A stretch of DNA of 64,000 bases from Hyphomonas sp. Mor2 (GTDB taxonomy: Bacteria; Pseudomonadota; Alphaproteobacteria; Caulobacterales; Hyphomonadaceae), in the NCBI RefSeq assembly GCF_001854405.1, contig NZ_CP017718.1:2604001-2668000 (forward strand), given 5' to 3'. Shown here in pieces: positions 1 through 64,000 of this stretch. Positions within the stretch are counted from its first letter, which is position 1. Each line of letters starts with the position of its first letter. Under the pieces are notes generated by a model. The model did no database searches. It had not been told where the DNA came from and was given only the letters and a program-made list of their open reading frames with translations. The position numbers were made by a program, and so were the translations under genes.

Positions 1-313
1 AGCTGGACGAGAAGCGCTTGTGATCGATATCGATTTTCATCACGTCTTCGTAGCGAGTCACGGACCAGTACGGGCCAACAAAGCTGTCCGGCGTCCAATG
101 CAATGGATCTTCGTTGCGCATGCGTTCGAACCGGTCCCAGATTTTGCCCTGACGCCACAGCTCCGCATCGACGATATCGAGTGTCGCCAGATCTACTTCA
201 GACGCCGGGGGAATGTCCGCGCCATACTTGTACCAGGTGTCGTGCAAGGGATCGCGGACCGTGATTTTCGGGCGCTCGAGATTGTGCGGGATCTTGGTGA
301 GTGTGTCTGCCAT
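1..313 (-). CDS. Cytochrome P450, N-terminal fragment (CYP153-like), cut by window edge
   Basis: Only the first 104 codons are present. The gene starts at the ATG at 313, with GGAGG 6 bases upstream, and runs out of the window at base 1. The visible part contains the stretch DPLHWTPDSF-VGPYWSVTRY followed by EDVMKIDIDHKRFSS. This is the usual N-terminal signature of bacterial class I P450s and most resembles CYP153-type alkane/fatty-acid hydroxylases. The haem-binding Cys and the I-helix lie outside, so the family is firm but the subfamily is an inference. Two identical-pattern palindromes lie 39-94 bases upstream of the start and probably control it. A soluble ferredoxin-dependent monooxygenase is expected. 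Confidence 0.85.
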   Translation of the reverse strand, partial: MADTLTKIPHNLERPKITVRDPLHDTWYKYGADIPPASEVDLATLDIVDAELWRQGKIWDRFERMRNEDPLHWTPDSFVGPYWSVTRYEDVMKIDIDHKRFSSS

Positions 314-351
314 CTATGCCTCCGTGTACGCGGTCTGGGATGCCGCAATTA

Positions 352-365
352 TGACGTCAGCGTCA
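352..365. promoter_or_regulatory. Operator-like palindrome, copy 1 (TGACG-N4-CGTCA)
   Basis: The sequence reads TGACGTCAGCGTCA: TGACG, four bases, CGTCA. It sits in the 106-bp gap between the DUF2244 stop (420) and the P450 start (313). The same arm/spacer pattern recurs 42 bases away, about four helical turns, which suggests a dimeric TetR-type repressor binding twice. No regulator gene is visible on this side. Confidence 0.55.
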
Positions 366-393
366 CCTTAACACAGGTAAAATGAAAAAACTA

Positions 394-407
394 TGACGCA
401 TGCGTCA
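394..407. promoter_or_regulatory. Operator-like palindrome, copy 2 (TGACG-N4-CGTCA)
   Basis: TGACGCATGCGTCA is a perfect 14-base palindrome and extends by one base on each side (ATGACG...CGTCAT). It shares both TGACG/CGTCA arms and the 4-base spacer with copy 1. It lies 13 bases beyond the preceding gene's stop, upstream of the P450 promoter region. Confidence 0.6.
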
Positions 408-419
408 TTTTTTGCGATT

Positions 420-908
420 TCAGGTCGAATATCGCTCATTTTGGGCACGCTGGATGGCGTTCTCCAGGGCATCTTTCAACGTCTTTCGTTCCTCCGGGGT
501 CAAAAAACGGCCAATCACCCAGGCCTGTCCGGCATGCGCAAGCTTCAATTCGCTGGGGCGTCGCGCTGGAAACTCCAAGCGCACGCGTGTGAATGCGGTC
601 GGCAGGCTGGCCGTGCGCGTGGGTTTGCCGGGTTGTGCATGTGCGAGATCAATCTGTTCGGCCGTGACGCGAACCCGAGTTTCCTGCTTCAGATTGCGAA
701 AGCTCAATCGGAACGCGAACCAGATGGCGAGCGCGTCGAGCCCGAAAAATCCAATCACCGGAAACGCGCCCATGGAGACGAAAGAGAGCCCGGCAATGAA
801 GCTCATCGCCACCACAACCGCCATGACAATGGTAAAGGCCCGCGGACTGAGCGAACGGTTCGGCGTCAATGTGGCGTCGAAATAGATGGTGTTTTCGGTC
901 GGCTCCAT
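420..908 (-). CDS. DUF2244 family membrane protein
   Basis: This 162-residue protein begins MEPTENTIYFDATLTPNRSL. The ATG at 908 is preferred over an upstream ATG at 965 because homologous DUF2244 proteins start near the YFDA..L.PNRSLS motif. Two hydrophobic stretches at about residues 22-62 (AFTIVMAVVVAMSFIAGLSF and GAFPVIGFFGLDALAIWFAF) form a helical hairpin in the inner membrane. A soluble C-terminal part with GRFLTPEERKTLKDAL follows. DUF2244 proteins are often found near oxidase or haem genes but have no established function. The gene is divergent from nth, with about 100 bp between. No strong Shine-Dalgarno sequence is visible before the chosen start. Confidence 0.85.
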   Translation of the reverse strand: MEPTENTIYFDATLTPNRSLSPRAFTIVMAVVVAMSFIAGLSFVSMGAFPVIGFFGLDALAIWFAFRLSFRNLKQETRVRVTAEQIDLAHAQPGKPTRTASLPTAFTRVRLEFPARRPSELKLAHAGQAWVIGRFLTPEERKTLKDALENAIQRAQNERYST

Positions 909-1009
909 GCCGGGAAGTATAGCGCGAAAACACCGGCCGGCGGCAAGCGTGGCGGGTGGTCGCAAGAATCGGATGTTCAGCGCACCGGAACTACCCTAGA
1001 TAACTGCCC

Positions 1010-1738
1010 ATGACCGCGACCAAGACCAAAACGAACCGCAAACGCGCGCCGCGCACCTTCGGCAAGGAAAAGGCGGCAGAGCTCTATGCCGAACTCGCCA
1101 AGGTGCGTCCGGATCCGAAGACGGAGCTCGACTTCGTCAATCCCTACACGCTGGTCGTCGCCGTGGCGCTGTCGGCCCAGGCCACGGATGTCGGCGTCAA
1201 CAAGGCGACCAAGGAGCTGTTTAAGATTGCAGACACGCCGGAGAAAATGCTGGCCCTCGGCCTCGAAGGCGTCGAGCAACACGTCAAGACGATCGGCCTG
1301 TGGCGCAACAAGGCCAAGAATGTCATCGCACTCAGCCAGATGATCCTGAACGATTTCGGCGGCGAGGTGCCGCGGACTCGCGAGGAACTTGTTCGCTTGC
1401 CTGGCGTCGGGCGCAAGACCGCGAATGTCGTCCTGAACGAGGCGTTCGGGCAGCCGACCATCGCCGTCGACACACATATTTTCCGCGTCTCAAACCGCAC
1501 CGGTCTCGCGCCTGGCAAGGATCCGGACCAGGTCGAGGCAGGCCTGGAACGCACCACACCGGATGAATACAAACTCGGCGCGCATCATTGGCTAATCCTG
1601 CATGGCCGCTACACCTGCGTCGCCCGCAAGCCGAAATGCTGGGACTGTTCAATCCGTCACTTGTGTAAGTTCAAGGACAAGACCCCGGACCCGGCCAAGA
1701 CGTCGTCACTGGGACCGAATAAAAGAAACCATGTCTAA
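1010..1738 (+). CDS. nth: Endonuclease III (DNA glycosylase/AP lyase)
   Basis: Nth removes oxidised pyrimidines and nicks the resulting abasic site in base-excision repair. The helix-hairpin-helix LPGVGRKTANVVL carries the catalytic Lys136, and VDTHIFR carries the catalytic Asp154. The 4Fe-4S loop has Cys203-X6-Cys210-X2-Cys213-X5-Cys219. The 242 residues include a basic N-terminal extension of about 20 residues compared with the E. coli enzyme. The composition becomes AT-richer just after the iron-sulfur loop, where an unrelated ORFan follows. Confidence 0.97.
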   Translation: MTATKTKTNRKRAPRTFGKEKAAELYAELAKVRPDPKTELDFVNPYTLVVAVALSAQATDVGVNKATKELFKIADTPEKMLALGLEGVEQHVKTIGLWRNKAKNVIALSQMILNDFGGEVPRTREELVRLPGVGRKTANVVLNEAFGQPTIAVDTHIFRVSNRTGLAPGKDPDQVEAGLERTTPDEYKLGAHHWLILHGRYTCVARKPKCWDCSIRHLCKFKDKTPDPAKTSSLGPNKRNHV

Positions 1739-1807
1739 AATACAACTCACTCGAATCGCAATAAAGTAGGAGCGTCAGTCTTTTAATACAGAGCGCGAAC
1801 CAATAAA

Positions 1808-2491
1808 ATGGAAAATGATCCCCCGCTTGCGAATTTGAGTGCATTGGAATGGTTGTATCATTTTCAATCGCTAGTAGCTGACGTACTAGCTCTGATCGCA
1901 GCGATTGTAACGATTTGGTTCCTTCATCAGCAGTCGTTGAATACGCTAAAACGAGATCATAATGCTGGCCGCGCAAATCTACCTTTAGCACTTAGTTCAT
2001 TGATCGATTACGCAGACAGATGTTTGTCGGAGTTAACGACATTGCTTCAGGAGCACAGCGAAGAACATGATATTCGCGCCGAATTAGAGATCCCGGTGTT
2101 GCCTGAGAAGAGTTTGAGAGTTTTGACCGAACTTGTTCGAACTTCCGAGAAATCTGACTCTTCCAAAATGCAGTCTTTATTGAAGTTTCTTCAAGTCTAT
2201 GACGCAAAGTTGCGCGGCCTTATGAACGACGTCGATCCAGAGCGTCCGGAAGGACAATTGGCAATCGCCGCGAACGTACGCCCGAGCGTGCTGGACGCCT
2301 CTGTTCTGCAAGGAATGGTGAATCACATGTTCGAGTACGCCCGATGGGAACAGCAACGCATTCCTGCTTTCGACCCGGACTCGTTTTCGCCAGTTATCGG
2401 ATTTAGATGGCACCAGCGGATGGATGAGCAATCTCGCACCCTTGTGCTCGAACGATCGGGTTGGTCGATCGCGTATTGGTTCAATGAATAG
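1808..2491 (+). CDS. Hypothetical protein with one N-terminal membrane helix
   Basis: This 227-residue protein is not recognised. It has a single hydrophobic helix at about residues 22-39 ([18 protein letters not shown]) and then a long, charged, mostly helical cytoplasmic part with heptad-like leucines. Its DNA is visibly AT-richer than nth and hisF on either side, and codons such as TTA, AGT and GAA are common. This suggests an insertion between two housekeeping genes. No transposase or repeats flank it. Reading-frame integrity over 684 bases supports a real gene; function is unknown. Confidence 0.65.
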
Positions 2492-2553
2492 CTTGCGGAT
2501 GGAATCTATCGGTAGGGCTTGCGCTCAAGAGCTATCCAACCTTTAAGCCCCCT

Positions 2554-3312
2554 ATGCTGAAGACCCGGATCATTCCCTGCCTTGATGTCAAAGATGGCCG
2601 CACCGTCAAAGGCGTGAACTTTGTCGATCTGCGCGATGCCGGCGACCCCGTCGCCCTGGCCAAAGCCTATGACGACCAGGGCGCGGATGAGCTCTGCTTC
2701 CTCGACATTACCGCCAGCCATGAAGGCCGCGGCACACTGCTCGATGTGGTCAGCGCTACGGCGGAGCAGTGTTTCATGCCCCTCACCGTCGGCGGCGGGG
2801 TGCGCAGCGCCGACAATATGGTGCAGCTCCTACGCGCCGGAGCCGACAAGGTCGCGATCAACTCCGCCGCGGTCGCAGACCCGGACGTGATCTCACGCTG
2901 CGCCGCCAAAGCCGGCAGCCAATGCGTGGTCGTCGCCATCGATGCGCGCAAGACCAGTGATCATTGGGAGATTTTCACCCATGGCGGCCGCAAGCCGACC
3001 GGGATCAATGCGGTGGATTTCGCCAAGCTCGCCCAATCCAAAGGCGCGGGTGAGATCCTGCTGACCAGTATGGACAAGGACGGCACCAAGTCCGGCTTCG
3101 ACCTGCCGCTGACCAAGGCAGTCACCGATGAGGTGACAATCCCAGTGATTGCCAGCGGCGGGGCGGGCAGCGCCGAAGACCTGGCCCCCGCCGTGCTCAA
3201 AGCCGGGGCGAACGCGGTGCTCGCCGCTTCGATCTTCCATTTTGGCGAAGTCACTTTAGAAGAAGCCCGCGCGGCATTGACCGCCGCTGGTGCCCCGGTT
3301 CGCCCGCTTTAG
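2554..3312 (+). CDS. hisF: Imidazole glycerol phosphate synthase, cyclase subunit
   Basis: HisF is a (beta/alpha)8 barrel that uses ammonia delivered by HisH to convert PRFAR into IGP and AICAR in histidine synthesis. Catalytic Asp11 ([15 protein letters not shown]) and Asp130 (VVVAIDARK) are both present, with phosphate-binding loops TVGGGVRS and [10 protein letters not shown]. Length (252) is normal. hisE follows after 19 bases. The usual hisH and hisA are not upstream; an ORFan and nth are there instead, so the his operon is split. No clear ribosome-binding site precedes the ATG. Confidence 0.98.
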
Positions 3313-3331
3313 GAGTCCTTAGGAGATTGGC

Positions 3332-3682
3332 ATGACTGACAAACCTCTCGGCAGTGCAGCTGAGTTCGCCGACCTGATCGCCTATCTTGCAAAAACGGTC
3401 GATAACCGCGTCGGCGGGGATCCGAAAGACTCCTACACGGCGAAACTGCTCGTCAAGGGCCCGCTGCATTGCGGCAAGAAGATCGCTGAGGAAGGCGCCG
3501 AGCTGGCACTGGCGCTAGCAGCAGAAGGGCGCGGTGAAACCGCCTCGGAAGCAGCGGATCTCATCTATCACATGCTGGTGGGCCTGCGGTCAAAAGGCGT
3601 CAGCCTGAACCAGGTGGCCGCCGCCCTGCGCAGACGGCAGGGAATTTCGGGGCTGGAAGAGAAGGCTTCCCGCGCAGATTGA
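3332..3682 (+). CDS. hisE: Phosphoribosyl-ATP pyrophosphatase
   Basis: HisE hydrolyses PR-ATP to PR-AMP, the second step of histidine synthesis. The all-alpha MazG-like fold is recognisable by KKIAEEGAELALA and SEAADLIYHMLVGL, whose acidic residues bind magnesium. The 116-residue length fits a free-standing HisE rather than a HisIE fusion. It is preceded by AGGAG and follows hisF closely, so the two are probably cotranscribed. Confidence 0.95.
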   Translation: MTDKPLGSAAEFADLIAYLAKTVDNRVGGDPKDSYTAKLLVKGPLHCGKKIAEEGAELALALAAEGRGETASEAADLIYHMLVGLRSKGVSLNQVAAALRRRQGISGLEEKASRAD

Positions 3683-3718
3683 TTGCGCTGCGCCCAGCAC
3701 TCCCTTATATCTACCCAC

Positions 3719-4096
3719 ATGCTTCGCGCGATCACATCGGTGCTCTGGTTCATTGCCGCCCTCGCCCTTGGGTTTGAGGCGGTGGCGCAACCGTGCGACT
3801 TGCGCGCCGAGATGACGGCTGGACCCGCGCACGAGATGATGGCCGACATGCCCTGTCATGACGGGATGATGATGCCCGAGATGACAGATACGGCGGAGCA
3901 CCACGCTCCCGGCCAAGATATGCCGCGCCATGATAGCCCGGCCTGCTGCTGCGCCGCCTTGCTCGGCAATGGCGTGACCTCAGACCCGGTCAGTCTCAGC
4001 CAGCCTGTGCCCGGCCTGACCCTTTGGGCAATGCCGCTGCCGGACACGGCTAATTCCATCCTGCTTGAGTATGAGCCGCCGCCCCCGCGGGCCTGA
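3719..4096 (+). CDS. Secreted Met/His/Cys-rich small protein (metal-binding candidate)
   Basis: This 125-residue protein starts at MLRAITSVLWFIAALALGF, a signal peptide ending near AVAQ. An in-frame ATG 12 codons upstream exists, but the signal sequence argues for this start. The mature part is packed with potential metal ligands: PCDLRAEM, HEMMADMPCHDGMMMPEM, HHAPGQDMPRHD and ACCCAALLG. No known domain is recognised. It is the first of four closely spaced genes, followed by a beta-barrel-like protein, a periplasmic HMA protein and a MerT-like membrane protein. A role in periplasmic metal handling is an inference from composition and neighbours. Confidence 0.65.
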   Translation: MLRAITSVLWFIAALALGFEAVAQPCDLRAEMTAGPAHEMMADMPCHDGMMMPEMTDTAEHHAPGQDMPRHDSPACCCAALLGNGVTSDPVSLSQPVPGLTLWAMPLPDTANSILLEYEPPPPRA

Positions 4097-4133
4097 TCCT
4101 GAACCCAAGGATCAACTCAAACAGGAAACACTT

Positions 4134-4778
4134 ATGAAAAGCACCCGAAGTGCAGGCATTGCGCTTGCGATTGGCATTGCTGTCGCCCCGGCGGCGGAGG
4201 CGCGACCCGTCTCCTATCCGGGCGGCTGGACGCTGATGCAGATGAATAATGGCGACATGTCGTCGGCTCATATTCACTACTCACCGACCTTCAAGGACTC
4301 GATTGGGCTCTATTCCGAACGCAATTGGGGCGAAGACTGGCACTTTACCGGCATACAGTACAATCGCCTGGTAAAGCGCTGGAACACGCCAACCTCGCAA
4401 GCCAATCTCTATTTCAAGGCCGCTGCAGGTCAGGCCGATCCGTTCGGCGATGGCGCCGATATCGAAGCCGCTGGCTTTATCGGGGTCGGAGCCGACTGGG
4501 AGACACGCCGCTGGTTCGTCTCTTATGAAGGCCGGGCCTATGATCTCGGCTTTGACCAGGACGCCCGCCAGTCCGCCCGGATTGGCGTCGCCCCCTATAT
4601 TGGCGACTATGGCGACCTGCACACCTGGCTGATGCTTCAGGTTGAAAACCAGCCTGAAGCCGAAACCCCAACCACGCTCACCCCTCTGGTGCGCTTTTTC
4701 TATGACGTTCAGTTGCTCGAAATCGGATATACTCCGGAAACTGAAGAGCTGATGCTGAACTGGATTGTCCGCTTTTAA
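4134..4778 (+). CDS. Predicted outer-membrane beta-barrel protein of metal operon
   Basis: The 214-residue product starts at MKSTRSAGIALAIGIAVAPA, with AGGAAA 8 bases upstream, and has a signal peptide cleaved near AEA. The rest alternates aromatic and polar residues (LYSERNWGEDWHFTGIQYNR, AYDLGFDQ, WLMLQVE) and ends in LNWIVRF. A terminal Phe after alternating residues is the usual BAM-recognition signature of outer-membrane barrels. No family is recognised. It sits between a Met/His-rich secreted protein and an HMA domain protein, so it may pass or hold a metal at the outer membrane. Confidence 0.65.
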   Translation: MKSTRSAGIALAIGIAVAPAAEARPVSYPGGWTLMQMNNGDMSSAHIHYSPTFKDSIGLYSERNWGEDWHFTGIQYNRLVKRWNTPTSQANLYFKAAAGQADPFGDGADIEAAGFIGVGADWETRRWFVSYEGRAYDLGFDQDARQSARIGVAPYIGDYGDLHTWLMLQVENQPEAETPTTLTPLVRFFYDVQLLEIGYTPETEELMLNWIVRF

Positions 4779-4793
4779 GAAGGAACAGGACAG

Positions 4794-5123
4794 ATGAAAC
4801 TTATGAAACTCGCCCTTGCGGCCACCTCAATCATGTTTGCGGCGCCGATCGCCACAGCTCAGGACGCGCCCGTTGAAACCGCGATCAGCGCCCAAACCCT
4901 GGTCACCGCCAAGGTCAATGGCATGGTCTGCGACTTCTGCGCCCGCGCCGTGACGAAAGTGTTCGGAAAAGAAAACGCGGTGGAAAACGTGCATGTCGAT
5001 CTCGACAAGGGGGAAATCCATGTGACGCTGAAAGCCGGTGCGGATCTCAGTGATGAGACCGTCGCCGATCTGGTCAAGAAATCAGGTTATGATCTGGTGT
5101 CGATTGAAAGAGAGACCGCATGA
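4794..5123 (+). CDS. Periplasmic heavy-metal-associated (HMA/MerP-like) protein
   Basis: A signal peptide (MKLMKLALAATSIMFAAP, cleaved near ATAQ) is followed by one ferredoxin-like HMA domain. Its metal site GMVCDFCARAV is the CxxC variant of the GMTCxxC motif. The 109-residue size matches MerP-type periplasmic scavengers. The gene overlaps the next one (MerT-like) by ATGA, so a MerP-MerT handover to the inner membrane is the natural reading. No merA or merR is nearby, so mercury specificity cannot be assumed. Confidence 0.85.
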   Translation: MKLMKLALAATSIMFAAPIATAQDAPVETAISAQTLVTAKVNGMVCDFCARAVTKVFGKENAVENVHVDLDKGEIHVTLKAGADLSDETVADLVKKSGYDLVSIERETA

Positions 5124-5524
5124 CCGCCGTTCAGGATGAGGTGAAAGCCCCAAGCGTCCTGCCAGCGACTCTGGCTTTGTTCACCTCGGCCACAACGCTG
5201 ATCTGCTGCGCCCTGCCCGCCATGCTGGTCATGGTCGGCATGGGAGCCGTCTGGTCGGGCGTCATTGGTACGGTGCCAGGCATCACCTGGTTCGGGGCCA
5301 ACAAGAGCCTGGTCTTCAGCGTGACGGGTTTGGTGCTGGCTGCCTCCGGGGCCTGGCAATGGCACGCGCGGACGCTGCCTTGCCCGGCAGATCCGGTCAA
5401 AGCCCGGGCCTGCACGCGCTTGCGCCGGATCAGCTGGACGCTCTGGGGCATCAGCGTTGCCGCCTTCTGTATTGGTGGATTCTTCGCCTTTTTCCCCGAT
5501 GTTGCGGCGACGCTCTTCCTTTAG
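5120..5524 (+). CDS. MerT-like inner-membrane metal transporter
   Basis: The 134-residue protein has three predicted membrane helices. The first carries a vicinal pair (TTLICCALPAMLVMVGMG), as in MerT, which receives the metal from MerP. A loop with two further cysteines (LPCPADPVKARAC) lies between helices 2 and 3. The start overlaps the stop of the HMA gene by 4 bases, so translation is coupled. Sequence identity to classical MerT is not obvious; assignment rests on topology, cysteine placement and the HMA partner. Confidence 0.7.
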   Translation: MTAVQDEVKAPSVLPATLALFTSATTLICCALPAMLVMVGMGAVWSGVIGTVPGITWFGANKSLVFSVTGLVLAASGAWQWHARTLPCPADPVKARACTRLRRISWTLWGISVAAFCIGGFFAFFPDVAATLFL

Positions 5525-5588
5525 GGCATAGCTGGACAAGTTGCTGTCGGGCGTTCACGATTTGCGCAATGCAAGTGGAGGACGCCCG

Positions 5589-6020
5589 ATGGCGCGAGAA
5601 CATGACGTCCCTGTCAAAGGGTATCAACCGAACCTGCAATCCTGGTTCGACTATATGATGGAAGGCCACGGCCGGGATCAATTATGGGAGATGCTGCATC
5701 CGGACGTGGTCTTTCGCAGCCCGGTTGTGCACACGCCCCAGGAAGGCCGGGAGATCACCTTTGCCTACCTGTCGGCAGCTGGAAACACGCTCGGCAATAA
5801 CACGTTCAAATATGTCCGTGTATTCGATTGCGGTAACAAAGCTGTCCTCGAATTTCAGAACGAGATGGATGGCATTCAGGTCAATGGCGTCGACATGATC
5901 GAGTGGGACGCTGACGGCAAGATCATCGACTTCAAAGTCATGGTTCGCCCATTAAAAGCGATCCAGACTGTCCACGCGGCTATGGGCGCGATGTTGGAGA
6001 AAATGAAAGCAGGCGCTTGA
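5589..6020 (+). CDS. SnoaL-like / NTF2-fold protein
   Basis: The ATG at 5589 has GGAGG 9 bases upstream and is preferred over an upstream in-frame ATG at 5541. The 143 residues look like a cone-shaped NTF2/SnoaL fold: WFDYMMEGHGRDQLWEMLHPDVVFRSP at the N-terminus, then strands ending in DMIEWDADGKIIDFKVMVRP. Family members include small isomerases, hydratases and ligand binders, so the substrate cannot be named. The stop overlaps the TTG start of the acetyltransferase that follows. Confidence 0.8.
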   Translation: MAREHDVPVKGYQPNLQSWFDYMMEGHGRDQLWEMLHPDVVFRSPVVHTPQEGREITFAYLSAAGNTLGNNTFKYVRVFDCGNKAVLEFQNEMDGIQVNGVDMIEWDADGKIIDFKVMVRPLKAIQTVHAAMGAMLEKMKAGA

Positions 6021-6553
6021 ACCCACCCACCCTTCTGACCCAGCGGCTCAGCCTCAAACCCTGCGAATTGACCGATTATGACGATGTCGCCGCGATGTGG
6101 GGGGATACCGAGGTCGTGCGCCATATTGGCGGGCAGATCCGCCCACCGCAGGACGCCTGGTTCGCGCAGCTGCGCGGTCGCGGGATGTGGCCTTTGCTCG
6201 GCTATGGCTACTGGATTGTCAGAGAACGGCGCACCGAAACCTTTGTCGGCGAAGTCGGCTTTGCTGATTTCAAGCGTGGCATCGATCCTGATATTTCCGG
6301 ACGCCCGGAAGCAGGCTGGGTTCTGGCGCGTTCTGGCTGGGGAAAAGGCTATGCGAGTGAGGCCGTGCAGGCCGCACATGACTGGCTGGATGAGGTCATT
6401 CCCGGACGGTCTACCTGCATCATTGATCCGGACAATAGCGCCTCCATTCGGGTCGCGGGGAAGGTCGGATACAGTGAAATCGGCCCAACCGACTATCGCG
6501 GCGACCCAGTCCTGGTGTTTGAGCGCTACAGTCCCGGGACACGAAAAGGCTAG
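6017..6553 (+). CDS. GNAT family N-acetyltransferase (RimJ/RimL type)
   Basis: The gene starts with TTG at 6017, overlapping the previous stop as TTGA, which implies coupled translation. LLTQRLSLKPCELTDYDDVA and the acetyl-CoA pyrophosphate loop area SGWGKGYASEAVQAAHDWL are typical of acetyltransferases that modify proteins, amino acids or antibiotics. DPDNSASIRVAGKVGY is the usual C-terminal motif (N-x-x-S-x-x-V-x-x-K-x-G). The acceptor substrate is unknown. Confidence 0.9.
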   Translation: MNPPTLLTQRLSLKPCELTDYDDVAAMWGDTEVVRHIGGQIRPPQDAWFAQLRGRGMWPLLGYGYWIVRERRTETFVGEVGFADFKRGIDPDISGRPEAGWVLARSGWGKGYASEAVQAAHDWLDEVIPGRSTCIIDPDNSASIRVAGKVGYSEIGPTDYRGDPVLVFERYSPGTRKG

Positions 6554-6585
6554 CGATTCCGGCGAAGCAGGGCTATTTAGGCCTC

Positions 6586-7548
6586 ATGGTTACGACATAT
6601 CTCGACTTCGAAAAGCCGCTCGCCGAGCTTGAAACCAAGATCGCCGAGCTGGAAGCCGTCGCCGCCCAGGAAGGCGGTCCACAGATCAATGATGAGCTGA
6701 AAAAGCTCAAGGAGAAGGCTGCCAAGCAGCTCAAGGACACCTATTCCTCGCTCAATCCATGGCGCAAGACGCAGGTCGCGCGGCATCCGGAGCGTCCGCA
6801 TTTCACCGACTATATCGAACATTTGTTCGAGGATTTTCAGGAACTCGCTGGCGACCGCGTGTTCGGCAATGATGAGGCCGTGATTGGCGGTCTGGCGAGC
6901 TTCAATGGCCAGTCGGTCGTGATTATCGGCCACGAAAAGGGCCGCACCACGGAAAGCCGCCTGAAGCACAATTTCGGCATGGCCCACCCGGAAGGTTACC
7001 GCAAAGCAGTTCGTCTGATGGACCTGGCAGACCGGTTCGGTTTGCCGGTTATCTCCTTTGTCGACACCTCCGGCGCCTTCCCGGGCAAGGCTGGAGAAGA
7101 ACGCGGCCAGGCCGAAGCGATTGCCCGCTCGACAGAGCGATGCCTGACCCTCAACGTACCGATGATTTCGCTGATCATTGGCGAAGGCGGATCCGGCGGG
7201 GCGATCGCCATCGCCGCAGCCAATCACGTGCTGATGATGGAGCATTCCATCTATTCGGTGATCTCTCCGGAAGGCTGCGCTTCAATCCTGTACCGTGACG
7301 CGGCCAAGGCCAAGGAAGCGGCCGAGGCGATGAGGATCACCGCGGGGGACCTGAAGAAGCTGAAAGTCGTCGACGGCGTCGTCAAGGAACCGGTCGGCGG
7401 CGCCCATCGCGCGCCAGAAAAAGCCATCCGCGCGGCCGGCAAGGCGATCGACAAGGCTCTGCAGACCCTGGTCACGCTGAGCCCGCAGGAGCTGAAAGCC
7501 CAGCGCCGTGAGCGGTTCTACGCGATTGGCCGGGAAGGGCTGAATTAA
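6586..7548 (+). CDS. accA: Acetyl-CoA carboxylase carboxyltransferase subunit alpha
   Basis: AccA pairs with AccD to transfer carboxyl from biotin to acetyl-CoA, the first step of fatty-acid synthesis. The 320-residue length is standard. The N-terminal coiled coil YLDFEKPLAELETKIAELEA, the crotonase-fold core DTSGAFPGKAGEERGQAEAI and the oxyanion region IGEGGSGGAIAIA are diagnostic. No accD is adjacent, as in most bacteria. A 12-base palindrome (7584-7595) lies downstream but has no U-tract. Confidence 0.98.
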   Translation: MVTTYLDFEKPLAELETKIAELEAVAAQEGGPQINDELKKLKEKAAKQLKDTYSSLNPWRKTQVARHPERPHFTDYIEHLFEDFQELAGDRVFGNDEAVIGGLASFNGQSVVIIGHEKGRTTESRLKHNFGMAHPEGYRKAVRLMDLADRFGLPVISFVDTSGAFPGKAGEERGQAEAIARSTERCLTLNVPMISLIIGEGGSGGAIAIAAANHVLMMEHSIYSVISPEGCASILYRDAAKAKEAAEAMRITAGDLKKLKVVDGVVKEPVGGAHRAPEKAIRAAGKAIDKALQTLVTLSPQELKAQRRERFYAIGREGLN

Positions 7549-7680
7549 GGCGCAACGCCATGAGAGTCATGTCATCCAGAGACACCTGCGCAGGTATCGG
7601 CGGGATGGGTGCGAGAGACAAATAACCAGCCGCCTTGAGCCCGATCCATGCGCGCGCAGCGAGCGGGATCAAACAAAAAA

Positions 7681-7702
7681 GGGCGACCCGTATGGGTCGC
7701 CC
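7681..7702 (-). terminator. Rho-independent terminator of the TonB receptor gene
   Basis: GGGCGACCC at 7681-7689 pairs perfectly with GGGTCGCCC at 7694-7702 around a GTAT loop. Read on the minus strand the stem is followed by six T residues (A-run at 7675-7680). It lies 28 bases beyond the receptor stop and could also stop accA transcripts. Confidence 0.85.
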
Positions 7703-7729
7703 TTTCTGATTGTGTTTCAAGACTGAGCC

Positions 7730-10696
7730 TTAGCCGCCGAGGCCACCAAAGCGCTTGGTCACGCTGATCTTCCACGTCCGCCCAAATGGGTTGTGCGTGT
7801 ATGGATCATAGCTCAAGTCGAACTGCGCGAATGGTGGATCTTCGTCAGTCACGTTGACGACTGACAGACCGAGATCCAGATCCCATGGCGAGGTCCAGTT
7901 ATAGAAGAGGTCAAACGTGGTTTGAGACTCAATCTCTGGAATGCCCAGGCTTGGCTGGAAGGTGTTCGGTGCAGACGCTGCGGTCGCGGTACCGCGCTCA
8001 TCATCATAAGCAGAGATGTAGCGGGCGACGGCGCGCAGATTGTGATCGCCGACCGACCAGTTCGCGAAGGCATTGAGCTTCAGCTCAGGCAGCGACCGAA
8101 CGAAGTTCGAGCGGTTGAACTGTCCGACAACATCGCCAACAGACAGCGAAACACCTTCGACCTGGTAGGCATCAACGTCATACTCAAGCACGTAGGTGGC
8201 GTCACCACCGACCGAGAACTCACCATTGTTACCCAGATCCCAGATATTCTCGACCCGGAAGTCGATACCGGAGGTTTTGATGTCCGGACCGTTCACGATG
8301 TTCACGGCAATCCGTTCAATACCTGGTCCTGTTGGGTTAGCTGGATCCTGGAAAGTGATCCGCGCCAGAACTGGCATAGCGGTCGTTGGATCAAGTCCGC
8401 CACCGCAGAACGCACTGGTTGGGTCGCCGCCCAGAGCGCAGACGGCCGCGTTCACAATATTCGATTGTTCTTCGACGATAATCGGATCGGTGAAGTCGAA
8501 ATTGTAGTAGTCGATCGAGGCGGAGAATCCGCCATGTTCGAACAACGCGCCGAAATTGTAGCTGAACGCCGATTCCGGATCGAGATCGGGGTTACCGAAC
8601 GTGTCCACGGCCTTAAACGCGCCGGTTGGCGACACGAATTGAAGGCTCGTTCCAACACCGCCTAGTTGATTCAGCGTCGGTCCGCGGAATGAGGTTTGAG
8701 CCGAACCGCGAAGTGCCAGACCATCAGAGACCTGCCACTTTGCTGCAACTTTCGGGTCAAACGTCGACCCAACGCTGCCACCATAGTCCTCATACCGCGC
8801 GGCAACCTGGATATCCAGGTCATCGTATAGCGGCACCTGAAGCTCGCCGAACAAGGCATAAATGGTCTGATCTTCATCAGTCGCATTTGTACCCGCCAGG
8901 AATGAGAACGGGCCGTTGCCCGAGGCGCCTGGATTTACAGCAAGATCGGCGAAGTCGTTCGGATCCGTTTCGAAAGTTTCACGACGAACTTGGAAGCCGG
9001 CCGCCCATCCTATGGAGCCCCCGCTTGCTTCGACATTGCTTTGACCGGAGAAGACACCTTCGAAGGTCAAAAGCGAGGTCGTGTCCGTAGTTTCCAACGG
9101 CGCAGTCAGCCAATTGGCCAAGGTTACGCTGTTTTCAAGTCCCGATACAAATCCTGGATTGGCCGCACCGGTGATCGCATTCGAGGCGATCGCATTGGAG
9201 AACGGGTTATAGTATTCGCAGTTACCTTGACCGGCCACTGCGCCAGTTGGAACCGCTCCCGTAATTGGGTCCGCACAAACACCGAAACCTTGCAACGCCG
9301 CCGCGAAACCAGCGGTAAAGGTGTCGTTTGTCGAGAGGAATGCTTCCGTGGTGGAATATCCCAGCCCGATATCGTAACTTACACCATTGGAAAACTCGCC
9401 GGTCAGGTCGCCCGCAACCCGCCAAGTTTCATATTCGCGAATTCCTTCTTGTGCGCCACCCGTCCCCGGGAAGCCGCCAAAGCCGAACGAACGGCCAAAG
9501 AAGATCAGCGGCGTTGTTGCCGTGCTGAGCCCACCCGGAACAGGCGCGCCACCGGTCAACAATGGGTTGAAGTCGGTATAGGTCGCCGCCGCCCAGGCTG
9601 GGTTGTCAGCAATGTATTGCTGCAAGCCAGGGTGGCTTGGCAAAATGACCTGCCCAAACAGAGATTGAGGTGGGTAAGACGGAGAAGTCTTCCACTCCGG
9701 CACTTCCGTCGACGCATAGAGCGCCTCCAAGTGGAATTCAGCGCCGTTACCAAGTGTCCGATTATATTCGGAGAAGATTTGATAGCGCTCTTCTTCCTCC
9801 ACAAGATTGTCGAACTGAGTGAACTGGAAGCGGCAGACGACCCCCGCGTCGACACCGCCCAGGCTGGCACAAGCATCGTCAGTGTTCGCAAACGCAAGCG
9901 GCGAGCCCAAGGCGCTGCCAGGCGCAACGTTCGGAATGGCGACAAACGCACCCGGATTACCAATGGTAGACCAGCCGCCGACAAAATTCTCGTCGAACGG
10001 AAGCACAGCCCAGTCTTTCTCGAGCAGCGGCGTCTCAGCGCGGAACTGATAGCCCGCTGAGGTGACCCAGCTCCAGTTCGATCCTTGGAGCCCATACGCA
10101 GCGGAAATATCGTATTCGCCATCAGACCCTTCAAACTGCTGGAAGCTGCCCGCGAGTTCCAGGCCGTCCAGATCGCTACGCGTGATGAAGTTCACAACAC
10201 CGGCAATCGCATCAGAGCCATAAACCGCGGCCGCACCGTCTTTCAGGACTTCAACCCGGCCCACCGCAGCGGCGGGAATGTTGTTGGTGTCCACGAACAA
10301 CGCCGCTTGCTCTGCAATCGCGTTTGGATTGAAGGTTTGACGACGACCATTGATCAAAACCAGAGTTCTGGCAGCGCCCAAACCGCGCAAGTTGATGTTC
10401 GCTGTACCTTCCAAACCATTGGATCCGAACTGGTTGGTTTGACCATCAACGCCGGATGAGACGCCAAGGTTGCGGACAAGTTCCGTAATTGTCGGGCTGC
10501 CTTCCAAACGCAAGTCTTCCGCTGTCAGAACATCAACTGGCAAAGCCGCATCTTCCGGTGTGCCCGCAATTGCCGAGCCAGTCACAGTGACTGTTTTCTG
10601 GCGCAATTCGTCGCCATCGTCCTGAGCATAGGCGGCTCCGCCCAGGCTCAGCGCAGCGAACGATGCCCCGCAGATGAGTTTTCTACTTAGCGTCAT
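7730..10696 (-). CDS. TonB-dependent outer-membrane receptor (988 residues)
   Basis: A signal peptide (MTLSRKLICGASFAALSLGG, cleaved near AYAQ) precedes a plug domain with LPVDVLTAEDL, NINLRGLGAARTLVLINGRR and VEVLKDGAAAVYGSDAIAGV. A large 22-strand barrel follows, ending FGRTWKISVTKRFGGLGG. The start has GGAGG 6 bases upstream. TonB-ExbBD energises uptake through such receptors. The substrate is not evident: no sugar, haem or siderophore genes are adjacent. Long loops and absence of an N-terminal signalling domain are visible. A palindrome at 10750-10767 in its upstream region may be regulatory. Confidence 0.95.
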   Translation of the reverse strand: MTLSRKLICGASFAALSLGGAAYAQDDGDELRQKTVTVTGSAIAGTPEDAALPVDVLTAEDLRLEGSPTITELVRNLGVSSGVDGQTNQFGSNGLEGTANINLRGLGAARTLVLINGRRQTFNPNAIAEQAALFVDTNNIPAAAVGRVEVLKDGAAAVYGSDAIAGVVNFITRSDLDGLELAGSFQQFEGSDGEYDISAAYGLQGSNWSWVTSAGYQFRAETPLLEKDWAVLPFDENFVGGWSTIGNPGAFVAIPNVAPGSALGSPLAFANTDDACASLGGVDAGVVCRFQFTQFDNLVEEEERYQIFSEYNRTLGNGAEFHLEALYASTEVPEWKTSPSYPPQSLFGQVILPSHPGLQQYIADNPAWAAATYTDFNPLLTGGAPVPGGLSTATTPLIFFGRSFGFGGFPGTGGAQEGIREYETWRVAGDLTGEFSNGVSYDIGLGYSTTEAFLSTNDTFTAGFAAALQGFGVCADPITGAVPTGAVAGQGNCEYYNPFSNAIASNAITGAANPGFVSGLENSVTLANWLTAPLETTDTTSLLTFEGVFSGQSNVEASGGSIGWAAGFQVRRETFETDPNDFADLAVNPGASGNGPFSFLAGTNATDEDQTIYALFGELQVPLYDDLDIQVAARYEDYGGSVGSTFDPKVAAKWQVSDGLALRGSAQTSFRGPTLNQLGGVGTSLQFVSPTGAFKAVDTFGNPDLDPESAFSYNFGALFEHGGFSASIDYYNFDFTDPIIVEEQSNIVNAAVCALGGDPTSAFCGGGLDPTTAMPVLARITFQDPANPTGPGIERIAVNIVNGPDIKTSGIDFRVENIWDLGNNGEFSVGGDATYVLEYDVDAYQVEGVSLSVGDVVGQFNRSNFVRSLPELKLNAFANWSVGDHNLRAVARYISAYDDERGTATAASAPNTFQPSLGIPEIESQTTFDLFYNWTSPWDLDLGLSVVNVTDEDPPFAQFDLSYDPYTHNPFGRTWKISVTKRFGGLGG

Positions 10697-10749
10697 ATAT
10701 TCCTCCGTGATTAACTCTATAAATCGACTGTCATTGTCTTAGCGTCCCA

Positions 10750-10767
10750 AGTCGCAGTCGTGCGACT
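10750..10767. repeat. Inverted repeat upstream of TonB receptor
   Basis: AGTCGCA at 10750-10756 pairs with TGCGACT at 10761-10767 across GTCG. It lies about 55 bases before the receptor start in the 232-bp divergent gap shared with selO. It could be an operator or a leader hairpin; no conserved family is recognised. Confidence 0.35.
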
Positions 10768-10854
10768 GAGCTTAGGTCAGTAAAGTTTCCGTGAAAGAGC
10801 CTATCTATGCTGCGCCGCACAATAGATTTGGTACAAGTAAAAACCTTAGCGGGT

Positions 10855-10891
10855 TGTCTCAGTGAATTTCAGAACGAAATTACCTGAGACA
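10855..10891 (+). promoter_or_regulatory. Leader hairpin upstream of selO
   Basis: TGTCTCAG (10855-10862) pairs with CTGAGACA (10884-10891), and AATTTC pairs with GAAATT inside it, around an AGAAC loop with one 2x2 internal mismatch. The structure ends 37 bases before the selO start. No U-tract follows, so it is more likely a 5' UTR structure or operator than a terminator. Confidence 0.35.
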
Positions 10892-10928
10892 TCTATTAAA
10901 ACAGGCTTGATTACGGATAAAACGAGTT

Positions 10929-12332
10929 ATGACGCCCCCTATTCTGGAAATTTCTTCCCACTTCGCAGATGCAGCAAATCCGGCCTCGTTTCCACAAACT
11001 GTGTTGCGCTACAGCAACACGCGTTGGGCGAAAAAACTGGGCCTCCATCTGAGTGACGCGACGGCATGGACGCGCCACTTTGGCCGCTTCGAATCATTGC
11101 CTGGAAATCTCGAGACGCCGCTCGCACTGCGCTATCACGGCCATCAGTTTCACGTCTACAATCCCGAGCTGGGTGATGGGCGCGGCTTCCTGTTTGCACA
11201 GCTCCGGGCACCGGACGGACGGCTGCTGGACCTTGGCACCAAGGGCTCTGGCCAGACAAGGTGGTCGCGTCAGGGAGATGGCCGGCTGACCCTGAAAGGC
11301 GGCATCCGCGAAGTGCTGGCCGCGACCTATCTGGAAGCGCTCGGGGTCAATACGTCGAAGATATTCAGCCTGATCGAAACCGGAGAGGACCTGCATCGCA
11401 ATGATGAACCTTCGCCGACGCGGTCCGCGGTCATGGTCCGTCTCAATCACAGCCATTTGCGCTTTGGCACATTTCAGCGCGCCGTCTATTACGATGATAC
11501 GGAAGGCGTGGCAGCGCTCATTCGCCATGTGATCAAACATTATTATCCCGATTGCGCCGATGAGGCGCTCGGCAAGGCCACGCCGGCCCTGTTCGAGCGG
11601 ATGGCGGCCGCCACAGCCCGCATGATCGGCCAGTGGATGGCGGTTGGATTTGTGCACGGGGTGATGAATACCGACAATTTCAATATTACGGGCGAGACGT
11701 TCGATTTCGGACCTTGGCGCTTTCTTGAAAAGAGCGACCCGAATTTCACAGCCGCCTATTTCGATCAGCAGGGCCTGTACCGGTTTGGGCGCCAGCCGAC
11801 ACAAGGACTGTGGGCGCTGCAACAACTCGGCGGCGCACTGAGCCTTGTCGCTGAGGCGGATGACCTGTCGGCGGCGATGGCCGTCTACGAGCCGACCTAT
11901 CAGGAGAGCTTCGCCGCGCATACGCTGGCGCTACTCGGCTTGCAGAGCTCCGCAGTGTTGCGGGATGATCTTCTCTTCTTGCAGGAGTTCTACGCCTGGA
12001 TGACGGAAAGCGGTGCGATCTGGCCGCAAGTCTTCTTTGACTGGTTTGGCGGCGAGGCGAGCGCAGCCCGCGCCAAGGACAGCCCGCAAGCGGCGCTGTA
12101 TGAAACAGACGCCTTTGCAACAGTTCGGACTCAGATCGACGCGCGCTCACCTGAGCGAGCGGAGCGATTGCAGCATGCCTATTTCCAGGCCGCGCGCCCG
12201 GTCGATCTGATTATCGAAACCATGGAAGCGCTATGGGCGCCGATCGCTGACGCGGACGACTGGGCGCCGCTCAATGCGCATCTCGATCACATGGAGCAGG
12301 CGCGTCAGGCCTATGACTGGGAGGTGGCGTGA
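10929..12332 (+). CDS. selO: Protein adenylyltransferase SelO (YdiU family), short form
   Basis: SelO is a pseudokinase that transfers AMP from ATP to protein side chains in oxidative-stress control. The inverted nucleotide-binding features are visible: KGSGQTRWSRQGDGRLTLKG, VMVRLNHSHLRFGTFQ, and the catalytic/metal motif GVMNTDNFNITGETFDFGPW. The C-terminal third departs from the E. coli form. It ends in a helical segment (VDLIIETMEALWAPIADADD) instead of the usual region ending with a repeated NP...RNHLAQ block. Total length is 467. The last 22 bases overlap the oppositely oriented merC-like gene. Confidence 0.92.
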   Translation: MTPPILEISSHFADAANPASFPQTVLRYSNTRWAKKLGLHLSDATAWTRHFGRFESLPGNLETPLALRYHGHQFHVYNPELGDGRGFLFAQLRAPDGRLLDLGTKGSGQTRWSRQGDGRLTLKGGIREVLAATYLEALGVNTSKIFSLIETGEDLHRNDEPSPTRSAVMVRLNHSHLRFGTFQRAVYYDDTEGVAALIRHVIKHYYPDCADEALGKATPALFERMAAATARMIGQWMAVGFVHGVMNTDNFNITGETFDFGPWRFLEKSDPNFTAAYFDQQGLYRFGRQPTQGLWALQQLGGALSLVAEADDLSAAMAVYEPTYQESFAAHTLALLGLQSSAVLRDDLLFLQEFYAWMTESGAIWPQVFFDWFGGEASAARAKDSPQAALYETDAFATVRTQIDARSPERAERLQHAYFQAARPVDLIIETMEALWAPIADADDWAPLNAHLDHMEQARQAYDWEVA

Positions 12333-12688
12333 ACGCGGCGCCAGCCGAGAATATGTCCGGATGCCAACATGATCGCGCCAAGCACGGTCAGCGGCGTTTC
12401 CAGATCGTGCAATTGCTCGACAAAGGCCGCCCCGGTCAGGAGCCATAGACCACTGACGATCAAGGCCACCGTCGCTGCATTCACCGACGGCGAGGTGAGG
12501 CGGATCAGAGAGAAAGGAATAGCAGCGACGACAAACGCTTTATGGAGCCATTCTGTCTCCGCCCACACGCCGGCGATTGGGAGTGCCGCCGACAGGATCG
12601 GAAGGACCAGACAATGGACGAGGCAGAGGCCCGAGAGTGAGATCGCTAAACCATCTACCGTCGCTGCTTTGAGGGCACGGGTCGCCAT
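12311..12688 (-). CDS. MerC-domain membrane protein
   Basis: This 125-residue four-helix membrane protein has SGLCLVHCLVLPILSAALP in its first helix. The paired cysteines and proline are the MerC domain signature for moving thiophilic metals across the inner membrane. It starts inside the stop codon of the upstream TonB receptor (TAATG, 1-base overlap), so the two are translated together. The coupling to a His/Asp-rich receptor suggests zinc or a similar divalent metal rather than mercury. This is inferred from context. Confidence 0.85.
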   Translation of the reverse strand: MATRALKAATVDGLAISLSGLCLVHCLVLPILSAALPIAGVWAETEWLHKAFVVAAIPFSLIRLTSPSVNAATVALIVSGLWLLTGAAFVEQLHDLETPLTVLGAIMLASGHILGWRRVHATSQS

Positions 12689-14808
12689 TAGAAGGCCACC
12701 CGAACGCCAACACGAATATTCTGACCCGGCGCCGGGGCCACATCTTTCAGGACCGATGAGGCGTAGCGTACTTCTTCATCGGTCACGTTTCGCGCCTCGA
12801 CAAAGGCTTCAGTCCCATCGGCGCCAACACCGAAATCTGAGAGATCGACTTCTGCGCGCAGGTCCAGGGTCGTGTAGCCGCTGGTGACCAGCGAGCCTTC
12901 GCCTTCATCGACCTGATCATCTGCAACTGTGATGGCGGCGCCGAACTCATAAGCGCCCCATTCCGCACTCGCCCCGGCGTTCAGTGTGACCGGCGGAATG
13001 AAGGGGACGTTGCCGCCACTGTCCAGATCGCCTTCGACAAAGTCGATGCTGGCATCAAATTGCCAGTCGGCGCCGAACGGGCCACCTTCGATCAAATAGT
13101 CGGCATAAATCTCACCGCCGAGGAAGCTTGCGCCCTCCTGCGTAAAAGCAAAGACCGGCAGGCCATCGAGCTCATCACTGATCACGCCGTCTTCCTGGCC
13201 CAGGCCAGGGGTCAGATAGATGAAATCATTGAACTCCGTCGCGAAGACATTGATGCCGATGCCGCCATTGCGACCGCCCCAGCGCGCCGTGGCCTCCAGA
13301 TTGAGTCCGGTTTCCTTGTTCAGGGTCGCGTTGCCGATCTCGAATTGCTGGGTTGCGAGGTGCGGACCATCGGCGAAAAGCTCTGTCTCGCTTGGCGCGC
13401 GCTCGGTATAGGACACCTGGCTACCGATCCAGAGGCCATTGTCCAGATGCGAATGCACGCCCACTGAACCGCTGACCAGATTGAAATCAACGCTGCCGGA
13501 ATTGACATTGTCCAATTCGACATTGTCGAACCGCAGACCGCCTTCAAGTCCGAACCCACTCTCATATTCCTTGGTCTCGTAGAGGAAGACGCCAATGCTT
13601 CGCGTATCGGTCGGTGTGACGAACGCTTCCTCACCAACCGCGCTCAGGTCCTTGTCGAGATATTGCACCCCGAAGGCGCCCTCAAATCCGCCAATGACAT
13701 GACCGAACTCGACCCGGCCTTCAACGCCTTCAGATGAGAATACTGTTCCGGCTTCACCTGGAGCTTCGAACTCGGTGTGCTCGTAGTCCACGATGGCGAG
13801 CGTGCCGACGACGTCCGTGAGGAAGCCATTATTGACCGAAACACCGCCCCGAACATCAATGCGGGTATGTTCGAGGTCGATGAATGGATTTTCTTCCTCT
13901 TCCTCCTCTTCGCCGCCATGATCATCGTCATCATCGCCTTCGTGTTCATGTTCGTGACCATGCCCCGGCAGGCCATATTCCGCCGTTTGCTGGCGCACCG
14001 CGACACCGAGGAAGGCGTTATCCCCCACCCAGCTCAGACCCGCGGCGAGGGTTTGTGTTTCAAGGAACGAGTTTTCCAGCGTGTCGCGGACTTCCTCTTC
14101 TTCCTCGTGATCATCATCGTCATCATCATGATCTTCTTCGGCTTCTTCCAGCGCGCGGAGAAGCGACGACTCGGCAAAATCAGGAATATCGTAATTGTCG
14201 AAATCGCGTTGAGACGCCGACAGGCTAAGCACGAAATCACCGGCGACGAACTGGCCGCGACCAGCAAGCTCACTGCCTTCATTGACGCTATTATAGGCGC
14301 CAAACAGATCGCCTGACACTGGCGCGTCCGGCAGCTCTTCGACGATCAAGCCGTCAATCACGTTGACGACGCCGCCAATCGCCTGACCGCCATAGGCCAA
14401 GGCGGCTGGGCCGCGCAGGATTTCGATGGCTTCGGCATCGATGCCGTCAGCGGAGACCTGGTGGTCGGGGGACGCGGCAGAGGCGTCGATCACGCCAATG
14501 CCATTGGTCAGCACTTGCACTCGCTCGGCCCCGAGACCGCGCAGAACTGGACGGCTTGCGCCCTGTCCAAAGAAAGTGGTCGATACGCCGGGTTGACGAT
14601 CCAGTGAATTGCCCAGTGAGCCCGACAGGTTGTCCAGAATGTCTTCACGATCGATGGCTGTGGCGTTCCCGATCAATTCGTCGGCCGCGCGATCCGGACC
14701 TGGAGCGGTCACGATGATCGGAGCCTCTCGGCGTTCGTCATCCTGCGCCATTGCGGCAGGCATCAGCACCAGAGGAGACATGGAAGCGAGAAGAAGGTAG
14801 CGCGACAT
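12688..14808 (-). CDS. TonB-dependent receptor with His/Asp/Glu-rich loops (ZnuD-like)
   Basis: The 706-residue start at MSRYLLLASMSPLVLMPAAM is chosen for its signal peptide and GAGG 7 bases upstream. An upstream in-frame ATG at 14841 lacks support. The plug contains RPVLRGLGAERVQVLTNGIG and EILRGPAALAYGGQAIGGVV. Two extracellular loops at about residues 216-239 and 283-306 are runs of Asp, Glu and His. Such loops in the ZnuD family gather zinc outside the cell. The barrel ends in PAPGQNIRVGVRVAF. It is coupled to a MerC-domain protein. An AT-rich partial palindrome just upstream may be a Zur site. Confidence 0.93.
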   Translation of the reverse strand: MSRYLLLASMSPLVLMPAAMAQDDERREAPIIVTAPGPDRAADELIGNATAIDREDILDNLSGSLGNSLDRQPGVSTTFFGQGASRPVLRGLGAERVQVLTNGIGVIDASAASPDHQVSADGIDAEAIEILRGPAALAYGGQAIGGVVNVIDGLIVEELPDAPVSGDLFGAYNSVNEGSELAGRGQFVAGDFVLSLSASQRDFDNYDIPDFAESSLLRALEEAEEDHDDDDDDHEEEEEVRDTLENSFLETQTLAAGLSWVGDNAFLGVAVRQQTAEYGLPGHGHEHEHEGDDDDDHGGEEEEEEENPFIDLEHTRIDVRGGVSVNNGFLTDVVGTLAIVDYEHTEFEAPGEAGTVFSSEGVEGRVEFGHVIGGFEGAFGVQYLDKDLSAVGEEAFVTPTDTRSIGVFLYETKEYESGFGLEGGLRFDNVELDNVNSGSVDFNLVSGSVGVHSHLDNGLWIGSQVSYTERAPSETELFADGPHLATQQFEIGNATLNKETGLNLEATARWGGRNGGIGINVFATEFNDFIYLTPGLGQEDGVISDELDGLPVFAFTQEGASFLGGEIYADYLIEGGPFGADWQFDASIDFVEGDLDSGGNVPFIPPVTLNAGASAEWGAYEFGAAITVADDQVDEGEGSLVTSGYTTLDLRAEVDLSDFGVGADGTEAFVEARNVTDEEVRYASSVLKDVAPAPGQNIRVGVRVAF

Positions 14809-14819
14809 GGAGGATCCTC

Positions 14820-14834
14820 GTGTTATGTTATCAC
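14820..14834. promoter_or_regulatory. Candidate metal-regulator (Zur-like) box
   Basis: GTGTTATGTTATCAC is an imperfect palindrome (outer GTG/CAC and inner TA/TA match) with the TGTTAT character of Zur sites. It lies immediately upstream of the ribosome-binding site of the ZnuD-like receptor. The call is weak: only 10 of 14 paired positions match, and the consensus for this lineage was not tested. Confidence 0.3.
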
Positions 14835-15030
14835 TTTTCATGGCTTCTATCGCCTACACGCCCCTTTGCAAGGGAATTCTGCGGCACTTTCTGACAAACG
14901 ACCTCACCGCGGCTCCGCTGCAACAGTGTAGAACTCCCACCCCGGCGGCATGCTTCGCTGCGCCGCAGCAATACCCCGTGACTTCCGCAGGGTCGCGGCA
15001 TAAATAAGCCGAACAAAAGATCGGAGGAGA

Positions 15031-16722
15031 ATGGATATGGATGGATCGGTAGGCGTTCAGGACAATCAGGTGCTCGCAGGCTTGACCGGCCTTCTTCAGG
15101 ATGCGGTTGCCGCCACCGATACCTACAAGTCCGCGCTGCACAAAAAAGTCAGCGCCGTACTCGCACCCGACGGCAAGATTGATCGCGCCGCTTTTTCCGC
15201 CAATCAACACCTCGCCCACGGTTATGGCTGGATCGTCACCTATATCGAGACGCTGCGTGAAACTGCCAATTGGGCGAGCCGCCTGGAAAGCGACGGCAAG
15301 CTGGGCGAGATCGATGCTCTGCTCGCGCAGATCCTGTTCAGCAAGTATCTCGCAGATCTCGTCTCAGGCGTGCCGATGAACCAGGGGGAGACAATCCGCC
15401 CACATGAACTGGATGCGCTCGAAGAGGTCGAGACCCTGTTCGAAACGCCCGCCGTCCGCACCCTCATCACGGAAGGCCTGACCCCGGACAGCATGGCCGC
15501 TGCCGCCGTGCATCTCCCCGACAGTCTTGGCCGCGCGACAGTTGAGAATACCGGTGAAGACGAAACCATGTCGATGATCCGCGATCAGTTCCGGCGCTAT
15601 GCCGAAGACAGGATCGTGCCGCATGCCCATGAGTGGCACCTGAAGAATGAGTATATCCCGATCGAGGTCGTCAATGAGATGGCCGAGCTTGGCGTGTTCG
15701 GGCTGACCATTCCGGAAGACTTTGGCGGCCTCGGCATGGGCAAGACCGCGATGTGCGTGGTCTCGGAAGAACTCTCACGCGGCTATATCGGTACCGGCTC
15801 GCTGGGCACTCGCTCGGAAATTGCGGCCGAACTGATCCTCATCGGCGGCACGCAGGCGCAGAAGGACAAATACCTGCCTGCCATTGCCAGCGGAGAGATC
15901 CTGCCAACCGCAGTGTTCACCGAGCCGAACACCGGTTCCGACCTCGGCTCGCTACGCACCCGTGCGGTCAAGGATGGGGACACCTACAAGATCACCGGCA
16001 ACAAGACCTGGATCACTCATCCGGTCCGCGCCGACCTGATGACGCTGCTGGCGCGCACCGACCCGGCGACGAACAATTTCTCCGGCCTGTCCATGTTCCT
16101 TGCGGAAAAGCCGCGCGGCAGCGACGCGCATCCATTCCCGGCTGACGGCATGACCGGCGGCGAGATTGAAGTGCTCGGGTATCGCGGCATGAAGGAATAC
16201 GAGATCGGCTTTGACGCGTTTGAGGTGCCCGCCGCCAACCTGCTCGGCGAGACCGAAGGCATGGGCTTCAAGCATTTGATGGCGACATTCGAGTCCGCCC
16301 GGATCCAGACAGCGGCAAGAGCAGTGGGTGTGGCCCAATGCGCCTATGAACTCGGCCTTCGCTATGCGCTCGACCGCAATCAGTTTGGCCAGCCAATCTT
16401 CAACTTTCCGCGCGTCGCCAACAAGCTGGTGATGATGGCAGCGGAGCTGGTCGGCATTCGCCAGCTGACCTATTTCTCGGCGCGTCAGAAAGACTCCGAC
16501 AAGCGCTGCGACCTCGAAGCCGGAATGGCGAAACTGCTCGCCGCCCGCGCGGCCTGGGCGGCAGCGGACAATGCGCTGCAGATCCATGGCGGCAATGGCT
16601 TTGCCCTCGAATACCCGATCAGCCGGGTGCTGCAGGATGCCCGCATTCTCAACATTTTCGAAGGCGCTGGCGAGGTTCAGGCCATGGTGATTGCCCGCCG
16701 GGTTGTATCTGAGAGCAATTAG
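15031..16722 (+). CDS. Acyl-CoA dehydrogenase with N-terminal helical extension
   Basis: The start has GGAGGAG 4-5 bases upstream. About 180 N-terminal residues form an extra helical region. The standard acyl-CoA dehydrogenase fold then follows: MIRDQFRRYAEDRIVPHAHE, FTEPNTGSDLGSLRTRAV (FAD/substrate loop), and the C-terminal LQIHGGNGFALEYPISRVLQ and ILNIFEGAGEVQAMVIARR, which supply the catalytic base area. The 563-residue form is common in Caulobacterales-type genomes. Beta-oxidation or branched-chain acyl-CoA oxidation is likely; chain preference cannot be read. Confidence 0.95.
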   Translation: MDMDGSVGVQDNQVLAGLTGLLQDAVAATDTYKSALHKKVSAVLAPDGKIDRAAFSANQHLAHGYGWIVTYIETLRETANWASRLESDGKLGEIDALLAQILFSKYLADLVSGVPMNQGETIRPHELDALEEVETLFETPAVRTLITEGLTPDSMAAAAVHLPDSLGRATVENTGEDETMSMIRDQFRRYAEDRIVPHAHEWHLKNEYIPIEVVNEMAELGVFGLTIPEDFGGLGMGKTAMCVVSEELSRGYIGTGSLGTRSEIAAELILIGGTQAQKDKYLPAIASGEILPTAVFTEPNTGSDLGSLRTRAVKDGDTYKITGNKTWITHPVRADLMTLLARTDPATNNFSGLSMFLAEKPRGSDAHPFPADGMTGGEIEVLGYRGMKEYEIGFDAFEVPAANLLGETEGMGFKHLMATFESARIQTAARAVGVAQCAYELGLRYALDRNQFGQPIFNFPRVANKLVMMAAELVGIRQLTYFSARQKDSDKRCDLEAGMAKLLAARAAWAAADNALQIHGGNGFALEYPISRVLQDARILNIFEGAGEVQAMVIARRVVSESN

Positions 16723-16755
16723 AGGTTTGCTCTCTTGAACCGGGGAGACGCACAC

Positions 16756-17433
16756 ATGACCCTCAAATACATTGCCGTTGCGAGCGCCCTTGCCCTCGCC
16801 GCCTGCGCCATATCGCATGCCGAGCCCTCAGACCTCGAAGCCCAATTGGACGAGCTCCTGACCTGGTTCCCCGGCACCTATGAAAACCATCAGCAGGTCT
16901 ATGCGCAGGCCATAGCCGACCTGCCAGCCTCTGAGCGGCATCGCCACCGCCATCATACATTTGCACCGGTGAGCATTTCCGGCCTGCCTGGCCGGCTGAT
17001 CTATGCGCAGCAATATCAGCATTATGACCCGCAGGACCTGTATCGCCAGCGTATTTACGCGTTCACTGTGAACGAGGCCGAGCAGGCCATCCAGCTGACC
17101 ATATACACACCCACCGATCCGAGCCGGTTAACCGACATGCACCTCGACCCGGCCCGCCAGGCGGCGCTTTCCATGGACGATTTCTTCCTCAAGCCAGGGT
17201 GCGAAGTGTTCTGGCAAAAGCAAGGCGATCAGTATGAAGGCTACCTCAAACAGAATACCTGTTCCTATTACTCCGAGCGCTTCCAGACCGATGTGTTCCT
17301 GAACGAGACCCTGATCATGCGCCAGGATGCACTCCTGCTCGATGATTTCGCGGTGGATGGCGAGGGCAATCAGGTCTTCGGCTCAGCCGGCAACGGACCG
17401 AGCATCAATCTCAAATACGAGACCTGCGACTAG
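16756..17433 (+). CDS. CpcT/CpeT-family lipoprotein
   Basis: The 225-residue start MTLKYIAVASALALAACAIS is supported by GGGGAG upstream and by a lipobox, LAAC. LLTWFPGTYENHQQVYAQ, a HRHRHH segment and the Cys-containing strands (LKPGCEVFWQK, NTCSYYSERF) match the CpcT/CpeT fold. That family is best known for attaching bilins to phycobiliproteins in cyanobacteria. Proteobacteria without phycobilisomes also carry it with unknown function. It shares a CTAG stop overlap with the convergent MATE gene. Confidence 0.8.
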   Translation: MTLKYIAVASALALAACAISHAEPSDLEAQLDELLTWFPGTYENHQQVYAQAIADLPASERHRHRHHTFAPVSISGLPGRLIYAQQYQHYDPQDLYRQRIYAFTVNEAEQAIQLTIYTPTDPSRLTDMHLDPARQAALSMDDFFLKPGCEVFWQKQGDQYEGYLKQNTCSYYSERFQTDVFLNETLIMRQDALLLDDFAVDGEGNQVFGSAGNGPSINLKYETCD

Positions 17434-18839
17434 GAGCGCGGCGAGCCGAACGGGGCCTCGGCCCGGCGCCGGAGCAAGGGGAAGCGCATGCCCTTGTCGG
17501 GGTCAGACTTGCCACTCTCATATCGTCCGACCAGGCGATAGGCGAGCCAGAAGCCGAGTATGCCAAACAAGACGCCGCCCACAGCCTGCCCGATCAGCAC
17601 GCCGGACGCCCCGCCCATCTCCGCGCCAACATAGATGAAAGGCACGACGCCAATCGTGTTCTTGCCCCAGTTGAGAAAGGTCGAGAAAAGCGGTCGACGA
17701 AGATTGTTGAACGCCGCGTTGGAGACAAACAGCGTCCCATTGAAGATGAAGAGCGGCGCCACGGCGACGGCGAACCAGAATATGATCTGCGCACCTTCCT
17801 CACTGAGGCTGAAGCTTGCCGAGATGGCGCCATGCCCGATCAGCAAGGCGATCCAAATCACCACGACATAAGCTGCGGTGAACTGCACCGACTTGATCAG
17901 CGTCCCGCGCACCCGGTCAAACTGTTTCGCCCCGAAATTCTGGCCAATGATCGGCCCGACGGCGCCGGACAGCGCAAAGATCACACAGAATGCCAGCGGC
18001 GTGAGCCGCCCGGCAACCGCCATCGCGGCCACCGCCGGATCGCCAAACTCGGAGATCGCACGGGTCACAAATCCGTTTCCGAACGGGGTCGCGACATTGG
18101 TCAGCATGGCCGGCGCCGCGATCGCGACAATCGGCTTCAGGTCCGACTTGAACCGCGCCATATCGATCTGGGCGAAGCCACCATAATGCTTGAAGATCGG
18201 ATACAGCGCCGTGATCATGGTCGCAAAACGCGCCGCCACCGAGGCATAGGCCGCGCCATCGAGGCCCAGCCCAAATCCAAAAATCAGGATCGGATCGAGA
18301 ATGGCATTCACCGCCCCGGCGGTAAGCGTCACGGTCATCGCCCGTCGGGCATCGCCATGGGCCCGCAGGATCCCTGTCGCCATCATCCCGATCGCCCCGA
18401 TCGGCATCACGGTCACGACAATCCTGAAATAGCGCACCGCCAGATCCAGTGTCGTCCCTTTCGCCCCGATCAGTCCGATCAGCACCGGCGCATAGATCCA
18501 GCACAGCACCGCCAGGATACCGGTAATCACGATCCCGAACACGAGCACGCTGGTGGCAATCTTGCGCGCTTCTTCGGCCACCCCCTGCCCCAGCCTCTGC
18601 GCGACCAGGGCGCTGGTCGCAATCGTCATCCCGATCGAAACAGAGAAGGTGAAAAACAGAACCGTCCCGGCAAACCCGACGGCCGCTGCAAGCTCCTGTT
18701 CGCCTAGCATTGAAATGAACAGCAGGTCGGCAAAATCGACCAGGAACATGGAAACCAGACCAATGCTCGCCGAGGCGGACATTATCGAGATATGGCGCAG
18801 CAGGTTGCCCTCCAGAAAGATCGCCTGCTTGTTCGCCAT
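17430..18839 (-). CDS. MATE-family multidrug/sodium antiporter
   Basis: Twelve hydrophobic helices over 469 residues contain FVDFADLLFISMLGEQELAA-like helix 1 and a repeated half (ISEFGDPAVAAMAVAGRLTP). The start MANKQAIFLEGNLLRHISIM is preferred, since an ORF extension of 25 codons upstream is proline/arginine-rich and not membrane-like. MATE pumps export cationic drugs in exchange for Na+ or H+. The substrate is unknown. The gene is convergent with the CpeT gene and overlaps it by 4 bases. Confidence 0.93.
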   Translation of the reverse strand: MANKQAIFLEGNLLRHISIMSASASIGLVSMFLVDFADLLFISMLGEQELAAAVGFAGTVLFFTFSVSIGMTIATSALVAQRLGQGVAEEARKIATSVLVFGIVITGILAVLCWIYAPVLIGLIGAKGTTLDLAVRYFRIVVTVMPIGAIGMMATGILRAHGDARRAMTVTLTAGAVNAILDPILIFGFGLGLDGAAYASVAARFATMITALYPIFKHYGGFAQIDMARFKSDLKPIVAIAAPAMLTNVATPFGNGFVTRAISEFGDPAVAAMAVAGRLTPLAFCVIFALSGAVGPIIGQNFGAKQFDRVRGTLIKSVQFTAAYVVVIWIALLIGHGAISASFSLSEEGAQIIFWFAVAVAPLFIFNGTLFVSNAAFNNLRRPLFSTFLNWGKNTIGVVPFIYVGAEMGGASGVLIGQAVGGVLFGILGFWLAYRLVGRYESGKSDPDKGMRFPLLRRRAEAPFGSPRS

Positions 18840-19007
18840 ACTATGTTCCGTTCGAGAGGTCCCCACACGACCTCCCAAACAAGGAGGCCGCGCGTCTATA
18901 TGGACCCTAACCACTCAATTGCGACCAGGCGAGCGAGATTTTCTACAGAGTGGGTGTGGGCGTCAAAGCGGACATTAGTCCGAAATTGTTTTGGACACTC
19001 ACAGTCG

Positions 19008-20870
19008 TTATGTGCGTCTGACCTGTTTCTTGCTGCGTTTCTTCTCACCATTGGGTCCACGTGGTTTTTTGGGGCCGGTGCGTTTCTTTTGATGGGTGTT
19101 CGCGCGGCTCTTTTCAGAGGCCGGGCGCCTGACTTTCTTGGGGCCATTTTTTGTGAAGGCTTTGGTGTTCCTGGGGCGCGGTGCTTCAGTATCTGGCGCT
19201 TCTGAACGCCCCACCCAAATGCTCTTGTCGATAATTTGGCGTTCGCCCGCAGCGTCCATCAAAAGTTCTGCAGCCTCGGGTTTCAACTCTACAAATGTGG
19301 CGTCTGCTTCAATGCGGATGGCACCGATACTGTTGCGAGAGAAATTCCCAGACTTGCACAACATTGGAATCAACCATTTCGGGTCAGCCTTTTTCTTGCG
19401 GCCCACGCCGAGTTTTATCCACTGACCGTCCGGAAAATCTGAGCCACGGCGTCCGCCATGTTCGCGTCGCGGCTCCCGGGGATAGTTTCGGTCGGGATCA
19501 TAGTCGCTTCGGCGAGACGGATTTGCCTTCTGTGCACCAGGGTCTTGTAGAATTTCGGGCGCGGAGTCGTTTGCGCGAGTCAAGCGCACGATCGCTGCGG
19601 CCAGGTGTTCTGCGCTATATTTTTCCAGCAAAGCATTTGCGAGGCTCGATTCGACATCCTCTGGCGGAGATTGCAACACATCGCTCGCGAGCAATTTGTT
19701 ATTCAACTCGGCTTCGATCTCCTCCGCTGATGGCGGCAACCGCCACTCGGCTTTGACCTTGGCTTCCAGGAGAAGTCGCTCTGTTCGGCGCCTTGCACGG
19801 ACTGGAACGATCAAAGCGCATACACCCTGTCGACCCGCACGCCCGGTGCGACCAGATCGGTGAAGGAGACCTTCTTTGTTACGCGGCAAATCTGCATGGA
19901 TGACCAAATCCAGACCGGGCAAATCAAGCCCGCGAGCCGCGACATCCGTGGCGACGCAAACCCGCGCGCGGCCATCGCGCATCGCCAGAACCGAGTTGCT
20001 GCGCTCTTTCTGGCTGAACTCCCCCGACAGGGCGACAACTGAAAAACCTCGATTGGTCAAACGTGCCGTCAGTTTACTCACGGCGTCACGGCGTGAGCAG
20101 AACACGATCGCGTTCGGGGCATCATGGAAAAGAAGTGTGTTGATCACCGCCTTTTCAACATCGGATGGGACGACCGTCATCGCCTGGTATGCAATGTCGC
20201 TGTGTGCCGATTGGGTAGAGATCGTGTTGAGCCGTTCTGCATTGTTCTGATAGGTCTCCGCCAACCTGGCGATGGGCTTTGAAACGGTCGCCGAAAACAT
20301 CAGGGTTTGACGGTCTGAGGGCGCCGCATCCAGGATATGTTCCAGTTCCTCTCGGAAACCCATATCCATCATCTCGTCTGCTTCATCTAAAACAATCGAT
20401 TGAAGCTGACTGAGGTCGAGCGAGGCGCGCCGGATATGATCAACGAGACGGCCTGGCGTGCCGACAACAATATGCGCACCTTTGCTAAGTTGGCGGCGCT
20501 CGTCCCGAATATCGACCCCGCCTATGCAAGACACGACACGCCCGCCAGCTTCCGCATACAGCCATTGCAGCTCTCTGGTGACCTGCTGTGCAAGTTCTCT
20601 TGTGGGTGCGACAATCAATGCGGCAGGATATTCAACATCTGGCAAATGCGATGCGTCTTGCAGAATAGATGACGCGAGCGCGAGCCCGAACGCCACAGTC
20701 TTTCCAGACCCCGTTTGCGCAGAAACAAGCAAATCGCGACCGAACCAAGCCGGGTTCAGGACGGCTTCCTGGACCGGGGTTAATGTATCATACCCCTTGT
20801 TCGCAAGCGCCTCTGCGAGTGGCGTAGCAATCTCAAACTCGGTTTTCATTATGGGACTTTCAGATGCCAT
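19008..20870 (-). CDS. DEAD-box RNA helicase with DbpA RNA-binding domain
   Basis: The 620-residue protein carries the helicase motifs Q (YDTLTPVQEAVL), I (AQTGSGKT), Ia (APTRELAQQ), II (DEAD), III (SAT) and VI (HRSGRTGRAG). After an acidic/charged linker, residues about 485-555 (IKLGVGRKKKADPKWLIPML ... DKSIWVG) form the DbpA/CsdA-type RNA-binding domain. A Lys/Arg-rich tail follows. It probably acts in ribosome assembly or cold-shock RNA remodelling. ATG at 20870 has GCGGAA upstream; ATG at 20849 is possible. The composition is somewhat less GC-rich than its neighbours. Confidence 0.95.
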   Translation of the reverse strand: MASESPIMKTEFEIATPLAEALANKGYDTLTPVQEAVLNPAWFGRDLLVSAQTGSGKTVAFGLALASSILQDASHLPDVEYPAALIVAPTRELAQQVTRELQWLYAEAGGRVVSCIGGVDIRDERRQLSKGAHIVVGTPGRLVDHIRRASLDLSQLQSIVLDEADEMMDMGFREELEHILDAAPSDRQTLMFSATVSKPIARLAETYQNNAERLNTISTQSAHSDIAYQAMTVVPSDVEKAVINTLLFHDAPNAIVFCSRRDAVSKLTARLTNRGFSVVALSGEFSQKERSNSVLAMRDGRARVCVATDVAARGLDLPGLDLVIHADLPRNKEGLLHRSGRTGRAGRQGVCALIVPVRARRRTERLLLEAKVKAEWRLPPSAEEIEAELNNKLLASDVLQSPPEDVESSLANALLEKYSAEHLAAAIVRLTRANDSAPEILQDPGAQKANPSRRSDYDPDRNYPREPRREHGGRRGSDFPDGQWIKLGVGRKKKADPKWLIPMLCKSGNFSRNSIGAIRIEADATFVELKPEAAELLMDAAGERQIIDKSIWVGRSEAPDTEAPRPRNTKAFTKNGPKKVRRPASEKSRANTHQKKRTGPKKPRGPNGEKKRSKKQVRRT

Positions 20871-21024
20871 TGAAGCGTTCCGCCTCGTCCACGCTGGACG
20901 GTGGGGTTCAATACGCAAGCAGTTAGTCGCAAACGCACCGTCTGACTAACGAAATCTGCACACCGCTGAAACCGTGAGCGAACGGCAAGAGAATCTCGAC
21001 CCGGGTTAGCGAACGAGTTTTACC

Positions 21025-21249
21025 ATGTCCGCCTATGATCCGTCCTCGCGACGCGAACACTCGTATGAGCCGCCAATCCCCGTCCCAATCCGAGCCCACA
21101 CCTTGGTCCATACCTTGCAGCGCATGACCGATCATGCCGAAATCTGCCTACAAAAGACCAAGCCGATCATCGTCCGGCTCATGGCGTCGCTCAATGCGTT
21201 GATCCTGACGATTGAGATCCTGCCGGGGCCGGTGCACACACTCTATTAA
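21025..21249 (+). CDS. Small hypothetical protein (74 residues)
   Basis: The frame uses GC-ending codons in the manner of neighbouring genes and gives a plausible peptide. The N-terminus is polar and Pro-rich; a helical second half contains CLQKTKPIIVRLMASLNALI. No family is recognised and the ribosome-binding site is poor. It lies in the 430-bp gap between the helicase and the PAN-domain gene, where no other gene is visible. A shorter minus-strand frame overlaps but has worse codon use. Confidence 0.45.
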   Translation: MSAYDPSSRREHSYEPPIPVPIRAHTLVHTLQRMTDHAEICLQKTKPIIVRLMASLNALILTIEILPGPVHTLY

Positions 21250-21301
21250 GGCCGATCATGGCATAGTTCCGCCAAACCTCGTGTGAAGTGGAGCCAAACG
21301 C

Positions 21302-22186
21302 ATGCGCTTTGTCCCTGTTCTGATTGCCGCGGCTTGCCTGACGCTGCCAGCTGGCGCGACCAAGCCGACCCCGGAATCGCCGCCAACGACGCCGGACGCG
21401 CTGGATCTCGCCGGCGCCCCGCTTGTGGTGCGAGAGAATACGTATCGATTTGGTGCCCTTCTGCGGTCGGAGCCAGGCACATCGGTTGATGCCTGCGCTG
21501 CCGCCTGTCACGCCGATGCGCGCTGCCAGGCCTGGACGCTGACCCCGGCCGCCTATTCGGCCGAAGCCCGCTGTGAGCTGAAATCCAATCCTGGCGCATC
21601 TTCCTATCGCCCCGGCGCGGTTTCCGGCATCTCGGAATCGCTACGCATGCAACCTGAAATGCGCTATCAGGTCAGCGTCCCGGAAGGCTATCAACCTGCG
21701 CCAGTGGAAGAGCTCGAAGGGGCTCCTGTCGACGCGGCCAAGGCAGAATCTGCGCCGATGAAACGCGCTGAATCAAAACCACCCAAAGCCCTGCCGGACT
21801 TGCTCGGCACCACGGAAACGCGCGTTTCCGCCGTGATGCGCCAGCCCGCGCCACCCGCCGCGCCCATTCCACCAGCCTCCCCGGCTGAGCAGGTCTGGCC
21901 TGCACCGCCCATGACACCGGTTGCGCCGCTGGTGCCGGTCAAGGCGGCATCTGCGACGCCCGCTCCGTCAACCGAGCCAGCCGAGCGTGTCATCCGGATC
22001 TCCGATGCGCCCGAAGCGGTGGCCACGCCGATTACACCCGCCGAACCGGGCGCGCCGATCATGTTCAAGCTGACCGCGCCGAAGCCGGTTCCGGCAGCGA
22101 CACCGGCCACAGCGTCTGCGCCAAGCGTGAAATCTGAAGCGATTGAAGAGGCGACGCCACCTGCCGCTCCGGCGAGCAGTCGCTAG
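21302..22186 (+). CDS. Secreted PAN/Apple-domain protein with Pro/Ala-rich tail
   Basis: A signal peptide (MRFVPVLIAAACLTLPAGA) is followed by a PAN-like domain at about residues 40-115. There, TSVDACAAACHADARCQAWT and a later Cys (RCELK) give the disulfide pattern, and residues AVSGISESLR close the fold. The remaining 170 residues are Pro, Ala, Glu and Thr rich and probably unstructured, as in a wall-spanning or anchor region. PAN domains bind protein or carbohydrate. The stop overlaps the convergent pseudouridine synthase by 4 bases (CTAG). Confidence 0.8.
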   Translation: MRFVPVLIAAACLTLPAGATKPTPESPPTTPDALDLAGAPLVVRENTYRFGALLRSEPGTSVDACAAACHADARCQAWTLTPAAYSAEARCELKSNPGASSYRPGAVSGISESLRMQPEMRYQVSVPEGYQPAPVEELEGAPVDAAKAESAPMKRAESKPPKALPDLLGTTETRVSAVMRQPAPPAAPIPPASPAEQVWPAPPMTPVAPLVPVKAASATPAPSTEPAERVIRISDAPEAVATPITPAEPGAPIMFKLTAPKPVPAATPATASAPSVKSEAIEEATPPAAPASSR

Positions 22187-23106
22187 TCTTTCCGATCGTC
22201 GCGCGGCTTGCGTTTGCGTTCGCGGAACTCGGAAATCTCTCGGGATTTGTCGCGATTGGGTTTCGGCCCACCTCGACCGACAAAGCTTCGCCCTTTGCGT
22301 ACAGGCTTGCCATCGGCATCGGTGACCCGCTTCGGGCGCGGCGGCAGGGACGCGGCGATCAGAGCCGCACGTTCCTTGTTCTTGAGCGTACGCCACTTGC
22401 CGAGCGGCAGATCACCCAGCTCCAGCGGCCCGATGCGAATGCGCTGCAAGTCCGTGACGCGCAGACCAACCAGCTCACACATGCGCCGGATCTGTCGCTT
22501 GCGGCCCTCCTTCAGGATGAAGCGCAGCACCTGACCCCCCTCACGCGTGATCTTGGCCGGTTTGAGACGGCGATTGTCGAGGCTGAGTCCGTTGCGTAGC
22601 AGGGTCAGCCGCCCCTCCTTGATGTCGCCTTTGACGGTAACGAGATACTCCTTCTCGAGACTGTGCTGTGGGCCAATGATCGCCTTGGCCAGGACCCCAT
22701 CCTCTGACAGCAGGAGCAGGCCATGCGAGTCCTGGTCGAGTCGCCCGAGCGGGGCGAGACTCGCCGTCTTGCCAGGACCGCGGCTGCCATCCGTGGCATT
22801 GCCAGTCTTGAGCAGGCGCACCGCTGGCGCCTGGCCCTCCTCCGGCTGCGCCGAGACATAGTCAACCGGCTTGTTGAGCACCGCAGTGAACTTGGTTGCA
22901 ATCGAGCGCTGCGCCGCGTCGGAGAGCGTCAGCTTCTGACCCGGCTCGATCTTGTGGCCGGGGCGCTCGATGACCTCTTCATCGATCAGTACGCCGCCCG
23001 CCTCGATCAGCGCCTCGGCCTCGCGCCGTGAACACAAGCCAAGCTCGGCCATCCACTTGTTGACCCGGACCGGCGCATTGCCGCGATAGAGATGCTCATC
23101 TGCCAT
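22183..23106 (-). CDS. rluF: RluF-like rRNA pseudouridine synthase (RsuA/RluB/E/F family)
   Basis: An S4 RNA-binding domain ([20 protein letters not shown]) is followed by the synthase core. The catalytic Asp is in [48 protein letters not shown] and [13 protein letters not shown] resemble RluF, which modifies 23S rRNA position 2604 in E. coli. RluB or RsuA specificity cannot be ruled out. A Lys/Arg-rich C-terminal tail of about 50 residues is extra. The start at [10 protein letters not shown] is chosen over a TG-poor upstream frame. Confidence 0.88.
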
Positions 23107-23218
23107 GCCGCGGGGTGTGATCGAGGCAGGGACATACGTCAATCAAGAAATACCAGATGCAGAACTTCCCTTTTGCCCCGACTCCCTGCTAAAGGCGGGC
23201 GCAAGAACAGGAGCGACC

Positions 23219-23881
23219 ATGAAAACCGCTGTGATTGTCTTCCCCGGCTCGAATTGTGACCGCGACGCGCAAGTGGCGCTGCGCCAGGCAAGCGGCCAGG
23301 ACCCTGCCATGGTCTGGCACAAGGACGGGACGATCCCGGACGGCACCGATCTGGTCATGGTGCCGGGTGGCTTCTCCTATGGCGACTATCTCCGCTGCGG
23401 CGCAATGGCCGCCAACAGCCCCGTGATCGCGCAACTACACGCGCATGCGGAGCGCGGCGGCTACATCCTCGGAGTCTGCAATGGCTTCCAGATCCTGTGC
23501 GAAACGGGACTGCTGCCCGGTGCGCTGATGCGCAATACCAGCCTCGACTTTGTCTGCAAGCCGCAAACGCTCAAGATCGAAACGGCCAACAGTGCCTTTA
23601 CCAGCGCCTATGGCAGCACAAGCGAGATCTCGATCCCGATCGCTCACCATGATGGCAATTATGTCGCTGACGACGCAACGCTGGATGCGCTCGAGAGCGA
23701 TGGTCGCGTAGCCTTCCGCTATGTCGGCAATCCAAACGGCTCGGCGCGCGATATTGCGGGAGTGATCAGCGAGAATGGTCGCGTGCTCGGCATGATGCCT
23801 CATCCCGAACGCGCCATTGGCGGCCATGAAGGCGGCACGGACGGCCTCGGCATGTTCGAGAGCCTGATGGCCGCGGCGTGA
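23219..23881 (+). CDS. purQ: Phosphoribosylformylglycinamidine synthase, glutaminase subunit
   Basis: PurQ supplies ammonia to PurL in purine synthesis. Starting at [20 protein letters not shown] with AGGAG upstream, it has the class I glutaminase triad: Cys in [11 protein letters not shown], and His/Glu in [11 protein letters not shown]. Length 220 is typical. purL follows 48 bases later. purS, the third subunit needed by this small PurL type, is not upstream; an oppositely oriented pseudouridine synthase is there instead. Confidence 0.97.
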
Positions 23882-23929
23882 GCAGGCACCGATCTCTAAC
23901 TCTAATCCTGATAAGCGAACTGGTTGAGC

Positions 23930-26251
23930 ATGACTAACACATCCGCGATTATCTCTGCGATGCAAGCTGAGCAAAACGCTCAAACCGCTGATGAGCATGG
24001 CATCAATGCCGAAGAGTGGAGCCGCCTCGTCACGCGACTGGGCCGTAAGCCGAACCTTGTCGAACTCGGCATCTATTCGGTGATGTGGTCAGAGCATTGC
24101 TCCTACAAATCCTCGCGCCGCCATTTGTCCAAATTCCCGACCAAGAACAAGCATGTCATCCAGGGCCCCGGCGAGAATGCGGGCGTCATCGATATTGGCG
24201 ACGGCCAGGCGGCGATCTTCAAGATGGAGAGCCACAACCACCCATCTTACATTGAGCCCTATCAAGGCGCAGCGACCGGCGTCGGCGGTATCCTGCGCGA
24301 TGTGTTCACCATGGGCGCGCGCCCGATCGCGCTGGTCAATGCGCTGCGCTTCGGCGATCCGAGCCATCCCAAGACGCGCAGCCTTGTGGCTGGCGTGGTC
24401 GCAGGCATTGGCGGCTATGGCAATTGTGTCGGCGTTCCGACCGTGGCGGGCGAGACCGAGTTCCACTCCGGCTATAATGGCAACATCCTGGTCAATGCGA
24501 TGGCGGTGGGCCTCGCCGATCAAGACAAGATTTTCTACGCCCGCGGCGCGACGCCCGGCAATCCGATCTTTTATGTCGGTTCCAAGACCGGCCGTGATGG
24601 CATACATGGCGCGACCATGGCCTCGGCTGAATTCTCCGAAGGCGATGAAGACAATCGCCCGACCGTTCAGGTCGGTGACCCGTTCACCGAAAAGCTGCTG
24701 ATCGAAGCCTGCCTCGAACTGATGGCGACCGATGCGATCCAGGCGATCCAGGATATGGGCGCTGCGGGTCTCACCTCGTCGTCCGTCGAGATGGCTGATA
24801 GTGGCGGCGAGAATGGCGAAGGCATCGGCGTCGAGATGGATCTTGACAAGGTCCCGCAGCGCGAAACCGGCATGAGCGCCTATGAGATCATGCTGTCGGA
24901 AAGCCAGGAGCGGATGCTCATGGTGCTCTATCCGGACAAGATCGATGTCGCCAAGAAAGTGTTCGAGAAATACGACCTCGACGCCGAAGTCATAGGTTTG
25001 ACCACGGATAGTGGCCGCATGGTGCTGAAACAGTTTGGCGAAACGGTTTGCGATATTCCGGTCGCGCCACTGGCGGAAGATGCGCCGAACTATGATCGCC
25101 CCTGGGTGGAGCCGAAGACACGCGCGCCGCTCGACATCTCCAAATATCCTGAGCCAGAAGACTATGGCGAAGTACTGCTGAAGCTGATGTCCTGCCCGGA
25201 CATGGCCTCCAAACGCTGGATCTGGGAACAGTATGACCGCCACGTCATGGGCGACACGGTGGACAGCTCGCAAAGCATGGGCAATGCCGCCATCGTCCGT
25301 ATTCACAGGACGAACAAGGCGCTGGCGATCACCTCTGATTGCACGCCGCGCTATGTCGCCGCCGACCCGTATGAAGGTGGCAAGCAGGCGGTGGCCGAGG
25401 CCTATCGCAATCTCTCGGCGGTCGGCGCGAAGCCGATTGCAATCACGGATAATCTCAATTTCGGCAATCCGGAAAAGCCCGAGACGATGGGCTATATCGT
25501 CAAGGCGATCGAAGGCATGGCTGAGGCCTGCGAGACCCTCGATTTCCCGGTCGTGTCCGGCAATGTCAGCCTGTACAATGAGACAGACGGGATCGCGATC
25601 CCGCCCACGCCTGTGGTCGGCGGTGTGGGTCTGATTGAGGACCTCGACAAGGTGGCGACGCTGAAAGGGGCGCAGCCAGGGGATGTGCTCATCCTGATCG
25701 GCGAGACCAAAGGGCATATGGGCGCGTCGCTCTATGCGCGGGAAATTCTGGGGCTGGACGGCGAAGAGGCCGGACCGCCACCGCCGGTGGATTTGGAGAT
25801 GGAACATCGGAACGCTGATTTTGTGCGGGAGCTGGTGGAACGCGGGCTGGTGAACGCCGTGCATGATGTGAGCGATGGGGGAATTGCTTGTGCAGCAGCG
25901 GAGATGGCGCTGGCGAGTGGTTTCGGGGTCATGCTCGACCTCGAAAGTGCATTCACGATTTACAGGACGGATCAGACAATCGGGTATCGCGCCAAAAATG
26001 CGTTGTTCGGAGAGGGACAAGGACGCTATTTGTTGGCGGTGCCCGCGACCGAAGCGAATGGGATCGCTGAACTTGCCAGCCATGCGAAAGTTTTGACCTC
26101 GCCATCGCCAAGCACTGGAAGCATTACTGTTGACCGAAATCTGACATTCTTCGATGACACGAGCGAGCTGGGAACATTGAATCTCCCCCTCGCCCGCCTC
26201 CGCGAAGCGCATGAAGGTTGGCTACTAAGCTATATGAGTGCGGTGGATTAG
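23930..26251 (+). CDS. purL: Phosphoribosylformylglycinamidine synthase, synthetase subunit (small type)
   Basis: The 773-residue protein is the SmPurL form, which works with PurS and PurQ. Characteristic segments are [57 protein letters not shown] and [21 protein letters not shown] at 23930 gives the normal N-terminus; a TTG two codons earlier is less likely. The last 450 bases show looser codon use than the rest, but the frame and family motifs continue to the end. Confidence 0.97.
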
Positions 26252-26300
26252 GCTTTCCGAGCCCAGGGTCACCACACATCCAGCGCGACCGGTCTCTTCT

Positions 26301-26408
26301 TGTCATCCCGGAAAATGCGGCAGCATTTGTCCGGGACCCAGCGCGACCCGAAACGCGGGCGTTCTAGGTCCCGGACATTTTCGCTGACGCGAAAATTCCG
26401 GGATGACA
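26301..26408. repeat. Nested palindromic repeat (REP/BIME-like)
   Basis: An outer pair TGTCATCCCGGAA (26301-26313) / TTCCGGGATGACA (26396-26408) encloses an inner pair GTCCGGGACC (26329-26338) / GGTCCCGGAC (26367-26376). Two small hairpins fill the arms: AAATGC/GCATTT (26313-26328) and ATTTTCGC/GCGAAAAT (26377-26396). The whole can fold as a cruciform or long RNA hairpin. It lies between purL and a GIY-YIG nuclease gene, in a 186-bp gap without other genes. A smaller CCCGGA hairpin occurs at 34491-34518. Confidence 0.85.
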
Positions 26409-26437
26409 GAGCAAGTTTGTTCTTGTATTGTTCCAGA

Positions 26438-26740
26438 ATGCAGGACCATAATTACTTCGTCTATATCCTCGCCTCAAAGCGAATCGGGACGCTTTACACG
26501 GGTCTTACAAATGATCTCGCGCGCCGGATCTGGGAACACAAGACCGGGTACATCAAGGGATTCACGCACAGATATGGTGTGAAGTCGCTGGTCTGGTTCG
26601 AACATCATACCAACATTCAGCAAGCCATTGCCCGCGAGAAGCAGATCAAGCGTTGGCGCCGACAATGGAAGCTCAATCTGATCGAAGCGAGCAACCCGTC
26701 CTGGGAGGACCTGTCCACCAGCCTGCTCGAAGCCAATTAA
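26438..26740 (+). CDS. GIY-YIG nuclease family protein (YhbQ/UPF0213-like)
   Basis: The 100-residue protein is little more than one GIY-YIG domain. FVYILASKRIGTLYTGLTND gives the two signature strands (here VYI...LYTG), NDLARRIWEHK carries the conserved Arg, and AIAREKQIKRWRRQWK carries the catalytic Glu and a basic helix. ATG at 26438 is preferred: the upstream extension reads through the palindromic repeat. Cellular roles of these small nucleases are poorly known. The position next to a structured repeat is notable. It overlaps the convergent outer-membrane protein gene by TTAA. Confidence 0.9.
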   Translation: MQDHNYFVYILASKRIGTLYTGLTNDLARRIWEHKTGYIKGFTHRYGVKSLVWFEHHTNIQQAIAREKQIKRWRRQWKLNLIEASNPSWEDLSTSLLEAN

Positions 26741-27405
26741 AACCGGTAACTCAACCCGACCTGAACCACCGGCCAGAGCTCATAATCCTCGATCTCGTCT
26801 TCGATATCCTGGATTTCCTGATCGAGCTGGGCCTGCAGAATCGGATCGTTGGACAAGGTTCCGCCGACCGCTTGAAGGGTGACATCGCCTGAGCCGAACA
26901 GCGCGGCTCCCGCCAACACATGGAATCCCCAATTGCCGCGGCCCTCAAAGGTTGAATCGAAACCGAGCCCCAGGAAGGGTGCGACATCGTCAAAGGATAC
27001 ATCCCCTTCCAGCCGGCCATATTCCGCCGGTGTGAAGACCACGCCGCCAATGTCCACGGCCACCGTCGAGGTTGCGGTGAGGTCGATCGACTTACCGCCC
27101 GCATAAGCCCCGCCGGTCACGAAGAAACTGTTGCCGAGCGGATGCAGATCCACAAACGCCCCGAATCCGGAAAAATCGAGGTCACCATCATAGCTGATAT
27201 CATCAACATCAATGCTCTCATCGAAGGCAAGATAATTGGCGCCAGCGCGCAACTGAACAAAGTCGTTCAACTGCACCTGACCTTCAATCACGCCGCCCAT
27301 TGTACCGAGGCCGCCGGTGATCGCAAAGTCACCATCCGCGCACGCCATTCCGCTCAGTCCGGTGGACGTGACGGCAAGTGCAGCAAGTTTCCAGGTCAAG
27401 TGCAT
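26737..27405 (-). CDS. Outer-membrane beta-barrel protein
   Basis: A signal peptide (MHLTWKLAALAVTSTGLSGM, cleaved near ACA) precedes a sequence of alternating residues. Gly-rich turns are visible (GGLGTMGGVIEGQVQLNDFV, AFVDLHPLGNSFFVTGGAYA), and the end is VVQVGLSYRF with a terminal Phe. This fits an 8- to 12-strand barrel. Length is 222. AGGAGA stands 7 bases before the chosen ATG. An acidic helical insert (LDQEIQDIEDEIEDYEL) precedes the last strand. Function is unknown. Confidence 0.8.
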   Translation of the reverse strand: MHLTWKLAALAVTSTGLSGMACADGDFAITGGLGTMGGVIEGQVQLNDFVQLRAGANYLAFDESIDVDDISYDGDLDFSGFGAFVDLHPLGNSFFVTGGAYAGGKSIDLTATSTVAVDIGGVVFTPAEYGRLEGDVSFDDVAPFLGLGFDSTFEGRGNWGFHVLAGAALFGSGDVTLQAVGGTLSNDPILQAQLDQEIQDIEDEIEDYELWPVVQVGLSYRF

Positions 27406-27507
27406 GGGTCGTCTCCTAGCTGTAACAGTCAGGAAACTCCGCCACTTGAGTGAAACAATCATGAAACCGGCAAGGTATTACGAGGATTTCACGCAAGTCT
27501 TCTCTAA

Positions 27508-28974
27508 CTATAGAAGCTCATAGTCCTCGAGCTTCACCTCGGAAACCGCAGCTGCATAGTCGCGTGTGTGAGACGACCAGTTCTGGGTGACCTTGCCGTG
27601 TTCGTTCTTGTACCAGCTACTGCACGCCGGATCGGCCCAAACTGTCTGCTCCAAATCGGTCTGAATCTTCGCATTGAAACGGTCCTGCGCCGCTCGGGTC
27701 GGGACCATCGCCGCCTTGCCGGTTTCTCCAAGCCCATCCAGCGCCTTTACGGCATACTCGACCTGACGCTCGAGCATGAAAGTAATGGCATTATGGCCGA
27801 GATTGGTATTCGGCCCGTACAGGACAAAGAGGTTCGGGAAGTCGGCCACGGTGATGCCGAGATAGGCTTCGGGATAGTCTTTCCACACCTCATTGAGGTG
27901 CTTCCCGTCCCGCCCCTGAATATCAACCGACCAGCGCCAGCCCGTGGTCTCAAATCCCGTCGCGAAGGCGATCACGTCGAGATCATGGTGCGTGCCGGAG
28001 GCGGTTGTGATGCCGGTCGCATCAATCGTTTCAATCCCATCGGTCTCCAGCGTGACATTGTCTTTGGTGAGGGCCGGGAAATAGTCATCCGAGATCAGGA
28101 TACGGCGACACCCAATCGGATAGTCCGGTGTCAGCTTGGCCCTCAGCTTCGGATCCTCGATCTGCGTCTCCAACTGATTCATTGCGATGCGGTGATAGGC
28201 GGCGCGCCCTTCAGGGGTCCATTTGAAGGCCTGCCAGAAGAAGGTATCCGCCTGCTCGTAAATGATCTGGCGGTTCAAGGCGCCAAGCTTCATGGCGAGT
28301 TCGGGATCAGTCCCCAGCAATGCGCCTTCTTCAGCACTCATCATCGTGTCATTGCGCGGGATCACCCAGTTCGGGCTGCGCTGAAACACGACCAGCTCTT
28401 CGACCTCTTCCGCAAGTTCAGGGATGACCTGAACGGCGCTCGCCGCGCAGCCAATGATGCCTACGCGCTTGTTTTTCATCTCGATGGAATGATCCCACTC
28501 AGCCGTATGAGTGATCGCGCCTTCAAAGTCGTCTTTACCAGCAATAGCCGGCCAATTGGGTCGGTTGAGCTGTCCCAGGGCGCCGACGACAGCGTCGCCT
28601 CTATAACTTGCGCCGCTGGCCGTCGTCACCGTCCAGGTCTTGGCGTTTTCGTCCCAGATGGCCGACACCGCTTCATCGTCAAGGTGGATGTTCGGACGCA
28701 GCTGATAGCGGTCAACAATCTCCTCGGCATAGGCCTGGATTTCCTCACCTTGCGGATAGGCCCGGCTCCAGTTCACGCTGAGGGCAAAGCTGTACTGGTA
28801 AAGGGCCACCGGGACATCGCAGGCCACACCCGGATAAGTATTCTGGGCCCAGGTTCCACCCACTTTGTCCAGTTTCTCGATCAAGGTGAAACTGTGACCG
28901 GCTTCCTGCAATTTGATCGCTGCGCAGAGCCCGCCAAGACCTGCGCCAATGATGATGACGTGCTTGCCTGCCAT
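27508..28974 (-). CDS. Flavin-dependent Baeyer-Villiger-type monooxygenase
   Basis: The 488-residue enzyme has an N-terminal FAD Rossmann motif (IIIGAGLGGLCAAIKLQEAG), GGTWAQNTYPGVACD, and an NADPH-binding motif (VGIIGCAASAVQVIPELAE). The fingerprint FEGAITHTAEWDHS fits FxGxxxHxxxW(D), the atypical/type I Baeyer-Villiger pattern. Such enzymes insert oxygen into cyclic or linear ketones. GGAGGAG lies 7 bases before the start. The substrate is unknown. The nearby P450, epoxide hydrolase and acyl-CoA dehydrogenase suggest a hydrocarbon- or steroid-degrading lifestyle, which is an inference. Confidence 0.92.
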   Translation of the reverse strand: MAGKHVIIIGAGLGGLCAAIKLQEAGHSFTLIEKLDKVGGTWAQNTYPGVACDVPVALYQYSFALSVNWSRAYPQGEEIQAYAEEIVDRYQLRPNIHLDDEAVSAIWDENAKTWTVTTASGASYRGDAVVGALGQLNRPNWPAIAGKDDFEGAITHTAEWDHSIEMKNKRVGIIGCAASAVQVIPELAEEVEELVVFQRSPNWVIPRNDTMMSAEEGALLGTDPELAMKLGALNRQIIYEQADTFFWQAFKWTPEGRAAYHRIAMNQLETQIEDPKLRAKLTPDYPIGCRRILISDDYFPALTKDNVTLETDGIETIDATGITTASGTHHDLDVIAFATGFETTGWRWSVDIQGRDGKHLNEVWKDYPEAYLGITVADFPNLFVLYGPNTNLGHNAITFMLERQVEYAVKALDGLGETGKAAMVPTRAAQDRFNAKIQTDLEQTVWADPACSSWYKNEHGKVTQNWSSHTRDYAAAVSEVKLEDYELL

Positions 28975-29065
28975 TGCGCGTCTCCTCCGATGTCTTTTGT
29001 TTTGAGACAGGATGGCTGAACCTCACCGGTTGGCAAGGGTCACGCGAGGAAAATTGGACCAAGGA

Positions 29066-29917
29066 TCAGGCGCCCCGGATGCCTTCGCGAGCCGGGTGTG
29101 CAGGATACACTCCAAGGATTTTCAGGGACGACGAAAAGAAGCCAAGCTCTTCGAGCGCCAATTGAACCGAACGTTCATTGGGATGACCTTCAATCTCGGC
29201 ATAGAATTGAGAGGCATTGAAAGAACCTTCAATCTGATAGCTCTCCAGCTTGGTCATGTTGACGCCATTGGTCGCAAACCCGCCCAGCGCCTTGTACAGT
29301 GCGGAAGGAATGTTGCGGACCTGGAACAGGAATGCCGTCACGGCGCGACCATCCTCCGGGCTAATATCCAGGGGCTCAGGCGCCATGATCACGAAGCGGG
29401 TCGTGTTGTGGCTGGCATCTTCAATGTCCCAGGCGAGGATCTCGAGGCCATATTCCTGCGCCGCAAGGGCAGGTGCAATGGCAGCGGTCCTGGGATCCTG
29501 CTTCTCAGCAACCCGGCGCGCGGCGCCCGCTGTATCAGCTGATGTGACGGCCGTGATGCCATTTTGGCGCAAGTAATTTCGACACTGGCCGAGCGCCATG
29601 ACATGGCTGTAGGCCCGCTCAATATCTTCGACTTTACTGCCCTCAAGGCCCATCAGTTGAAACTTGATGCGCATGAAATGTTCACCAATCATGTGCAAGG
29701 AAGTGGCGGGCAACAAATGGTGGATATCCCCCACCCGCCCGGCAATCGTGTTCTCGACCGGTATCATTGCCAACTGAGCCTCGCCGCTCTCGACCATGGA
29801 AATCACGTCTTCGAATGTCCGGCAGGCGACCGCGTCAAATTGCGGATACACTTCGCGGCAGGCGATATGTGAATTGGAGCCGCGCTCCCCCTGATATGCG
29901 ATCTTGCCTTGCGCCAT
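29066..29917 (-). CDS. pheA: Prephenate dehydratase
   Basis: This enzyme converts prephenate to phenylpyruvate in phenylalanine synthesis. The periplasmic-binding-like catalytic domain has AYQGERGSNSHIACREVYPQ, IPVENTIAGRVGDIHHLL and the active-site motif ASHNTTRFVIM (Thr-Arg-Phe). A regulatory ACT domain follows with ALYKALGGFATNGVNMTKLE and ESYQIEGSFNASQFYAEIEG. There is no chorismate mutase domain, so it is the monofunctional form, 283 residues. Confidence 0.97.
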   Translation of the reverse strand: MAQGKIAYQGERGSNSHIACREVYPQFDAVACRTFEDVISMVESGEAQLAMIPVENTIAGRVGDIHHLLPATSLHMIGEHFMRIKFQLMGLEGSKVEDIERAYSHVMALGQCRNYLRQNGITAVTSADTAGAARRVAEKQDPRTAAIAPALAAQEYGLEILAWDIEDASHNTTRFVIMAPEPLDISPEDGRAVTAFLFQVRNIPSALYKALGGFATNGVNMTKLESYQIEGSFNASQFYAEIEGHPNERSVQLALEELGFFSSSLKILGVYPAHPAREGIRGA

Positions 29918-30111
29918 GGTACTCGCGCCTTTCTCGTTTCCGTTCTCGCCTTAGCGACAAGCAATCCGAAGTGAATATCCGGTTACCCAGACTGCGCGCA
30001 TTCGCCGCTGAAAAACCGGTACGCGCGATCTGCCACATCTGTGTATATTGATCGCAAGGGAATAGCGTGCCAGAAGGCGCGCGCAAGACTTGATATTAGA
30101 GGGATCACCTG

Positions 30112-30960
30112 ATGGGCGAGCTCGGACTGAACAAGATTTTTGGAGCGCTTCTGGCCGTGGGGCTTGTTGTGCTGGGCCTGAAGGAAGTGTCGACCATCGT
30201 GTTCGGCGGCGGGCACCACCACCATAAGGAATACGAATCGCTGAATGCGTGGGCCGAATCAAACTTCAAAGGCTATCGCGTCGATATTGCTGAAGTTGGC
30301 GGCGTCGGCGAAGTTGTCGAAGAGATTTACGACCTGGGCGCCCTGCTTCTGGGGGCTGACATCGCGGTCGGCGAGCGCAGCTTCAAGGCAAAATGCGCCT
30401 CCTGCCACACGATTGACCAAGGCGGTGCAGACGGCACGGGCCCGAACCTGTACGCGACCTTGGGCGCGGCCAAGCAGAGCCATTCCGGATTTTCCTACTC
30501 TGGCGCGCTCGGCAACACGGAAGGCGACTGGAGCTGGGAGCGTATGGACGCCTGGCTGGAGAACCCAAGCCGATATGCCCGAGGCACCAGCATGGCCTTT
30601 GCAGGCCTGAAGCGTGACAATGAACGCGCCAGCGTTCTGGCCTATCTCGCCTCTTACAGCCCGGATGCGCCGCCGCAGCCGGAACCGCTGCCTGAGGTTG
30701 TTGAAGACGGCGATGCTGAAGAGGCCGCCGGCGATCTTTCGGAATCGGACGAGACCACCATTGACGGTGCTGTTCAGGATCCCGCTGAAGCCGCAGAAAA
30801 TGCAGCAATCGCGGCTGAAGCTGCCGCCGATGAGGCGATCGAAGCGGCCGCGGATGCCGGAACTGCAGCGATTGTAGAGGCAACAGTTGCAGCTGAAGAA
30901 GTGGTTGAGACCGTGACCGACGCGGCCGACGAAGCTGCCGACGACGTTACGCCGGAATAG
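30112..30960 (+). CDS. Membrane-anchored cytochrome c (CycM-like) with acidic tail
   Basis: An uncleaved N-terminal helix (KIFGALLAVGLVVLGLKEVS) anchors a class I cytochrome c domain. Haem attaches at Cys95-Ala-Ser-Cys98-His99, and Met161 (GTSMAFAGL) is the likely second ligand. A HHHH run follows the anchor. The last 110 residues are Ala/Glu/Asp-rich and repetitive, as in flexible or coiled-coil tails. CycM-type proteins carry electrons from the bc1 complex to oxidases. The 3' end overlaps the convergent NlpC/P60 gene by 14 bases. Confidence 0.93.
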   Translation: MGELGLNKIFGALLAVGLVVLGLKEVSTIVFGGGHHHHKEYESLNAWAESNFKGYRVDIAEVGGVGEVVEEIYDLGALLLGADIAVGERSFKAKCASCHTIDQGGADGTGPNLYATLGAAKQSHSGFSYSGALGNTEGDWSWERMDAWLENPSRYARGTSMAFAGLKRDNERASVLAYLASYSPDAPPQPEPLPEVVEDGDAEEAAGDLSESDETTIDGAVQDPAEAAENAAIAAEAAADEAIEAAADAGTAAIVEATVAAEEVVETVTDAADEAADDVTPE

Positions 30961-31804
30961 TCATCCAGGCCGGCGCAGCGCCGACCGCTTTAGACATATC
31001 GATGCGGCGGGCTCCTATGGGCTCGCCGTATTCTTTTGCGATCCGTTCAATCGCTGGCCGAAGAGGCTCTTTCATCGTCGTCATGAAAGTGCCGTTCGAG
31101 TGTAGCAGGGTTTCAGCGTCCAGCATGATCCCGACATGGCCGTCCCAGAAGACAAGGTCACCGCGACGAAGATTGCCGGGTGTGTTCCAGTCCGCAATGG
31201 GTTCGCCAAACCAGGCCGCCTGCATATCGCTATCGCGTGGACAGGCCACGCCGCATGCGCCGTAGGCAATCTGAATGAGGCCAGAGCAGTCCAGGCCCAG
31301 GCAATCACGCCCGCCCCACAAGTAGGGCGTGCCAATGAACGCCTCGGCAACGGACGCAGGATCTGATTCTAGCTGATCGATTGGGGCTACCAAATGGGAG
31401 GCTATCCAGCCCGCACGTTCAAACTCCAGATAGGCCTTGGATGTTCCGCCCGTCGCGGTCAGCACTGCGCCACGCCCGAGGACAAAGTTCGGGGCCGCCG
31501 TAACTTTCGGCTCGGCATAGGCATGCAAACGCGGGGAAATGACCCGATGCGTTGGCGTCAGGACCGGAGCCGACAGCGCCTCCATCAAAACCCAGCCGAC
31601 ATAACCATCCGCTTCGCACTGAACGAGGCCGAACGCGCCTGACTCATGATGCAAGCGCACGGTTTCGCCGAAGAGAATCTGGCTAACCTGTGTGGCGTCC
31701 GGCTCGGGCGCCTTGCGGAGGGAGGCGACCCCAGCACTGACTTGCATCCGAACGCGCGACCCACCATCAGACAGGGTCAGTCGGGGATCATCATATACCA
31801 GCAT
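30947..31804 (-). CDS. NlpC/P60 family cell-wall peptidase with SH3 domains
   Basis: Residues about 20-140 contain two bacterial SH3-like units (SAGVASLRKAPEPDA... and VISPRLHAYAEPKV...). The C-terminal NlpC/P60 domain has GTPYLWGGRDCLGLDCSGLI with catalytic Cys173, and DGHVGIMLDA with His223; His235 (HSNG) is the third residue. These enzymes cut D-glutamyl-diaminopimelate bonds in peptidoglycan. No signal peptide is visible, so it probably acts in recycling in the cytoplasm. A MarR gene lies 55 bases upstream on the same strand. Confidence 0.92.
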   Translation of the reverse strand: MLVYDDPRLTLSDGGSRVRMQVSAGVASLRKAPEPDATQVSQILFGETVRLHHESGAFGLVQCEADGYVGWVLMEALSAPVLTPTHRVISPRLHAYAEPKVTAAPNFVLGRGAVLTATGGTSKAYLEFERAGWIASHLVAPIDQLESDPASVAEAFIGTPYLWGGRDCLGLDCSGLIQIAYGACGVACPRDSDMQAAWFGEPIADWNTPGNLRRGDLVFWDGHVGIMLDAETLLHSNGTFMTTMKEPLRPAIERIAKEYGEPIGARRIDMSKAVGAAPAWMTIPA

Positions 31805-31859
31805 CTATCGCTCCGATCAGGTCGTGATCAGAACTAATGCCTGAAAACCAAGGAAAAGT

Positions 31860-32249
31860 TTAGGCGACGGCGCGGCCAATCTCGGACGGCGCCCGTGTGT
31901 CCATATCCCCCGCCTCTGCAGCCTGGATACGACTGCCAAACGCGCGCAGCCAGTCCATGCCCTCGGTCGTCCGTTCAATGTGCACACTGCGCAGGTCATT
32001 CTCGTCAGGAATGCGGCGGATGAACTGGTTTTTCTCGAGCACATCCAACGCCCGCGTCACCGCTGGCTTGGCGATATCCAGATGGCTGGACAGACCGCGC
32101 ACCGTATGCGGGCCAGGGGTCAGGGCGACGGTCATCAGCACCGCTTGCTGGCGGGCCGTCATGTCGGATTCGTCGGATCGGACATAGTCCGTGAGCGCGC
32201 AACGCCAAAGATCCAGAGCCTGCCTTTGTGTCATCGCCATATCGCTCAC
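31860..32249 (-). CDS. MarR-family winged-helix regulator
   Basis: The 129-residue protein contains a winged helix: TARQQAVLMTVALTPGPHTV, then LSSHLDIAKPAVTRALDVLE (recognition helix) and the wing RRIPDENDLRSVHIERTTEG. The DxRS element in the wing (DLRS) is typical of MarR. Methionines at codons 4 and 6 are alternative starts. It probably regulates itself and the NlpC/P60 gene downstream. The effector is unknown. Confidence 0.85.
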   Translation of the reverse strand: MSDMAMTQRQALDLWRCALTDYVRSDESDMTARQQAVLMTVALTPGPHTVRGLSSHLDIAKPAVTRALDVLEKNQFIRRIPDENDLRSVHIERTTEGMDWLRAFGSRIQAAEAGDMDTRAPSEIGRAVA

Positions 32250-32315
32250 CTCAATTCGTTTGATAAGCGAATCAGAATCCGATTTGCGACTCGCGTAAAG
32301 AGTCCAGAGAAATTT

Positions 32316-32762
32316 TTACGATTGCCGGGGTTTCTTCAGGCCTGGCAGTGTGAACATGGCGAGCTTCAGGCTCTCGGCAATCCGCTCAGCGCGCTCCATG
32401 AAATAGGGAATCACATCCGGCGATGGGGCAAGATCGCGAACGGTTTGTTCGAACAGACCAAGCCAGACCACAAAGTCATCTTGCGCCACACCCCTCAGTT
32501 TCTGATGCGCCGGGACCGGCTTTCCGGAATAACGACCCGTGCTCAGCGCGACCGAGGACCAGAAATCCTTCATCTTGGGAAGGTGCTCTTCCCAATCCTC
32601 GACCGCCTGAGAGAATATCGGGCCAAGCCGATCATGCGCCCGCACCCGCGAATAAAACGTATCGACCAGGGTCGAGATGAACGCATCATCTATCCCCATG
32701 GTCGCGGCACGGGCCTGGATTTCAGCGCGGCGCTGTTCGGCACTGCGGACACGATAGGTCAT
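32316..32762 (-). CDS. Group III truncated haemoglobin
   Basis: The 148-residue globin begins at MTYRVRSAEQRRAEIQARAA; GGAG lies 11 bases upstream. Features of group III (P-type) truncated globins are FISTLVDTFYSRVRAHDRLG, FWSSVALSTGRYSGKPVPAH with the proximal His, and FVVWLGLFEQTVRDLAPSPD with the conserved Trp. Such globins bind O2, NO or peroxide. The neighbours are MarR and serA; no electron-transfer partner is adjacent. Confidence 0.93.
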   Translation of the reverse strand: MTYRVRSAEQRRAEIQARAATMGIDDAFISTLVDTFYSRVRAHDRLGPIFSQAVEDWEEHLPKMKDFWSSVALSTGRYSGKPVPAHQKLRGVAQDDFVVWLGLFEQTVRDLAPSPDVIPYFMERAERIAESLKLAMFTLPGLKKPRQS

Positions 32763-32830
32763 TGCGATTGAAACTCCATACGGAGACAGGGCGCGCACAA
32801 GGCACGCCCTGCCGCAATCCGTAAATGACC

Positions 32831-34429
32831 TTAGAAGCTCAGAACTTTCGCGTATCGCACATGCGGCAACGCCTTGAGTTCCTTGACCAGATCATTGGAA
32901 GGCTCACTGTCGATTCCGATCAGCGCGATTGCCTCGCCGCCTGCATCCGTACGGCCCAGATGGAAGGTCGCGATATTGATCTCCTCCTTGCCCAGAAGCA
33001 CGCCGAGCGATCCGATAAAGCCAGGCTTGTCGAGATTGTTCACGTACAGGACCGTCGGGCTGAAATCGCCTTCCAGCGCCATACCCTTCACCTCGACAAT
33101 ACGCGGCTGACCGGCGATCAGGGTCCCGGCAAGCGAACGCCAGCCGGGATCAGGATCATTCTCAGTGCGCTTGGTCAAAACCTTGATCCGGATCAGGCTG
33201 TCATAAACGGGACTGTCCTCAGTCTTGGTCTCAGCCAGTTTGACGCCCGTATCCTGAAGGATGGCCGGCGCAGAGACCATGTTCACATCACCGCGTGAGG
33301 CTCGGAGCAATCCGGCCAGGGCGGCCGCTGTCAGCGGCTTGCGATTGAGCTCAGAGACCTCGCCTTCATACTCGATGATGACTTCCTCAAACCCGTAATC
33401 GCTGATCTGTCCGGCAAACAGGCCAAGCTTCTCGGCCAACGCCGCGAACGGCTTCAGGCGCGGGGCTTCGTCGGCAGTGATCGATGGCATATTGAGCGCA
33501 TTGGTGACCGCGCCGGTGAGCAGATAATCGCTCATCTGTTCGGCCACTTGCAGGGCGACATTTTCCTGCGCTTCGCTTGTCGCGGCGCCGAGATGGGGCG
33601 TGGCGATAAAGTTGGGGGCGCCGAACAGGACATTCTCTTTCGCAGGCTCTTCGGCGAACACATCGAACGCCGCCGCCGCGACGTGTCCAGACTTGAGCAG
33701 CTCCGCCAGAGCCACCTCATCCACCAGGCCGCCGCGCGCGCAATTGACCAGGATCAGACCTTTCTTGGTTTTCGCCAGCGCCTCAGCTGAGAGGATATTG
33801 CGCGTCTGATCAGTCAGCGGTGTGTGCAGCGTGATGACATCTGCGCGTGTCAGCATCGCGTCCAGGTCCTCGGCTTTCTCAACGCCAAGTTCGATGGCCC
33901 GTTCTTCAGTGAGGAATGGGTCATAGGCGAGCACTTTCATCTGCAAGCCCTTGGCCCGCTCGGCGACGCGAGCGCCAATATTGCCGCACCCAATCATGCC
34001 AAGCGTCTTGTAAGACAGCTCGGTGCCCATGAAGGCTTTCTTCGGCCATTCGCCAGCCTGTGTTCCAGCATTTGCCGCCGGGATCTGGCGGGCAGCGGCG
34101 AACATCATGGCAATCGCATGCTCTGCGGTCGTCACAGCATTGCCGAACGGCGTGTTCATCACCACGACGCCTTTGCTGGTCGCCGCCTTGATGTCGATAT
34201 TGTCGACACCGATGCCGGCGCGGCCAATGACCTTGAGGTTGTCCGCAGCCGCAATCACTTCGGCGTCCGGTTTACAGGCCGAGCGGACGACCAGGCCGTC
34301 AAAATCAGGGATCTTGGCGATCAGCTCATCCTTGCTGAGGCCAACCGCCGTTTCAGTTTCAAGGCCGCGATTGTGGAAGATCTCTACCGCGGCAGGGGCG
34401 AGTTTATCTGCGATAAGTACTTTGGGCAT
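32831..34429 (-). CDS. serA: D-3-phosphoglycerate dehydrogenase
   Basis: SerA catalyses the first step of serine synthesis. The 532-residue form has the NAD-binding motif GMIGCGNIGARVAERAKGLQ, catalytic Arg in NCARGGLVDEVALA, and HLGAATSEAQENVALQVAEQ with the catalytic His. An intervening allosteric substrate-binding domain and a C-terminal ACT domain (VLYVNNLDKPGFIGSLGVLL) follow. It is the second gene of the serC-serA unit. The 100-bp gap to serC carries two CCGGA hairpins. Confidence 0.97.
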   Translation of the reverse strand: MPKVLIADKLAPAAVEIFHNRGLETETAVGLSKDELIAKIPDFDGLVVRSACKPDAEVIAAADNLKVIGRAGIGVDNIDIKAATSKGVVVMNTPFGNAVTTAEHAIAMMFAAARQIPAANAGTQAGEWPKKAFMGTELSYKTLGMIGCGNIGARVAERAKGLQMKVLAYDPFLTEERAIELGVEKAEDLDAMLTRADVITLHTPLTDQTRNILSAEALAKTKKGLILVNCARGGLVDEVALAELLKSGHVAAAAFDVFAEEPAKENVLFGAPNFIATPHLGAATSEAQENVALQVAEQMSDYLLTGAVTNALNMPSITADEAPRLKPFAALAEKLGLFAGQISDYGFEEVIIEYEGEVSELNRKPLTAAALAGLLRASRGDVNMVSAPAILQDTGVKLAETKTEDSPVYDSLIRIKVLTKRTENDPDPGWRSLAGTLIAGQPRIVEVKGMALEGDFSPTVLYVNNLDKPGFIGSLGVLLGKEEINIATFHLGRTDAGGEAIALIGIDSEPSNDLVKELKALPHVRYAKVLSF

Positions 34430-34490
34430 CTTTATGCTCCGTCTGCCCCGGATCTCGTCCGGAGCCTGTATCCAATGGGAAAGGGGTGAA

Positions 34491-34518
34491 GAGATCCCGG
34501 AGCGTCTCCGGGACTCTC
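34491..34518. repeat. CCCGGA hairpin in the serC-serA gap
   Basis: TCCCGGAG (34495-34502) pairs with CTCCGGGA (34506-34513) around a 3-base loop. The pairing extends through GAG/CTC with one bulge. A second smaller hairpin CCGGA/TCCGG lies at 34448-34462. No U-tract follows on the minus strand, so it is more likely a REP-like or mRNA-processing element than a terminator. Confidence 0.6.
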
Positions 34519-34529
34519 AGTTTGCGCGT

Positions 34530-35693
34530 CTAAAGCGCAGCAAGCTCTTCCGCGAAGGTCCAATCGAGCCACGGCGTCAATTTCGCGACATCGTCCGGCT
34601 CAACCGTGGCCCCGCACCAGATACGCAAGCCGGGAGGGGCTTTGGCGTAGCCGTTGGCATCGAAGCAGGCATCCTCATCCTCAAGGCGTTTCATCATTCG
34701 TTTGATGAAATCGCGTTGCGTCGGCTCATCCATCTTTGCAAACGTGGGATGGACGATTGAGAAAGTGACACCCGAGTTCGAGCGCACGTCATCATCGGCG
34801 CACAGGAATTCGATCCAATCGGTCTTGGCGACCCAGGCTTCGAGAATTTCGAGCGAGCGATCCGAACGGGCCTTGAGGCCCTGATACCCACCGCATTCCT
34901 CAGCCCAATCGAGCGCCTGGAGATAGTCTTCCGTACACAAAAGAGACGGCGTATTGATCGTGCTGCCTTCGAACAAGGCTTCATTCAGCTTGCCGCCTTT
35001 GGTCATGCGGAACAATTTGGGCAGCGGGCGATCCGGCTTGTAGCTTTCCAGGCGGCGCACCGCGTTCGGAGACAGGATCAGCATGCCGTGCGCGGCTTCG
35101 CCGCCGAGCACTTTCTGCCAGCTATAGGTCACCACATCGAGCTTGTCCCACTCCATGTCCTGCGCGAACACGGCTGAGGTTGCATCGCAGATCACGACGC
35201 GGTCCGGGTTCGGCTTGATCCAATCCGCATTCGGCACGCGCACACCGGACGTCGTACCGTTCCAGGTGAACACGATATCTGCATCGTCGCGCGCCTGCTC
35301 AAAGGGCGGCAGGACGCCATAGTCGCCCACATGGATGTTGCAGTCGACAAGCTTGAGCTCGTTCACCGCGTCGGTGACCCAGTCCTTGCCGAAGCTTTCC
35401 CAGGCAAACACATCAACCGCGCGCTGACCAAGCATGGACCACATGCACATCTCGACTGCGCCTGTATCAGACGCCGGCACAATCGCGACCCGGTAATCCT
35501 CAGGCAGACCGAGAATGTCCTTGGTGCGTTCGATGGCCTGTTTCAGCTTGGCTTTCGCCGTAGCAGAACGGTGCGAGCGACCGAGCGCTGCAGATTGTAG
35601 TTTTTCGAGCGAGAATCCGGGGCGCTTTGCAGTCGGTCCGGAAGAAAAATGCGGGCATGCAGGGCGCACGTCCGGCTTGGCGACGTCAGTCAT
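34530..35693 (-). CDS. serC: Phosphoserine aminotransferase (alphaproteobacterial type)
   Basis: This class V PLP enzyme makes phosphoserine from 3-phosphohydroxypyruvate. FSSGPTAKRPGFSLEKL and GRSHRSATAKAKLKQAIERT at the N-terminus, and VVTYSWQKVLGGEAAHGMLI with the PLP lysine, mark the SerC variant shared by alphaproteobacteria. The 387-residue length fits. AGGAG lies in the second hairpin of a structured leader upstream. serA follows. Confidence 0.96.
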   Translation of the reverse strand: MTDVAKPDVRPACPHFSSGPTAKRPGFSLEKLQSAALGRSHRSATAKAKLKQAIERTKDILGLPEDYRVAIVPASDTGAVEMCMWSMLGQRAVDVFAWESFGKDWVTDAVNELKLVDCNIHVGDYGVLPPFEQARDDADIVFTWNGTTSGVRVPNADWIKPNPDRVVICDATSAVFAQDMEWDKLDVVTYSWQKVLGGEAAHGMLILSPNAVRRLESYKPDRPLPKLFRMTKGGKLNEALFEGSTINTPSLLCTEDYLQALDWAEECGGYQGLKARSDRSLEILEAWVAKTDWIEFLCADDDVRSNSGVTFSIVHPTFAKMDEPTQRDFIKRMMKRLEDEDACFDANGYAKAPPGLRIWCGATVEPDDVAKLTPWLDWTFAEELAAL

Positions 35694-35751
35694 CTGTTTG
35701 TACTCCTATCCTTACAGATAGGCTGGCCTTCGTTGGGAAAGGCTGGCCCAC
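35694..35751 (-). promoter_or_regulatory. Structured serC leader (candidate serC RNA motif)
   Basis: Read on the minus strand, the 58 bases before the serC ATG hold two hairpins. The first pairs GCCTT with AAGGC around an 8-base loop (35726-35743). The second pairs CCTATC with GATAGG around TGTAAG (35705-35722), and its 3' arm contains the AGGAG ribosome-binding site. A GGCCAGCC octamer is repeated directly on the minus strand at 35741-35748 and 35721-35728. An RNA motif of two hairpins upstream of serC has been reported in alphaproteobacteria. The match here is by layout, not by a covariance search. Confidence 0.5.
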
Positions 35752-35951
35752 GGCGCATATGGCGCAGGCGAGGCCGGAACGCAAGGGACGATTTTGAAGC
35801 AAGCCGCAGCACTCCCGCCAGGAACCGGCAAAAAATCAGGCAAACCCCGTTTTCATCACCACTTGGGGGCGGGATCCGGTCGCGCGCCTCCATCGTTTTC
35901 GGTAGCCAGAGCCTGACTTGGCGAGGCGCGGTCTCGGGAAATGGGCAGCCT

Positions 35952-37523
35952 ATGAATTCTTTGGACTATAGTGTTGTCGTGCTCTACCTGCTCGCGCTGC
36001 TGGGGTTCGGATATCTGCTCCGGCGCCAGAACTCTGAGACCGACTATTATCTCGGCGGGCGCCGTCTCGGCTGGATGCCATTGACCTTATCCGTCATGGC
36101 GACCCAGCTCAGCGCCGTGAGTTTCATCTCCGCGCCTGCCTTTGTCGGCTTGCGGGAGGGCGGCGGGCTGCAATGGCTGACCTTCGAACTGGCTGTTCCG
36201 CTGGCCATGTTGATGGTGATGTTCGTGATCGCGCCGCCGCTCTATCGCACCGGGATTGTCAGTATTTATGACTTTCTCGACCAGCGTTTCGGTCATTCGA
36301 CGCGGGCCTTGATCAGCCTCTCGTTTCAGATTGTCCGATCCTTCTCGACCGGGATCATGGTCTATGCGATCGCGCTGATCCTGCAAGCCGTGCTTGGAAT
36401 TCCGCTCTGGCAATCCGTGATCGCGGTTGGATTGATCACACTGATCTACGCCACAACGGGCGGCATGAAAGCGGTCGTTTATGGCGACGCGATTCAGATG
36501 ATTCTGATCCTCGTCGGAATTGTCCTGGTCATCGGATTTGCCGTTGTAGAGCTTGGCGGCCTGAGCGCGGCGCTGGCTGAAATCGATCGGGATCGACTAC
36601 AGGCGATCGATATCGACGCAACCGGATTTGACGGCGAAGGCTTCGGTCTGTTGCCCATGTTGTTCGGAGGATTCGTTCTCTACGCGTCCTATTATGGCTG
36701 CGATCAAAGTCAGGCACAGCGCATCCTGTCGGCGCGCAATGAAGGCGATGTTCGACGTCTGCTGGCCGCAAATGGTCTGATGCGATTCCCGATCGTGATT
36801 CTCTATTGCTTTGCCGGCCTCGTCGTCGGGGCATCTTTCGTCAACGATCCATCCTTGATGGCGCAGGTCCCGACCGACAAGCCGGACTATATGATGCCGA
36901 TCTACATAATCGAGCGTCTGCCAAATGGCGTCATCGGCTTGCTGGTGGTCGCCATGTTGTCGGCTGCAATGTCGTCACTGAGTTCAGCCGTGAACTCCCT
37001 CGCCGCCGTGACCGAACGGGACCTGATCATGCTCGGGATCATCTCGGATCGACCCGGCGATGTGGTCCAAACCGCACGCCTTCTGTCGATCGGATGGGGC
37101 GCGGTCATCATGGCGCTATCTTTCTTCGCGGGCGCGATCGCACCGACCGTGATCGAGGCGATCAACAAGGTCGGCTCGGCGCTCTACGGCCCCGTGCTTG
37201 GCGTGTTTCTCATGGCGATCCTGCTCAAACGGCGCTCAGAACTCGCTGCCAATCTTGGACTTCTGGCCGGGTTGGCCCTCAATCTGTATTTCTGGATCTG
37301 TGTCCCAGACCTGTTCTGGATGTGGTGGAATGTCACCGGGCTTCTGGTGACACTCATGATCGGTGTGACCGGAAGTGTCCTGCTCTCCAACACCCACGAT
37401 GTGGAAGCGGCGCCAGAGCCGCATACATCTTTGCCTCCGGTCTGGAAGTACTCTTTCAGCTTAACCCTCGCCTTCGCGGTGATCCTGCTTGTCAGCTGGA
37501 TGGCGCCGCTGATGCTCGCATGA
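35952..37523 (+). CDS. Sodium:solute symporter (SSS/SLC5 family)
   Basis: The ATG at 35952 starts a 523-residue protein with 13-14 hydrophobic helices. YYLGGRRLGWMPLTLSVMAT and QLSAVSFISAPAFVGLREGG give the sodium-binding first helices, and MLSAAMSSLSSAVNSLAAVT is the conserved helix 8 motif. An open frame extends 100 codons upstream but is Arg-rich and overlaps the serC leader, so it is excluded. Eukaryotic-like SLC5 relatives carry iodide, vitamins or monocarboxylates; the substrate here is unknown. The 258-bp gap to serC shows nothing beyond the serC leader and probable promoters. Confidence 0.92.
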   Translation: MNSLDYSVVVLYLLALLGFGYLLRRQNSETDYYLGGRRLGWMPLTLSVMATQLSAVSFISAPAFVGLREGGGLQWLTFELAVPLAMLMVMFVIAPPLYRTGIVSIYDFLDQRFGHSTRALISLSFQIVRSFSTGIMVYAIALILQAVLGIPLWQSVIAVGLITLIYATTGGMKAVVYGDAIQMILILVGIVLVIGFAVVELGGLSAALAEIDRDRLQAIDIDATGFDGEGFGLLPMLFGGFVLYASYYGCDQSQAQRILSARNEGDVRRLLAANGLMRFPIVILYCFAGLVVGASFVNDPSLMAQVPTDKPDYMMPIYIIERLPNGVIGLLVVAMLSAAMSSLSSAVNSLAAVTERDLIMLGIISDRPGDVVQTARLLSIGWGAVIMALSFFAGAIAPTVIEAINKVGSALYGPVLGVFLMAILLKRRSELAANLGLLAGLALNLYFWICVPDLFWMWWNVTGLLVTLMIGVTGSVLLSNTHDVEAAPEPHTSLPPVWKYSFSLTLAFAVILLVSWMAPLMLA

Positions 37524-37538
37524 TCCTTTGACGTGAAA

Positions 37539-37562
37539 CGCCCCCGCATCTCTGCGAGGGCG
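37539..37562. terminator. Hairpin between convergent genes
   Basis: CGCCCCCGCA (37539-37548) pairs with TGCGAGGGCG (37553-37562), one mismatch, loop TCTC. It sits between the convergent symporter and response-regulator genes and may stop both. There is no good T-run on either side. Confidence 0.45.
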
Positions 37563-37590
37563 CTCATTACTGTACGAACTCTACTGAACG

Positions 37591-38025
37591 CTACGCTGCT
37601 GCGGCGACCCGTCCTTCGGCGCCAGGCATCTGGTCAAGCAGGAAATCGTGGAAAGTTTCCGCGCGCTGGATGAAGCGATTGAAGGGTAGTTTGGCCTTGA
37701 ATATGGCCTGCGGGGCGACATTGGCGCCGCACTTCACGGCGGTTTCGACCGCCTGGTCTCGCTCAGGCTGGGCCGAGCAGACAGCGATCCGGTGTTTGCC
37801 CATATTGGCGACACGCGCGATGGTCATGTCGCCATCGAAGCTGTCAGGCAAGGTAAGGTCCAGGACAACCAGATCAAAACGTTCCAGACGCAGGCGATTC
37901 TCCGCCTCCATCAGGGTCGTTGCCATGACCAGATCAACCGGCACTCGCGCACGCGCGGCTTTGTCCGCAGCGACCAGCAAAAGATCACGCACTGGTTCAT
38001 GATCTTCGACCCAAAGAACTTTCAT
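37591..38025 (-). CDS. Single-domain response regulator
   Basis: This 144-residue receiver has acidic pair E7/D8 (LWVEDHE), phospho-acceptor Asp56 (LVVLDLTLPDS), Ser84 (AVCSAQPE), and a Lys in FKAKLP as the switch lysine. No output domain follows; the last 25 residues are a helical tail ending in Ala. No histidine kinase is adjacent. It probably passes phosphate or controls a partner by protein contact. Confidence 0.88.
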   Translation of the reverse strand: MKVLWVEDHEPVRDLLLVAADKAARARVPVDLVMATTLMEAENRLRLERFDLVVLDLTLPDSFDGDMTIARVANMGKHRIAVCSAQPERDQAVETAVKCGANVAPQAIFKAKLPFNRFIQRAETFHDFLLDQMPGAEGRVAAAA

Positions 38026-38250
38026 CTAACTACCCTATGTAAGACTCTACTCTGTTTTCCCCGGCGCTTCTCGCCTGCCCTCTTCTGAACACACTTTGCC
38101 ACCGACGGATTACGGGATGGTAAAGCGAAAGTGACCAAAGTGTTGACAATGCTACAGATTCGGCCCGGCTGAGACCTGTCGTCGCCAACTTGGCACGAAC
38201 TATGATAGAACTGTCATAAAGGCCTCAGATGCCAATGGAGACAGGACTTT

Positions 38251-39153
38251 ATGGCCAGCAAAACGCTTCCGGCTGCAAGCACACAGGCCGCTTTTTTGGC
38301 GGAGCTGGAGGCCAGTGACGACCATATTGTCGATCGACTGATAAAAGAAAGATGCCCAAGTTTTGTCGATCACTGGAGCTGGTCGATGGTCCGCCCCCTG
38401 CTCTATTCGATTCTCGGCTATGATCGCGCCTGCAGAATGGCCGACTATCTACAGACCTTGAATGGCGGGGACAGTTTTGATCATCTGACCCAGGAATTGT
38501 CGGTCGATCTGACCCTGAACGCGATCGAGAAGATGCCCAGGGAAGGCCGTCTGGTCGTCGCGGCGAATCACCCCACCGGCCTCGCCGATGGTGTCGCGGT
38601 CTGGGATGCCCTTCGGCGCGTGCGCCGGGATATTGTGTTCTTCGCGAATGCGGATGCGCTGCGGGTCAATCCGGGATTCTCGGATGTTCTGATTCCAGTC
38701 GAGTGGGTGATCGACAAACGCTCCCCGGCAAAAACGCGCGAAACCCTGCGCCTGGCCAAGGAAGCCTTCGCGGAAGAAAAATGCGTCGTGATCTTCCCGT
38801 CCGGCAAACTCGCCAAGAAAGTGGACGGTGTGCTGACCGAGCAGGACTGGATGCCAACCGTGGTCAGCCTGGCGCGCAAGCACAAGGCTCCGGTTCAACC
38901 GCTCAATCTGCAAGCGACGAATTCCTGGCTCTATTACTTCTTCTCAAAGATGAATGGCGAACTGCGCGACATCACGCTGTTCCATGAGTTGCTCAATAAG
39001 AAAGGCAGCCCGTTCGAAATGACCTTCGGGCCCTTGATCGAGCCGGAGCGTCTGGAAGGGGATGCAACGGCTCGCACCCTGGCGCTTCGCGAATATGTCG
39101 CCACCCACCTTGCGGCGGGTCCGGACACGGAATTCAAGTCAGAGCAGGATTAA
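38251..39153 (+). CDS. Lysophospholipid acyltransferase-family protein (PlsC-like)
   Basis: The 300-residue protein has the acyltransferase motif [16 protein letters not shown] (His and Asp separated by five residues, as in the hemolysin/ornithine-lipid type), then a second motif [14 protein letters not shown] in place of FPEG. It likely acylates a lysolipid at the inner membrane; no membrane helix is obvious. A 225-bp gap upstream carries no gene; TATGA/TCATA forms a weak inverted repeat there. The stop overlaps that of secA by TTAA. Confidence 0.85.
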
Positions 39154-41903
39154 GCCTGCTTGGCCCCCGCCGTCAGCGACCCATGACAATGCTTGTATTT
39201 CTTGCCTGAACCGCAAGGACATGGCGCATTGCGCGGTGTGTTGGCCCAGCTCTCCTCGGCCTGAGCGACCATGGAATGCGGTGCCTGTTCGGCGACACCT
39301 TGTGGTGTCCCCGGCCGCTCATTCTCGCCTGTGTCAGGATCAAGATGGGTCTCAAACGTTTGCTGCGGCGGGTTTGGGACCGCGCGCGGTTGCGGCGGCT
39401 GAACCTGCGCGTTCATCAGCCAGCGGGTCACTTCCAGGCGCATCTCTGACAGCATGTCATAGAATAGCTTGAAGGCTTCTTCCTTGAACTCGTTCAGCGG
39501 GTCCCGCTGACCGTATGAGCGCAAGTGAATGACCGACCGCAGCTGATCGATCTGCTGCAAGTGCTGACGCCAACGGCCGTCCAGCACCTGAAGCAGGATC
39601 TGCTTCTCGATCATCCGGAACTGGCCGTCTGCGGCGAGTTGCGTTTTCTCATCATAAGCGTTCTTGGCCGCTTCATGGATGCGCTGGGCAACCTCTGCAT
39701 TAGCGACGCCTTCCTCGGCGGCCCAATCCGCGAGCGGCAAGTCGAGGCCGAGCAGCTCTTGGCATCGCTCGCTCAGACCATCCGTGTCCCAAAGCTCAGC
39801 ATGGGCTTTTTCCGGCATGTGATGTGCGACAATGCCGTCAATCACCTGCTCGCGCATATCCTCGATTTCTTCCAGCACGCTGTCGGCATGCATGAAGTCG
39901 ATGCGCTGTTCGAAGATCACCTTGCGCTGGTCATTGATCACATCATCGTATTTCAGGACGTTCTTGCGAATGTCGAAATTGCGCTGTTCGATCTTCTTCT
40001 GAGAGGTCTCGATCGCCTTGTTCATCCAAGGATGCGTGATGCCCTCATCTTCCTTGATGCCGAGGCCCTTCATGATCGAGTTGAGACGCTCAGCCGCGAA
40101 CACGCGCATCAGATCGTCTTCAACCGAGATGAAGAATTTCGACTTGCCTGGATCGCCCTGGCGACCGGTTCGACCGCGTAGCTGGTTGTCGATGCGGCGA
40201 CTTTCGTGGCGCTCCGTGCCCAGCACATAAAGACCGCCCGCCTCGAGGGCTTGTTTCTTGGCGACTTCAATCTCGGCCTTGATCTGATCGGTGATCAGTT
40301 GCAGCTCGCTTTCGGACGGCTCGCTGCCTTTCTTTTCGATATGCTCCTGCACCGCCTTGGCGACTCGCATGTCGAGGTTTCCGCCAAGCTGAATGTCGGT
40401 TCCGCGACCCGCCATATTGGTCGCCACAGTGATCGCGCCGGGAACGCCGGCATCAGCGACGATTTCGGCTTCCTGCGCGTGGTGCCGCGCATTCAGGACC
40501 TTGTGCGGAATTTTAGCCGCGGTGAGATAGGTTGAGACGACCTCGGATTTCTCGATTGAGGCGGTGCCGAGCAGAACCGGCTGGCCTTTGGCGCGGGCCT
40601 CGCGAACTTCTTCGACGATCTCTTTATACTTCGCCGCCGCGACGCGGTAGACCACGTCATCATCGTCGATCCGCTGGATCGGCTTATTGGTCGGCAGTTC
40701 AAACGTGGAGAGGCCGTAAATGTCGCCAAACTCAGGCGCTTCGGTCATCGCCGTACCGGTCATCCCGGCCAGCTTGTCATACAGACGGAAATAATTCTGG
40801 AACGTGATCGACGCCAGAGTCTGGTTCTCTGGCTTGATGTCGACATTCTCTTTCGCTTCGATCGCCTGGTGCAGACCTTCCGACAGACGGCGACCTTCCA
40901 TCATGCGACCGGTAAACTCGTCGATCAGCATGACCTGCTCATCCTTGACGATGTAATCCTTGTCGCGGTGGAACAGCTTGTGCGCCTTCAGTGCCTGGTT
41001 GGAATGGTGCACGATGGAGACATTGGCCGGATCCCAGAGCGAGCCTTCGAGCAGACCATCCTCGGTCAGCAACTGCTCCATCTTCTCGAGGCCTTCTTCC
41101 GTGAACACCACCGAGCGCATCTTTTCGTCGAGATCGATATCCTCGTCATCCAGGTTCGGGATGAACTTGTCGATGGTGCGATAAAGCTCAGAGCGGTCAT
41201 CGGTCGGACCGGAAATGATCAGCGGTGTGCGGGCCTCATCGATCAGGATCGAGTCCACCTCATCGACAATCGCATAGGCATGGCCACGCTGAACCATCTG
41301 ATCCAGCGCATACTTCATATTGTCGCGCAGATAGTCAAAGCCGAACTCATTGTTCGTGCCATAGGTAATGTCGCAAGCATACGCGGCGCGGCGATCTTCA
41401 TCCGACATCCGTCCGCCCCCGGGAACTTCGCCGCGAATGACCCCGGTCGTGAGACCAAGGAAACCGTAAAGCTTGCCCATCCATTCTGCGTCGCGGGCCG
41501 CGAGGTAATCGTTGACGGTGACGACGTGTACGCCATCGCCCTTCAATGCATTCAGATAAACCGGAAGCGTCGCCACCAGCGTCTTGCCCTCGCCGGTACG
41601 CATTTCTGCGATCGCACCATTGTGCAAAACCATGCCGCCGAGCAATTGCACATCGAAGTGGCGCATATCGAGCGAGCGCTTGGCGCCTTCCCGTACCACC
41701 GCAAACGCCTCATCGAGAATATCGTCCAGCTCGGCCCCATCTGCCAGACGTTTGCGAAACTCATCGGTCTTGGCGCGCAAGGCCTGATCCGACAGCGCTT
41801 CAATCATCGGCTCGAGCGTATTGATCTTCTGGACACGGCGACGCAATGGCTTGAGTTTGCGATCATTGACCGAACCGAAAAACTTTTTCGCAAGGGTTTT
41901 CAT
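39150..41903 (-). CDS. secA: Preprotein translocase ATPase SecA
   Basis: SecA drives secretory proteins through SecYEG. The start [20 protein letters not shown] is the usual one; the longer frame (41978) adds 25 unrelated residues. Walker [41 protein letters not shown] and [15 protein letters not shown] are present. The Zn-binding/SecB-contact tail [14 protein letters not shown] is at the C-terminus. Length is 917. It is divergent from a parvulin-type lipoprotein, a likely chaperone for exported proteins. Confidence 0.98.
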
Positions 41904-42075
41904 GGGAAGCGATACCACACTGTTTGAATGGATCCTGAAACCACAAAATTCTTTCCAGGATATGGACGCGCTGTTCAACGCATCCTGAACAAGTCTCTCG
42001 ACCCGGACCTCAAGCGGACTTAAGAACGCCGCATACGCGTGTCAATTAGGCGAATGCCGCAAAGGAATGCCCGAT

Positions 42076-42996
42076 ATGCTTTTGAACATCAGATCTCTGG
42101 GATCGACCCTTGCAAGTGCCGTTATCCTGATCGGCCTCGCGGCTTGCGAGTCCGAGCCTGCGGTCACGACTGAAACCGCTGCCTATCAGGGTGTGACGGC
42201 GGCGATCGTCAACGGCGATCCGATCTATTTCAGCGACGTTGAGCTGGAAGCCGTCGCGCAGGGCCTGATCGAACCGGGAACCGGTCTCACGACGGCTCAC
42301 CCAGAATATAATCAGATTCTGGAACAATTGATCGACCAGCGCTTGCTGGCGCAGGAAGCCATGGCCCGCGGCCTGGATCAGGCCCCGGCGGCGCAGCGGC
42401 GTCTGGAATCCGGGCGCGAACGCCTGCTCGGCAATATTCTCATGGAGAGCCTCGTCGCCAGTGAAGTGACTGATGAGGCGATCGATCTGATGTACGAAGA
42501 ACAGGTCAAGTTGCAACAATTGGATGATGAAGTCCGCGTGCGCTTCATCCTGGTCGACTCCCGGGAAACGGCCGAGCAGATCCTTGGCGAGCTGGCAGAC
42601 GGGCGTGAGTTTGCTGAAGCCGCGCTGGAATACTCGCAGGACACGAATACGCGGCTCGATGGTGGCGATATTGGCTGGATCAATCCGAACGAGCTGGCCG
42701 ATCCCTTCCCGGCCCGGATCGGCGATACGGAAACGGGTGCTATCTCCGGCGCGTTCGAGTCGCCCCGCGGCTGGAACATTCTGAGAGTGGATGAACGACG
42801 CACGACGCCACCCAAGACCAAAGCAGAGATGCGACCCGAAATCATCGCATTTCTGACCTTCACCCAGCTCAGCGATATCCTGAGAGAGCTCCGGAATCGG
42901 GCCGACATTCAACAGCTGGATCCGACCGAAGCTCCACAAGCTTTGGGCGCATCGCCACTAGACGACAATCCAACCCCAGAGACTCCGCAAGAATGA
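42076..42996 (+). CDS. Lipoprotein peptidyl-prolyl isomerase (PpiC/parvulin type)
   Basis: Lipobox LIGLAAC follows a short signal (MLLNIRSLGSTLASAVILIG). A SurA-N-like helical part (NQILEQLIDQRLLAQEAMAR) precedes the parvulin domain: VRVRFILVDSRETAEQILGE, FAEAALEYSQDTNTRLDGGD and IGWINPNELADPF. ATG at 42076 has AAGGA 9 bases upstream; the ATG at 42067 has the same AAGGA directly abutting it. It starts a coupled operon with argJ, mutT and flp. A role in folding exported proteins fits the neighbouring secA. Confidence 0.9.
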   Translation: MLLNIRSLGSTLASAVILIGLAACESEPAVTTETAAYQGVTAAIVNGDPIYFSDVELEAVAQGLIEPGTGLTTAHPEYNQILEQLIDQRLLAQEAMARGLDQAPAAQRRLESGRERLLGNILMESLVASEVTDEAIDLMYEEQVKLQQLDDEVRVRFILVDSRETAEQILGELADGREFAEAALEYSQDTNTRLDGGDIGWINPNELADPFPARIGDTETGAISGAFESPRGWNILRVDERRTTPPKTKAEMRPEIIAFLTFTQLSDILRELRNRADIQQLDPTEAPQALGASPLDDNPTPETPQE

Positions 42997-44243
42997 AGTT
43001 GACACCCTCCCCGTTTGCCCCGGCCAGCTTTCCTGACTTGCCGGAGGTCAGAGGCGTTCGCGCCGCCACGGCCTCACGCGGATTCTATGCCGGGCGCGGC
43101 GACCCGCGTGACGACGTTTTCCTGTTTGCCTTTGATGAAGGCACAAGCTGCGCTGGAGTTTTCACACGCTCATCCACGGCATCAGCAGACGTCCGCTGGT
43201 GCCGCGAGGCCCTGGCCGCTGGCAAGGGTCGGGCGGCGGCCCTGGTGGTGAATTCCGGCAATTCCAACGCTTTCACGGGCGCCAAAGGCGTGCTCAAGAA
43301 CGACGCCACTCTGGCCGCGATGACGGCGAGCCTGGATTGCGAAAAAGTGTCCTGTTTTCTGGGCGCCACCGGGGTCATCGGTGAACCTCTGCCCGATCCG
43401 AACTATGTCGGCAGCGTTGTGCCGGATATGGCGGCTGCGCTTGGCCCGGTGAATTGGGAAGCGTGCGCAAAGACGTTCATGACCACCGATACATTTGCCA
43501 AAGGCGCTGGCTTCACGCGCCGCATCGGCGATCAAGAGACTGCGTTTTCGGGCATCGCGAAAGGCTCCGGCATGATCGCGCCAAACATGGCAACCATGCT
43601 GGCTTATGTGTTCACCGATGCTGCGATTGAACCCGAGCTGCTGGACAAGGCGCTACGCGCGGCGTGCGATCAGAGTTTCAACGCCATCACGGTGGATAGC
43701 GACACGTCGACCTCGGACAGCCTGATGGTGTTTGCAACCGGCGCCAGCGGCGACACGCCGATCACGAGCGATGACGATCCGCGCTATGCCGCCTTTGCCA
43801 GCGCGCTGAATGATCTTTGTCTCGAACTCGCCCTGTTGATCGTCAAGGATGGGGAAGGCGCCAGTAAGTTTGTCACGATCGAGGTGAACGGTGCAGCCTC
43901 TGACGCCGACGCCCGCACAATTGCCGTGGATGTCGCCAACAGCCCTCTCGTCAAGACCGCGTTGGCGGCGAATGACGCCAATTGGGGGCGCGTGGTCATG
44001 GCGACGGGAAAATCCGGAATCGACATCGACCTGGACGCGCTCTCGATCTGGTTCGGAGACGTGCAGGTCGCCGAAGCGGGAGGACGCGCCGAGGATTATG
44101 ATGAAGCGCGCGCGAGTGATGCGGTGTCCGAACCCGAGATCTCCATCCGCATCCGGGTCGGTTCAGGGCCTGGCCAATCCAAGGTCTATACGTGCGACCT
44201 GACGCATGCCTATGTCGAGATTAACGGGGCCTATCGGACGTGA
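42993..44243 (+). CDS. argJ: Bifunctional ornithine/glutamate N-acetyltransferase
   Basis: ArgJ moves acetyl groups from N-acetylornithine to glutamate in arginine synthesis. It self-cleaves before the nucleophilic Thr201 in GSGMIAPNMATMLAYVFTDA. VNSGNSNAFTGAKG and FNAITVDSDTSTSDSLMVFA are family motifs. Length is 416. The start overlaps the previous stop (ATGA), and its stop overlaps the GTG start of mutT. Confidence 0.97.
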   Translation: MKLTPSPFAPASFPDLPEVRGVRAATASRGFYAGRGDPRDDVFLFAFDEGTSCAGVFTRSSTASADVRWCREALAAGKGRAAALVVNSGNSNAFTGAKGVLKNDATLAAMTASLDCEKVSCFLGATGVIGEPLPDPNYVGSVVPDMAAALGPVNWEACAKTFMTTDTFAKGAGFTRRIGDQETAFSGIAKGSGMIAPNMATMLAYVFTDAAIEPELLDKALRAACDQSFNAITVDSDTSTSDSLMVFATGASGDTPITSDDDPRYAAFASALNDLCLELALLIVKDGEGASKFVTIEVNGAASDADARTIAVDVANSPLVKTALAANDANWGRVVMATGKSGIDIDLDALSIWFGDVQVAEAGGRAEDYDEARASDAVSEPEISIRIRVGSGPGQSKVYTCDLTHAYVEINGAYRT

Positions 44244-44647
44244 AGATTGTCTATGTGGTCGCCGCCGCGCTGATGGATGCAGACGGCAAGGTGCTGCTCG
44301 CGCAGCGCCCGGAAGGCAAGGCGATGGCAGGGCTGTGGGAGTTTCCGGGCGGAAAGATCGAAGCCGGCGAGAAACCGGAACAGGCTTTGGTGCGCGAATT
44401 GGCTGAGGAATTGTCGATTACGGTTAGCGAAAGCGACCTCATTCCATTGACATTTGCCAGTCACACTTACGAGAAATTTCATCTTTTCATGCCACTCTTC
44501 TCGATACAAAAATGGAGGGGGACACCACTTCCGAATGAAGGACAGAGGCTGGCCTGGGTGGCACCTGGCGACCTGCACAGCTACCCGGCGCCCGCCGCCG
44601 ATATTCCCTTATTCGATGTTTTGGTGGCCAAAACGAAGGTTGAATGA
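44240..44647 (+). CDS. mutT: 8-oxo-dGTP diphosphatase MutT (Nudix)
   Basis: The Nudix box is intact: GGKIEAGEKPEQALVRELAE followed by ELSI (G-x5-E-x7-REUxEE). LAQRPEGKAMAGLWEFPGGK fits the MutT branch, which removes oxidised dGTP. It starts with GTG overlapping the argJ stop (GTGA). 135 residues. Confidence 0.93.
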   Translation: MKIVYVVAAALMDADGKVLLAQRPEGKAMAGLWEFPGGKIEAGEKPEQALVRELAEELSITVSESDLIPLTFASHTYEKFHLFMPLFSIQKWRGTPLPNEGQRLAWVAPGDLHSYPAPAADIPLFDVLVAKTKVE

Positions 44648-44841
44648 GAATGAGCATTGATCTGAACGCCCTGAAAAAACTGTCGCGCTGTGATTCCGGT
44701 GCGACTGCGGTGGAATATGGTTTGCTCATGGGCCTGATGGCCCTCGCCCTCATTGGCGCCCTCAATGCCACGGGTTCAGGCACGCAGGACAAGTGGGATG
44801 GTGTCTCCGATGATGTCGGCGATGCGATGAATACCGTCTGA
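44644..44841 (+). CDS. Flp/Fap-type IVb pilin
   Basis: This 65-residue protein has a short charged leader, then SGATAVEYGLLMGLMALALI. Gly before a hydrophobic helix with Glu-Tyr is the class IVb prepilin processing site. ATG at 44644 overlaps the mutT stop (ATGA); ATG at 44650 is an alternative. No tad/cpa pilus genes are in the window, so this is a pilin away from its assembly locus. Confidence 0.88.
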   Translation: MRMSIDLNALKKLSRCDSGATAVEYGLLMGLMALALIGALNATGSGTQDKWDGVSDDVGDAMNTV

Positions 44842-44919
44842 TCAGTAGAAGCTGTCGCCACGTCGCGGCTTGACCAAACCCCAAATCACGGCACGGTCGC
44901 ACGCTCATGGGAGCGTGAC

Positions 44920-46089
44920 ATGGCCGATATTCAATCCTTCAAGATCAACGTCTCGCAATCGAAGCTGGAATGGATTCGCAAACGCGTTTCGAAGTATAGA
45001 TGGTTTCCTGCGCCTGCAGGCTTGCCCGACTGGCAGTTTGGCATGTCGACGCCGGTTCTCAAGGACATCCAGGACTATTGGCTGCACAAGTATGACTGGC
45101 GCGCCGAGGAAGCGAAACTAAACCAGCAACCGCACTTCATCACAGAGATAGACGGACTGCCGATCCATTTCCTGCATGTGATCGGTGAGGCTGAAGGCAA
45201 GCGTCCCCTATTGCTGACCCATGGCTGGCCAGGTTCAGTCTTCGAATTCTATGAGTCGATCGGTCCCCTTGCCTTCCCGAGCCAGCATGGCGGCAAGGCA
45301 GAAGATGCGTTCGACCTGATCATCCCCTCCCTACCCGGTTATGGTTTTTCTGGAAAACCCGCCGCCCCCCTTGGACAGCGCGCGACGGCGAGGCTCTGGA
45401 ACACATTGATGCAGGAGCGGCTTGGCTATGACACCTATCTGGCCCAAGGCGGGGACTGGGGCGGTCTGGTGACGTCCTGGCTGGGCTTCGATCACGGCAC
45501 AGTCGATGGCAAAGGCGGCTGCAAGGCGATCCATCTCAATATGATCGGCCTGCGCCCGACGCCCGCGACCCCGCAAAGTGACGAGGAGATTGCCTGGATT
45601 CGGGCATCTCAGGCCGCGATGCAAGCCGAAGGCAGTTACATGATGCAACAGGCCACCAAACCGCAAACGTTGGCCATGGCCCTAATGGACAGTCCGATAG
45701 GAACGGCGGCCTGGATCCTCGAGAAATTCCAGACCTGGTCAGACCTCAATGGGGGGGATCTGTTTGACATCTATTCGCGTGACCAGCTGCTCACCAATCT
45801 GATGATTTACCTGACCAATGACGCAATCGCGACCTCGGTCTGGTACTACGCGGCCTTGTTCGGCGAAGGCGGCAATGCGCTGCCGGAAGGAGAACGCTGC
45901 GAGACACCAACCGGGTTCGCAAAATTTCCCGGCGAACCGGTCTATTTTCCACCGCCGCGCTCCTGGTGCGACCGGGTCTACAATATCACTTATTGGAGCG
46001 AGCAGCCGCATGGCGGGCACTTCGCCGCCATGGAAGCTCCGGATCTGTTCGTTGACGATGTCCGCGCCTGGGGGCGGACAGTGGATTGA
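44920..46089 (+). CDS. Epoxide hydrolase (alpha/beta fold with EHN domain)
   Basis: The N-terminal epoxide-hydrolase domain (KINVSQSKLEWIRKRVSKYR; WRAEEAKLNQQPHFITEIDG) precedes the alpha/beta core. Oxyanion loop LTHGWPGSVFEFYESI, nucleophile Asp179 in AQGGDWGGLVTSW, and His in GGHFAAMEAPDLF near the C-terminus form the active site. Length 389 is normal. It opens epoxides to diols. GGGAG precedes the start. Confidence 0.95.
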   Translation: MADIQSFKINVSQSKLEWIRKRVSKYRWFPAPAGLPDWQFGMSTPVLKDIQDYWLHKYDWRAEEAKLNQQPHFITEIDGLPIHFLHVIGEAEGKRPLLLTHGWPGSVFEFYESIGPLAFPSQHGGKAEDAFDLIIPSLPGYGFSGKPAAPLGQRATARLWNTLMQERLGYDTYLAQGGDWGGLVTSWLGFDHGTVDGKGGCKAIHLNMIGLRPTPATPQSDEEIAWIRASQAAMQAEGSYMMQQATKPQTLAMALMDSPIGTAAWILEKFQTWSDLNGGDLFDIYSRDQLLTNLMIYLTNDAIATSVWYYAALFGEGGNALPEGERCETPTGFAKFPGEPVYFPPPRSWCDRVYNITYWSEQPHGGHFAAMEAPDLFVDDVRAWGRTVD

Positions 46090-46095
46090 GGCGAT

Positions 46096-48249
46096 CTAGT
46101 CGCGGCCCGGTCGGTACGTTCGGGCGGCATTGGCTTCCACCTCCGCTCTCGTCAGCAAGGCTGGGCGCCATTGCTCGGCCGCAAACAGCGAGGCCTGATC
46201 GGAATAATGCGGCGAGCTTTCGTCCAGCGTCGCGGCGCCAAATTGGTGGATCACCTCCGCGCTTTGATCCCCGTTCTCATCCCATTCAACCAGCGCAATC
46301 CAGGTGTCCCCGGCATTGGCATGCAATTTCCCATCCGGGCGCACCGCCGCCGGGTAGATGGCTCGCAGGATATCAGGGCCCCCACTGACGGGTATGTTGA
46401 CCTCTCCTCTCACCAGCCGGTTGACCTCACCCCATTCCGGATCGATCCGGCCATAGACCTCGGTCAACAGGGCAACCGCGTCGCGGAAGGCCTGCGGCGG
46501 CTCGGGGCCATAATCACCTGTGAACTGTCCGGTGACATGGCGCAGCACGGTGAGCGTGCCGAGGGCCGCGTGCCGGTTGTCGATATCGAGGCGATAATCC
46601 CAGGCCTGCAAATGCGCGAGCGCGTCTGCAAATTCTGGCTCCGACGACCAATCATGAGCGAGAACAGACTGAATAAACACATCCGCTTCAGAGCCTGAAG
46701 CGTAGGCTGTATCGAACTTGATGGAGAGCAAGCGCCCACGATCGATCGGCTGCGTACCACTGGTCAGTTCCTGGATGCGGAGCGAGCGATTGGTCTCATT
46801 GGTCTGAAGTCCCATCCAGGCGGGGAAGGCCTGCGACGTCAGATTGTCGGCGCCGTCCGTCGCACGATACGGCGTATTGTTGGCATTGTAGACAAAGCCG
46901 GACTCCGGGTTCACCAGCTTTGGTCCGTCCGCATAGGGGATGTAACGTTTCCAGATCAGATCGGACCGATCTCCTGGCAGGTCGGCTTGCCAGTCCCAAT
47001 CTGGTAAACGCTCCGGGTATTGTCCGTTGTGGATGAAGGCCACATTCCCCTGCTGATCGGCATAGACATAGTTAATGCTTGGCAGAGCATTCAGACTCAT
47101 AGCCGCATCAAATTCATTCCAGTCCTGCGCCAGATTCAGCCGCACATACTGCTCCAGCTGCCGGATCTCTCCCATACCTGCATAACGCACCGCATAAGTG
47201 CCGTGCGGGGCTTCAATGACGGGTCCATGCTCTGTGCGATAGACGGGGCGGCGCACTTTCAGGGCGAAGGGGCCAAACAACTTGACCCGCAACAGAGCGG
47301 TTTCCTCGTCAAAGTCCTGCCACTCGCCATCCAGCTGATACTGATTTGGATTGTCCGGATTGATCGTCAGTCGGTAAATATCCGTCAGATCCGGCTTTGA
47401 CACCGTGTTTGCCCAGCCGAGATGGCGATTGAACCCGTGCAATATGACCGGCGTGCCCGGGAACAGGCCGCCCGTAATGTCGAGGCCTTCCTCAGACACA
47501 ATATGCGCTTCCCACCAGGCAACGGGACCGGTCATCGGTTGGTGCGAATTGATCAGCAGCCGCGTCGTGTCATCGCCGCTGCGCGCCGGTTGAACGGCAA
47601 AAGCATTCGACCCGCGCTCGGTATTCAGAGTCGGATGGAGCAGCCAGGCGCGCTCATCCGGATCGCTCGCAAGCGGTGCCTCGCGCGTTTCCGCGAACAA
47701 AGACTGCAGTGTCTCGTCAAAGCCGTAAAAGAATGGCGTCTTGAGGATGAAACCGGCAATCACGTCCTGCCCTGTGAAAGGCGCAAGGCCACTCCACGTC
47801 TCTTCCGGATGCTCGGCCGCATAGAGATTGAGCCCGGCCGCATAGGCTTCGGCAATGGCTTTCACGTCGGCCGGCACATCTGTCTCATACCGACGGTCAA
47901 CCGTGCCCCAGACATCCAGCAAGGCTACAACATAGTCGGTCGGGGCCGCCGCCGCGCCTTTATAGCGCGCAAGAACACCGCGCGTCGCGGCGACCACATC
48001 CTGGATCGTCTCGTAATCATCTTCCGCATGCGCATAAGCGACCCCGAACGCCGTGTCGGCATTGGTGGTCCCGTAAATGTGCGGTGTGCCCCAGGTATCG
48101 CGAATGATCTCAACTTCATAGTTGGCGGCCGCCGCAGCTAGCGAGTCTGCATTCGGATTCCGAGGCAGCGGATCCCAGGTGTAAATGCCCGCGCCAAGCG
48201 CCAGGACGACTATCAAGGCCCCAAGGCCGAGCAGGATTTTCTTGATCAT
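46096..48249 (-). CDS. Penicillin/acyl-homoserine-lactone acylase-family Ntn hydrolase
   Basis: The 717-residue precursor has an N-terminal membrane helix (ILLGLGALIVVLALGAG) and the alpha-chain motif IIRDTWGTPHIYGTTNADTA. Autocleavage is expected before Ser214 (TLNTERGSNAFAV). The beta chain shows DLTDIYRLTINPDNPNQYQL and RTEHGPVIEA. Family members cleave amide bonds of beta-lactams, AHL signals or N-acyl amino acids. The convergent epoxide hydrolase stop is 6 bases away; a VOC gene lies upstream with 5 bases between. Confidence 0.93.
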   Translation of the reverse strand: MIKKILLGLGALIVVLALGAGIYTWDPLPRNPNADSLAAAAANYEVEIIRDTWGTPHIYGTTNADTAFGVAYAHAEDDYETIQDVVAATRGVLARYKGAAAAPTDYVVALLDVWGTVDRRYETDVPADVKAIAEAYAAGLNLYAAEHPEETWSGLAPFTGQDVIAGFILKTPFFYGFDETLQSLFAETREAPLASDPDERAWLLHPTLNTERGSNAFAVQPARSGDDTTRLLINSHQPMTGPVAWWEAHIVSEEGLDITGGLFPGTPVILHGFNRHLGWANTVSKPDLTDIYRLTINPDNPNQYQLDGEWQDFDEETALLRVKLFGPFALKVRRPVYRTEHGPVIEAPHGTYAVRYAGMGEIRQLEQYVRLNLAQDWNEFDAAMSLNALPSINYVYADQQGNVAFIHNGQYPERLPDWDWQADLPGDRSDLIWKRYIPYADGPKLVNPESGFVYNANNTPYRATDGADNLTSQAFPAWMGLQTNETNRSLRIQELTSGTQPIDRGRLLSIKFDTAYASGSEADVFIQSVLAHDWSSEPEFADALAHLQAWDYRLDIDNRHAALGTLTVLRHVTGQFTGDYGPEPPQAFRDAVALLTEVYGRIDPEWGEVNRLVRGEVNIPVSGGPDILRAIYPAAVRPDGKLHANAGDTWIALVEWDENGDQSAEVIHQFGAATLDESSPHYSDQASLFAAEQWRPALLTRAEVEANAARTYRPGRD

Positions 48250-48254
48250 GAGAC

Positions 48255-48938
48255 TCAGACTTTGACCGGTGGTTCAGCATAGGAAGCGGTTGTCCAGATC
48301 ACCTCATCCGGCGCCTGCAACATCTGCATATACATGTCTTTCGGATAGGCCTGATGCGGCTTGTCCGGATCGTAGGGCGGCTGTTTCACGGCACCGCCCT
48401 CTCCATCATACGGGTCGGGGTTCTGATACTGCTCCGCTTCTTCAGGACTGATCCCAACCTTCTCCAGAACGCGCGGATCGACCCAGGCTTTCTGATCAAT
48501 CTCCACATCCGAAGTCGCCACTTCAAGGGTCATGCTTTCAGGCCCGCCAAAATAGATGGACTGGCACATGCCGTGATTGATCGGACCGATCACGTTCACG
48601 CCTTTCTTGCGGATCCGGTCGCGAATGGCGATCAGCTGATCCGGCGTATCCACCTTGAAAGCCAGGTGCTGCATGGTGCCCGGGGCGCACGGTCCGGCGC
48701 CAGTCCCCGAGTGCGTGACGCCGAGCTCGACAGGAATGTCCTTCGCCGCCGGCAGCTGCACGATCGAGAAGTAGCAATGATCGTCGAGATGCATGAAGGC
48801 ATGCAGACCGCCTGGCACGCCATGCATGTCGAACAGCGCCGACAATTTGCATCCCATGACATCTGAAAAGAACTCGATCTGGCCTTTGATATCGGCTGAC
48901 ATGATCGCGATGTGATGAATCCCCGTCGCTTTGACCAT
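48255..48938 (-). CDS. VOC-family (glyoxalase/dioxygenase-like) protein
   Basis: ATG at 48938 has AGGAG 8 bases upstream. The 227-residue protein has a vicinal-oxygen-chelate fold: TGIHHIAIMSADIKGQIEFF with the first metal His, APGTMQHLAFKVDTPDQLIA, and ESMTLEVATSD with the metal Glu. An extra 60-residue tail (EQYQNPDPYDGEGG...) is present. Likely a metal-dependent lyase, isomerase or ring-cleaving enzyme. It is in the same direction as the acylase-family gene and probably cotranscribed. Confidence 0.88.
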   Translation of the reverse strand: MVKATGIHHIAIMSADIKGQIEFFSDVMGCKLSALFDMHGVPGGLHAFMHLDDHCYFSIVQLPAAKDIPVELGVTHSGTGAGPCAPGTMQHLAFKVDTPDQLIAIRDRIRKKGVNVIGPINHGMCQSIYFGGPESMTLEVATSDVEIDQKAWVDPRVLEKVGISPEEAEQYQNPDPYDGEGGAVKQPPYDPDKPHQAYPKDMYMQMLQAPDEVIWTTASYAEPPVKV

Positions 48939-49017
48939 CAGGCGCACTCCTTGTCTTTGCGTCATACTGGACTCGAAGCCGCAAAGCGCCAAGTCTTCAC
49001 CACGCGGGAGGCAAAAG

Positions 49018-50178
49018 ATGAGCGATTTGATCCGAGAGCCTTATCTGGTGCTGCACCAGGAGACGTCAGGCTTCAAGGATGTCTATGGCGGCGCAGGCGG
49101 CACTGTCGTGGTCGAATGCATGCGGATCACAAAGAAGGGGACGTCTTCCAAGACGGCGATCGTATTCTCCCACCCGATTGGGTCCGGGTCTTTTCTGCCG
49201 CTGGTCTCTGCACTCGCCCATGCGGGCCACCATGTGATCTATTGCAATCCGCGCTATCGCGGCAATGACACCGCCCTGATCATGGAAAAATGCGTCGCTG
49301 ACCTTGGGGCCTGCCTGAACCACGCGCGCGAGCAACTCGGCTATGAGACGATTGTCCTCGGCGGCTGGTCGGGCGGTGGGTCTCTGTCGCTGTTTTATCA
49401 GGACCAGGCCGAAACCCCGACCCTGACGCATACGCCTGCGGGCGATGTCTATGACCTGACAGCCATGGCACTTCCGCCCGTGCAGGGGATCATGCTCCTG
49501 GCCGCACATATCAGCCGCGCCATGACGCTGACCGAATGGATCGACCCTTCCATCAGCAATGAGTCCCGCCCGTTCGAGCGCACCACGGATCTCAATATCT
49601 TCGATCCGGAGAACCCCAATCAACCGGCTTATGCGCCGGACTATGTGACCCGCTATCGGGCTGAACAGATTGCCCGCAATCGGCGCATCACGGCCTGGGT
49701 CCAACAGACGCTGGAAGACCTGCGAAAGGCCCGGGAAGACAATGCCGAACGCGCCTTCACGGTGCATGGCACCATGGCCGACTTGCGCTGGACGGACCCG
49801 ACCCAGGACCCGTCAGACCGGCGTCCTTATGAATGCTATCTCGGCGAGCCGAAAGTCGCGAATGATGGCCCGGTCGGGCTCGCCCGGTTCTCCACCCTTA
49901 GATCCTGGCTCAGCCAGTGGGGCTATGACACAACCAACGCGACCGGTCTCGGCAATGCGGCCCGCATCTCTTGCCCGGTCCTGGTCATCAACAACACCGC
50001 CGACCTGGCCTGCACGCCAAGCCACGCCCAGCGCTTGTTCGACGCCGTCGGTCATGAGGACAAGGAGTATCATGACATCAAGGACGCGGATCACTATTAT
50101 ATCGAACGCCCGGACCTGTTGCCCGAAGCGGTGCGCATCTGCGCCGACTGGCTGACGCGAAAAGGCTTTGCCGGTTAA
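49018..50178 (+). CDS. Alpha/beta hydrolase
   Basis: The ATG at 49018 has GGAGG 6 bases upstream. The nucleophile elbow is GGWSGGGSLSLFYQDQAETP (Gly-Trp-Ser-Gly-Gly), with VFSHPIGSGSFLPLVSALAH before it and DADHYYIERPDLLPEAV supplying the His. 386 residues include a helical cap region (RYRAEQIARNRRITAWVQQT). The substrate is unknown; the VOC, acylase and epoxide hydrolase nearby hint at catabolism. Confidence 0.88.
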   Translation: MSDLIREPYLVLHQETSGFKDVYGGAGGTVVVECMRITKKGTSSKTAIVFSHPIGSGSFLPLVSALAHAGHHVIYCNPRYRGNDTALIMEKCVADLGACLNHAREQLGYETIVLGGWSGGGSLSLFYQDQAETPTLTHTPAGDVYDLTAMALPPVQGIMLLAAHISRAMTLTEWIDPSISNESRPFERTTDLNIFDPENPNQPAYAPDYVTRYRAEQIARNRRITAWVQQTLEDLRKAREDNAERAFTVHGTMADLRWTDPTQDPSDRRPYECYLGEPKVANDGPVGLARFSTLRSWLSQWGYDTTNATGLGNAARISCPVLVINNTADLACTPSHAQRLFDAVGHEDKEYHDIKDADHYYIERPDLLPEAVRICADWLTRKGFAG

Positions 50179-50201
50179 CCGCGCCAGGCTAGGGTCTCGC
50201 C

Positions 50202-50960
50202 ATGAATGAAGCCTCTGTTCTCGCCCAGCACATTGATGCCGCCGACCGCGTTGTCGTGTTTACCGGCGCGGGTATTTCGACAGAAAGTGGCATCCCGGAT
50301 TTCAGATCTCCCGGCGGGGTCTGGTCGAAGATGCAACCCATCTATTTCCAGGACTTCGTCTCCGACCGAGAGGCGCGCCGGGAAAGCTGGCGCAGGGTCT
50401 TCAATCGCACCGAAGGTTGGACCGGCGCCGAACCGAACATTGGCCACTTCGCCATCGCCAAACTCGTCGAAACCGGCAAGATCACCAGCGTGGTCACCCA
50501 GAATGTCGACAATCTGCACCAGAATGCCGGCGTTCCCGACGACAAAGTCATCGAGGTGCACGGCAACGCCTCTTATGCCAAATGCCTGAATTGCGGAAAA
50601 CGTCACACTTATGAATCGCTGCGCCCCCGCTGGGAGGCCGATGAGGATCTGAGCTGCGATTTTTGCGGCGGGTTGGTCAAATCCGGGACGATTTCCTTCG
50701 GCCAGGCCATGCCGGAAGACAAGATGACCCTTGCAGAGAGTGAAGCCCTGTCCTGCAATCTGATGATTGCCCTCGGCTCCTCTCTCGTCGTCTATCCGGC
50801 CGCCAATATCCCCCTGATCGCCAAGCAGAATGGCGCCAAATACATCATCATCAATCGTGAAGAAACCGAACACGACCTGTATGCCGACGCCGTGTTCAAC
50901 ACCGAAATCGGACCGCTCTTGCGCGAGACCATGTCTGAGCTTGGATTGCCGCTCGGCTGA
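50202..50960 (+). CDS. Sirtuin, NAD-dependent protein deacylase
   Basis: GAGISTESGIPDFRSPGGVW (NAD loop), TQNVDNLHQNAG, catalytic His120 (EVHGNAS) and the zinc site Cys128-x2-Cys131 / Cys152-x2-Cys155 are all present. The 252-residue size fits bacterial CobB-like enzymes, which deacetylate lysines on metabolic enzymes. It follows the hydrolase gene by 23 bases. Confidence 0.95.
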   Translation: MNEASVLAQHIDAADRVVVFTGAGISTESGIPDFRSPGGVWSKMQPIYFQDFVSDREARRESWRRVFNRTEGWTGAEPNIGHFAIAKLVETGKITSVVTQNVDNLHQNAGVPDDKVIEVHGNASYAKCLNCGKRHTYESLRPRWEADEDLSCDFCGGLVKSGTISFGQAMPEDKMTLAESEALSCNLMIALGSSLVVYPAANIPLIAKQNGAKYIIINREETEHDLYADAVFNTEIGPLLRETMSELGLPLG

Positions 50961-51194
50961 GCAGCTGCACAATTGATTGAAAGCACAACTTTTCAAGGCG
51001 CCTCACCTGTCGCCAAGCCTAATAGTTATATCAGGAACATGATCGCGCTGTCGGGACCCTTTCCCTGCTCACGGATTTGTGCTTTTAGATCCGCCGTTGC
51101 ACTGCACAATAGTCCTTTACCCGAGGGCAAGCAGTACCCATATACGCATGGCAGGCGGGGCCTGCTTTGAGAATTCCGATAGGGAGGGCGAGCT

Positions 51195-51560
51195 TTGCTG
51201 GTCAACATGTTGAAGGGAAAACTCCACGCAGCAACTGTGACGCAGTGCGATGTCTATTATGAGGGATCTGTGTCCATCGACCAGGACCTGCTCGACGCCG
51301 CTGGGATCCTGCCACACGAGCGTGTAGACATCTGGAACATCACCAATGGCGAGCGAATCTCCACCTATGCGATTGAAGCCCCACGTGGCTCTCGCACAAT
51401 CGGTGTGAATGGCGGCGCGGCCCGTAAATTTGCCCTGGGCGACCGGGTTGTGATCGCCGCTTTCGTGCAGATGGAAGCTGAGCTGGCGCGGCAGCACAAA
51501 CCACAGGTCGCCCTGATGGACGAAGACAACAATATCAAGACACCGAGCGCGGCTTATTAA
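51195..51560 (+). CDS. panD: Aspartate 1-decarboxylase (TTG start)
   Basis: PanD makes beta-alanine for pantothenate and coenzyme A. It is a pyruvoyl enzyme made by self-cleavage at Gly24-Ser25 (YYEGSVSID). That numbering equals the E. coli enzyme only if the TTG at 51195 is used, which also has GGAGGG 6 bases upstream. The ATG at 51207 is 18 bases from it. [20 protein letters not shown] is the other family motif. The 234-bp gap before it holds a GCAGGC/GCCTGC hairpin (51151-51165) but no gene. Confidence 0.96.
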
Positions 51561-51607
51561 GGCCTGACGCTGGCGCCTTGGGCGTAGAGTAAAAGTAGAC
51601 TGGGAAC

Positions 51608-51628
51608 AGCCCGCCTAATTGGCGGGCT
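51608..51628 (+). terminator. Terminator-like hairpin after panD
   Basis: AGCCCGCC (51608-51615) pairs with GGCGGGCT (51621-51628), followed by TTTCTC. It ends the panD transcript and overlaps the stop codon of the convergent SIMPL gene. Confidence 0.7.
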
Positions 51629-52466
51629 TTCTCAATTCAAACACCACGTTCACGGTGATCGAATAGCCGACCTCGCCGGTCGCGATGGGCGTCGCGCGAT
51701 CCATGCTGCGCGCCTCGGCCATCATCGCCATGGGCTGCGGGCGCATGCCGCCACTTTCAGAAATCGTCACCACGCGCGCCACTTCATAGCCAGAAGCCGC
51801 CGCATAGAGCTCGGCGCGGGCAATCGCTTCCTTCATCGCCTGGTCACGCGCGGCATTCTTGGCGGCGCGATCATCCTCCAGCGCGAAACTGAGACCACTA
51901 AACGTATTGCCACCGGCGGACACCAGCGCGTCCATGGTCTCGCCCAGAGACTCCAGATCGCGGACCTTCACGGTCAGCTGGTTGGAGGCCTGATAGCCGG
52001 TGAGCCGCGGCTGACCATTGTCGCGATTGGAATAGTCATATTGAGGCTGCAGCGAGAAGTTCGAGGTCTGCATATCTTTCCGGTCAATGTCGGCCGCCGC
52101 GAGCGCATCGAATACGCCGTTCATCGCCGCGGAGTTTGCCGTCATCGCCTCCTTCGCGGTCTTGCCCTGGGTCTGCACCCCGGCATTCAGGTAGGCAATG
52201 TCAGGCTCACGATTGACCGAACCCTCGGCCGAAATGCTCAGTGTCGTCTCCGGCTGGATCGCGTTTGGATGCGTGGTCTCGATCGGATCCGCATTTGGGG
52301 TCACGGTCGGGGTCGGCGCCGCCGCAGCCACCATAGTTGCCGTCTCCGGCGCCGCGTCTTCGGGTTGTGAGGTCTGTGTCGTCTGGCCATCGCCACAGGC
52401 TACCAGGGTGACCAGAATAAGACTCGAGAATCCGGCCAGCAGACCGGTTTTGAAGTTCACTGCCAT
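51615..52466 (-). CDS. SIMPL-domain (DUF541) lipoprotein
   Basis: ATG at 52466 has GGAGGG 4 bases upstream. A lipobox (VTLVACGD) ends the signal peptide, and a Thr/Pro-rich linker follows. The SIMPL domain begins at TLSISAEGSVNREPDIAYLN and includes the usual TQGKTAKEAMTANSAAMNGV and MATRP-less C-terminal strands ending in SITVNVVFELRKPAN. These envelope proteins form oligomers and are tied to oxidative-stress resistance; mechanism is unsettled. 283 residues. Confidence 0.9.
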   Translation of the reverse strand: MAVNFKTGLLAGFSSLILVTLVACGDGQTTQTSQPEDAAPETATMVAAAAPTPTVTPNADPIETTHPNAIQPETTLSISAEGSVNREPDIAYLNAGVQTQGKTAKEAMTANSAAMNGVFDALAAADIDRKDMQTSNFSLQPQYDYSNRDNGQPRLTGYQASNQLTVKVRDLESLGETMDALVSAGGNTFSGLSFALEDDRAAKNAARDQAMKEAIARAELYAAASGYEVARVVTISESGGMRPQPMAMMAEARSMDRATPIATGEVGYSITVNVVFELRKPAN

Positions 52467-52568
52467 GCGTCCCTCCATGAGGCTCAAAAAACTTGCAGTC
52501 TCTATTGAATTGCGCCATTGCGGCGATATCAAGTCTGGCGTCTTATACTGGCGTTCATCTTGAACAAA

Positions 52569-52645
52569 GGGCCTGTAGCTCAGTTGGTTAGAGCGGACCG
52601 CTCATAACGGTCTGGTCGGGGGTTCAAGTCCCTCCGGGCCCACCA
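52569..52645 (+). tRNA. tRNA-Ile2 (anticodon CAT, lysidine-modified type)
   Basis: The 77 bases fold as a cloverleaf: acceptor GGGCCTG/CGGGCCC, D-stem GCTC/GAGC, anticodon stem GACCG/CGGTC with loop CTCATAA, T-stem GGGGG/CCCTC, then A73 and an encoded CCA. Anticodon CAT could mean Met or Ile2. C-G pairs at positions 4-69 and 5-68 and A73 are recognition features of the TilS-modified tRNA-Ile2, which favours that call over elongator Met. TATACT 20 bases upstream may be the -10 element. It is the attachment site of the island that follows. Confidence 0.85.
52615..52645. other. Predicted attL core in tRNA 3' half
   Basis: The tRNA T-arm and acceptor end overlap the integrase tail, as expected where a tyrosine recombinase used the tRNA 3' end for insertion. 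No second copy of this stretch was found within the window, so attR should lie beyond base 64,000. Exact core limits cannot be set from one side. Confidence 0.5.
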
Positions 52646-53772
52646 CTCCTTTTGCCATCCCCTGAAAACATTGAACTTTCTTCCGAAGATTGCCCCGCAA
52701 CGATATTTTGCGGGGCACTTTGTTCTATATATCTTCTAATCGCAGCGTCTGCGAGGCGCTGTTGATTGGCGCCTTTGGTGTAAATGGAAGCGGACCGCGT
52801 ATCGCTATGCCCAAGCTTTGCGGCGATCTCATTTTCGGTCGCACCAGCCTCAGCCATGCGAACGCCATCGGCTTTTCGTAGGCCATGAAGAGTCAACTCC
52901 GGCGGTAAACCCGCCGCGTTGACCCAGCGACGAACAGCAGCTCCAAACCCCTTCACCGAGAACGGTTTTCCAAATGCGGTTTGAATGTAGAGCAGGCCAT
53001 CGCCGGGGGCCGTGTCGAGCGCTTCCGCCAGTTCTGGCGTCACCAATAACGCAACGGCTTTGCCCGTCTTTTGTTGATCAATTCGAAGATGTGTCGCGTC
53101 CCGATGTTGCCGCCCGATGCGAACCACATCGGATCTCCGCAATCCGCCATCAAAAGCCAAATGATAGGCCGTCCTCGCAGTGGTTCCGTAAGGGTGTGCC
53201 GATTTGAACTGTTCTCGTTGATCCCGCGTCCAAGGCTTCCAGCTACTTTCGCCCATTTTGAGACGCTTCACGCCTTCAACCGGATTGTACGTGACGTGCC
53301 CTGAGTCCATCGCCCAATTGTACATGGCTTTCATTGCTTTGAGCATGTTGTTCGCGGCGCCTGGGGTCTTCGCGCGCTTATCGCGGCCAGCTTGAACTGC
53401 CTCTTTGGTCAACGTCCGGCAGTCGCGATGCCCACTCTCCTTCGATATCCGCAACAGAATTGAACGGCGCTGCGCCTGCGTCGCAGGCTTCGCTTCTTTG
53501 AATCGCGGGCTGATGAAGTACTGGTTGATCAACCAGGCAAGCGAGTGAACCGCAACATATGGGTTCTTTGGCCGAGGCCGGTCACTCGCCTGCATATCTT
53601 CGAGAATGGCTTTGTATTCAGCCACCCACGCTTCTGAGCCTTCTGGTGACCGTATGCGGCGTTTCTTGTTTTTCCCATCCACAACCAAGCGGACATACCA
53701 ACGCTTTCGACCAGAGCGGTCGTGATCAAACATGGTAAAAGGATAGCGCACGGATGCCATTGGATCTCTCAT
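52624..53772 (-). CDS. Tyrosine recombinase/integrase of the island
   Basis: The 382-residue integrase has a SAM-like core-binding part (YVAVHSLAWLINQYFISPRF) and a catalytic domain. Its conserved residues are Arg212 (DGGLRRSD), His296-x2-Arg299 (LTLHGLRKAD), His322 (LGHSD) and Tyr331 (SIYTKG). ATG at 53772 overlaps the stop of the excisionase-like gene (ATGA), which decides the start. The last codons and stop lie inside the 3' end of tRNA-Ile2, so insertion was at that tRNA. A long hairpin is embedded near its 3' end. Confidence 0.95.
   Translation of the reverse strand: MRDPMASVRYPFTMFDHDRSGRKRWYVRLVVDGKNKKRRIRSPEGSEAWVAEYKAILEDMQASDRPRPKNPYVAVHSLAWLINQYFISPRFKEAKPATQAQRRSILLRISKESGHRDCRTLTKEAVQAGRDKRAKTPGAANNMLKAMKAMYNWAMDSGHVTYNPVEGVKRLKMGESSWKPWTRDQREQFKSAHPYGTTARTAYHLAFDGGLRRSDVVRIGRQHRDATHLRIDQQKTGKAVALLVTPELAEALDTAPGDGLLYIQTAFGKPFSVKGFGAAVRRWVNAAGLPPELTLHGLRKADGVRMAEAGATENEIAAKLGHSDTRSASIYTKGANQQRLADAAIRRYIEQSAPQNIVAGQSSEESSMFSGDGKRSGGPGGT
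52691..52717 (+). terminator. Strong hairpin within integrase 3' end, downstream of tRNA
   Basis: TGCCCCGCAA (52691-52700) and TTGCGGGGCA (52708-52717) pair perfectly over 10 bases around a 7-base loop, followed on the plus strand by CTTTGTT. It is 45 bases beyond the tRNA and could terminate its transcript even though it lies in integrase coding sequence. Confidence 0.5.
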
Positions 53773-54008
53773 AGCGCCTGCCCTTTCCAATCATCATTTG
53801 CAGGCTCACCCACACGAGGCAGACTCTCAACGTGTTCGTCAAGGTCTCGGATATCCCAAACCCGCTCGCCTCCGCGTTTAAGAGGCTGAGCGACCGCGCC
53901 TTCAGCAACTAGGCGCCGCAGGGTTGTCTCAGATGTACCGATGTAGCGGGCGGCCACCGGCGCGTTCATCAAACGTGGCCATCCACTAATTGTAAGCTGG
54001 TTTTTCAC
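53769..54008 (-). CDS. Excisionase/AlpA-like helix-turn-helix protein
   Basis: The 79-residue protein starts with GTG at 54008 (GAGG 8 bases upstream). A MerR-type helix-turn-helix is visible: MNAPVAARYIGTSETTLRRL and VAQPLKRGGERVWDIRDLDE. Such proteins bend DNA for excision or activate the integrase gene. Its stop overlaps the integrase start, giving a coupled pair. Confidence 0.8.
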   Translation of the reverse strand: MKNQLTISGWPRLMNAPVAARYIGTSETTLRRLVAEGAVAQPLKRGGERVWDIRDLDEHVESLPRVGEPANDDWKGQAL

Positions 54009-54141
54009 GTTGAACGCCTCGCTGATCTACTCGTTCCTTAACGACGGGAACATGCTGCGATTAAACGATGTATGAGAGACGATGGCAGCAAAGATCGCTG
54101 GCAGGAATGCATCCGAAAATCGGTGGCAATTTCTGTGAAGA

Positions 54142-54801
54142 CTACGCCTTAGAAGAGTTTCGTTCCGAGACGATCCTGCGCATGACCGTGACCAACTCAT
54201 TTTCGCTAATCTCAGGATCCAGTTTTGCAAAAATAGTCTTCACGAAATTATGTGCGGGCGTTAGCCCGCTTCCTTCATGATAATCCAGCGTAAAGCGTCG
54301 GTTTAACGTGTCAGACCAGAAATAAGCGATCCGCCTAACCGTGTTTTCCAACGCAAAATTGCGTTTACGACCCTTTGCAGGCGCAAACCTTTCTGACCCC
54401 ATATCCGCCGCAACCAACAATAGCGATAGCAAGTAATCTAAGTCCGCTAAGTAAGCACTGCCTATTCGCCCTTCTGACCCACCAATCACAGGAATGTCTG
54501 GATTTGCATCGCGGTCATTCTCGTGAAGTGCAGCAAAATAAAGATCGGTTTCCAGGTCTTCGTATTCGGCAGACGAAAATAGCGCTCTGAACCGCTCCGT
54601 TTCTGCTTTTAAGCTTTGATACCGCTTGCGAAGCGCTTGGTCCTTGGAATCATCATTCAAAACACGCTTATCCAGCGGATAGCGCCGAAGTAACGCTGTT
54701 AACTCGCGCAACACACGTTCATCGGGAACAAAAGCGAATTGCTTGCATAACTGCGCGACAAACTCCGCATCTGCGCCGCTTTCACTTTCTGGCTGGTCCA
54801 T
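54142..54801 (-). CDS. Hypothetical island protein (219 residues)
   Basis: No family is recognised. It is mainly alpha-helical and charged, with a hydrophobic patch YLADLDYLLSLLLVAADMGS in the middle and no signal peptide. It follows the TetR gene by 9 bases, with AAGGA before its ATG, so it is probably cotranscribed with and perhaps controlled by that regulator. The DNA is AT-richer than the core genome, as in the rest of the island. Confidence 0.7.
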   Translation of the reverse strand: MDQPESESGADAEFVAQLCKQFAFVPDERVLRELTALLRRYPLDKRVLNDDSKDQALRKRYQSLKAETERFRALFSSAEYEDLETDLYFAALHENDRDANPDIPVIGGSEGRIGSAYLADLDYLLSLLLVAADMGSERFAPAKGRKRNFALENTVRRIAYFWSDTLNRRFTLDYHEGSGLTPAHNFVKTIFAKLDPEISENELVTVMRRIVSERNSSKA

Positions 54802-54810
54802 AGCTGATCC

Positions 54811-55497
54811 TTAGATCTTCTTCACGCCTGTTTGCTCGGTGGGCTCTTTTGCCTTTAGCTTCTCAAATTTCACCTTACCCAAGGCATTTTTCAACAGACT
54901 AACGATAGCCTCGTGATACTCAGATCGTTTCAGCGGTTCGTTGTAGGATTTTGACGTAATTGCATCTGTGAGAATACCGAACGTCGCTTGAATTGCGACT
55001 TCCACCTGAATGCGGTCTTCTTTTTTTGCTTCATCAGGCATCAAACCAACCACCTCATCGACCACGTATTCGCGATACCTATCGAAAGGCTTGCGATGTT
55101 CGATGTCCGAACAACCCCGTTTTACCGCCATGCGAACGACACCTGCGAACTCTTTCCCGGCCCAGAGAGAAACAACTGCATCTGTAAGTGCTTCGGCAGG
55201 TTTAGAACTTGAAGCTATAGAAGGCATCACTTTTTCGAAAGCGCGACGAGCACTCGCAAAAGTGTGGGATGTAATAAAACTCAAGAATGCTTCTTTATCT
55301 GTGAACCGAACGTAGAATGCTCCAACAGAAGTCTCTGCGGCTTTGGAGAATCTTGAGATGGAAATCCCCTCAAAATCAGCGCCCCCGAGCAGTCGTCTGC
55401 CCTCTTGATAGAGCTTAAGCGTTTTCGGTTCCGACAAACTAGCTAACACTCTGCGGCGACCGCGTGATTTATGAGCATTGATAGGAACAGTAACCAT
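54811..55497 (-). CDS. TetR-family regulator
   Basis: The N-terminal helix-turn-helix reads LLGGADFEGISISRFSKAAE then TSVGAFYVRFTDKEAFLSFI, the canonical TetR pattern. The rest is a helical ligand/dimer domain, and the C-terminus is lysine-rich. The ATG at 55497 is chosen because the next upstream ATG lies within a palindrome that is a likely operator. It stands between the integration genes and the GHKL pair and could govern both directions. Confidence 0.85.
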   Translation of the reverse strand: MVTVPINAHKSRGRRRVLASLSEPKTLKLYQEGRRLLGGADFEGISISRFSKAAETSVGAFYVRFTDKEAFLSFITSHTFASARRAFEKVMPSIASSSKPAEALTDAVVSLWAGKEFAGVVRMAVKRGCSDIEHRKPFDRYREYVVDEVVGLMPDEAKKEDRIQVEVAIQATFGILTDAITSKSYNEPLKRSEYHEAIVSLLKNALGKVKFEKLKAKEPTEQTGVKKI

Positions 55498-55517
55498 CCA
55501 CCGACACGTAGCATACA

Positions 55518-55543
55518 ATATTTAGAATTAGAATTCTGAATAT
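55518..55543. promoter_or_regulatory. 26-bp imperfect palindrome, likely TetR operator
   Basis: The arms ATATTTAGAATT (55518-55529) and AATTCTGAATAT (55532-55543) match at all but one pair around AG. It is 20 bases upstream of the TetR start and about 230 bases before the GHKL gene. The rest of this 274-bp gap (55544-55771) shows no gene. Confidence 0.65.
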
Positions 55544-55771
55544 AGATCAACCCGGTTTCACGCACGAACTTTTTCGAGATGGTCAATTGGAATCGTCGAT
55601 AGCTAGAATCTGGAAGTGTAGGGTGTTTCCAGATCGCTCATATCCAACTAAAGAAATGAGGAGACTAGGAGCGTCAAGTAATTGAAGTGATTCACAGGAC
55701 GGGGGCATTTGATCCGAACGACTTGTAAACTCAGATCCAATAAATAGTATTTTGTCCACGAGGGGAAATCA

Positions 55772-57892
55772 TTGAGCCGAACTGAAATAACGTTTCGACC
55801 TCGGTCCCGATTGCTGCAGTTGCTTGGGGATCAACTAATTCGCAGCGCTCGCTTGGCGGTATTTGAGTTGGTCAAAAACTCATACGATGCTGACGCTCGC
55901 AAGGTAGTGGTCTCAATGAACAATTTGGGTAGCAGTGATGCCACAATCACCGTTTCAGACGACGGTGAAGGCATGTCCGCGAAGATCGTCCGCGACATTT
56001 GGTTCGTTCCGGGTCATGACCACAAAGAAAAAACGAAACTGGCGGGAACACGTAGCGAGCTAGGTAGATCGCCGCTTGGAGAAAAAGGTGTCGGAAGATT
56101 TGCGGCTCACAAACTCGGTAACAAAATCAAGCTGGTCACCAAAGCAAATGGCCACGATGAGGTGTTCGTAGATTTGGACTGGGGCAAGTTGATGGAGAAA
56201 GAGTATCTCGAAGATGCTAGCGCCACCATCGTCGAACGGCCCGCGGAAGTCTTCGATTCGGCGAAAACTGGTACCAAAATCGAAATCTCTGATCTACGCG
56301 ATGATCAATGGAGCAAAGGCGACCTAAGGAGACTATATCGTGATATTACTTCGATTTGTTCACCGTTTGATGGTCCGGACGAGTTCGACGTTACGCTAGA
56401 GGTCCCAGGACGAGAAGGAGAGTTTGACGACATTCCGGATACAGTCGAAATTCTCAAACGAGCCCCTTGGCACTTCCGGTTCACGTTCGACGGCGACAAA
56501 TTTGAGTGGAAATACGAGTTTCGTCCTCCCGCTAACTTGGTGGGACGTATCGAACGTCGAAAATTGAACTCTTCGAGTTCGGAACGATTGTTATTGCCGC
56601 GAACTCCCGGCAGCAAAAAAACGGACGTGTTGACTGCAACCGCCGAGCTTCTCGAGGGCATTGGCCCCGTCTCGGGTGAATTCTACGTCTACGATCGTGG
56701 ACCAGAAGTACTCGGGAAGGGCGCGGAAAAACAACTGGTCACCCGATTCTTGGATGCTAACGGCGGAGTACGGGTCTATCGCGATGGTGTGAGGGTCTAC
56801 AACTACGGTGACGAGGACGACGATTGGCTAAGTCTTGACCATCGACGATTTATCACCCCCACAAAAAACATTAGTCGAAACAATGTTTTAGGCGCCATCT
56901 CTGTCTCGGCGGAAACCAGCGGTCAACTGAAAGAAAAAACTAATAGAGAAGGGTTTGTCGAAAACTCCGCGTATGATGCGCTTAAGCGGATCGTATTGGG
57001 AGCTTTCCAAATCTTGGAAACTGAAAGGGCGCTGGATAAAGAAGCTATCCGCAAGACGGAGCGAAAACCTGTTCAAGTCGAATCAGATCGCATTAAGGAC
57101 CCGATCGCAGAGATAAGACGACTTGCTGAACAAGAAAAGCTATCCGACAAATTTGCCCCTAGCATCGATCGGCTGGAAAAAAATTATAACGAACTTCGCG
57201 AAACGATGCTTCAAGCCGGATTATCTGGATTAGGGCTCGCCACAGTATTCCACGAAATTCAGCATGGGGTAACCGCGTTGCTGCGGCGGGCAAAAGGCGG
57301 AGCTTCGGTCGAGGATATCGTGCAACAAGCTCAAGAGCTCGAGCAGCTACTGAATGGAATATCCGGGCTTTTACGCAAGTCCGAGAAGACTACCATTTCA
57401 GCGCGTGACTTGGTCAAAAAAGTACGCCAAGCATCGCTTATACGATTTCGCACTCACAGAGTGGAATTGGTATCACCGCTAATGCAAGACGGCGACTCAG
57501 ATTTCGACATAAAGATCAATAGCCGTCTTTTTGTGGGCGCAATGACCAATCTGTTGGATAATTCGTTTTATTGGATGAGAGCCCGATGGCCTTCTCGTCC
57601 AGCCGATAACGCCCCCAGCCCAAGGAAAATCTATATAGGCGCAAGCGACGATTTCGAGTTTGGGCCAGCCATCGTAATTGCGGACACTGGGCCGGGGTTT
57701 CAGGACGATCCGGAAACTCTAGTAGAACCATTCTTTACTCGGCGTCCCGACGGCATGGGCCTTGGTTTTTACTATACGAACTTGGTCATGGAGTTGTCTG
57801 GCGGCGAGCTGGTTTTTCCACACGTTGACGAAGTCGATGTTCCCAAAGGATTTGATGGCGCATTGGTTGCGATGGTGTTCCCAGGAAAATGA
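55772..57892 (+). CDS. Double-GHKL ATPase: Hsp90/MutL-like N-domain plus histidine-kinase-like C-domain
   Basis: TTG start, with AGGGGA 5 bases upstream. Residues 1-200 form a GHKL ATPase of the Hsp90/MutL type: N-box ELVKNSYDADA (E32, N36, D39), VSDDGEGM and LGEKGVGRFAAHKLG. A beta-rich middle part follows (about 200-400). Then come a helical segment with a possible phospho-acceptor in VFHEIQHGVTALL (His494) and a second GHKL domain with NLLDNSFYWM (Asn597), IADTGPGF and GMGLGFYYTNLVMEL. It is translationally coupled (ATGA) to a receiver-like protein, so a phosphorelay-type pair is likely. The architecture, not any known defence family, is what is recognised. Confidence 0.88.
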   Translation: MSRTEITFRPRSRLLQLLGDQLIRSARLAVFELVKNSYDADARKVVVSMNNLGSSDATITVSDDGEGMSAKIVRDIWFVPGHDHKEKTKLAGTRSELGRSPLGEKGVGRFAAHKLGNKIKLVTKANGHDEVFVDLDWGKLMEKEYLEDASATIVERPAEVFDSAKTGTKIEISDLRDDQWSKGDLRRLYRDITSICSPFDGPDEFDVTLEVPGREGEFDDIPDTVEILKRAPWHFRFTFDGDKFEWKYEFRPPANLVGRIERRKLNSSSSERLLLPRTPGSKKTDVLTATAELLEGIGPVSGEFYVYDRGPEVLGKGAEKQLVTRFLDANGGVRVYRDGVRVYNYGDEDDDWLSLDHRRFITPTKNISRNNVLGAISVSAETSGQLKEKTNREGFVENSAYDALKRIVLGAFQILETERALDKEAIRKTERKPVQVESDRIKDPIAEIRRLAEQEKLSDKFAPSIDRLEKNYNELRETMLQAGLSGLGLATVFHEIQHGVTALLRRAKGGASVEDIVQQAQELEQLLNGISGLLRKSEKTTISARDLVKKVRQASLIRFRTHRVELVSPLMQDGDSDFDIKINSRLFVGAMTNLLDNSFYWMRARWPSRPADNAPSPRKIYIGASDDFEFGPAIVIADTGPGFQDDPETLVEPFFTRRPDGMGLGFYYTNLVMELSGGELVFPHVDEVDVPKGFDGALVAMVFPGK

Positions 57893-59190
57893 TTATTCAA
57901 CCGGCGAGAATAGTGGTAATTGACAATAACAGCGAGCACCTAAAGGCCCTTGTAGATGCTTTGTCTGGCTTGGGTTCAGCGTGTTTACCATTTCACTATC
58001 AAGACGCGCATCCTGAAAGACACCTTCTGGCAGGAGCGAGATTTATTTTCTGTGACCTGCATCTGATTTCGGACGCAGTGACTTCAGACAAACAAAAAGA
58101 ATATGCAAACATTGCGAGTATGCTTTTGGAGGCCCTTCGCGATGATCATGGCCCTTATGTCCTTGTCATTTGGTCTGAGTATCCAGACGATGTCGAGGCC
58201 CTGAAAAGATACGTCGCTGAACTGGAAGATGGAAAAAAGCCGCTGTTAGTCCATGCACTCAACAAGAACGATTATATTCACACGAATGCAAACGACGGAG
58301 AATTCGCGGGAAACTTAGTTCAAGCCGTCGCCGAGTTGTTTCAAAGCCTTCCGGGATTAGCCGCGATGTTGCAGTGGGAGCAAATCGTATCCGACGCGGC
58401 TGCACAAACCACATCATCGCTTTGGTCGCATTGCACCGGTGACACAACTGCAAGACGTGATGAGTCTCTCAGCAACACTTTGGGGAAACTCGCGAACGGG
58501 GCGTCCGGAGAACGTTCAGCAAAGGTTTTTCCTGGCAGAAGCGTGATAAGTGCCTTGAACCCGTTGCTGGCGGATCAACTCGAGCAAAACGAGATCGACG
58601 AAACCATCTGGAAGGAAGCAGTTCAGTTTAAGAAAGCAGACTTTGCAGCGTCCGACGCGAGCTTATACACGATGTTGCACGTAGAATGCCCGACATCTCA
58701 CAACGCAACTGAGCGAGGAGCGTTGGTCGAGCTCCCAAAATCATTGGAAAAAGACAAGGCCTTTGAAGCAGTTTTTGGATACGATCGAAAGTCAATCATT
58801 CATGAATTCGGATACCGCGGTGAGCGGCTGGATGACGCTGTAAAACAAGCGACGTGGTGCTGTTTGCAGATCAACGCTGCTTGTGACCAAGCGCAGGGGC
58901 ATCCAGGTTTAGTGCCTTATACATTATCGTGCTTTGTACCGACCGCGATTAAAAAACGAGAAGGCAAACGCGATAGCGTATTCCAGTCTCGGGGAATGGT
59001 CATTGATGAGATCGAACAGTTTTTGTTCAGTCATGGCCGCTTCACCACCGGCATGACACAAAGACGGGCAATTGAACTCAAGCCACTAATGCGGCTGCGG
59101 GGTCAGTTGTTGGATCAAGCGGTGTTTGATATTCGGGTTCAGGCCGCTCGCCTGGGCACGATTGAACCGTTTCGATCGAAGAATCCATAA
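57889..59190 (+). CDS. Receiver-like protein with unknown C-terminal effector region
   Basis: The first 130 residues look like a response-regulator receiver: acidic Asp12 (IVVIDNNSEH, lacking the usual second acid), putative phospho-acceptor Asp56 (FIFCDLHLIS), Ser96 (VLVIWSEY) and Lys126 (LNKND). The remaining 300 residues match no family I know. They include WEQIVSDAAAQTTSSLWSHC, LYTMLHVECPTSHNATERGA and a helical C-terminus. It starts inside the stop of the double-GHKL gene. Its last 113 bases overlap the 3' end of the convergent methyltransferase gene. Confidence 0.85.
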   Translation: MIIQPARIVVIDNNSEHLKALVDALSGLGSACLPFHYQDAHPERHLLAGARFIFCDLHLISDAVTSDKQKEYANIASMLLEALRDDHGPYVLVIWSEYPDDVEALKRYVAELEDGKKPLLVHALNKNDYIHTNANDGEFAGNLVQAVAELFQSLPGLAAMLQWEQIVSDAAAQTTSSLWSHCTGDTTARRDESLSNTLGKLANGASGERSAKVFPGRSVISALNPLLADQLEQNEIDETIWKEAVQFKKADFAASDASLYTMLHVECPTSHNATERGALVELPKSLEKDKAFEAVFGYDRKSIIHEFGYRGERLDDAVKQATWCCLQINAACDQAQGHPGLVPYTLSCFVPTAIKKREGKRDSVFQSRGMVIDEIEQFLFSHGRFTTGMTQRRAIELKPLMRLRGQLLDQAVFDIRVQAARLGTIEPFRSKNP

Positions 59191-60121
59191 TGCATTTGAC
59201 CACCCATTTCATTACGGGGGGACAAACACCATTGCCCAACATATGTACGCGCTGTCGGCGAGTACCAAACGGCATCTCATAGCGTTTCGTGAACCCCATA
59301 GCGCGCGCGAGTTCTGGAACCTGGAGCATCCTCATCGTATGACCGCCATCAACTGGCTCAACTAATGCAAAACGATCGACGGTCGTGATCGTACGAAGAG
59401 GACGATCCAGCGGCTGCCAACCGCCGGATCCGTCGGTACCGTAGTACACAATCAAAAAGGGCTGATTTTTCCCAACCTCGGAGAATGCACGTTCCGCTCG
59501 CTCAAGTGTGGCGGGAGCTCGCTTTTCTGAATAAAGTTGGGAAGTTTTCCACGTTCCTGGTTTATCCAAAACGGTCTGCACCGTCTTGGTAGTTTTCCGG
59601 TTTGGGACCTTCATCTTCACCGCTCGGTTTTTGCCGCAGACCAAAAACAAACGTCTTCTACTCTGAGGAACACTGAAATAAGCCGCATCTAATACCAGCT
59701 CATTGATCGAGTATCCCAGATCGCGAAGTTCCCGTTTCATCTCTTCGTATCTCGACCAAGGCCGCATATGAACGACGTTCTCCATAACGACCCAGTCGGG
59801 GTCGAACACCTTGGCATAACGAATTGCCTGCAACGCTGTCGCTCTGCTCTCTTCCGAGCGGGGTGCAGCTCCTTTCGCGCAGGTGTGGTTGGTGCATTCC
59901 GGGGACGCGAGGAGCAGCTCAATTGGTCCGATTTCTTCCCTGAGAGCCTCAGGATCAATATCCTCCAGCCGGCTAGTTTTTACCGTAGCATCGGGGAAAT
60001 TGTGTTTGAATGTTTGGGTGGCGAGACCCCATAGATCAACTCCGCCAACAATTTGCGCACCCGCTGCACGCGCCCCGAAACTGCTACCCCCACCCCCGCA
60101 GAATAAGTCTAGCGTGCGCAT
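59078..60121 (-). CDS. dcm: C5-cytosine DNA methyltransferase with SPECT motif IV
   Basis: Motif I is TLDLFCGGGGSSFGARAAGA; motif VI is VMENVVHMRPWS; motif VIII is QSRRRLFLVCG; motif X is MLGNGVCPPVMKWV. The catalytic Cys76 lies in ASPECTNHTCAKG, where SPEC replaces the usual PPCQ. ATG at 60121 has GGAGG 10 bases upstream. It transfers methyl from AdoMet to cytosine. The partners vsr and an Mrr-type nuclease are next to it. The recognition sequence cannot be read from the protein. Confidence 0.93.
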   Translation of the reverse strand: MRTLDLFCGGGGSSFGARAAGAQIVGGVDLWGLATQTFKHNFPDATVKTSRLEDIDPEALREEIGPIELLLASPECTNHTCAKGAAPRSEESRATALQAIRYAKVFDPDWVVMENVVHMRPWSRYEEMKRELRDLGYSINELVLDAAYFSVPQSRRRLFLVCGKNRAVKMKVPNRKTTKTVQTVLDKPGTWKTSQLYSEKRAPATLERAERAFSEVGKNQPFLIVYYGTDGSGGWQPLDRPLRTITTVDRFALVEPVDGGHTMRMLQVPELARAMGFTKRYEMPFGTRRQRVHMLGNGVCPPVMKWVVKCIMDSSIETVQSCPGERPEPEYQTPLDPTTDPAAALVA

Positions 60122-60219
60122 TTTTTGACGACCTCCAGAGTTCACGCTGTGCCGCTTACCAGGTTTACGCTCGATGCGCCAGGTAGGCTTGGACGTCGTA
60201 AAGTGAGATAATCCGCGTT

Positions 60220-60642
60220 ATGGATAGGTTAAGCTCCTCCGCCAGAAGCGCCAATATGGCGAAAATCAAAGGACGTGACACTAAACCAGAGTTACGACTG
60301 CGGAGTTCGTTGCATAAGCAAGGGCTGAGATTCAGAGTAACTTACAAATCACTTCCAGGTACCCCTGATATAGTGTTTGTATCAGCGAGAACTGCTGTCT
60401 TTGTCCACGGCTGCTTCTGGCATCGCCATTCTGGTTGCAAGTTCACAACGATGCCGAAAACACGGGTTGAATTCTGGAAAAAGAAATTCACGGACAACGT
60501 GAATCGAGATGCGCGAGTTAAGGAGGCGTTGGAGAAAATCGGATGGAACGTTTTGGTCGTTTGGGAATGCGAAATCGCTTCAGAGACCGGTTTGCAATCG
60601 AGATCTGAATGGGTCGCTTCTCACCTAAATAAAAGGCATTAG
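60220..60642 (+). CDS. vsr: Very short patch repair endonuclease (Vsr)
   Basis: Vsr nicks at T:G mismatches caused by 5-methylcytosine deamination and so accompanies cytosine methyltransferases. The signature segments are GTPDIVFVSARTAVFVHGCF and FWHRHSGCKF (Asp, His, Cys of the active/zinc site), plus EFWKKKFTDNVNRDARV. 140 residues. It is divergent from dcm across a 98-bp gap and overlaps the restriction gene's stop by 4 bases (TTAG). Confidence 0.96.
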   Translation: MDRLSSSARSANMAKIKGRDTKPELRLRSSLHKQGLRFRVTYKSLPGTPDIVFVSARTAVFVHGCFWHRHSGCKFTTMPKTRVEFWKKKFTDNVNRDARVKEALEKIGWNVLVVWECEIASETGLQSRSEWVASHLNKRH

Positions 60643-61817
60643 CAACCAATTGGAAAATAGGCTTTCAGCCAGTCTCGCAGCTCAGAAGGTGAGGAGATAT
60701 CCGCATCCGTCAAGATCTGAACTATGTCCCGTGCCGCAATCACGACAATTGGGTGTTCGTCTTCTTTCAGTTCCTGGTACGCTTGCCGATCGAGCCACGA
60801 GGTGGTTACCAGAACACCAAATTGCCTGTGACGAAGACGCGAAATAAGTCTGGAGAGCGATTTGACCCCTACACCTCGCTCGCTCCAACACTTCGCTTCG
60901 AGTGCAAAATCGACAAGAACTGATGAAGGGCCGCTGCCAATTCTATATTGGCCAATGGCGTCACGTCCACCGTCCCTGTGACGGCGCGTGACTTCAATGC
61001 TGACGACATTTGGAAGGGCCATTTCTGTCAGCTTCGCCGCGCAGTGCTCAAATTCATACGGAGATGCTTCAAAGTGCGAGATGATCACATCAACAAGCAT
61101 CCTATCTCTTTTTGTGAGCGGTTTCTGCTCATTTGGAGTTCGCCATTCCACTGAGCGTTCGGCGACCAAGCGTCTCCTTTTGCCGGTCTTGAGCCACTCG
61201 GACCAAGCGTCAGGGGCTAAACGCTCATCCGGTGCACCTGCAATCAAACTATCGAGCCACTGTCTTTCGATTATCGGGACATCTAGTATCGAAAAAAGGG
61301 CGCGATAGTTCTGGAATCGATTTCCGCCTGAGCTCCTCCAAAGCGCCACGAGGGATCCTTTCTCTGAAACGTCGGAAGTTCCTGGAACCGCGAGCCCTAA
61401 GAATTTGACGTTCCTTCCAACATCGCCATAACGCGCAAAAATGAACGTGGGCGGTACCAGGGCTCTTTGCTCAGGTCCACCATAGGCGGAATGAAAAATG
61501 CTACGGAGGATACGGTTACCCTGTCGACCAGTGTCATGAAGAGCGTGCCCAGGTTTTTTGTTGTCGCCGTAATAACTGAAAACTCCAGTTTCCAAGTCGA
61601 CGCTGTCTGGCCAATCTGCATCTGCGTTGGTCGTGTAGAGCATAAGCATTTCCAGCTTTTTTTCCAATGTTCCACGAAACCTAAACCCGCCTTGGTTACT
61701 TAGAGAAAGGAGCTTTGGAAATGGGTCGCTACCAAAGGTATTATCGACTCCACCCTCGTATACCGCGTCTACGACTAGATCGGCCCTTTCAAGGTCCGCA
61801 AAAGACACAGTTTTCAT
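60639..61817 (-). CDS. Restriction endonuclease, AspBHI-N/Mrr type
   Basis: ATG at 61817 has AGGA 9 bases upstream; ATG at 61823 is only 3 bases from the AAGGA. The N-terminal half has the AspBHI-N-like features SLSNQGGFRFRG, VFSYYGDNKKPGHALHDTGR and QGNRILRSIF. The C-terminal Mrr-like nuclease has Asp286 (DGGRDAIGQYRI), Glu307 and Lys309 (FALEAKCWS). AspBHI-type enzymes cut DNA containing 5-methylcytosine; whether this one does is unknown. It is the last gene of a minus-strand run with a serine hydrolase and a membrane protein. Confidence 0.85.
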   Translation of the reverse strand: MKTVSFADLERADLVVDAVYEGGVDNTFGSDPFPKLLSLSNQGGFRFRGTLEKKLEMLMLYTTNADADWPDSVDLETGVFSYYGDNKKPGHALHDTGRQGNRILRSIFHSAYGGPEQRALVPPTFIFARYGDVGRNVKFLGLAVPGTSDVSEKGSLVALWRSSGGNRFQNYRALFSILDVPIIERQWLDSLIAGAPDERLAPDAWSEWLKTGKRRRLVAERSVEWRTPNEQKPLTKRDRMLVDVIISHFEASPYEFEHCAAKLTEMALPNVVSIEVTRRHRDGGRDAIGQYRIGSGPSSVLVDFALEAKCWSERGVGVKSLSRLISRLRHRQFGVLVTTSWLDRQAYQELKEDEHPIVVIAARDIVQILTDADISSPSELRDWLKAYFPIGC

Positions 61818-61854
61818 ATCCATTCTTCCTTCGGCTTTCTCCCGGTTCGCTCGG

Positions 61855-62769
61855 TCATCTCAGAGTAGATCGAAGTACATCCAAGAGCCTCCCGTCTCGT
61901 AGGTATCGAGTTGCGGAATGTGCATCCTCACGACCGTTATCAACGTCTGCGTAGTTCTCGATATTGCTACAACCGAACGTCTCCATGTTTAGTTCGCCAT
62001 GCAGTGCTACAAAGTCCTCAGGATCAGAGAAGTTAGTCCAGCGCTGCACACTATCGGGCCTAAAGAACGGCGATCGAATCTTTTTCTTCACCAATTTGAT
62101 TCCGAGCGGAGAACCCATTGTTGCAAAGAGGTTAATCCTGTTCGGTTCCGATAACTCTCTGAGAATTTCGAACCCAACAACCGTTCCCAGTGAATGTGAA
62201 ATCACCACGACACTTTCATATTCGTCCAAGTCCTCGAACACTTGTTGTTTGACTCGGGTCTTGATCGCGGTTCGTAGTTCGGCATCTTCAAGGTAAACAC
62301 TCGCTTGTGGCAAGAACACCCTTGCAAGAAATCTTCCTTGCGTGGGTAGCGCACTCTCGAGCGCCCGCGCTATCGCCTTCACCCAATGCTTATGGATACC
62401 GTCGGCCATTTCTGAAGTGGACTCAGAGTTGGACGTGGTATGAAAATCCCGAACTTGCGCATCGGTTAATCCAGATCTGGCCATAAACAACTTAGCAAGT
62501 TCTGCTTCGCTCCGAGACGAGTAAACTTGCGCTGCTCCGCCCATTCCGGTGGCGTTTGACCCATTTGTCTCAACTGTATTGACCGCATTAGCGAGAAGAT
62601 CAGCGTAATAGGCGCAGTCAAGCACCACATCCTTCAGGAGCGTATTTGGGCCTTCTATCTCAGAGTTTAGCGCACTGCGCCATTTCTCCATGATTTGCTC
62701 TCGGGTTGAGCGTTCATTGTTTATGCCGTGGATGAGTATTACTTTTTTGAGCTGATTCACTTTAATCAC
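61855..62769 (-). CDS. Alpha/beta-fold serine hydrolase of island
   Basis: Start is GTG, overlapping the stop of the membrane-protein gene (GTGA). KKVILIHGINNERSTREQIM is the first strand and oxyanion loop; nucleophile Ser193 is in VVVISHSLGTVVGFEILREL. Asp252 (SDPEDF) and His284 (DAHSATRY) complete a plausible triad. 304 residues. It resembles lipases/esterases and the hydrolase effectors found in some defence systems; no substrate can be given. Confidence 0.8.
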   Translation of the reverse strand: MIKVNQLKKVILIHGINNERSTREQIMEKWRSALNSEIEGPNTLLKDVVLDCAYYADLLANAVNTVETNGSNATGMGGAAQVYSSRSEAELAKLFMARSGLTDAQVRDFHTTSNSESTSEMADGIHKHWVKAIARALESALPTQGRFLARVFLPQASVYLEDAELRTAIKTRVKQQVFEDLDEYESVVVISHSLGTVVGFEILRELSEPNRINLFATMGSPLGIKLVKKKIRSPFFRPDSVQRWTNFSDPEDFVALHGELNMETFGCSNIENYADVDNGREDAHSATRYLRDGRLLDVLRSTLR

Positions 62770-64000
62770 TCCGGATTAATTGGATCGAATTCTGAATGTT
62801 TCACCAAATCCATTTTTTCGAGAAGGCTATCGATAACTTCGATTGGCAGCTCTGCGAGACTTCGTCCGCGGATTCTTGCAGCCGCTTTTAGAAAGGGAAC
62901 TGGTGCGTCCAATTTTGTTTGATTAGCGAATTTCCATCCTTGAGAGAAAACCGGCACCGTTCCTACACATCGCACCATTTTCCGTCGCCTGAATCCTGAG
63001 CGCGTGTACTCCGGTCTTTCTGACGGTGCATCATTTTTTGATGGATGTACTTTTTTTACGGCTGGAAGATCCGCGAAGGCGACCAACCCCCTTTTGGTCT
63101 TTTTCCAGGTGATTCTTTCTGCACACAACACGGCAAGGTCGATTGGAAGATATGTTAGGTCTTCAGCTCTCATGAAGTTGCGAAAAAAGAACAACGAGAA
63201 AGCCAATGGCGCAAAACTAAACAACAACGAGACCGCATGAGACAGTGTCGGTTGTTCGTACATCGTCCACAGAGCGATGCCGGGTGCTAACAGCGAAAGT
63301 ATGCATAGGACACCAAAAAACAGCTTATTCACTTGAGCCGGAAACATTGCGGGCATTAAGCCGAACTCTGCCATATAGTGGCTTGTTCTGGCTATGTTGT
63401 CGTAGTCATTCGAGAACTCATACAAGTAGCCAGCCAATACAGAGTTAAACGGATTGACGTGTTTGCTGGATCGAATCCGGTCAGCAACTGCATTGACTGC
63501 GCTGAGAGTCTGGCTGCTTTCATGAAACTCGTTTTCATAGTCGCTCACATCTCCTTCGATGTCCCACTCAGTAGCGAGAAATACATCGCCCGGGTAAAGT
63601 GATGAGAACAGAGCAGTTTTTCCGAAATAGTTCGGGACTCCATAATAGCGATCGTCCACTTTCACAAAAACAGTGGTCATTGCGCTGTCTACTTTTCTTC
63701 CAGACACCGTGACCTTGAACAGTCTCTCACGCGAGTTTTCAGCCGTTACTCTTATGTTCGATTTCGCAGGTGCGCATATCTCCTCGGGATAGCTGTCGGT
63801 GTAGAAAGTGATTTCCCTCTTTCTCGCAAACGACCGGTCGGTAGGAATCGCGGACAACCAATCTTCGTATCGATGCCTAAGCCGATCCGCGGGACTTTGA
63901 TCGGGTCCACGATCCTCGCTCTTTCCTGGTCCAGGCCAATCCATCTTGACGGCTTTTTGCTTCTTACGTGGAAGGCGGGCTAAGAATCGGTCTTTGCTAT
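62766..64000 (-). CDS. Membrane protein of island, 5' end probably beyond window
   Basis: At least 392 residues are encoded downstream of an ATG at 63944. The frame stays open to the window edge (basic stretch DRFLARLPRKKQKAVK), and no ribosome-binding site precedes that ATG, so the gene may start further right. The middle has one clear helical hairpin (LFFGVLCILSLLAPGIALWT and LLFSFAPLAFSLFFF). The N-terminal part is soluble with beta-like segments (RLFKVTVSGRKVDSAMTTVF). No family is recognised. It is translationally coupled to the hydrolase, so the two likely act together. Confidence 0.7.
   Translation of the reverse strand, partial: SKDRFLARLPRKKQKAVKMDWPGPGKSEDRGPDQSPADRLRHRYEDWLSAIPTDRSFARKREITFYTDSYPEEICAPAKSNIRVTAENSRERLFKVTVSGRKVDSAMTTVFVKVDDRYYGVPNYFGKTALFSSLYPGDVFLATEWDIEGDVSDYENEFHESSQTLSAVNAVADRIRSSKHVNPFNSVLAGYLYEFSNDYDNIARTSHYMAEFGLMPAMFPAQVNKLFFGVLCILSLLAPGIALWTMYEQPTLSHAVSLLFSFAPLAFSLFFFRNFMRAEDLTYLPIDLAVLCAERITWKKTKRGLVAFADLPAVKKVHPSKNDAPSERPEYTRSGFRRRKMVRCVGTVPVFSQGWKFANQTKLDAPVPFLKAAARIRGRSLAELPIEVIDSLLEKMDLVKHSEFDPINPE

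What the first reader, a model, noticed from the sequence alone, without database searches (positions are those of the whole stretch)
54811..64000. Candidate new defence/genome-maintenance system: two-component-like GHKL pair welded to a Dcm-Vsr-Mrr module and a hydrolase/membrane pair
Within 9 kb of a tRNA-anchored island lie a TetR regulator, a coupled double-GHKL ATPase plus receiver-like protein, dcm, vsr, an AspBHI-N/Mrr nuclease, a serine hydrolase and a membrane protein. The last three form one coupled run. Dcm-Vsr-nuclease alone would be ordinary restriction-modification. The sensor-like pair and the hydrolase/membrane pair are not part of that known set. MutL-like GHKL ATPases near C5 methyltransferases are known from other predicted systems (for example with Z1 helicases), but no Z1 helicase is seen here.
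Basis: partly seen in the sequence, partly recalled or inferred. Interest (0 to 1): 0.85.

Follow-up and report, generated by a model that had tools for sequence, protein, structure and literature searches.

The report
Kinase-regulator pair tied to DNA methylation defence
A mobile 12.6-kilobase element carries an uncommon sensor-kinase and response-regulator pair that travels with DNA-methylation and DNA-repair or DNA-cutting genes in many bacteria; the association is already published, but this compact branch and a possible toxin-like end on its regulator are little described.

Summary
The genes are real, except that the "membrane protein" is the end of a caspase-like protease running past the window. 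They fill a 12.6-kb element in tRNA-Met bounded by an 18-bp repeat; relatives show the empty site. The double-GHKL protein looks like a histidine kinase, its partner like a response regulator. Of 36 loci with this pair, 34 have a C5 methyltransferase, 28 a Vsr and 35 at least one within 10 kb, while the nuclease varies, so the linkage asked for exists. It was largely published in 2021 (HEF_HK/Response_reg_2). None of 33 regulators or 32 kinases here match those Pfam models, yet the kinases are homologous over most of their length: a compact sister branch. The hydrolase/caspase pair is near none of the other 35 and is a separate cassette of a published pairing. New hints: the regulator's last domain folds like MazF/CcdB toxins (structure only; sequence profiles gave nothing), and the nuclease is an AspBHI/LpnPI relative with most of the 5-methylcytosine pocket, beside a cytosine methyltransferase. 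Likely mechanism, inferred: a MutL/MORC-type ATPase senses DNA state and drives a phosphorelay to that domain. Verdict: new variant of a known kind.

The parts
52569..52645 (+). tRNA-Met (CAT), integration site
   Evidence: ARAGORN
52628..52645 (+). left 18-bp attachment repeat (3' end of the tRNA); the right copy lies outside the window at equivalent position 65241-65258
   Evidence: empty site in 3 of 5 relatives read: L136 (sequence after the tRNA matches 65260 onwards), L137 (65269), L140 (65273); L138 and L139 have other sequence there
52624..53790 (-). tyrosine integrase
   Evidence: Phage_integrase 1.1e-15
53769..54008 (-). 79-aa ORF, excisionase-like helix-turn-helix by eye
   Evidence: ORF; assignment recalled, not tested
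54142..54801 (-). 219-aa ORF of unknown family, 9 bp downstream of the TetR-like gene
   Evidence: no family
54811..55518 (-). TetR-like regulator (weak); no relative near the 35 other pairs
   Evidence: E 6.3e-5, below cut-off
55772..57892 (+). histidine kinase with N-terminal MutL/MORC-type GHKL ATPase, H-box-like H494 E495 and C-terminal HATPase_c
   Evidence: homologous to the kinases beside PF19192 regulators
57889..59190 (+). response regulator: receiver domain (D12, D56, S96, K126), helical middle, C-terminal MazF/CcdB-like barrel (predicted)
59078..60145 (-). C5 cytosine DNA methyltransferase (DrmMII-like in PADLOC)
   Evidence: searches (PF00145 5.4e-35; 3.2e-90), motifs
60220..60642 (+). 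Vsr mismatch endonuclease
   Evidence: 7e-29; TIGR00632 over cut-off
60639..61823 (-). AspBHI/LpnPI-type modification-dependent nuclease (SRA-like + Mrr_cat)
   Evidence: (AspBHI 4oc8 E 1.8e-112), (mREase_II 2e-151)
61855..62769 (-). alpha/beta (serine) hydrolase, SHSLG motif; partner of the caspase, separate cassette
   Evidence: (weak)
62766..64000 (-). caspase-like protease with two hydrophobic segments (C-terminal part; gene continues to equivalent position 64958)

Best explanation
The block is a 12.6-kb tRNA-integrated element with two separable defence-type cassettes. Cassette 1 (kinase, regulator, dcm, vsr, AspBHI-type nuclease) is a compact sister branch of the published kinase/regulator systems linked to restriction-modification. 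Inferred mechanism: the N-terminal MutL/MORC-like ATPase senses DNA or nuclease state, the kinase phosphorylates itself at H494 and passes phosphate to D56 of the regulator, and the C-terminal barrel of the regulator acts as output, either a growth-arresting effector or a switch on the neighbouring enzymes. Dcm marks DNA, Vsr repairs T:G mismatches from deaminated 5mC, and the nuclease cuts 5mC/5hmC DNA in a context that the resident methyltransferase presumably does not make. Cassette 2 (caspase plus alpha/beta hydrolase) is an independent cell-death-type pair. Shown: gene content, island ends, homologies, linkage, conserved residues. Inferred: the signal, the phosphotransfer, the role of the output domain, compatibility of methyltransferase and nuclease, and defence as the purpose.
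Against: No function was tested. One of 36 loci (L045) has neither dcm nor vsr, and wider double-GHKL kinases sit with another or no methyltransferase in 3 of 4 inspected plasmids. The AspBHI-type nuclease is also found without the pair: 0 of 5 inspected plasmid loci have it, 4 of 5 have a C5 methyltransferase, 3 of 5 an MZA set, so the nuclease may belong to the methyltransferase and not to the pair. The window regulator has N13 where 32 of 33 have D, and position 96 is A in 3 of 33. Regulator homology to the published family is weak (hhalign P 0.003). A 5mC-dependent nuclease beside a 5mC methyltransferase is self-damaging unless contexts differ; the methyltransferase's site is unknown. The loci are not all independent (24 clusters at 70%).
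Confidence: 0.6

Rival explanations
1. The pair is an expression or activity controller of the restriction-modification genes: it keeps methyltransferase, Vsr and nuclease in balance after transfer to a new host, and has no effector of its own.
Against: No DNA-binding family is found in the regulators by Pfam, and the last domain resembles MazF/CcdB in structure.
Confidence: 0.25
2. The kinase is a MutL stand-in that directs Vsr (and the nuclease) to mismatches or methylated sites: a genome-maintenance accessory of the methyltransferase.
For: HATPase_c_3 and weak MutL matches; MORC/paraMORC ATPases neighbour Vsr and methylases and were likened to MutL in VSR repair (PMC2292703 passages).
Against: It does not explain the phosphorelay residues kept in 32 of 32 kinases and the receiver residues in 33 of 33 regulators; no Vsr was found within 10 kb of 8 of 36 pairs, some with short flanks.
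Confidence: 0.1
3. One integrated system including hydrolase and caspase.
For: Same strand as the nuclease with a 31-bp gap; all within one 12.6-kb element.
Against: Hydrolase and caspase are near none of the other 35 pairs and stand without pair, dcm or vsr in five inspected plasmid loci.
Confidence: 0.04
4. Chance neighbours piled up in a defence island, with no shared function.
For: Defence genes cluster; other systems (AbiE, MZA) also sit by the pair.
Against: Nearly universal C5 methyltransferase/Vsr linkage across distant regulators, against a Vsr in 28 of 142 genomes of the class.
Confidence: 0.03

Closest known systems
HEF_HK / Response_reg_2 two-component-like systems (PF19191/PF19192; Bellieny-Rabelo et al. 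2021, PMC8011034; abstract, Introduction, Results and Discussion read, Methods and supplements not)
   Same: HATPase_c_3 + His-box + HATPase_c kinase beside a receiver protein; C5 methyltransferase, Vsr and type II nucleases nearby; kinases homologous over most of their length
   Different: Compact: as open frames, kinases mostly 700-730 aa against 980-1078, regulators mostly 425-490 against 525-721; 0 of 33 and 0 of 32 match the Pfam models; regulator similarity weak
MORC/paraMORC ATPases in restriction-modification (Iyer et al. 2008, PMC2292703, passages seen)
   Same: GHKL ATPase with cytosine methylases, Vsr and nucleases
   Different: Here joined to histidine-kinase parts and paired with a receiver protein; no helicase found in the window block
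MspJI family (AspBHI, LpnPI), type IIM
   Same: SRA-like plus Mrr_cat over the full length of AspBHI, most pocket residues kept; MspJI itself lies next to a C5 methyltransferase (PMC3874153 passage)
   Different: Embedded with kinase, regulator and Vsr; the residue aligned with N63 of the pocket is T; the methyltransferase has intact-looking motifs, while the one beside MspJI is thought inactive
Caspase plus alpha/beta-hydrolase pairing of VMAP ternary conflict systems (PMC7159879, passages seen)
   Same: Caspase-superfamily peptidase with neighbouring alpha/beta hydrolase
   Different: Stand-alone two-gene cassette here, caspase with two hydrophobic segments, no MoxR or vWA match among the island proteins scanned
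MZA anti-phage system and class 2 DISARM
   Same: MZA sets sit by the compact pair, dcm and vsr in 5 loci; the window methyltransferase scores as DrmMII
Detocs phosphorelay defence (recalled; only a search listing seen)
   Same: Histidine-kinase to receiver signalling ending in an effector
   Different: Different sensor and effector; no link to methyltransferases recalled; not tested

Membership tests
HEF_HK/Response_reg_2 (PF19191/PF19192) | Kinase matches PF19191 | tested here: not met
   0 of 32 kinases at E<=0.1
HEF_HK/Response_reg_2 (PF19191/PF19192) | Regulator matches PF19192 | tested here: not met
   0 of 33 regulators at E<=1; 0 of 8 host genomes (where no control rang)
HEF_HK/Response_reg_2 (PF19191/PF19192) | HATPase_c_3 + His-acid box + HATPase_c architecture | tested here: met
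   both in 32 of 32; H494 and E495 in 32 of 32
HEF_HK/Response_reg_2 (PF19191/PF19192) | Receiver fold with active Asp, acid pair, Thr and Lys | tested here: met
   in the window the second acid is N and the Thr position is S
HEF_HK/Response_reg_2 (PF19191/PF19192) | Kinase and regulator genes adjacent, R-M genes near | tested here: met
HEF_HK/Response_reg_2 (PF19191/PF19192) | Common descent of kinase | tested here: met
   hhalign E 1.9e-49, 676 columns, against 11 kinases beside PF19192 regulators
HEF_HK/Response_reg_2 (PF19191/PF19192) | Common descent of regulator | tested here: inconclusive
   three collinear weak matches, best P 0.003
MspJI/AspBHI modification-dependent nucleases | SRA-like N-terminus plus Mrr_cat | tested here: met
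   PF18062 7.1e-58, PF04471 6.7e-14
MspJI/AspBHI modification-dependent nucleases | 5mC pocket (W69, D71, Y82, Y83, G84, D85, K/R87, N63) | tested here: met
   all but N63 (T here), read off
MspJI/AspBHI modification-dependent nucleases | Cuts 5mC DNA | not testable with these tools
   needs enzyme assay
MazF/CcdB toxin superfamily (regulator C-terminus) | Barrel fold | tested here: inconclusive
   [not shown]
MazF/CcdB toxin superfamily (regulator C-terminus) | Sequence-profile similarity | tested here: not met
   hhalign P 0.6 (MazF) and 0.24 (CcdB); reversed controls 0.84 and 0.49, unrelated controls 0.12-0.25; no PDB sequence hit
[not shown]
   no such hit among 9 island proteins except a weak MzaB match of the kinase, E 0.0042
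DISARM class 2 | Other Drm proteins with DrmMII (set recalled) | tested here: not met
   only DrmMII scores among 9 island proteins
Caspase/alpha-beta-hydrolase conflict pairs | Caspase with adjacent hydrolase | tested here: met
Caspase/alpha-beta-hydrolase conflict pairs | VMAP/MoxR/vWA core genes | tested here: not met
   none among the island proteins scanned
Detocs | Its own kinase, relay and effector proteins | not tested
   recalled only

The most novel reading that the evidence does not exclude
The regulator is a phosphorelay-gated toxin: a MutL/MORC-type ATPase kinase guards a 5-methylcytosine restriction module and, when the module fails or foreign DNA is engaged, phosphorylates a receiver whose MazF/CcdB-like domain stops growth. 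If so, the whole kinase/regulator group, published only as a likely regulator of R-M, would be an abortive-infection back-up built on two-component signalling.
Probability: 0.18. Interest if true: 0.8.

Novelty: new variant of a known kind. Interest (0 to 1): 0.5.

Why it matters
Histidine-kinase-like signalling coupled to restriction-modification was predicted in 2021, and I found no described output for it. A compact branch, a candidate fold for the output domain, and a version paired with a probable 5mC-cutting nuclease beside its own methyltransferase make the question testable: does the phosphorelay hold a dangerous nuclease or a toxin in check? It would also join MutL/MORC ATPases, two-component signalling and abortive defence in one pathway.

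Tried and rejected
A single integrated system with hydrolase and caspase: rejected, since neither is near the other 35 pairs. TetR as part of the system: no relative near the other 35. MazF homology by sequence: of 30 MazF-family and 30 CcdB-family loci fetched I gave 24 of each to the script, 21 and 20 frames passed its length limit, three badly cut MazF frames were dropped, and the remaining 18 and 20 were compared by hhalign with reversed and unrelated controls; the controls did as well. A PDB profile search with the domain gave nothing. The first fold search on the whole regulator only showed the receiver, so the C-terminal part was folded alone. The viral structure library listed three PemK-like proteins among its ten best rows, none with E under 0.1: weak. 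The caspase ORF gave no Pfam family and no useful PDB sequence match. PF19192 in eight host genomes of the compact pair: none, but no control rang; since PMC8011034 lists Azotobacter among Vsr neighbours and the A. vinelandii genome here shows only the compact pair, that study's gene groups may already include compact members (inference, not shown). Own-order search with the regulator alone: only the window's own genome, 1 of 299; phylum search with the profile: 3 of 398 including itself; PF19192 was found in 3 of 289 class and 8 of 299 phylum genomes. Rows left out: L030, L035, L044 and L045 from the distance test; L035 (a broken pair), L044 and L045 (found later) from the alignments, and L030 from the kinase alignment; 3 of 7 matching plasmid records were not read as loci. 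Literature searches. In one search, for a response regulator with MazF, only PMC8011034 seemed to bear on it among the 10 of 23 listed by title and abstract, and it shows no occurrence of MazF.

Full report
WHAT IS THERE. The window lies in a 3.63-Mb genome held as one contig. An integrase gene (52624-53790, minus) overlaps the 3' end of tRNA-Met (52569-52645). The last 18 bases of the tRNA recur exactly at window-equivalent 65241-65258, past the window's end. In a same-genus genome (L136) the tRNA is followed directly by the sequence that here lies from 65260 onwards; L137 and L140 show the same from 65269 and 65273, while L138 and L139 have other sequence there. The element is therefore 12.6 kb. 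Its 1-kb bins from 54000 on have G+C of 0.47-0.53 against about 0.56-0.62 outside; the integrase end does not differ. Inside are the integrase, a small ORF, an unknown 219-aa ORF, a weak TetR-like gene, the kinase/regulator pair, dcm, vsr, the nuclease, the hydrolase and a caspase-like protease.

KNOWN OR NEW. Bellieny-Rabelo et al. 2021 (PMC8011034; Introduction, Results and Discussion read) described HEF_HK (PF19191) and Response_reg_2 (PF19192): 91.6% linkage in 644 regions, C5 methyltransferases, Vsr in 20 genera, and EcoRII-C and MvaI_BcnI nucleases nearby. The present pair has the same anatomy and company. But 0 of 33 regulators and 0 of 32 kinases match the two Pfam models, and the proteins are shorter: mostly 700-730 and 425-490 aa as open frames, against 980-1078 and 525-721 in the PF19192-positive loci L054-L064, of which 10 of 11 have a C5 methyltransferase and 6 of 11 a Vsr in the stretch read. 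Profile comparison shows the kinases to be homologous over 676 columns (E 1.9e-49), while the regulators show only three weak collinear matches (best P 0.003). I therefore file it as a compact sister branch and not as a member of the Pfam families. GHKL ATPases with cytosine methylases and Vsr were noted earlier (Iyer et al. 2008, PMC2292703, passages). More distant double-GHKL kinases on four plasmids have varied partners: one with a response regulator and a cytosine methyltransferase (Campylobacter armoricus), one with a class I methyltransferase, two with none annotated; my scan found no dcm or vsr near the last three, so the methyltransferase link is not universal in the wider group.

NUCLEASE AND METHYLTRANSFERASE. 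The nuclease aligns over its length with AspBHI (E 1.8e-112) and its N-terminal domain with LpnPI; the residues that PMC4499157 (passages) lists for the 5mC pocket are kept except N63, which is T; the WPD and YxGD parts are kept in the four other AspBHI-type loci too. The methyltransferase shows a cysteine in an SPEC context, ENV, QxRRR and GNGVCP (motif meanings recalled). A 5mC-dependent nuclease beside a 5mC methyltransferase is odd but has precedent: MspJI lies next to a methyltransferase thought inactive, and such nucleases tolerate methyltransferases whose sites lack their required neighbour base (PMC3874153 passages). The AspBHI-type nuclease also occurs without the pair: in five inspected plasmid loci none has the pair, four have a C5 methyltransferase (three of these with an MZA set) and the fifth a Vsr-like frame. 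So it recurs with cytosine methyltransferases whether or not the pair is there.

SECOND CASSETTE. The caspase and hydrolase overlap by 4 bp. In plasmids the caspase was matched in 12 records, all of which are among the 55 records with the hydrolase. In five inspected loci the two genes are adjacent, and my own scan of those stretches found no pair, dcm or vsr. A caspase domain with an always-neighbouring alpha/beta hydrolase is described for VMAP conflict systems, and a membrane-linked two-gene caspase system too (PMC7159879 passages). It is a separate cassette.

VERDICT. What remains of interest is the compact branch, the possible MazF/CcdB-like output and the probable 5mC-cutting nuclease in the same block. 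Interest 0.5.

Noticed in passing
window 62766-64000, continuing to equivalent 64958 (L002:14766-16958): The 'membrane protein' is the end of a 730-aa caspase-like protease with two hydrophobic segments, cut by the window edge.
   Followed up: yes
window 52628-52645 and equivalent 65241-65258; L136, L137, L140: Exact 18-bp attachment repeat and empty sites in three relatives define a 12.6-kb integrative element.
   Followed up: yes
L005, L018, L024, L025, L029 (and L037): A conserved 74-81-aa ORF precedes the kinase; in the first five the cluster is kinase-regulator-vsr-dcm and no nuclease was identified.
   Followed up: partly
L007, L016, L022, L023: An AbiE-type toxin-antitoxin pair sits between the regulator and vsr/dcm in these MZA-type loci.
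   Followed up: no
L145 (Campylobacter armoricus plasmid) and 43 Campylobacter plasmid records: A distant double-GHKL kinase with a response regulator and a convergent C5 methyltransferase; in the rows listed the Campylobacter records are plasmids of about 50-60 kb.
   Followed up: partly
L035 (Demequina litorisediminis): Kinase, regulator and methyltransferase-like frames are broken into several pieces, apparently decayed or badly sequenced.
   Followed up: no
L070, L071, L074 (Rhizobium, Thalassospira and Ensifer plasmids): An AspBHI-type nuclease lies directly beside an MZA set and a C5 methyltransferase without the kinase/regulator pair.
   Followed up: partly
window 54142-54801: 219-aa ORF of unknown family, 9 bp downstream of the TetR-like gene.
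   Followed up: no
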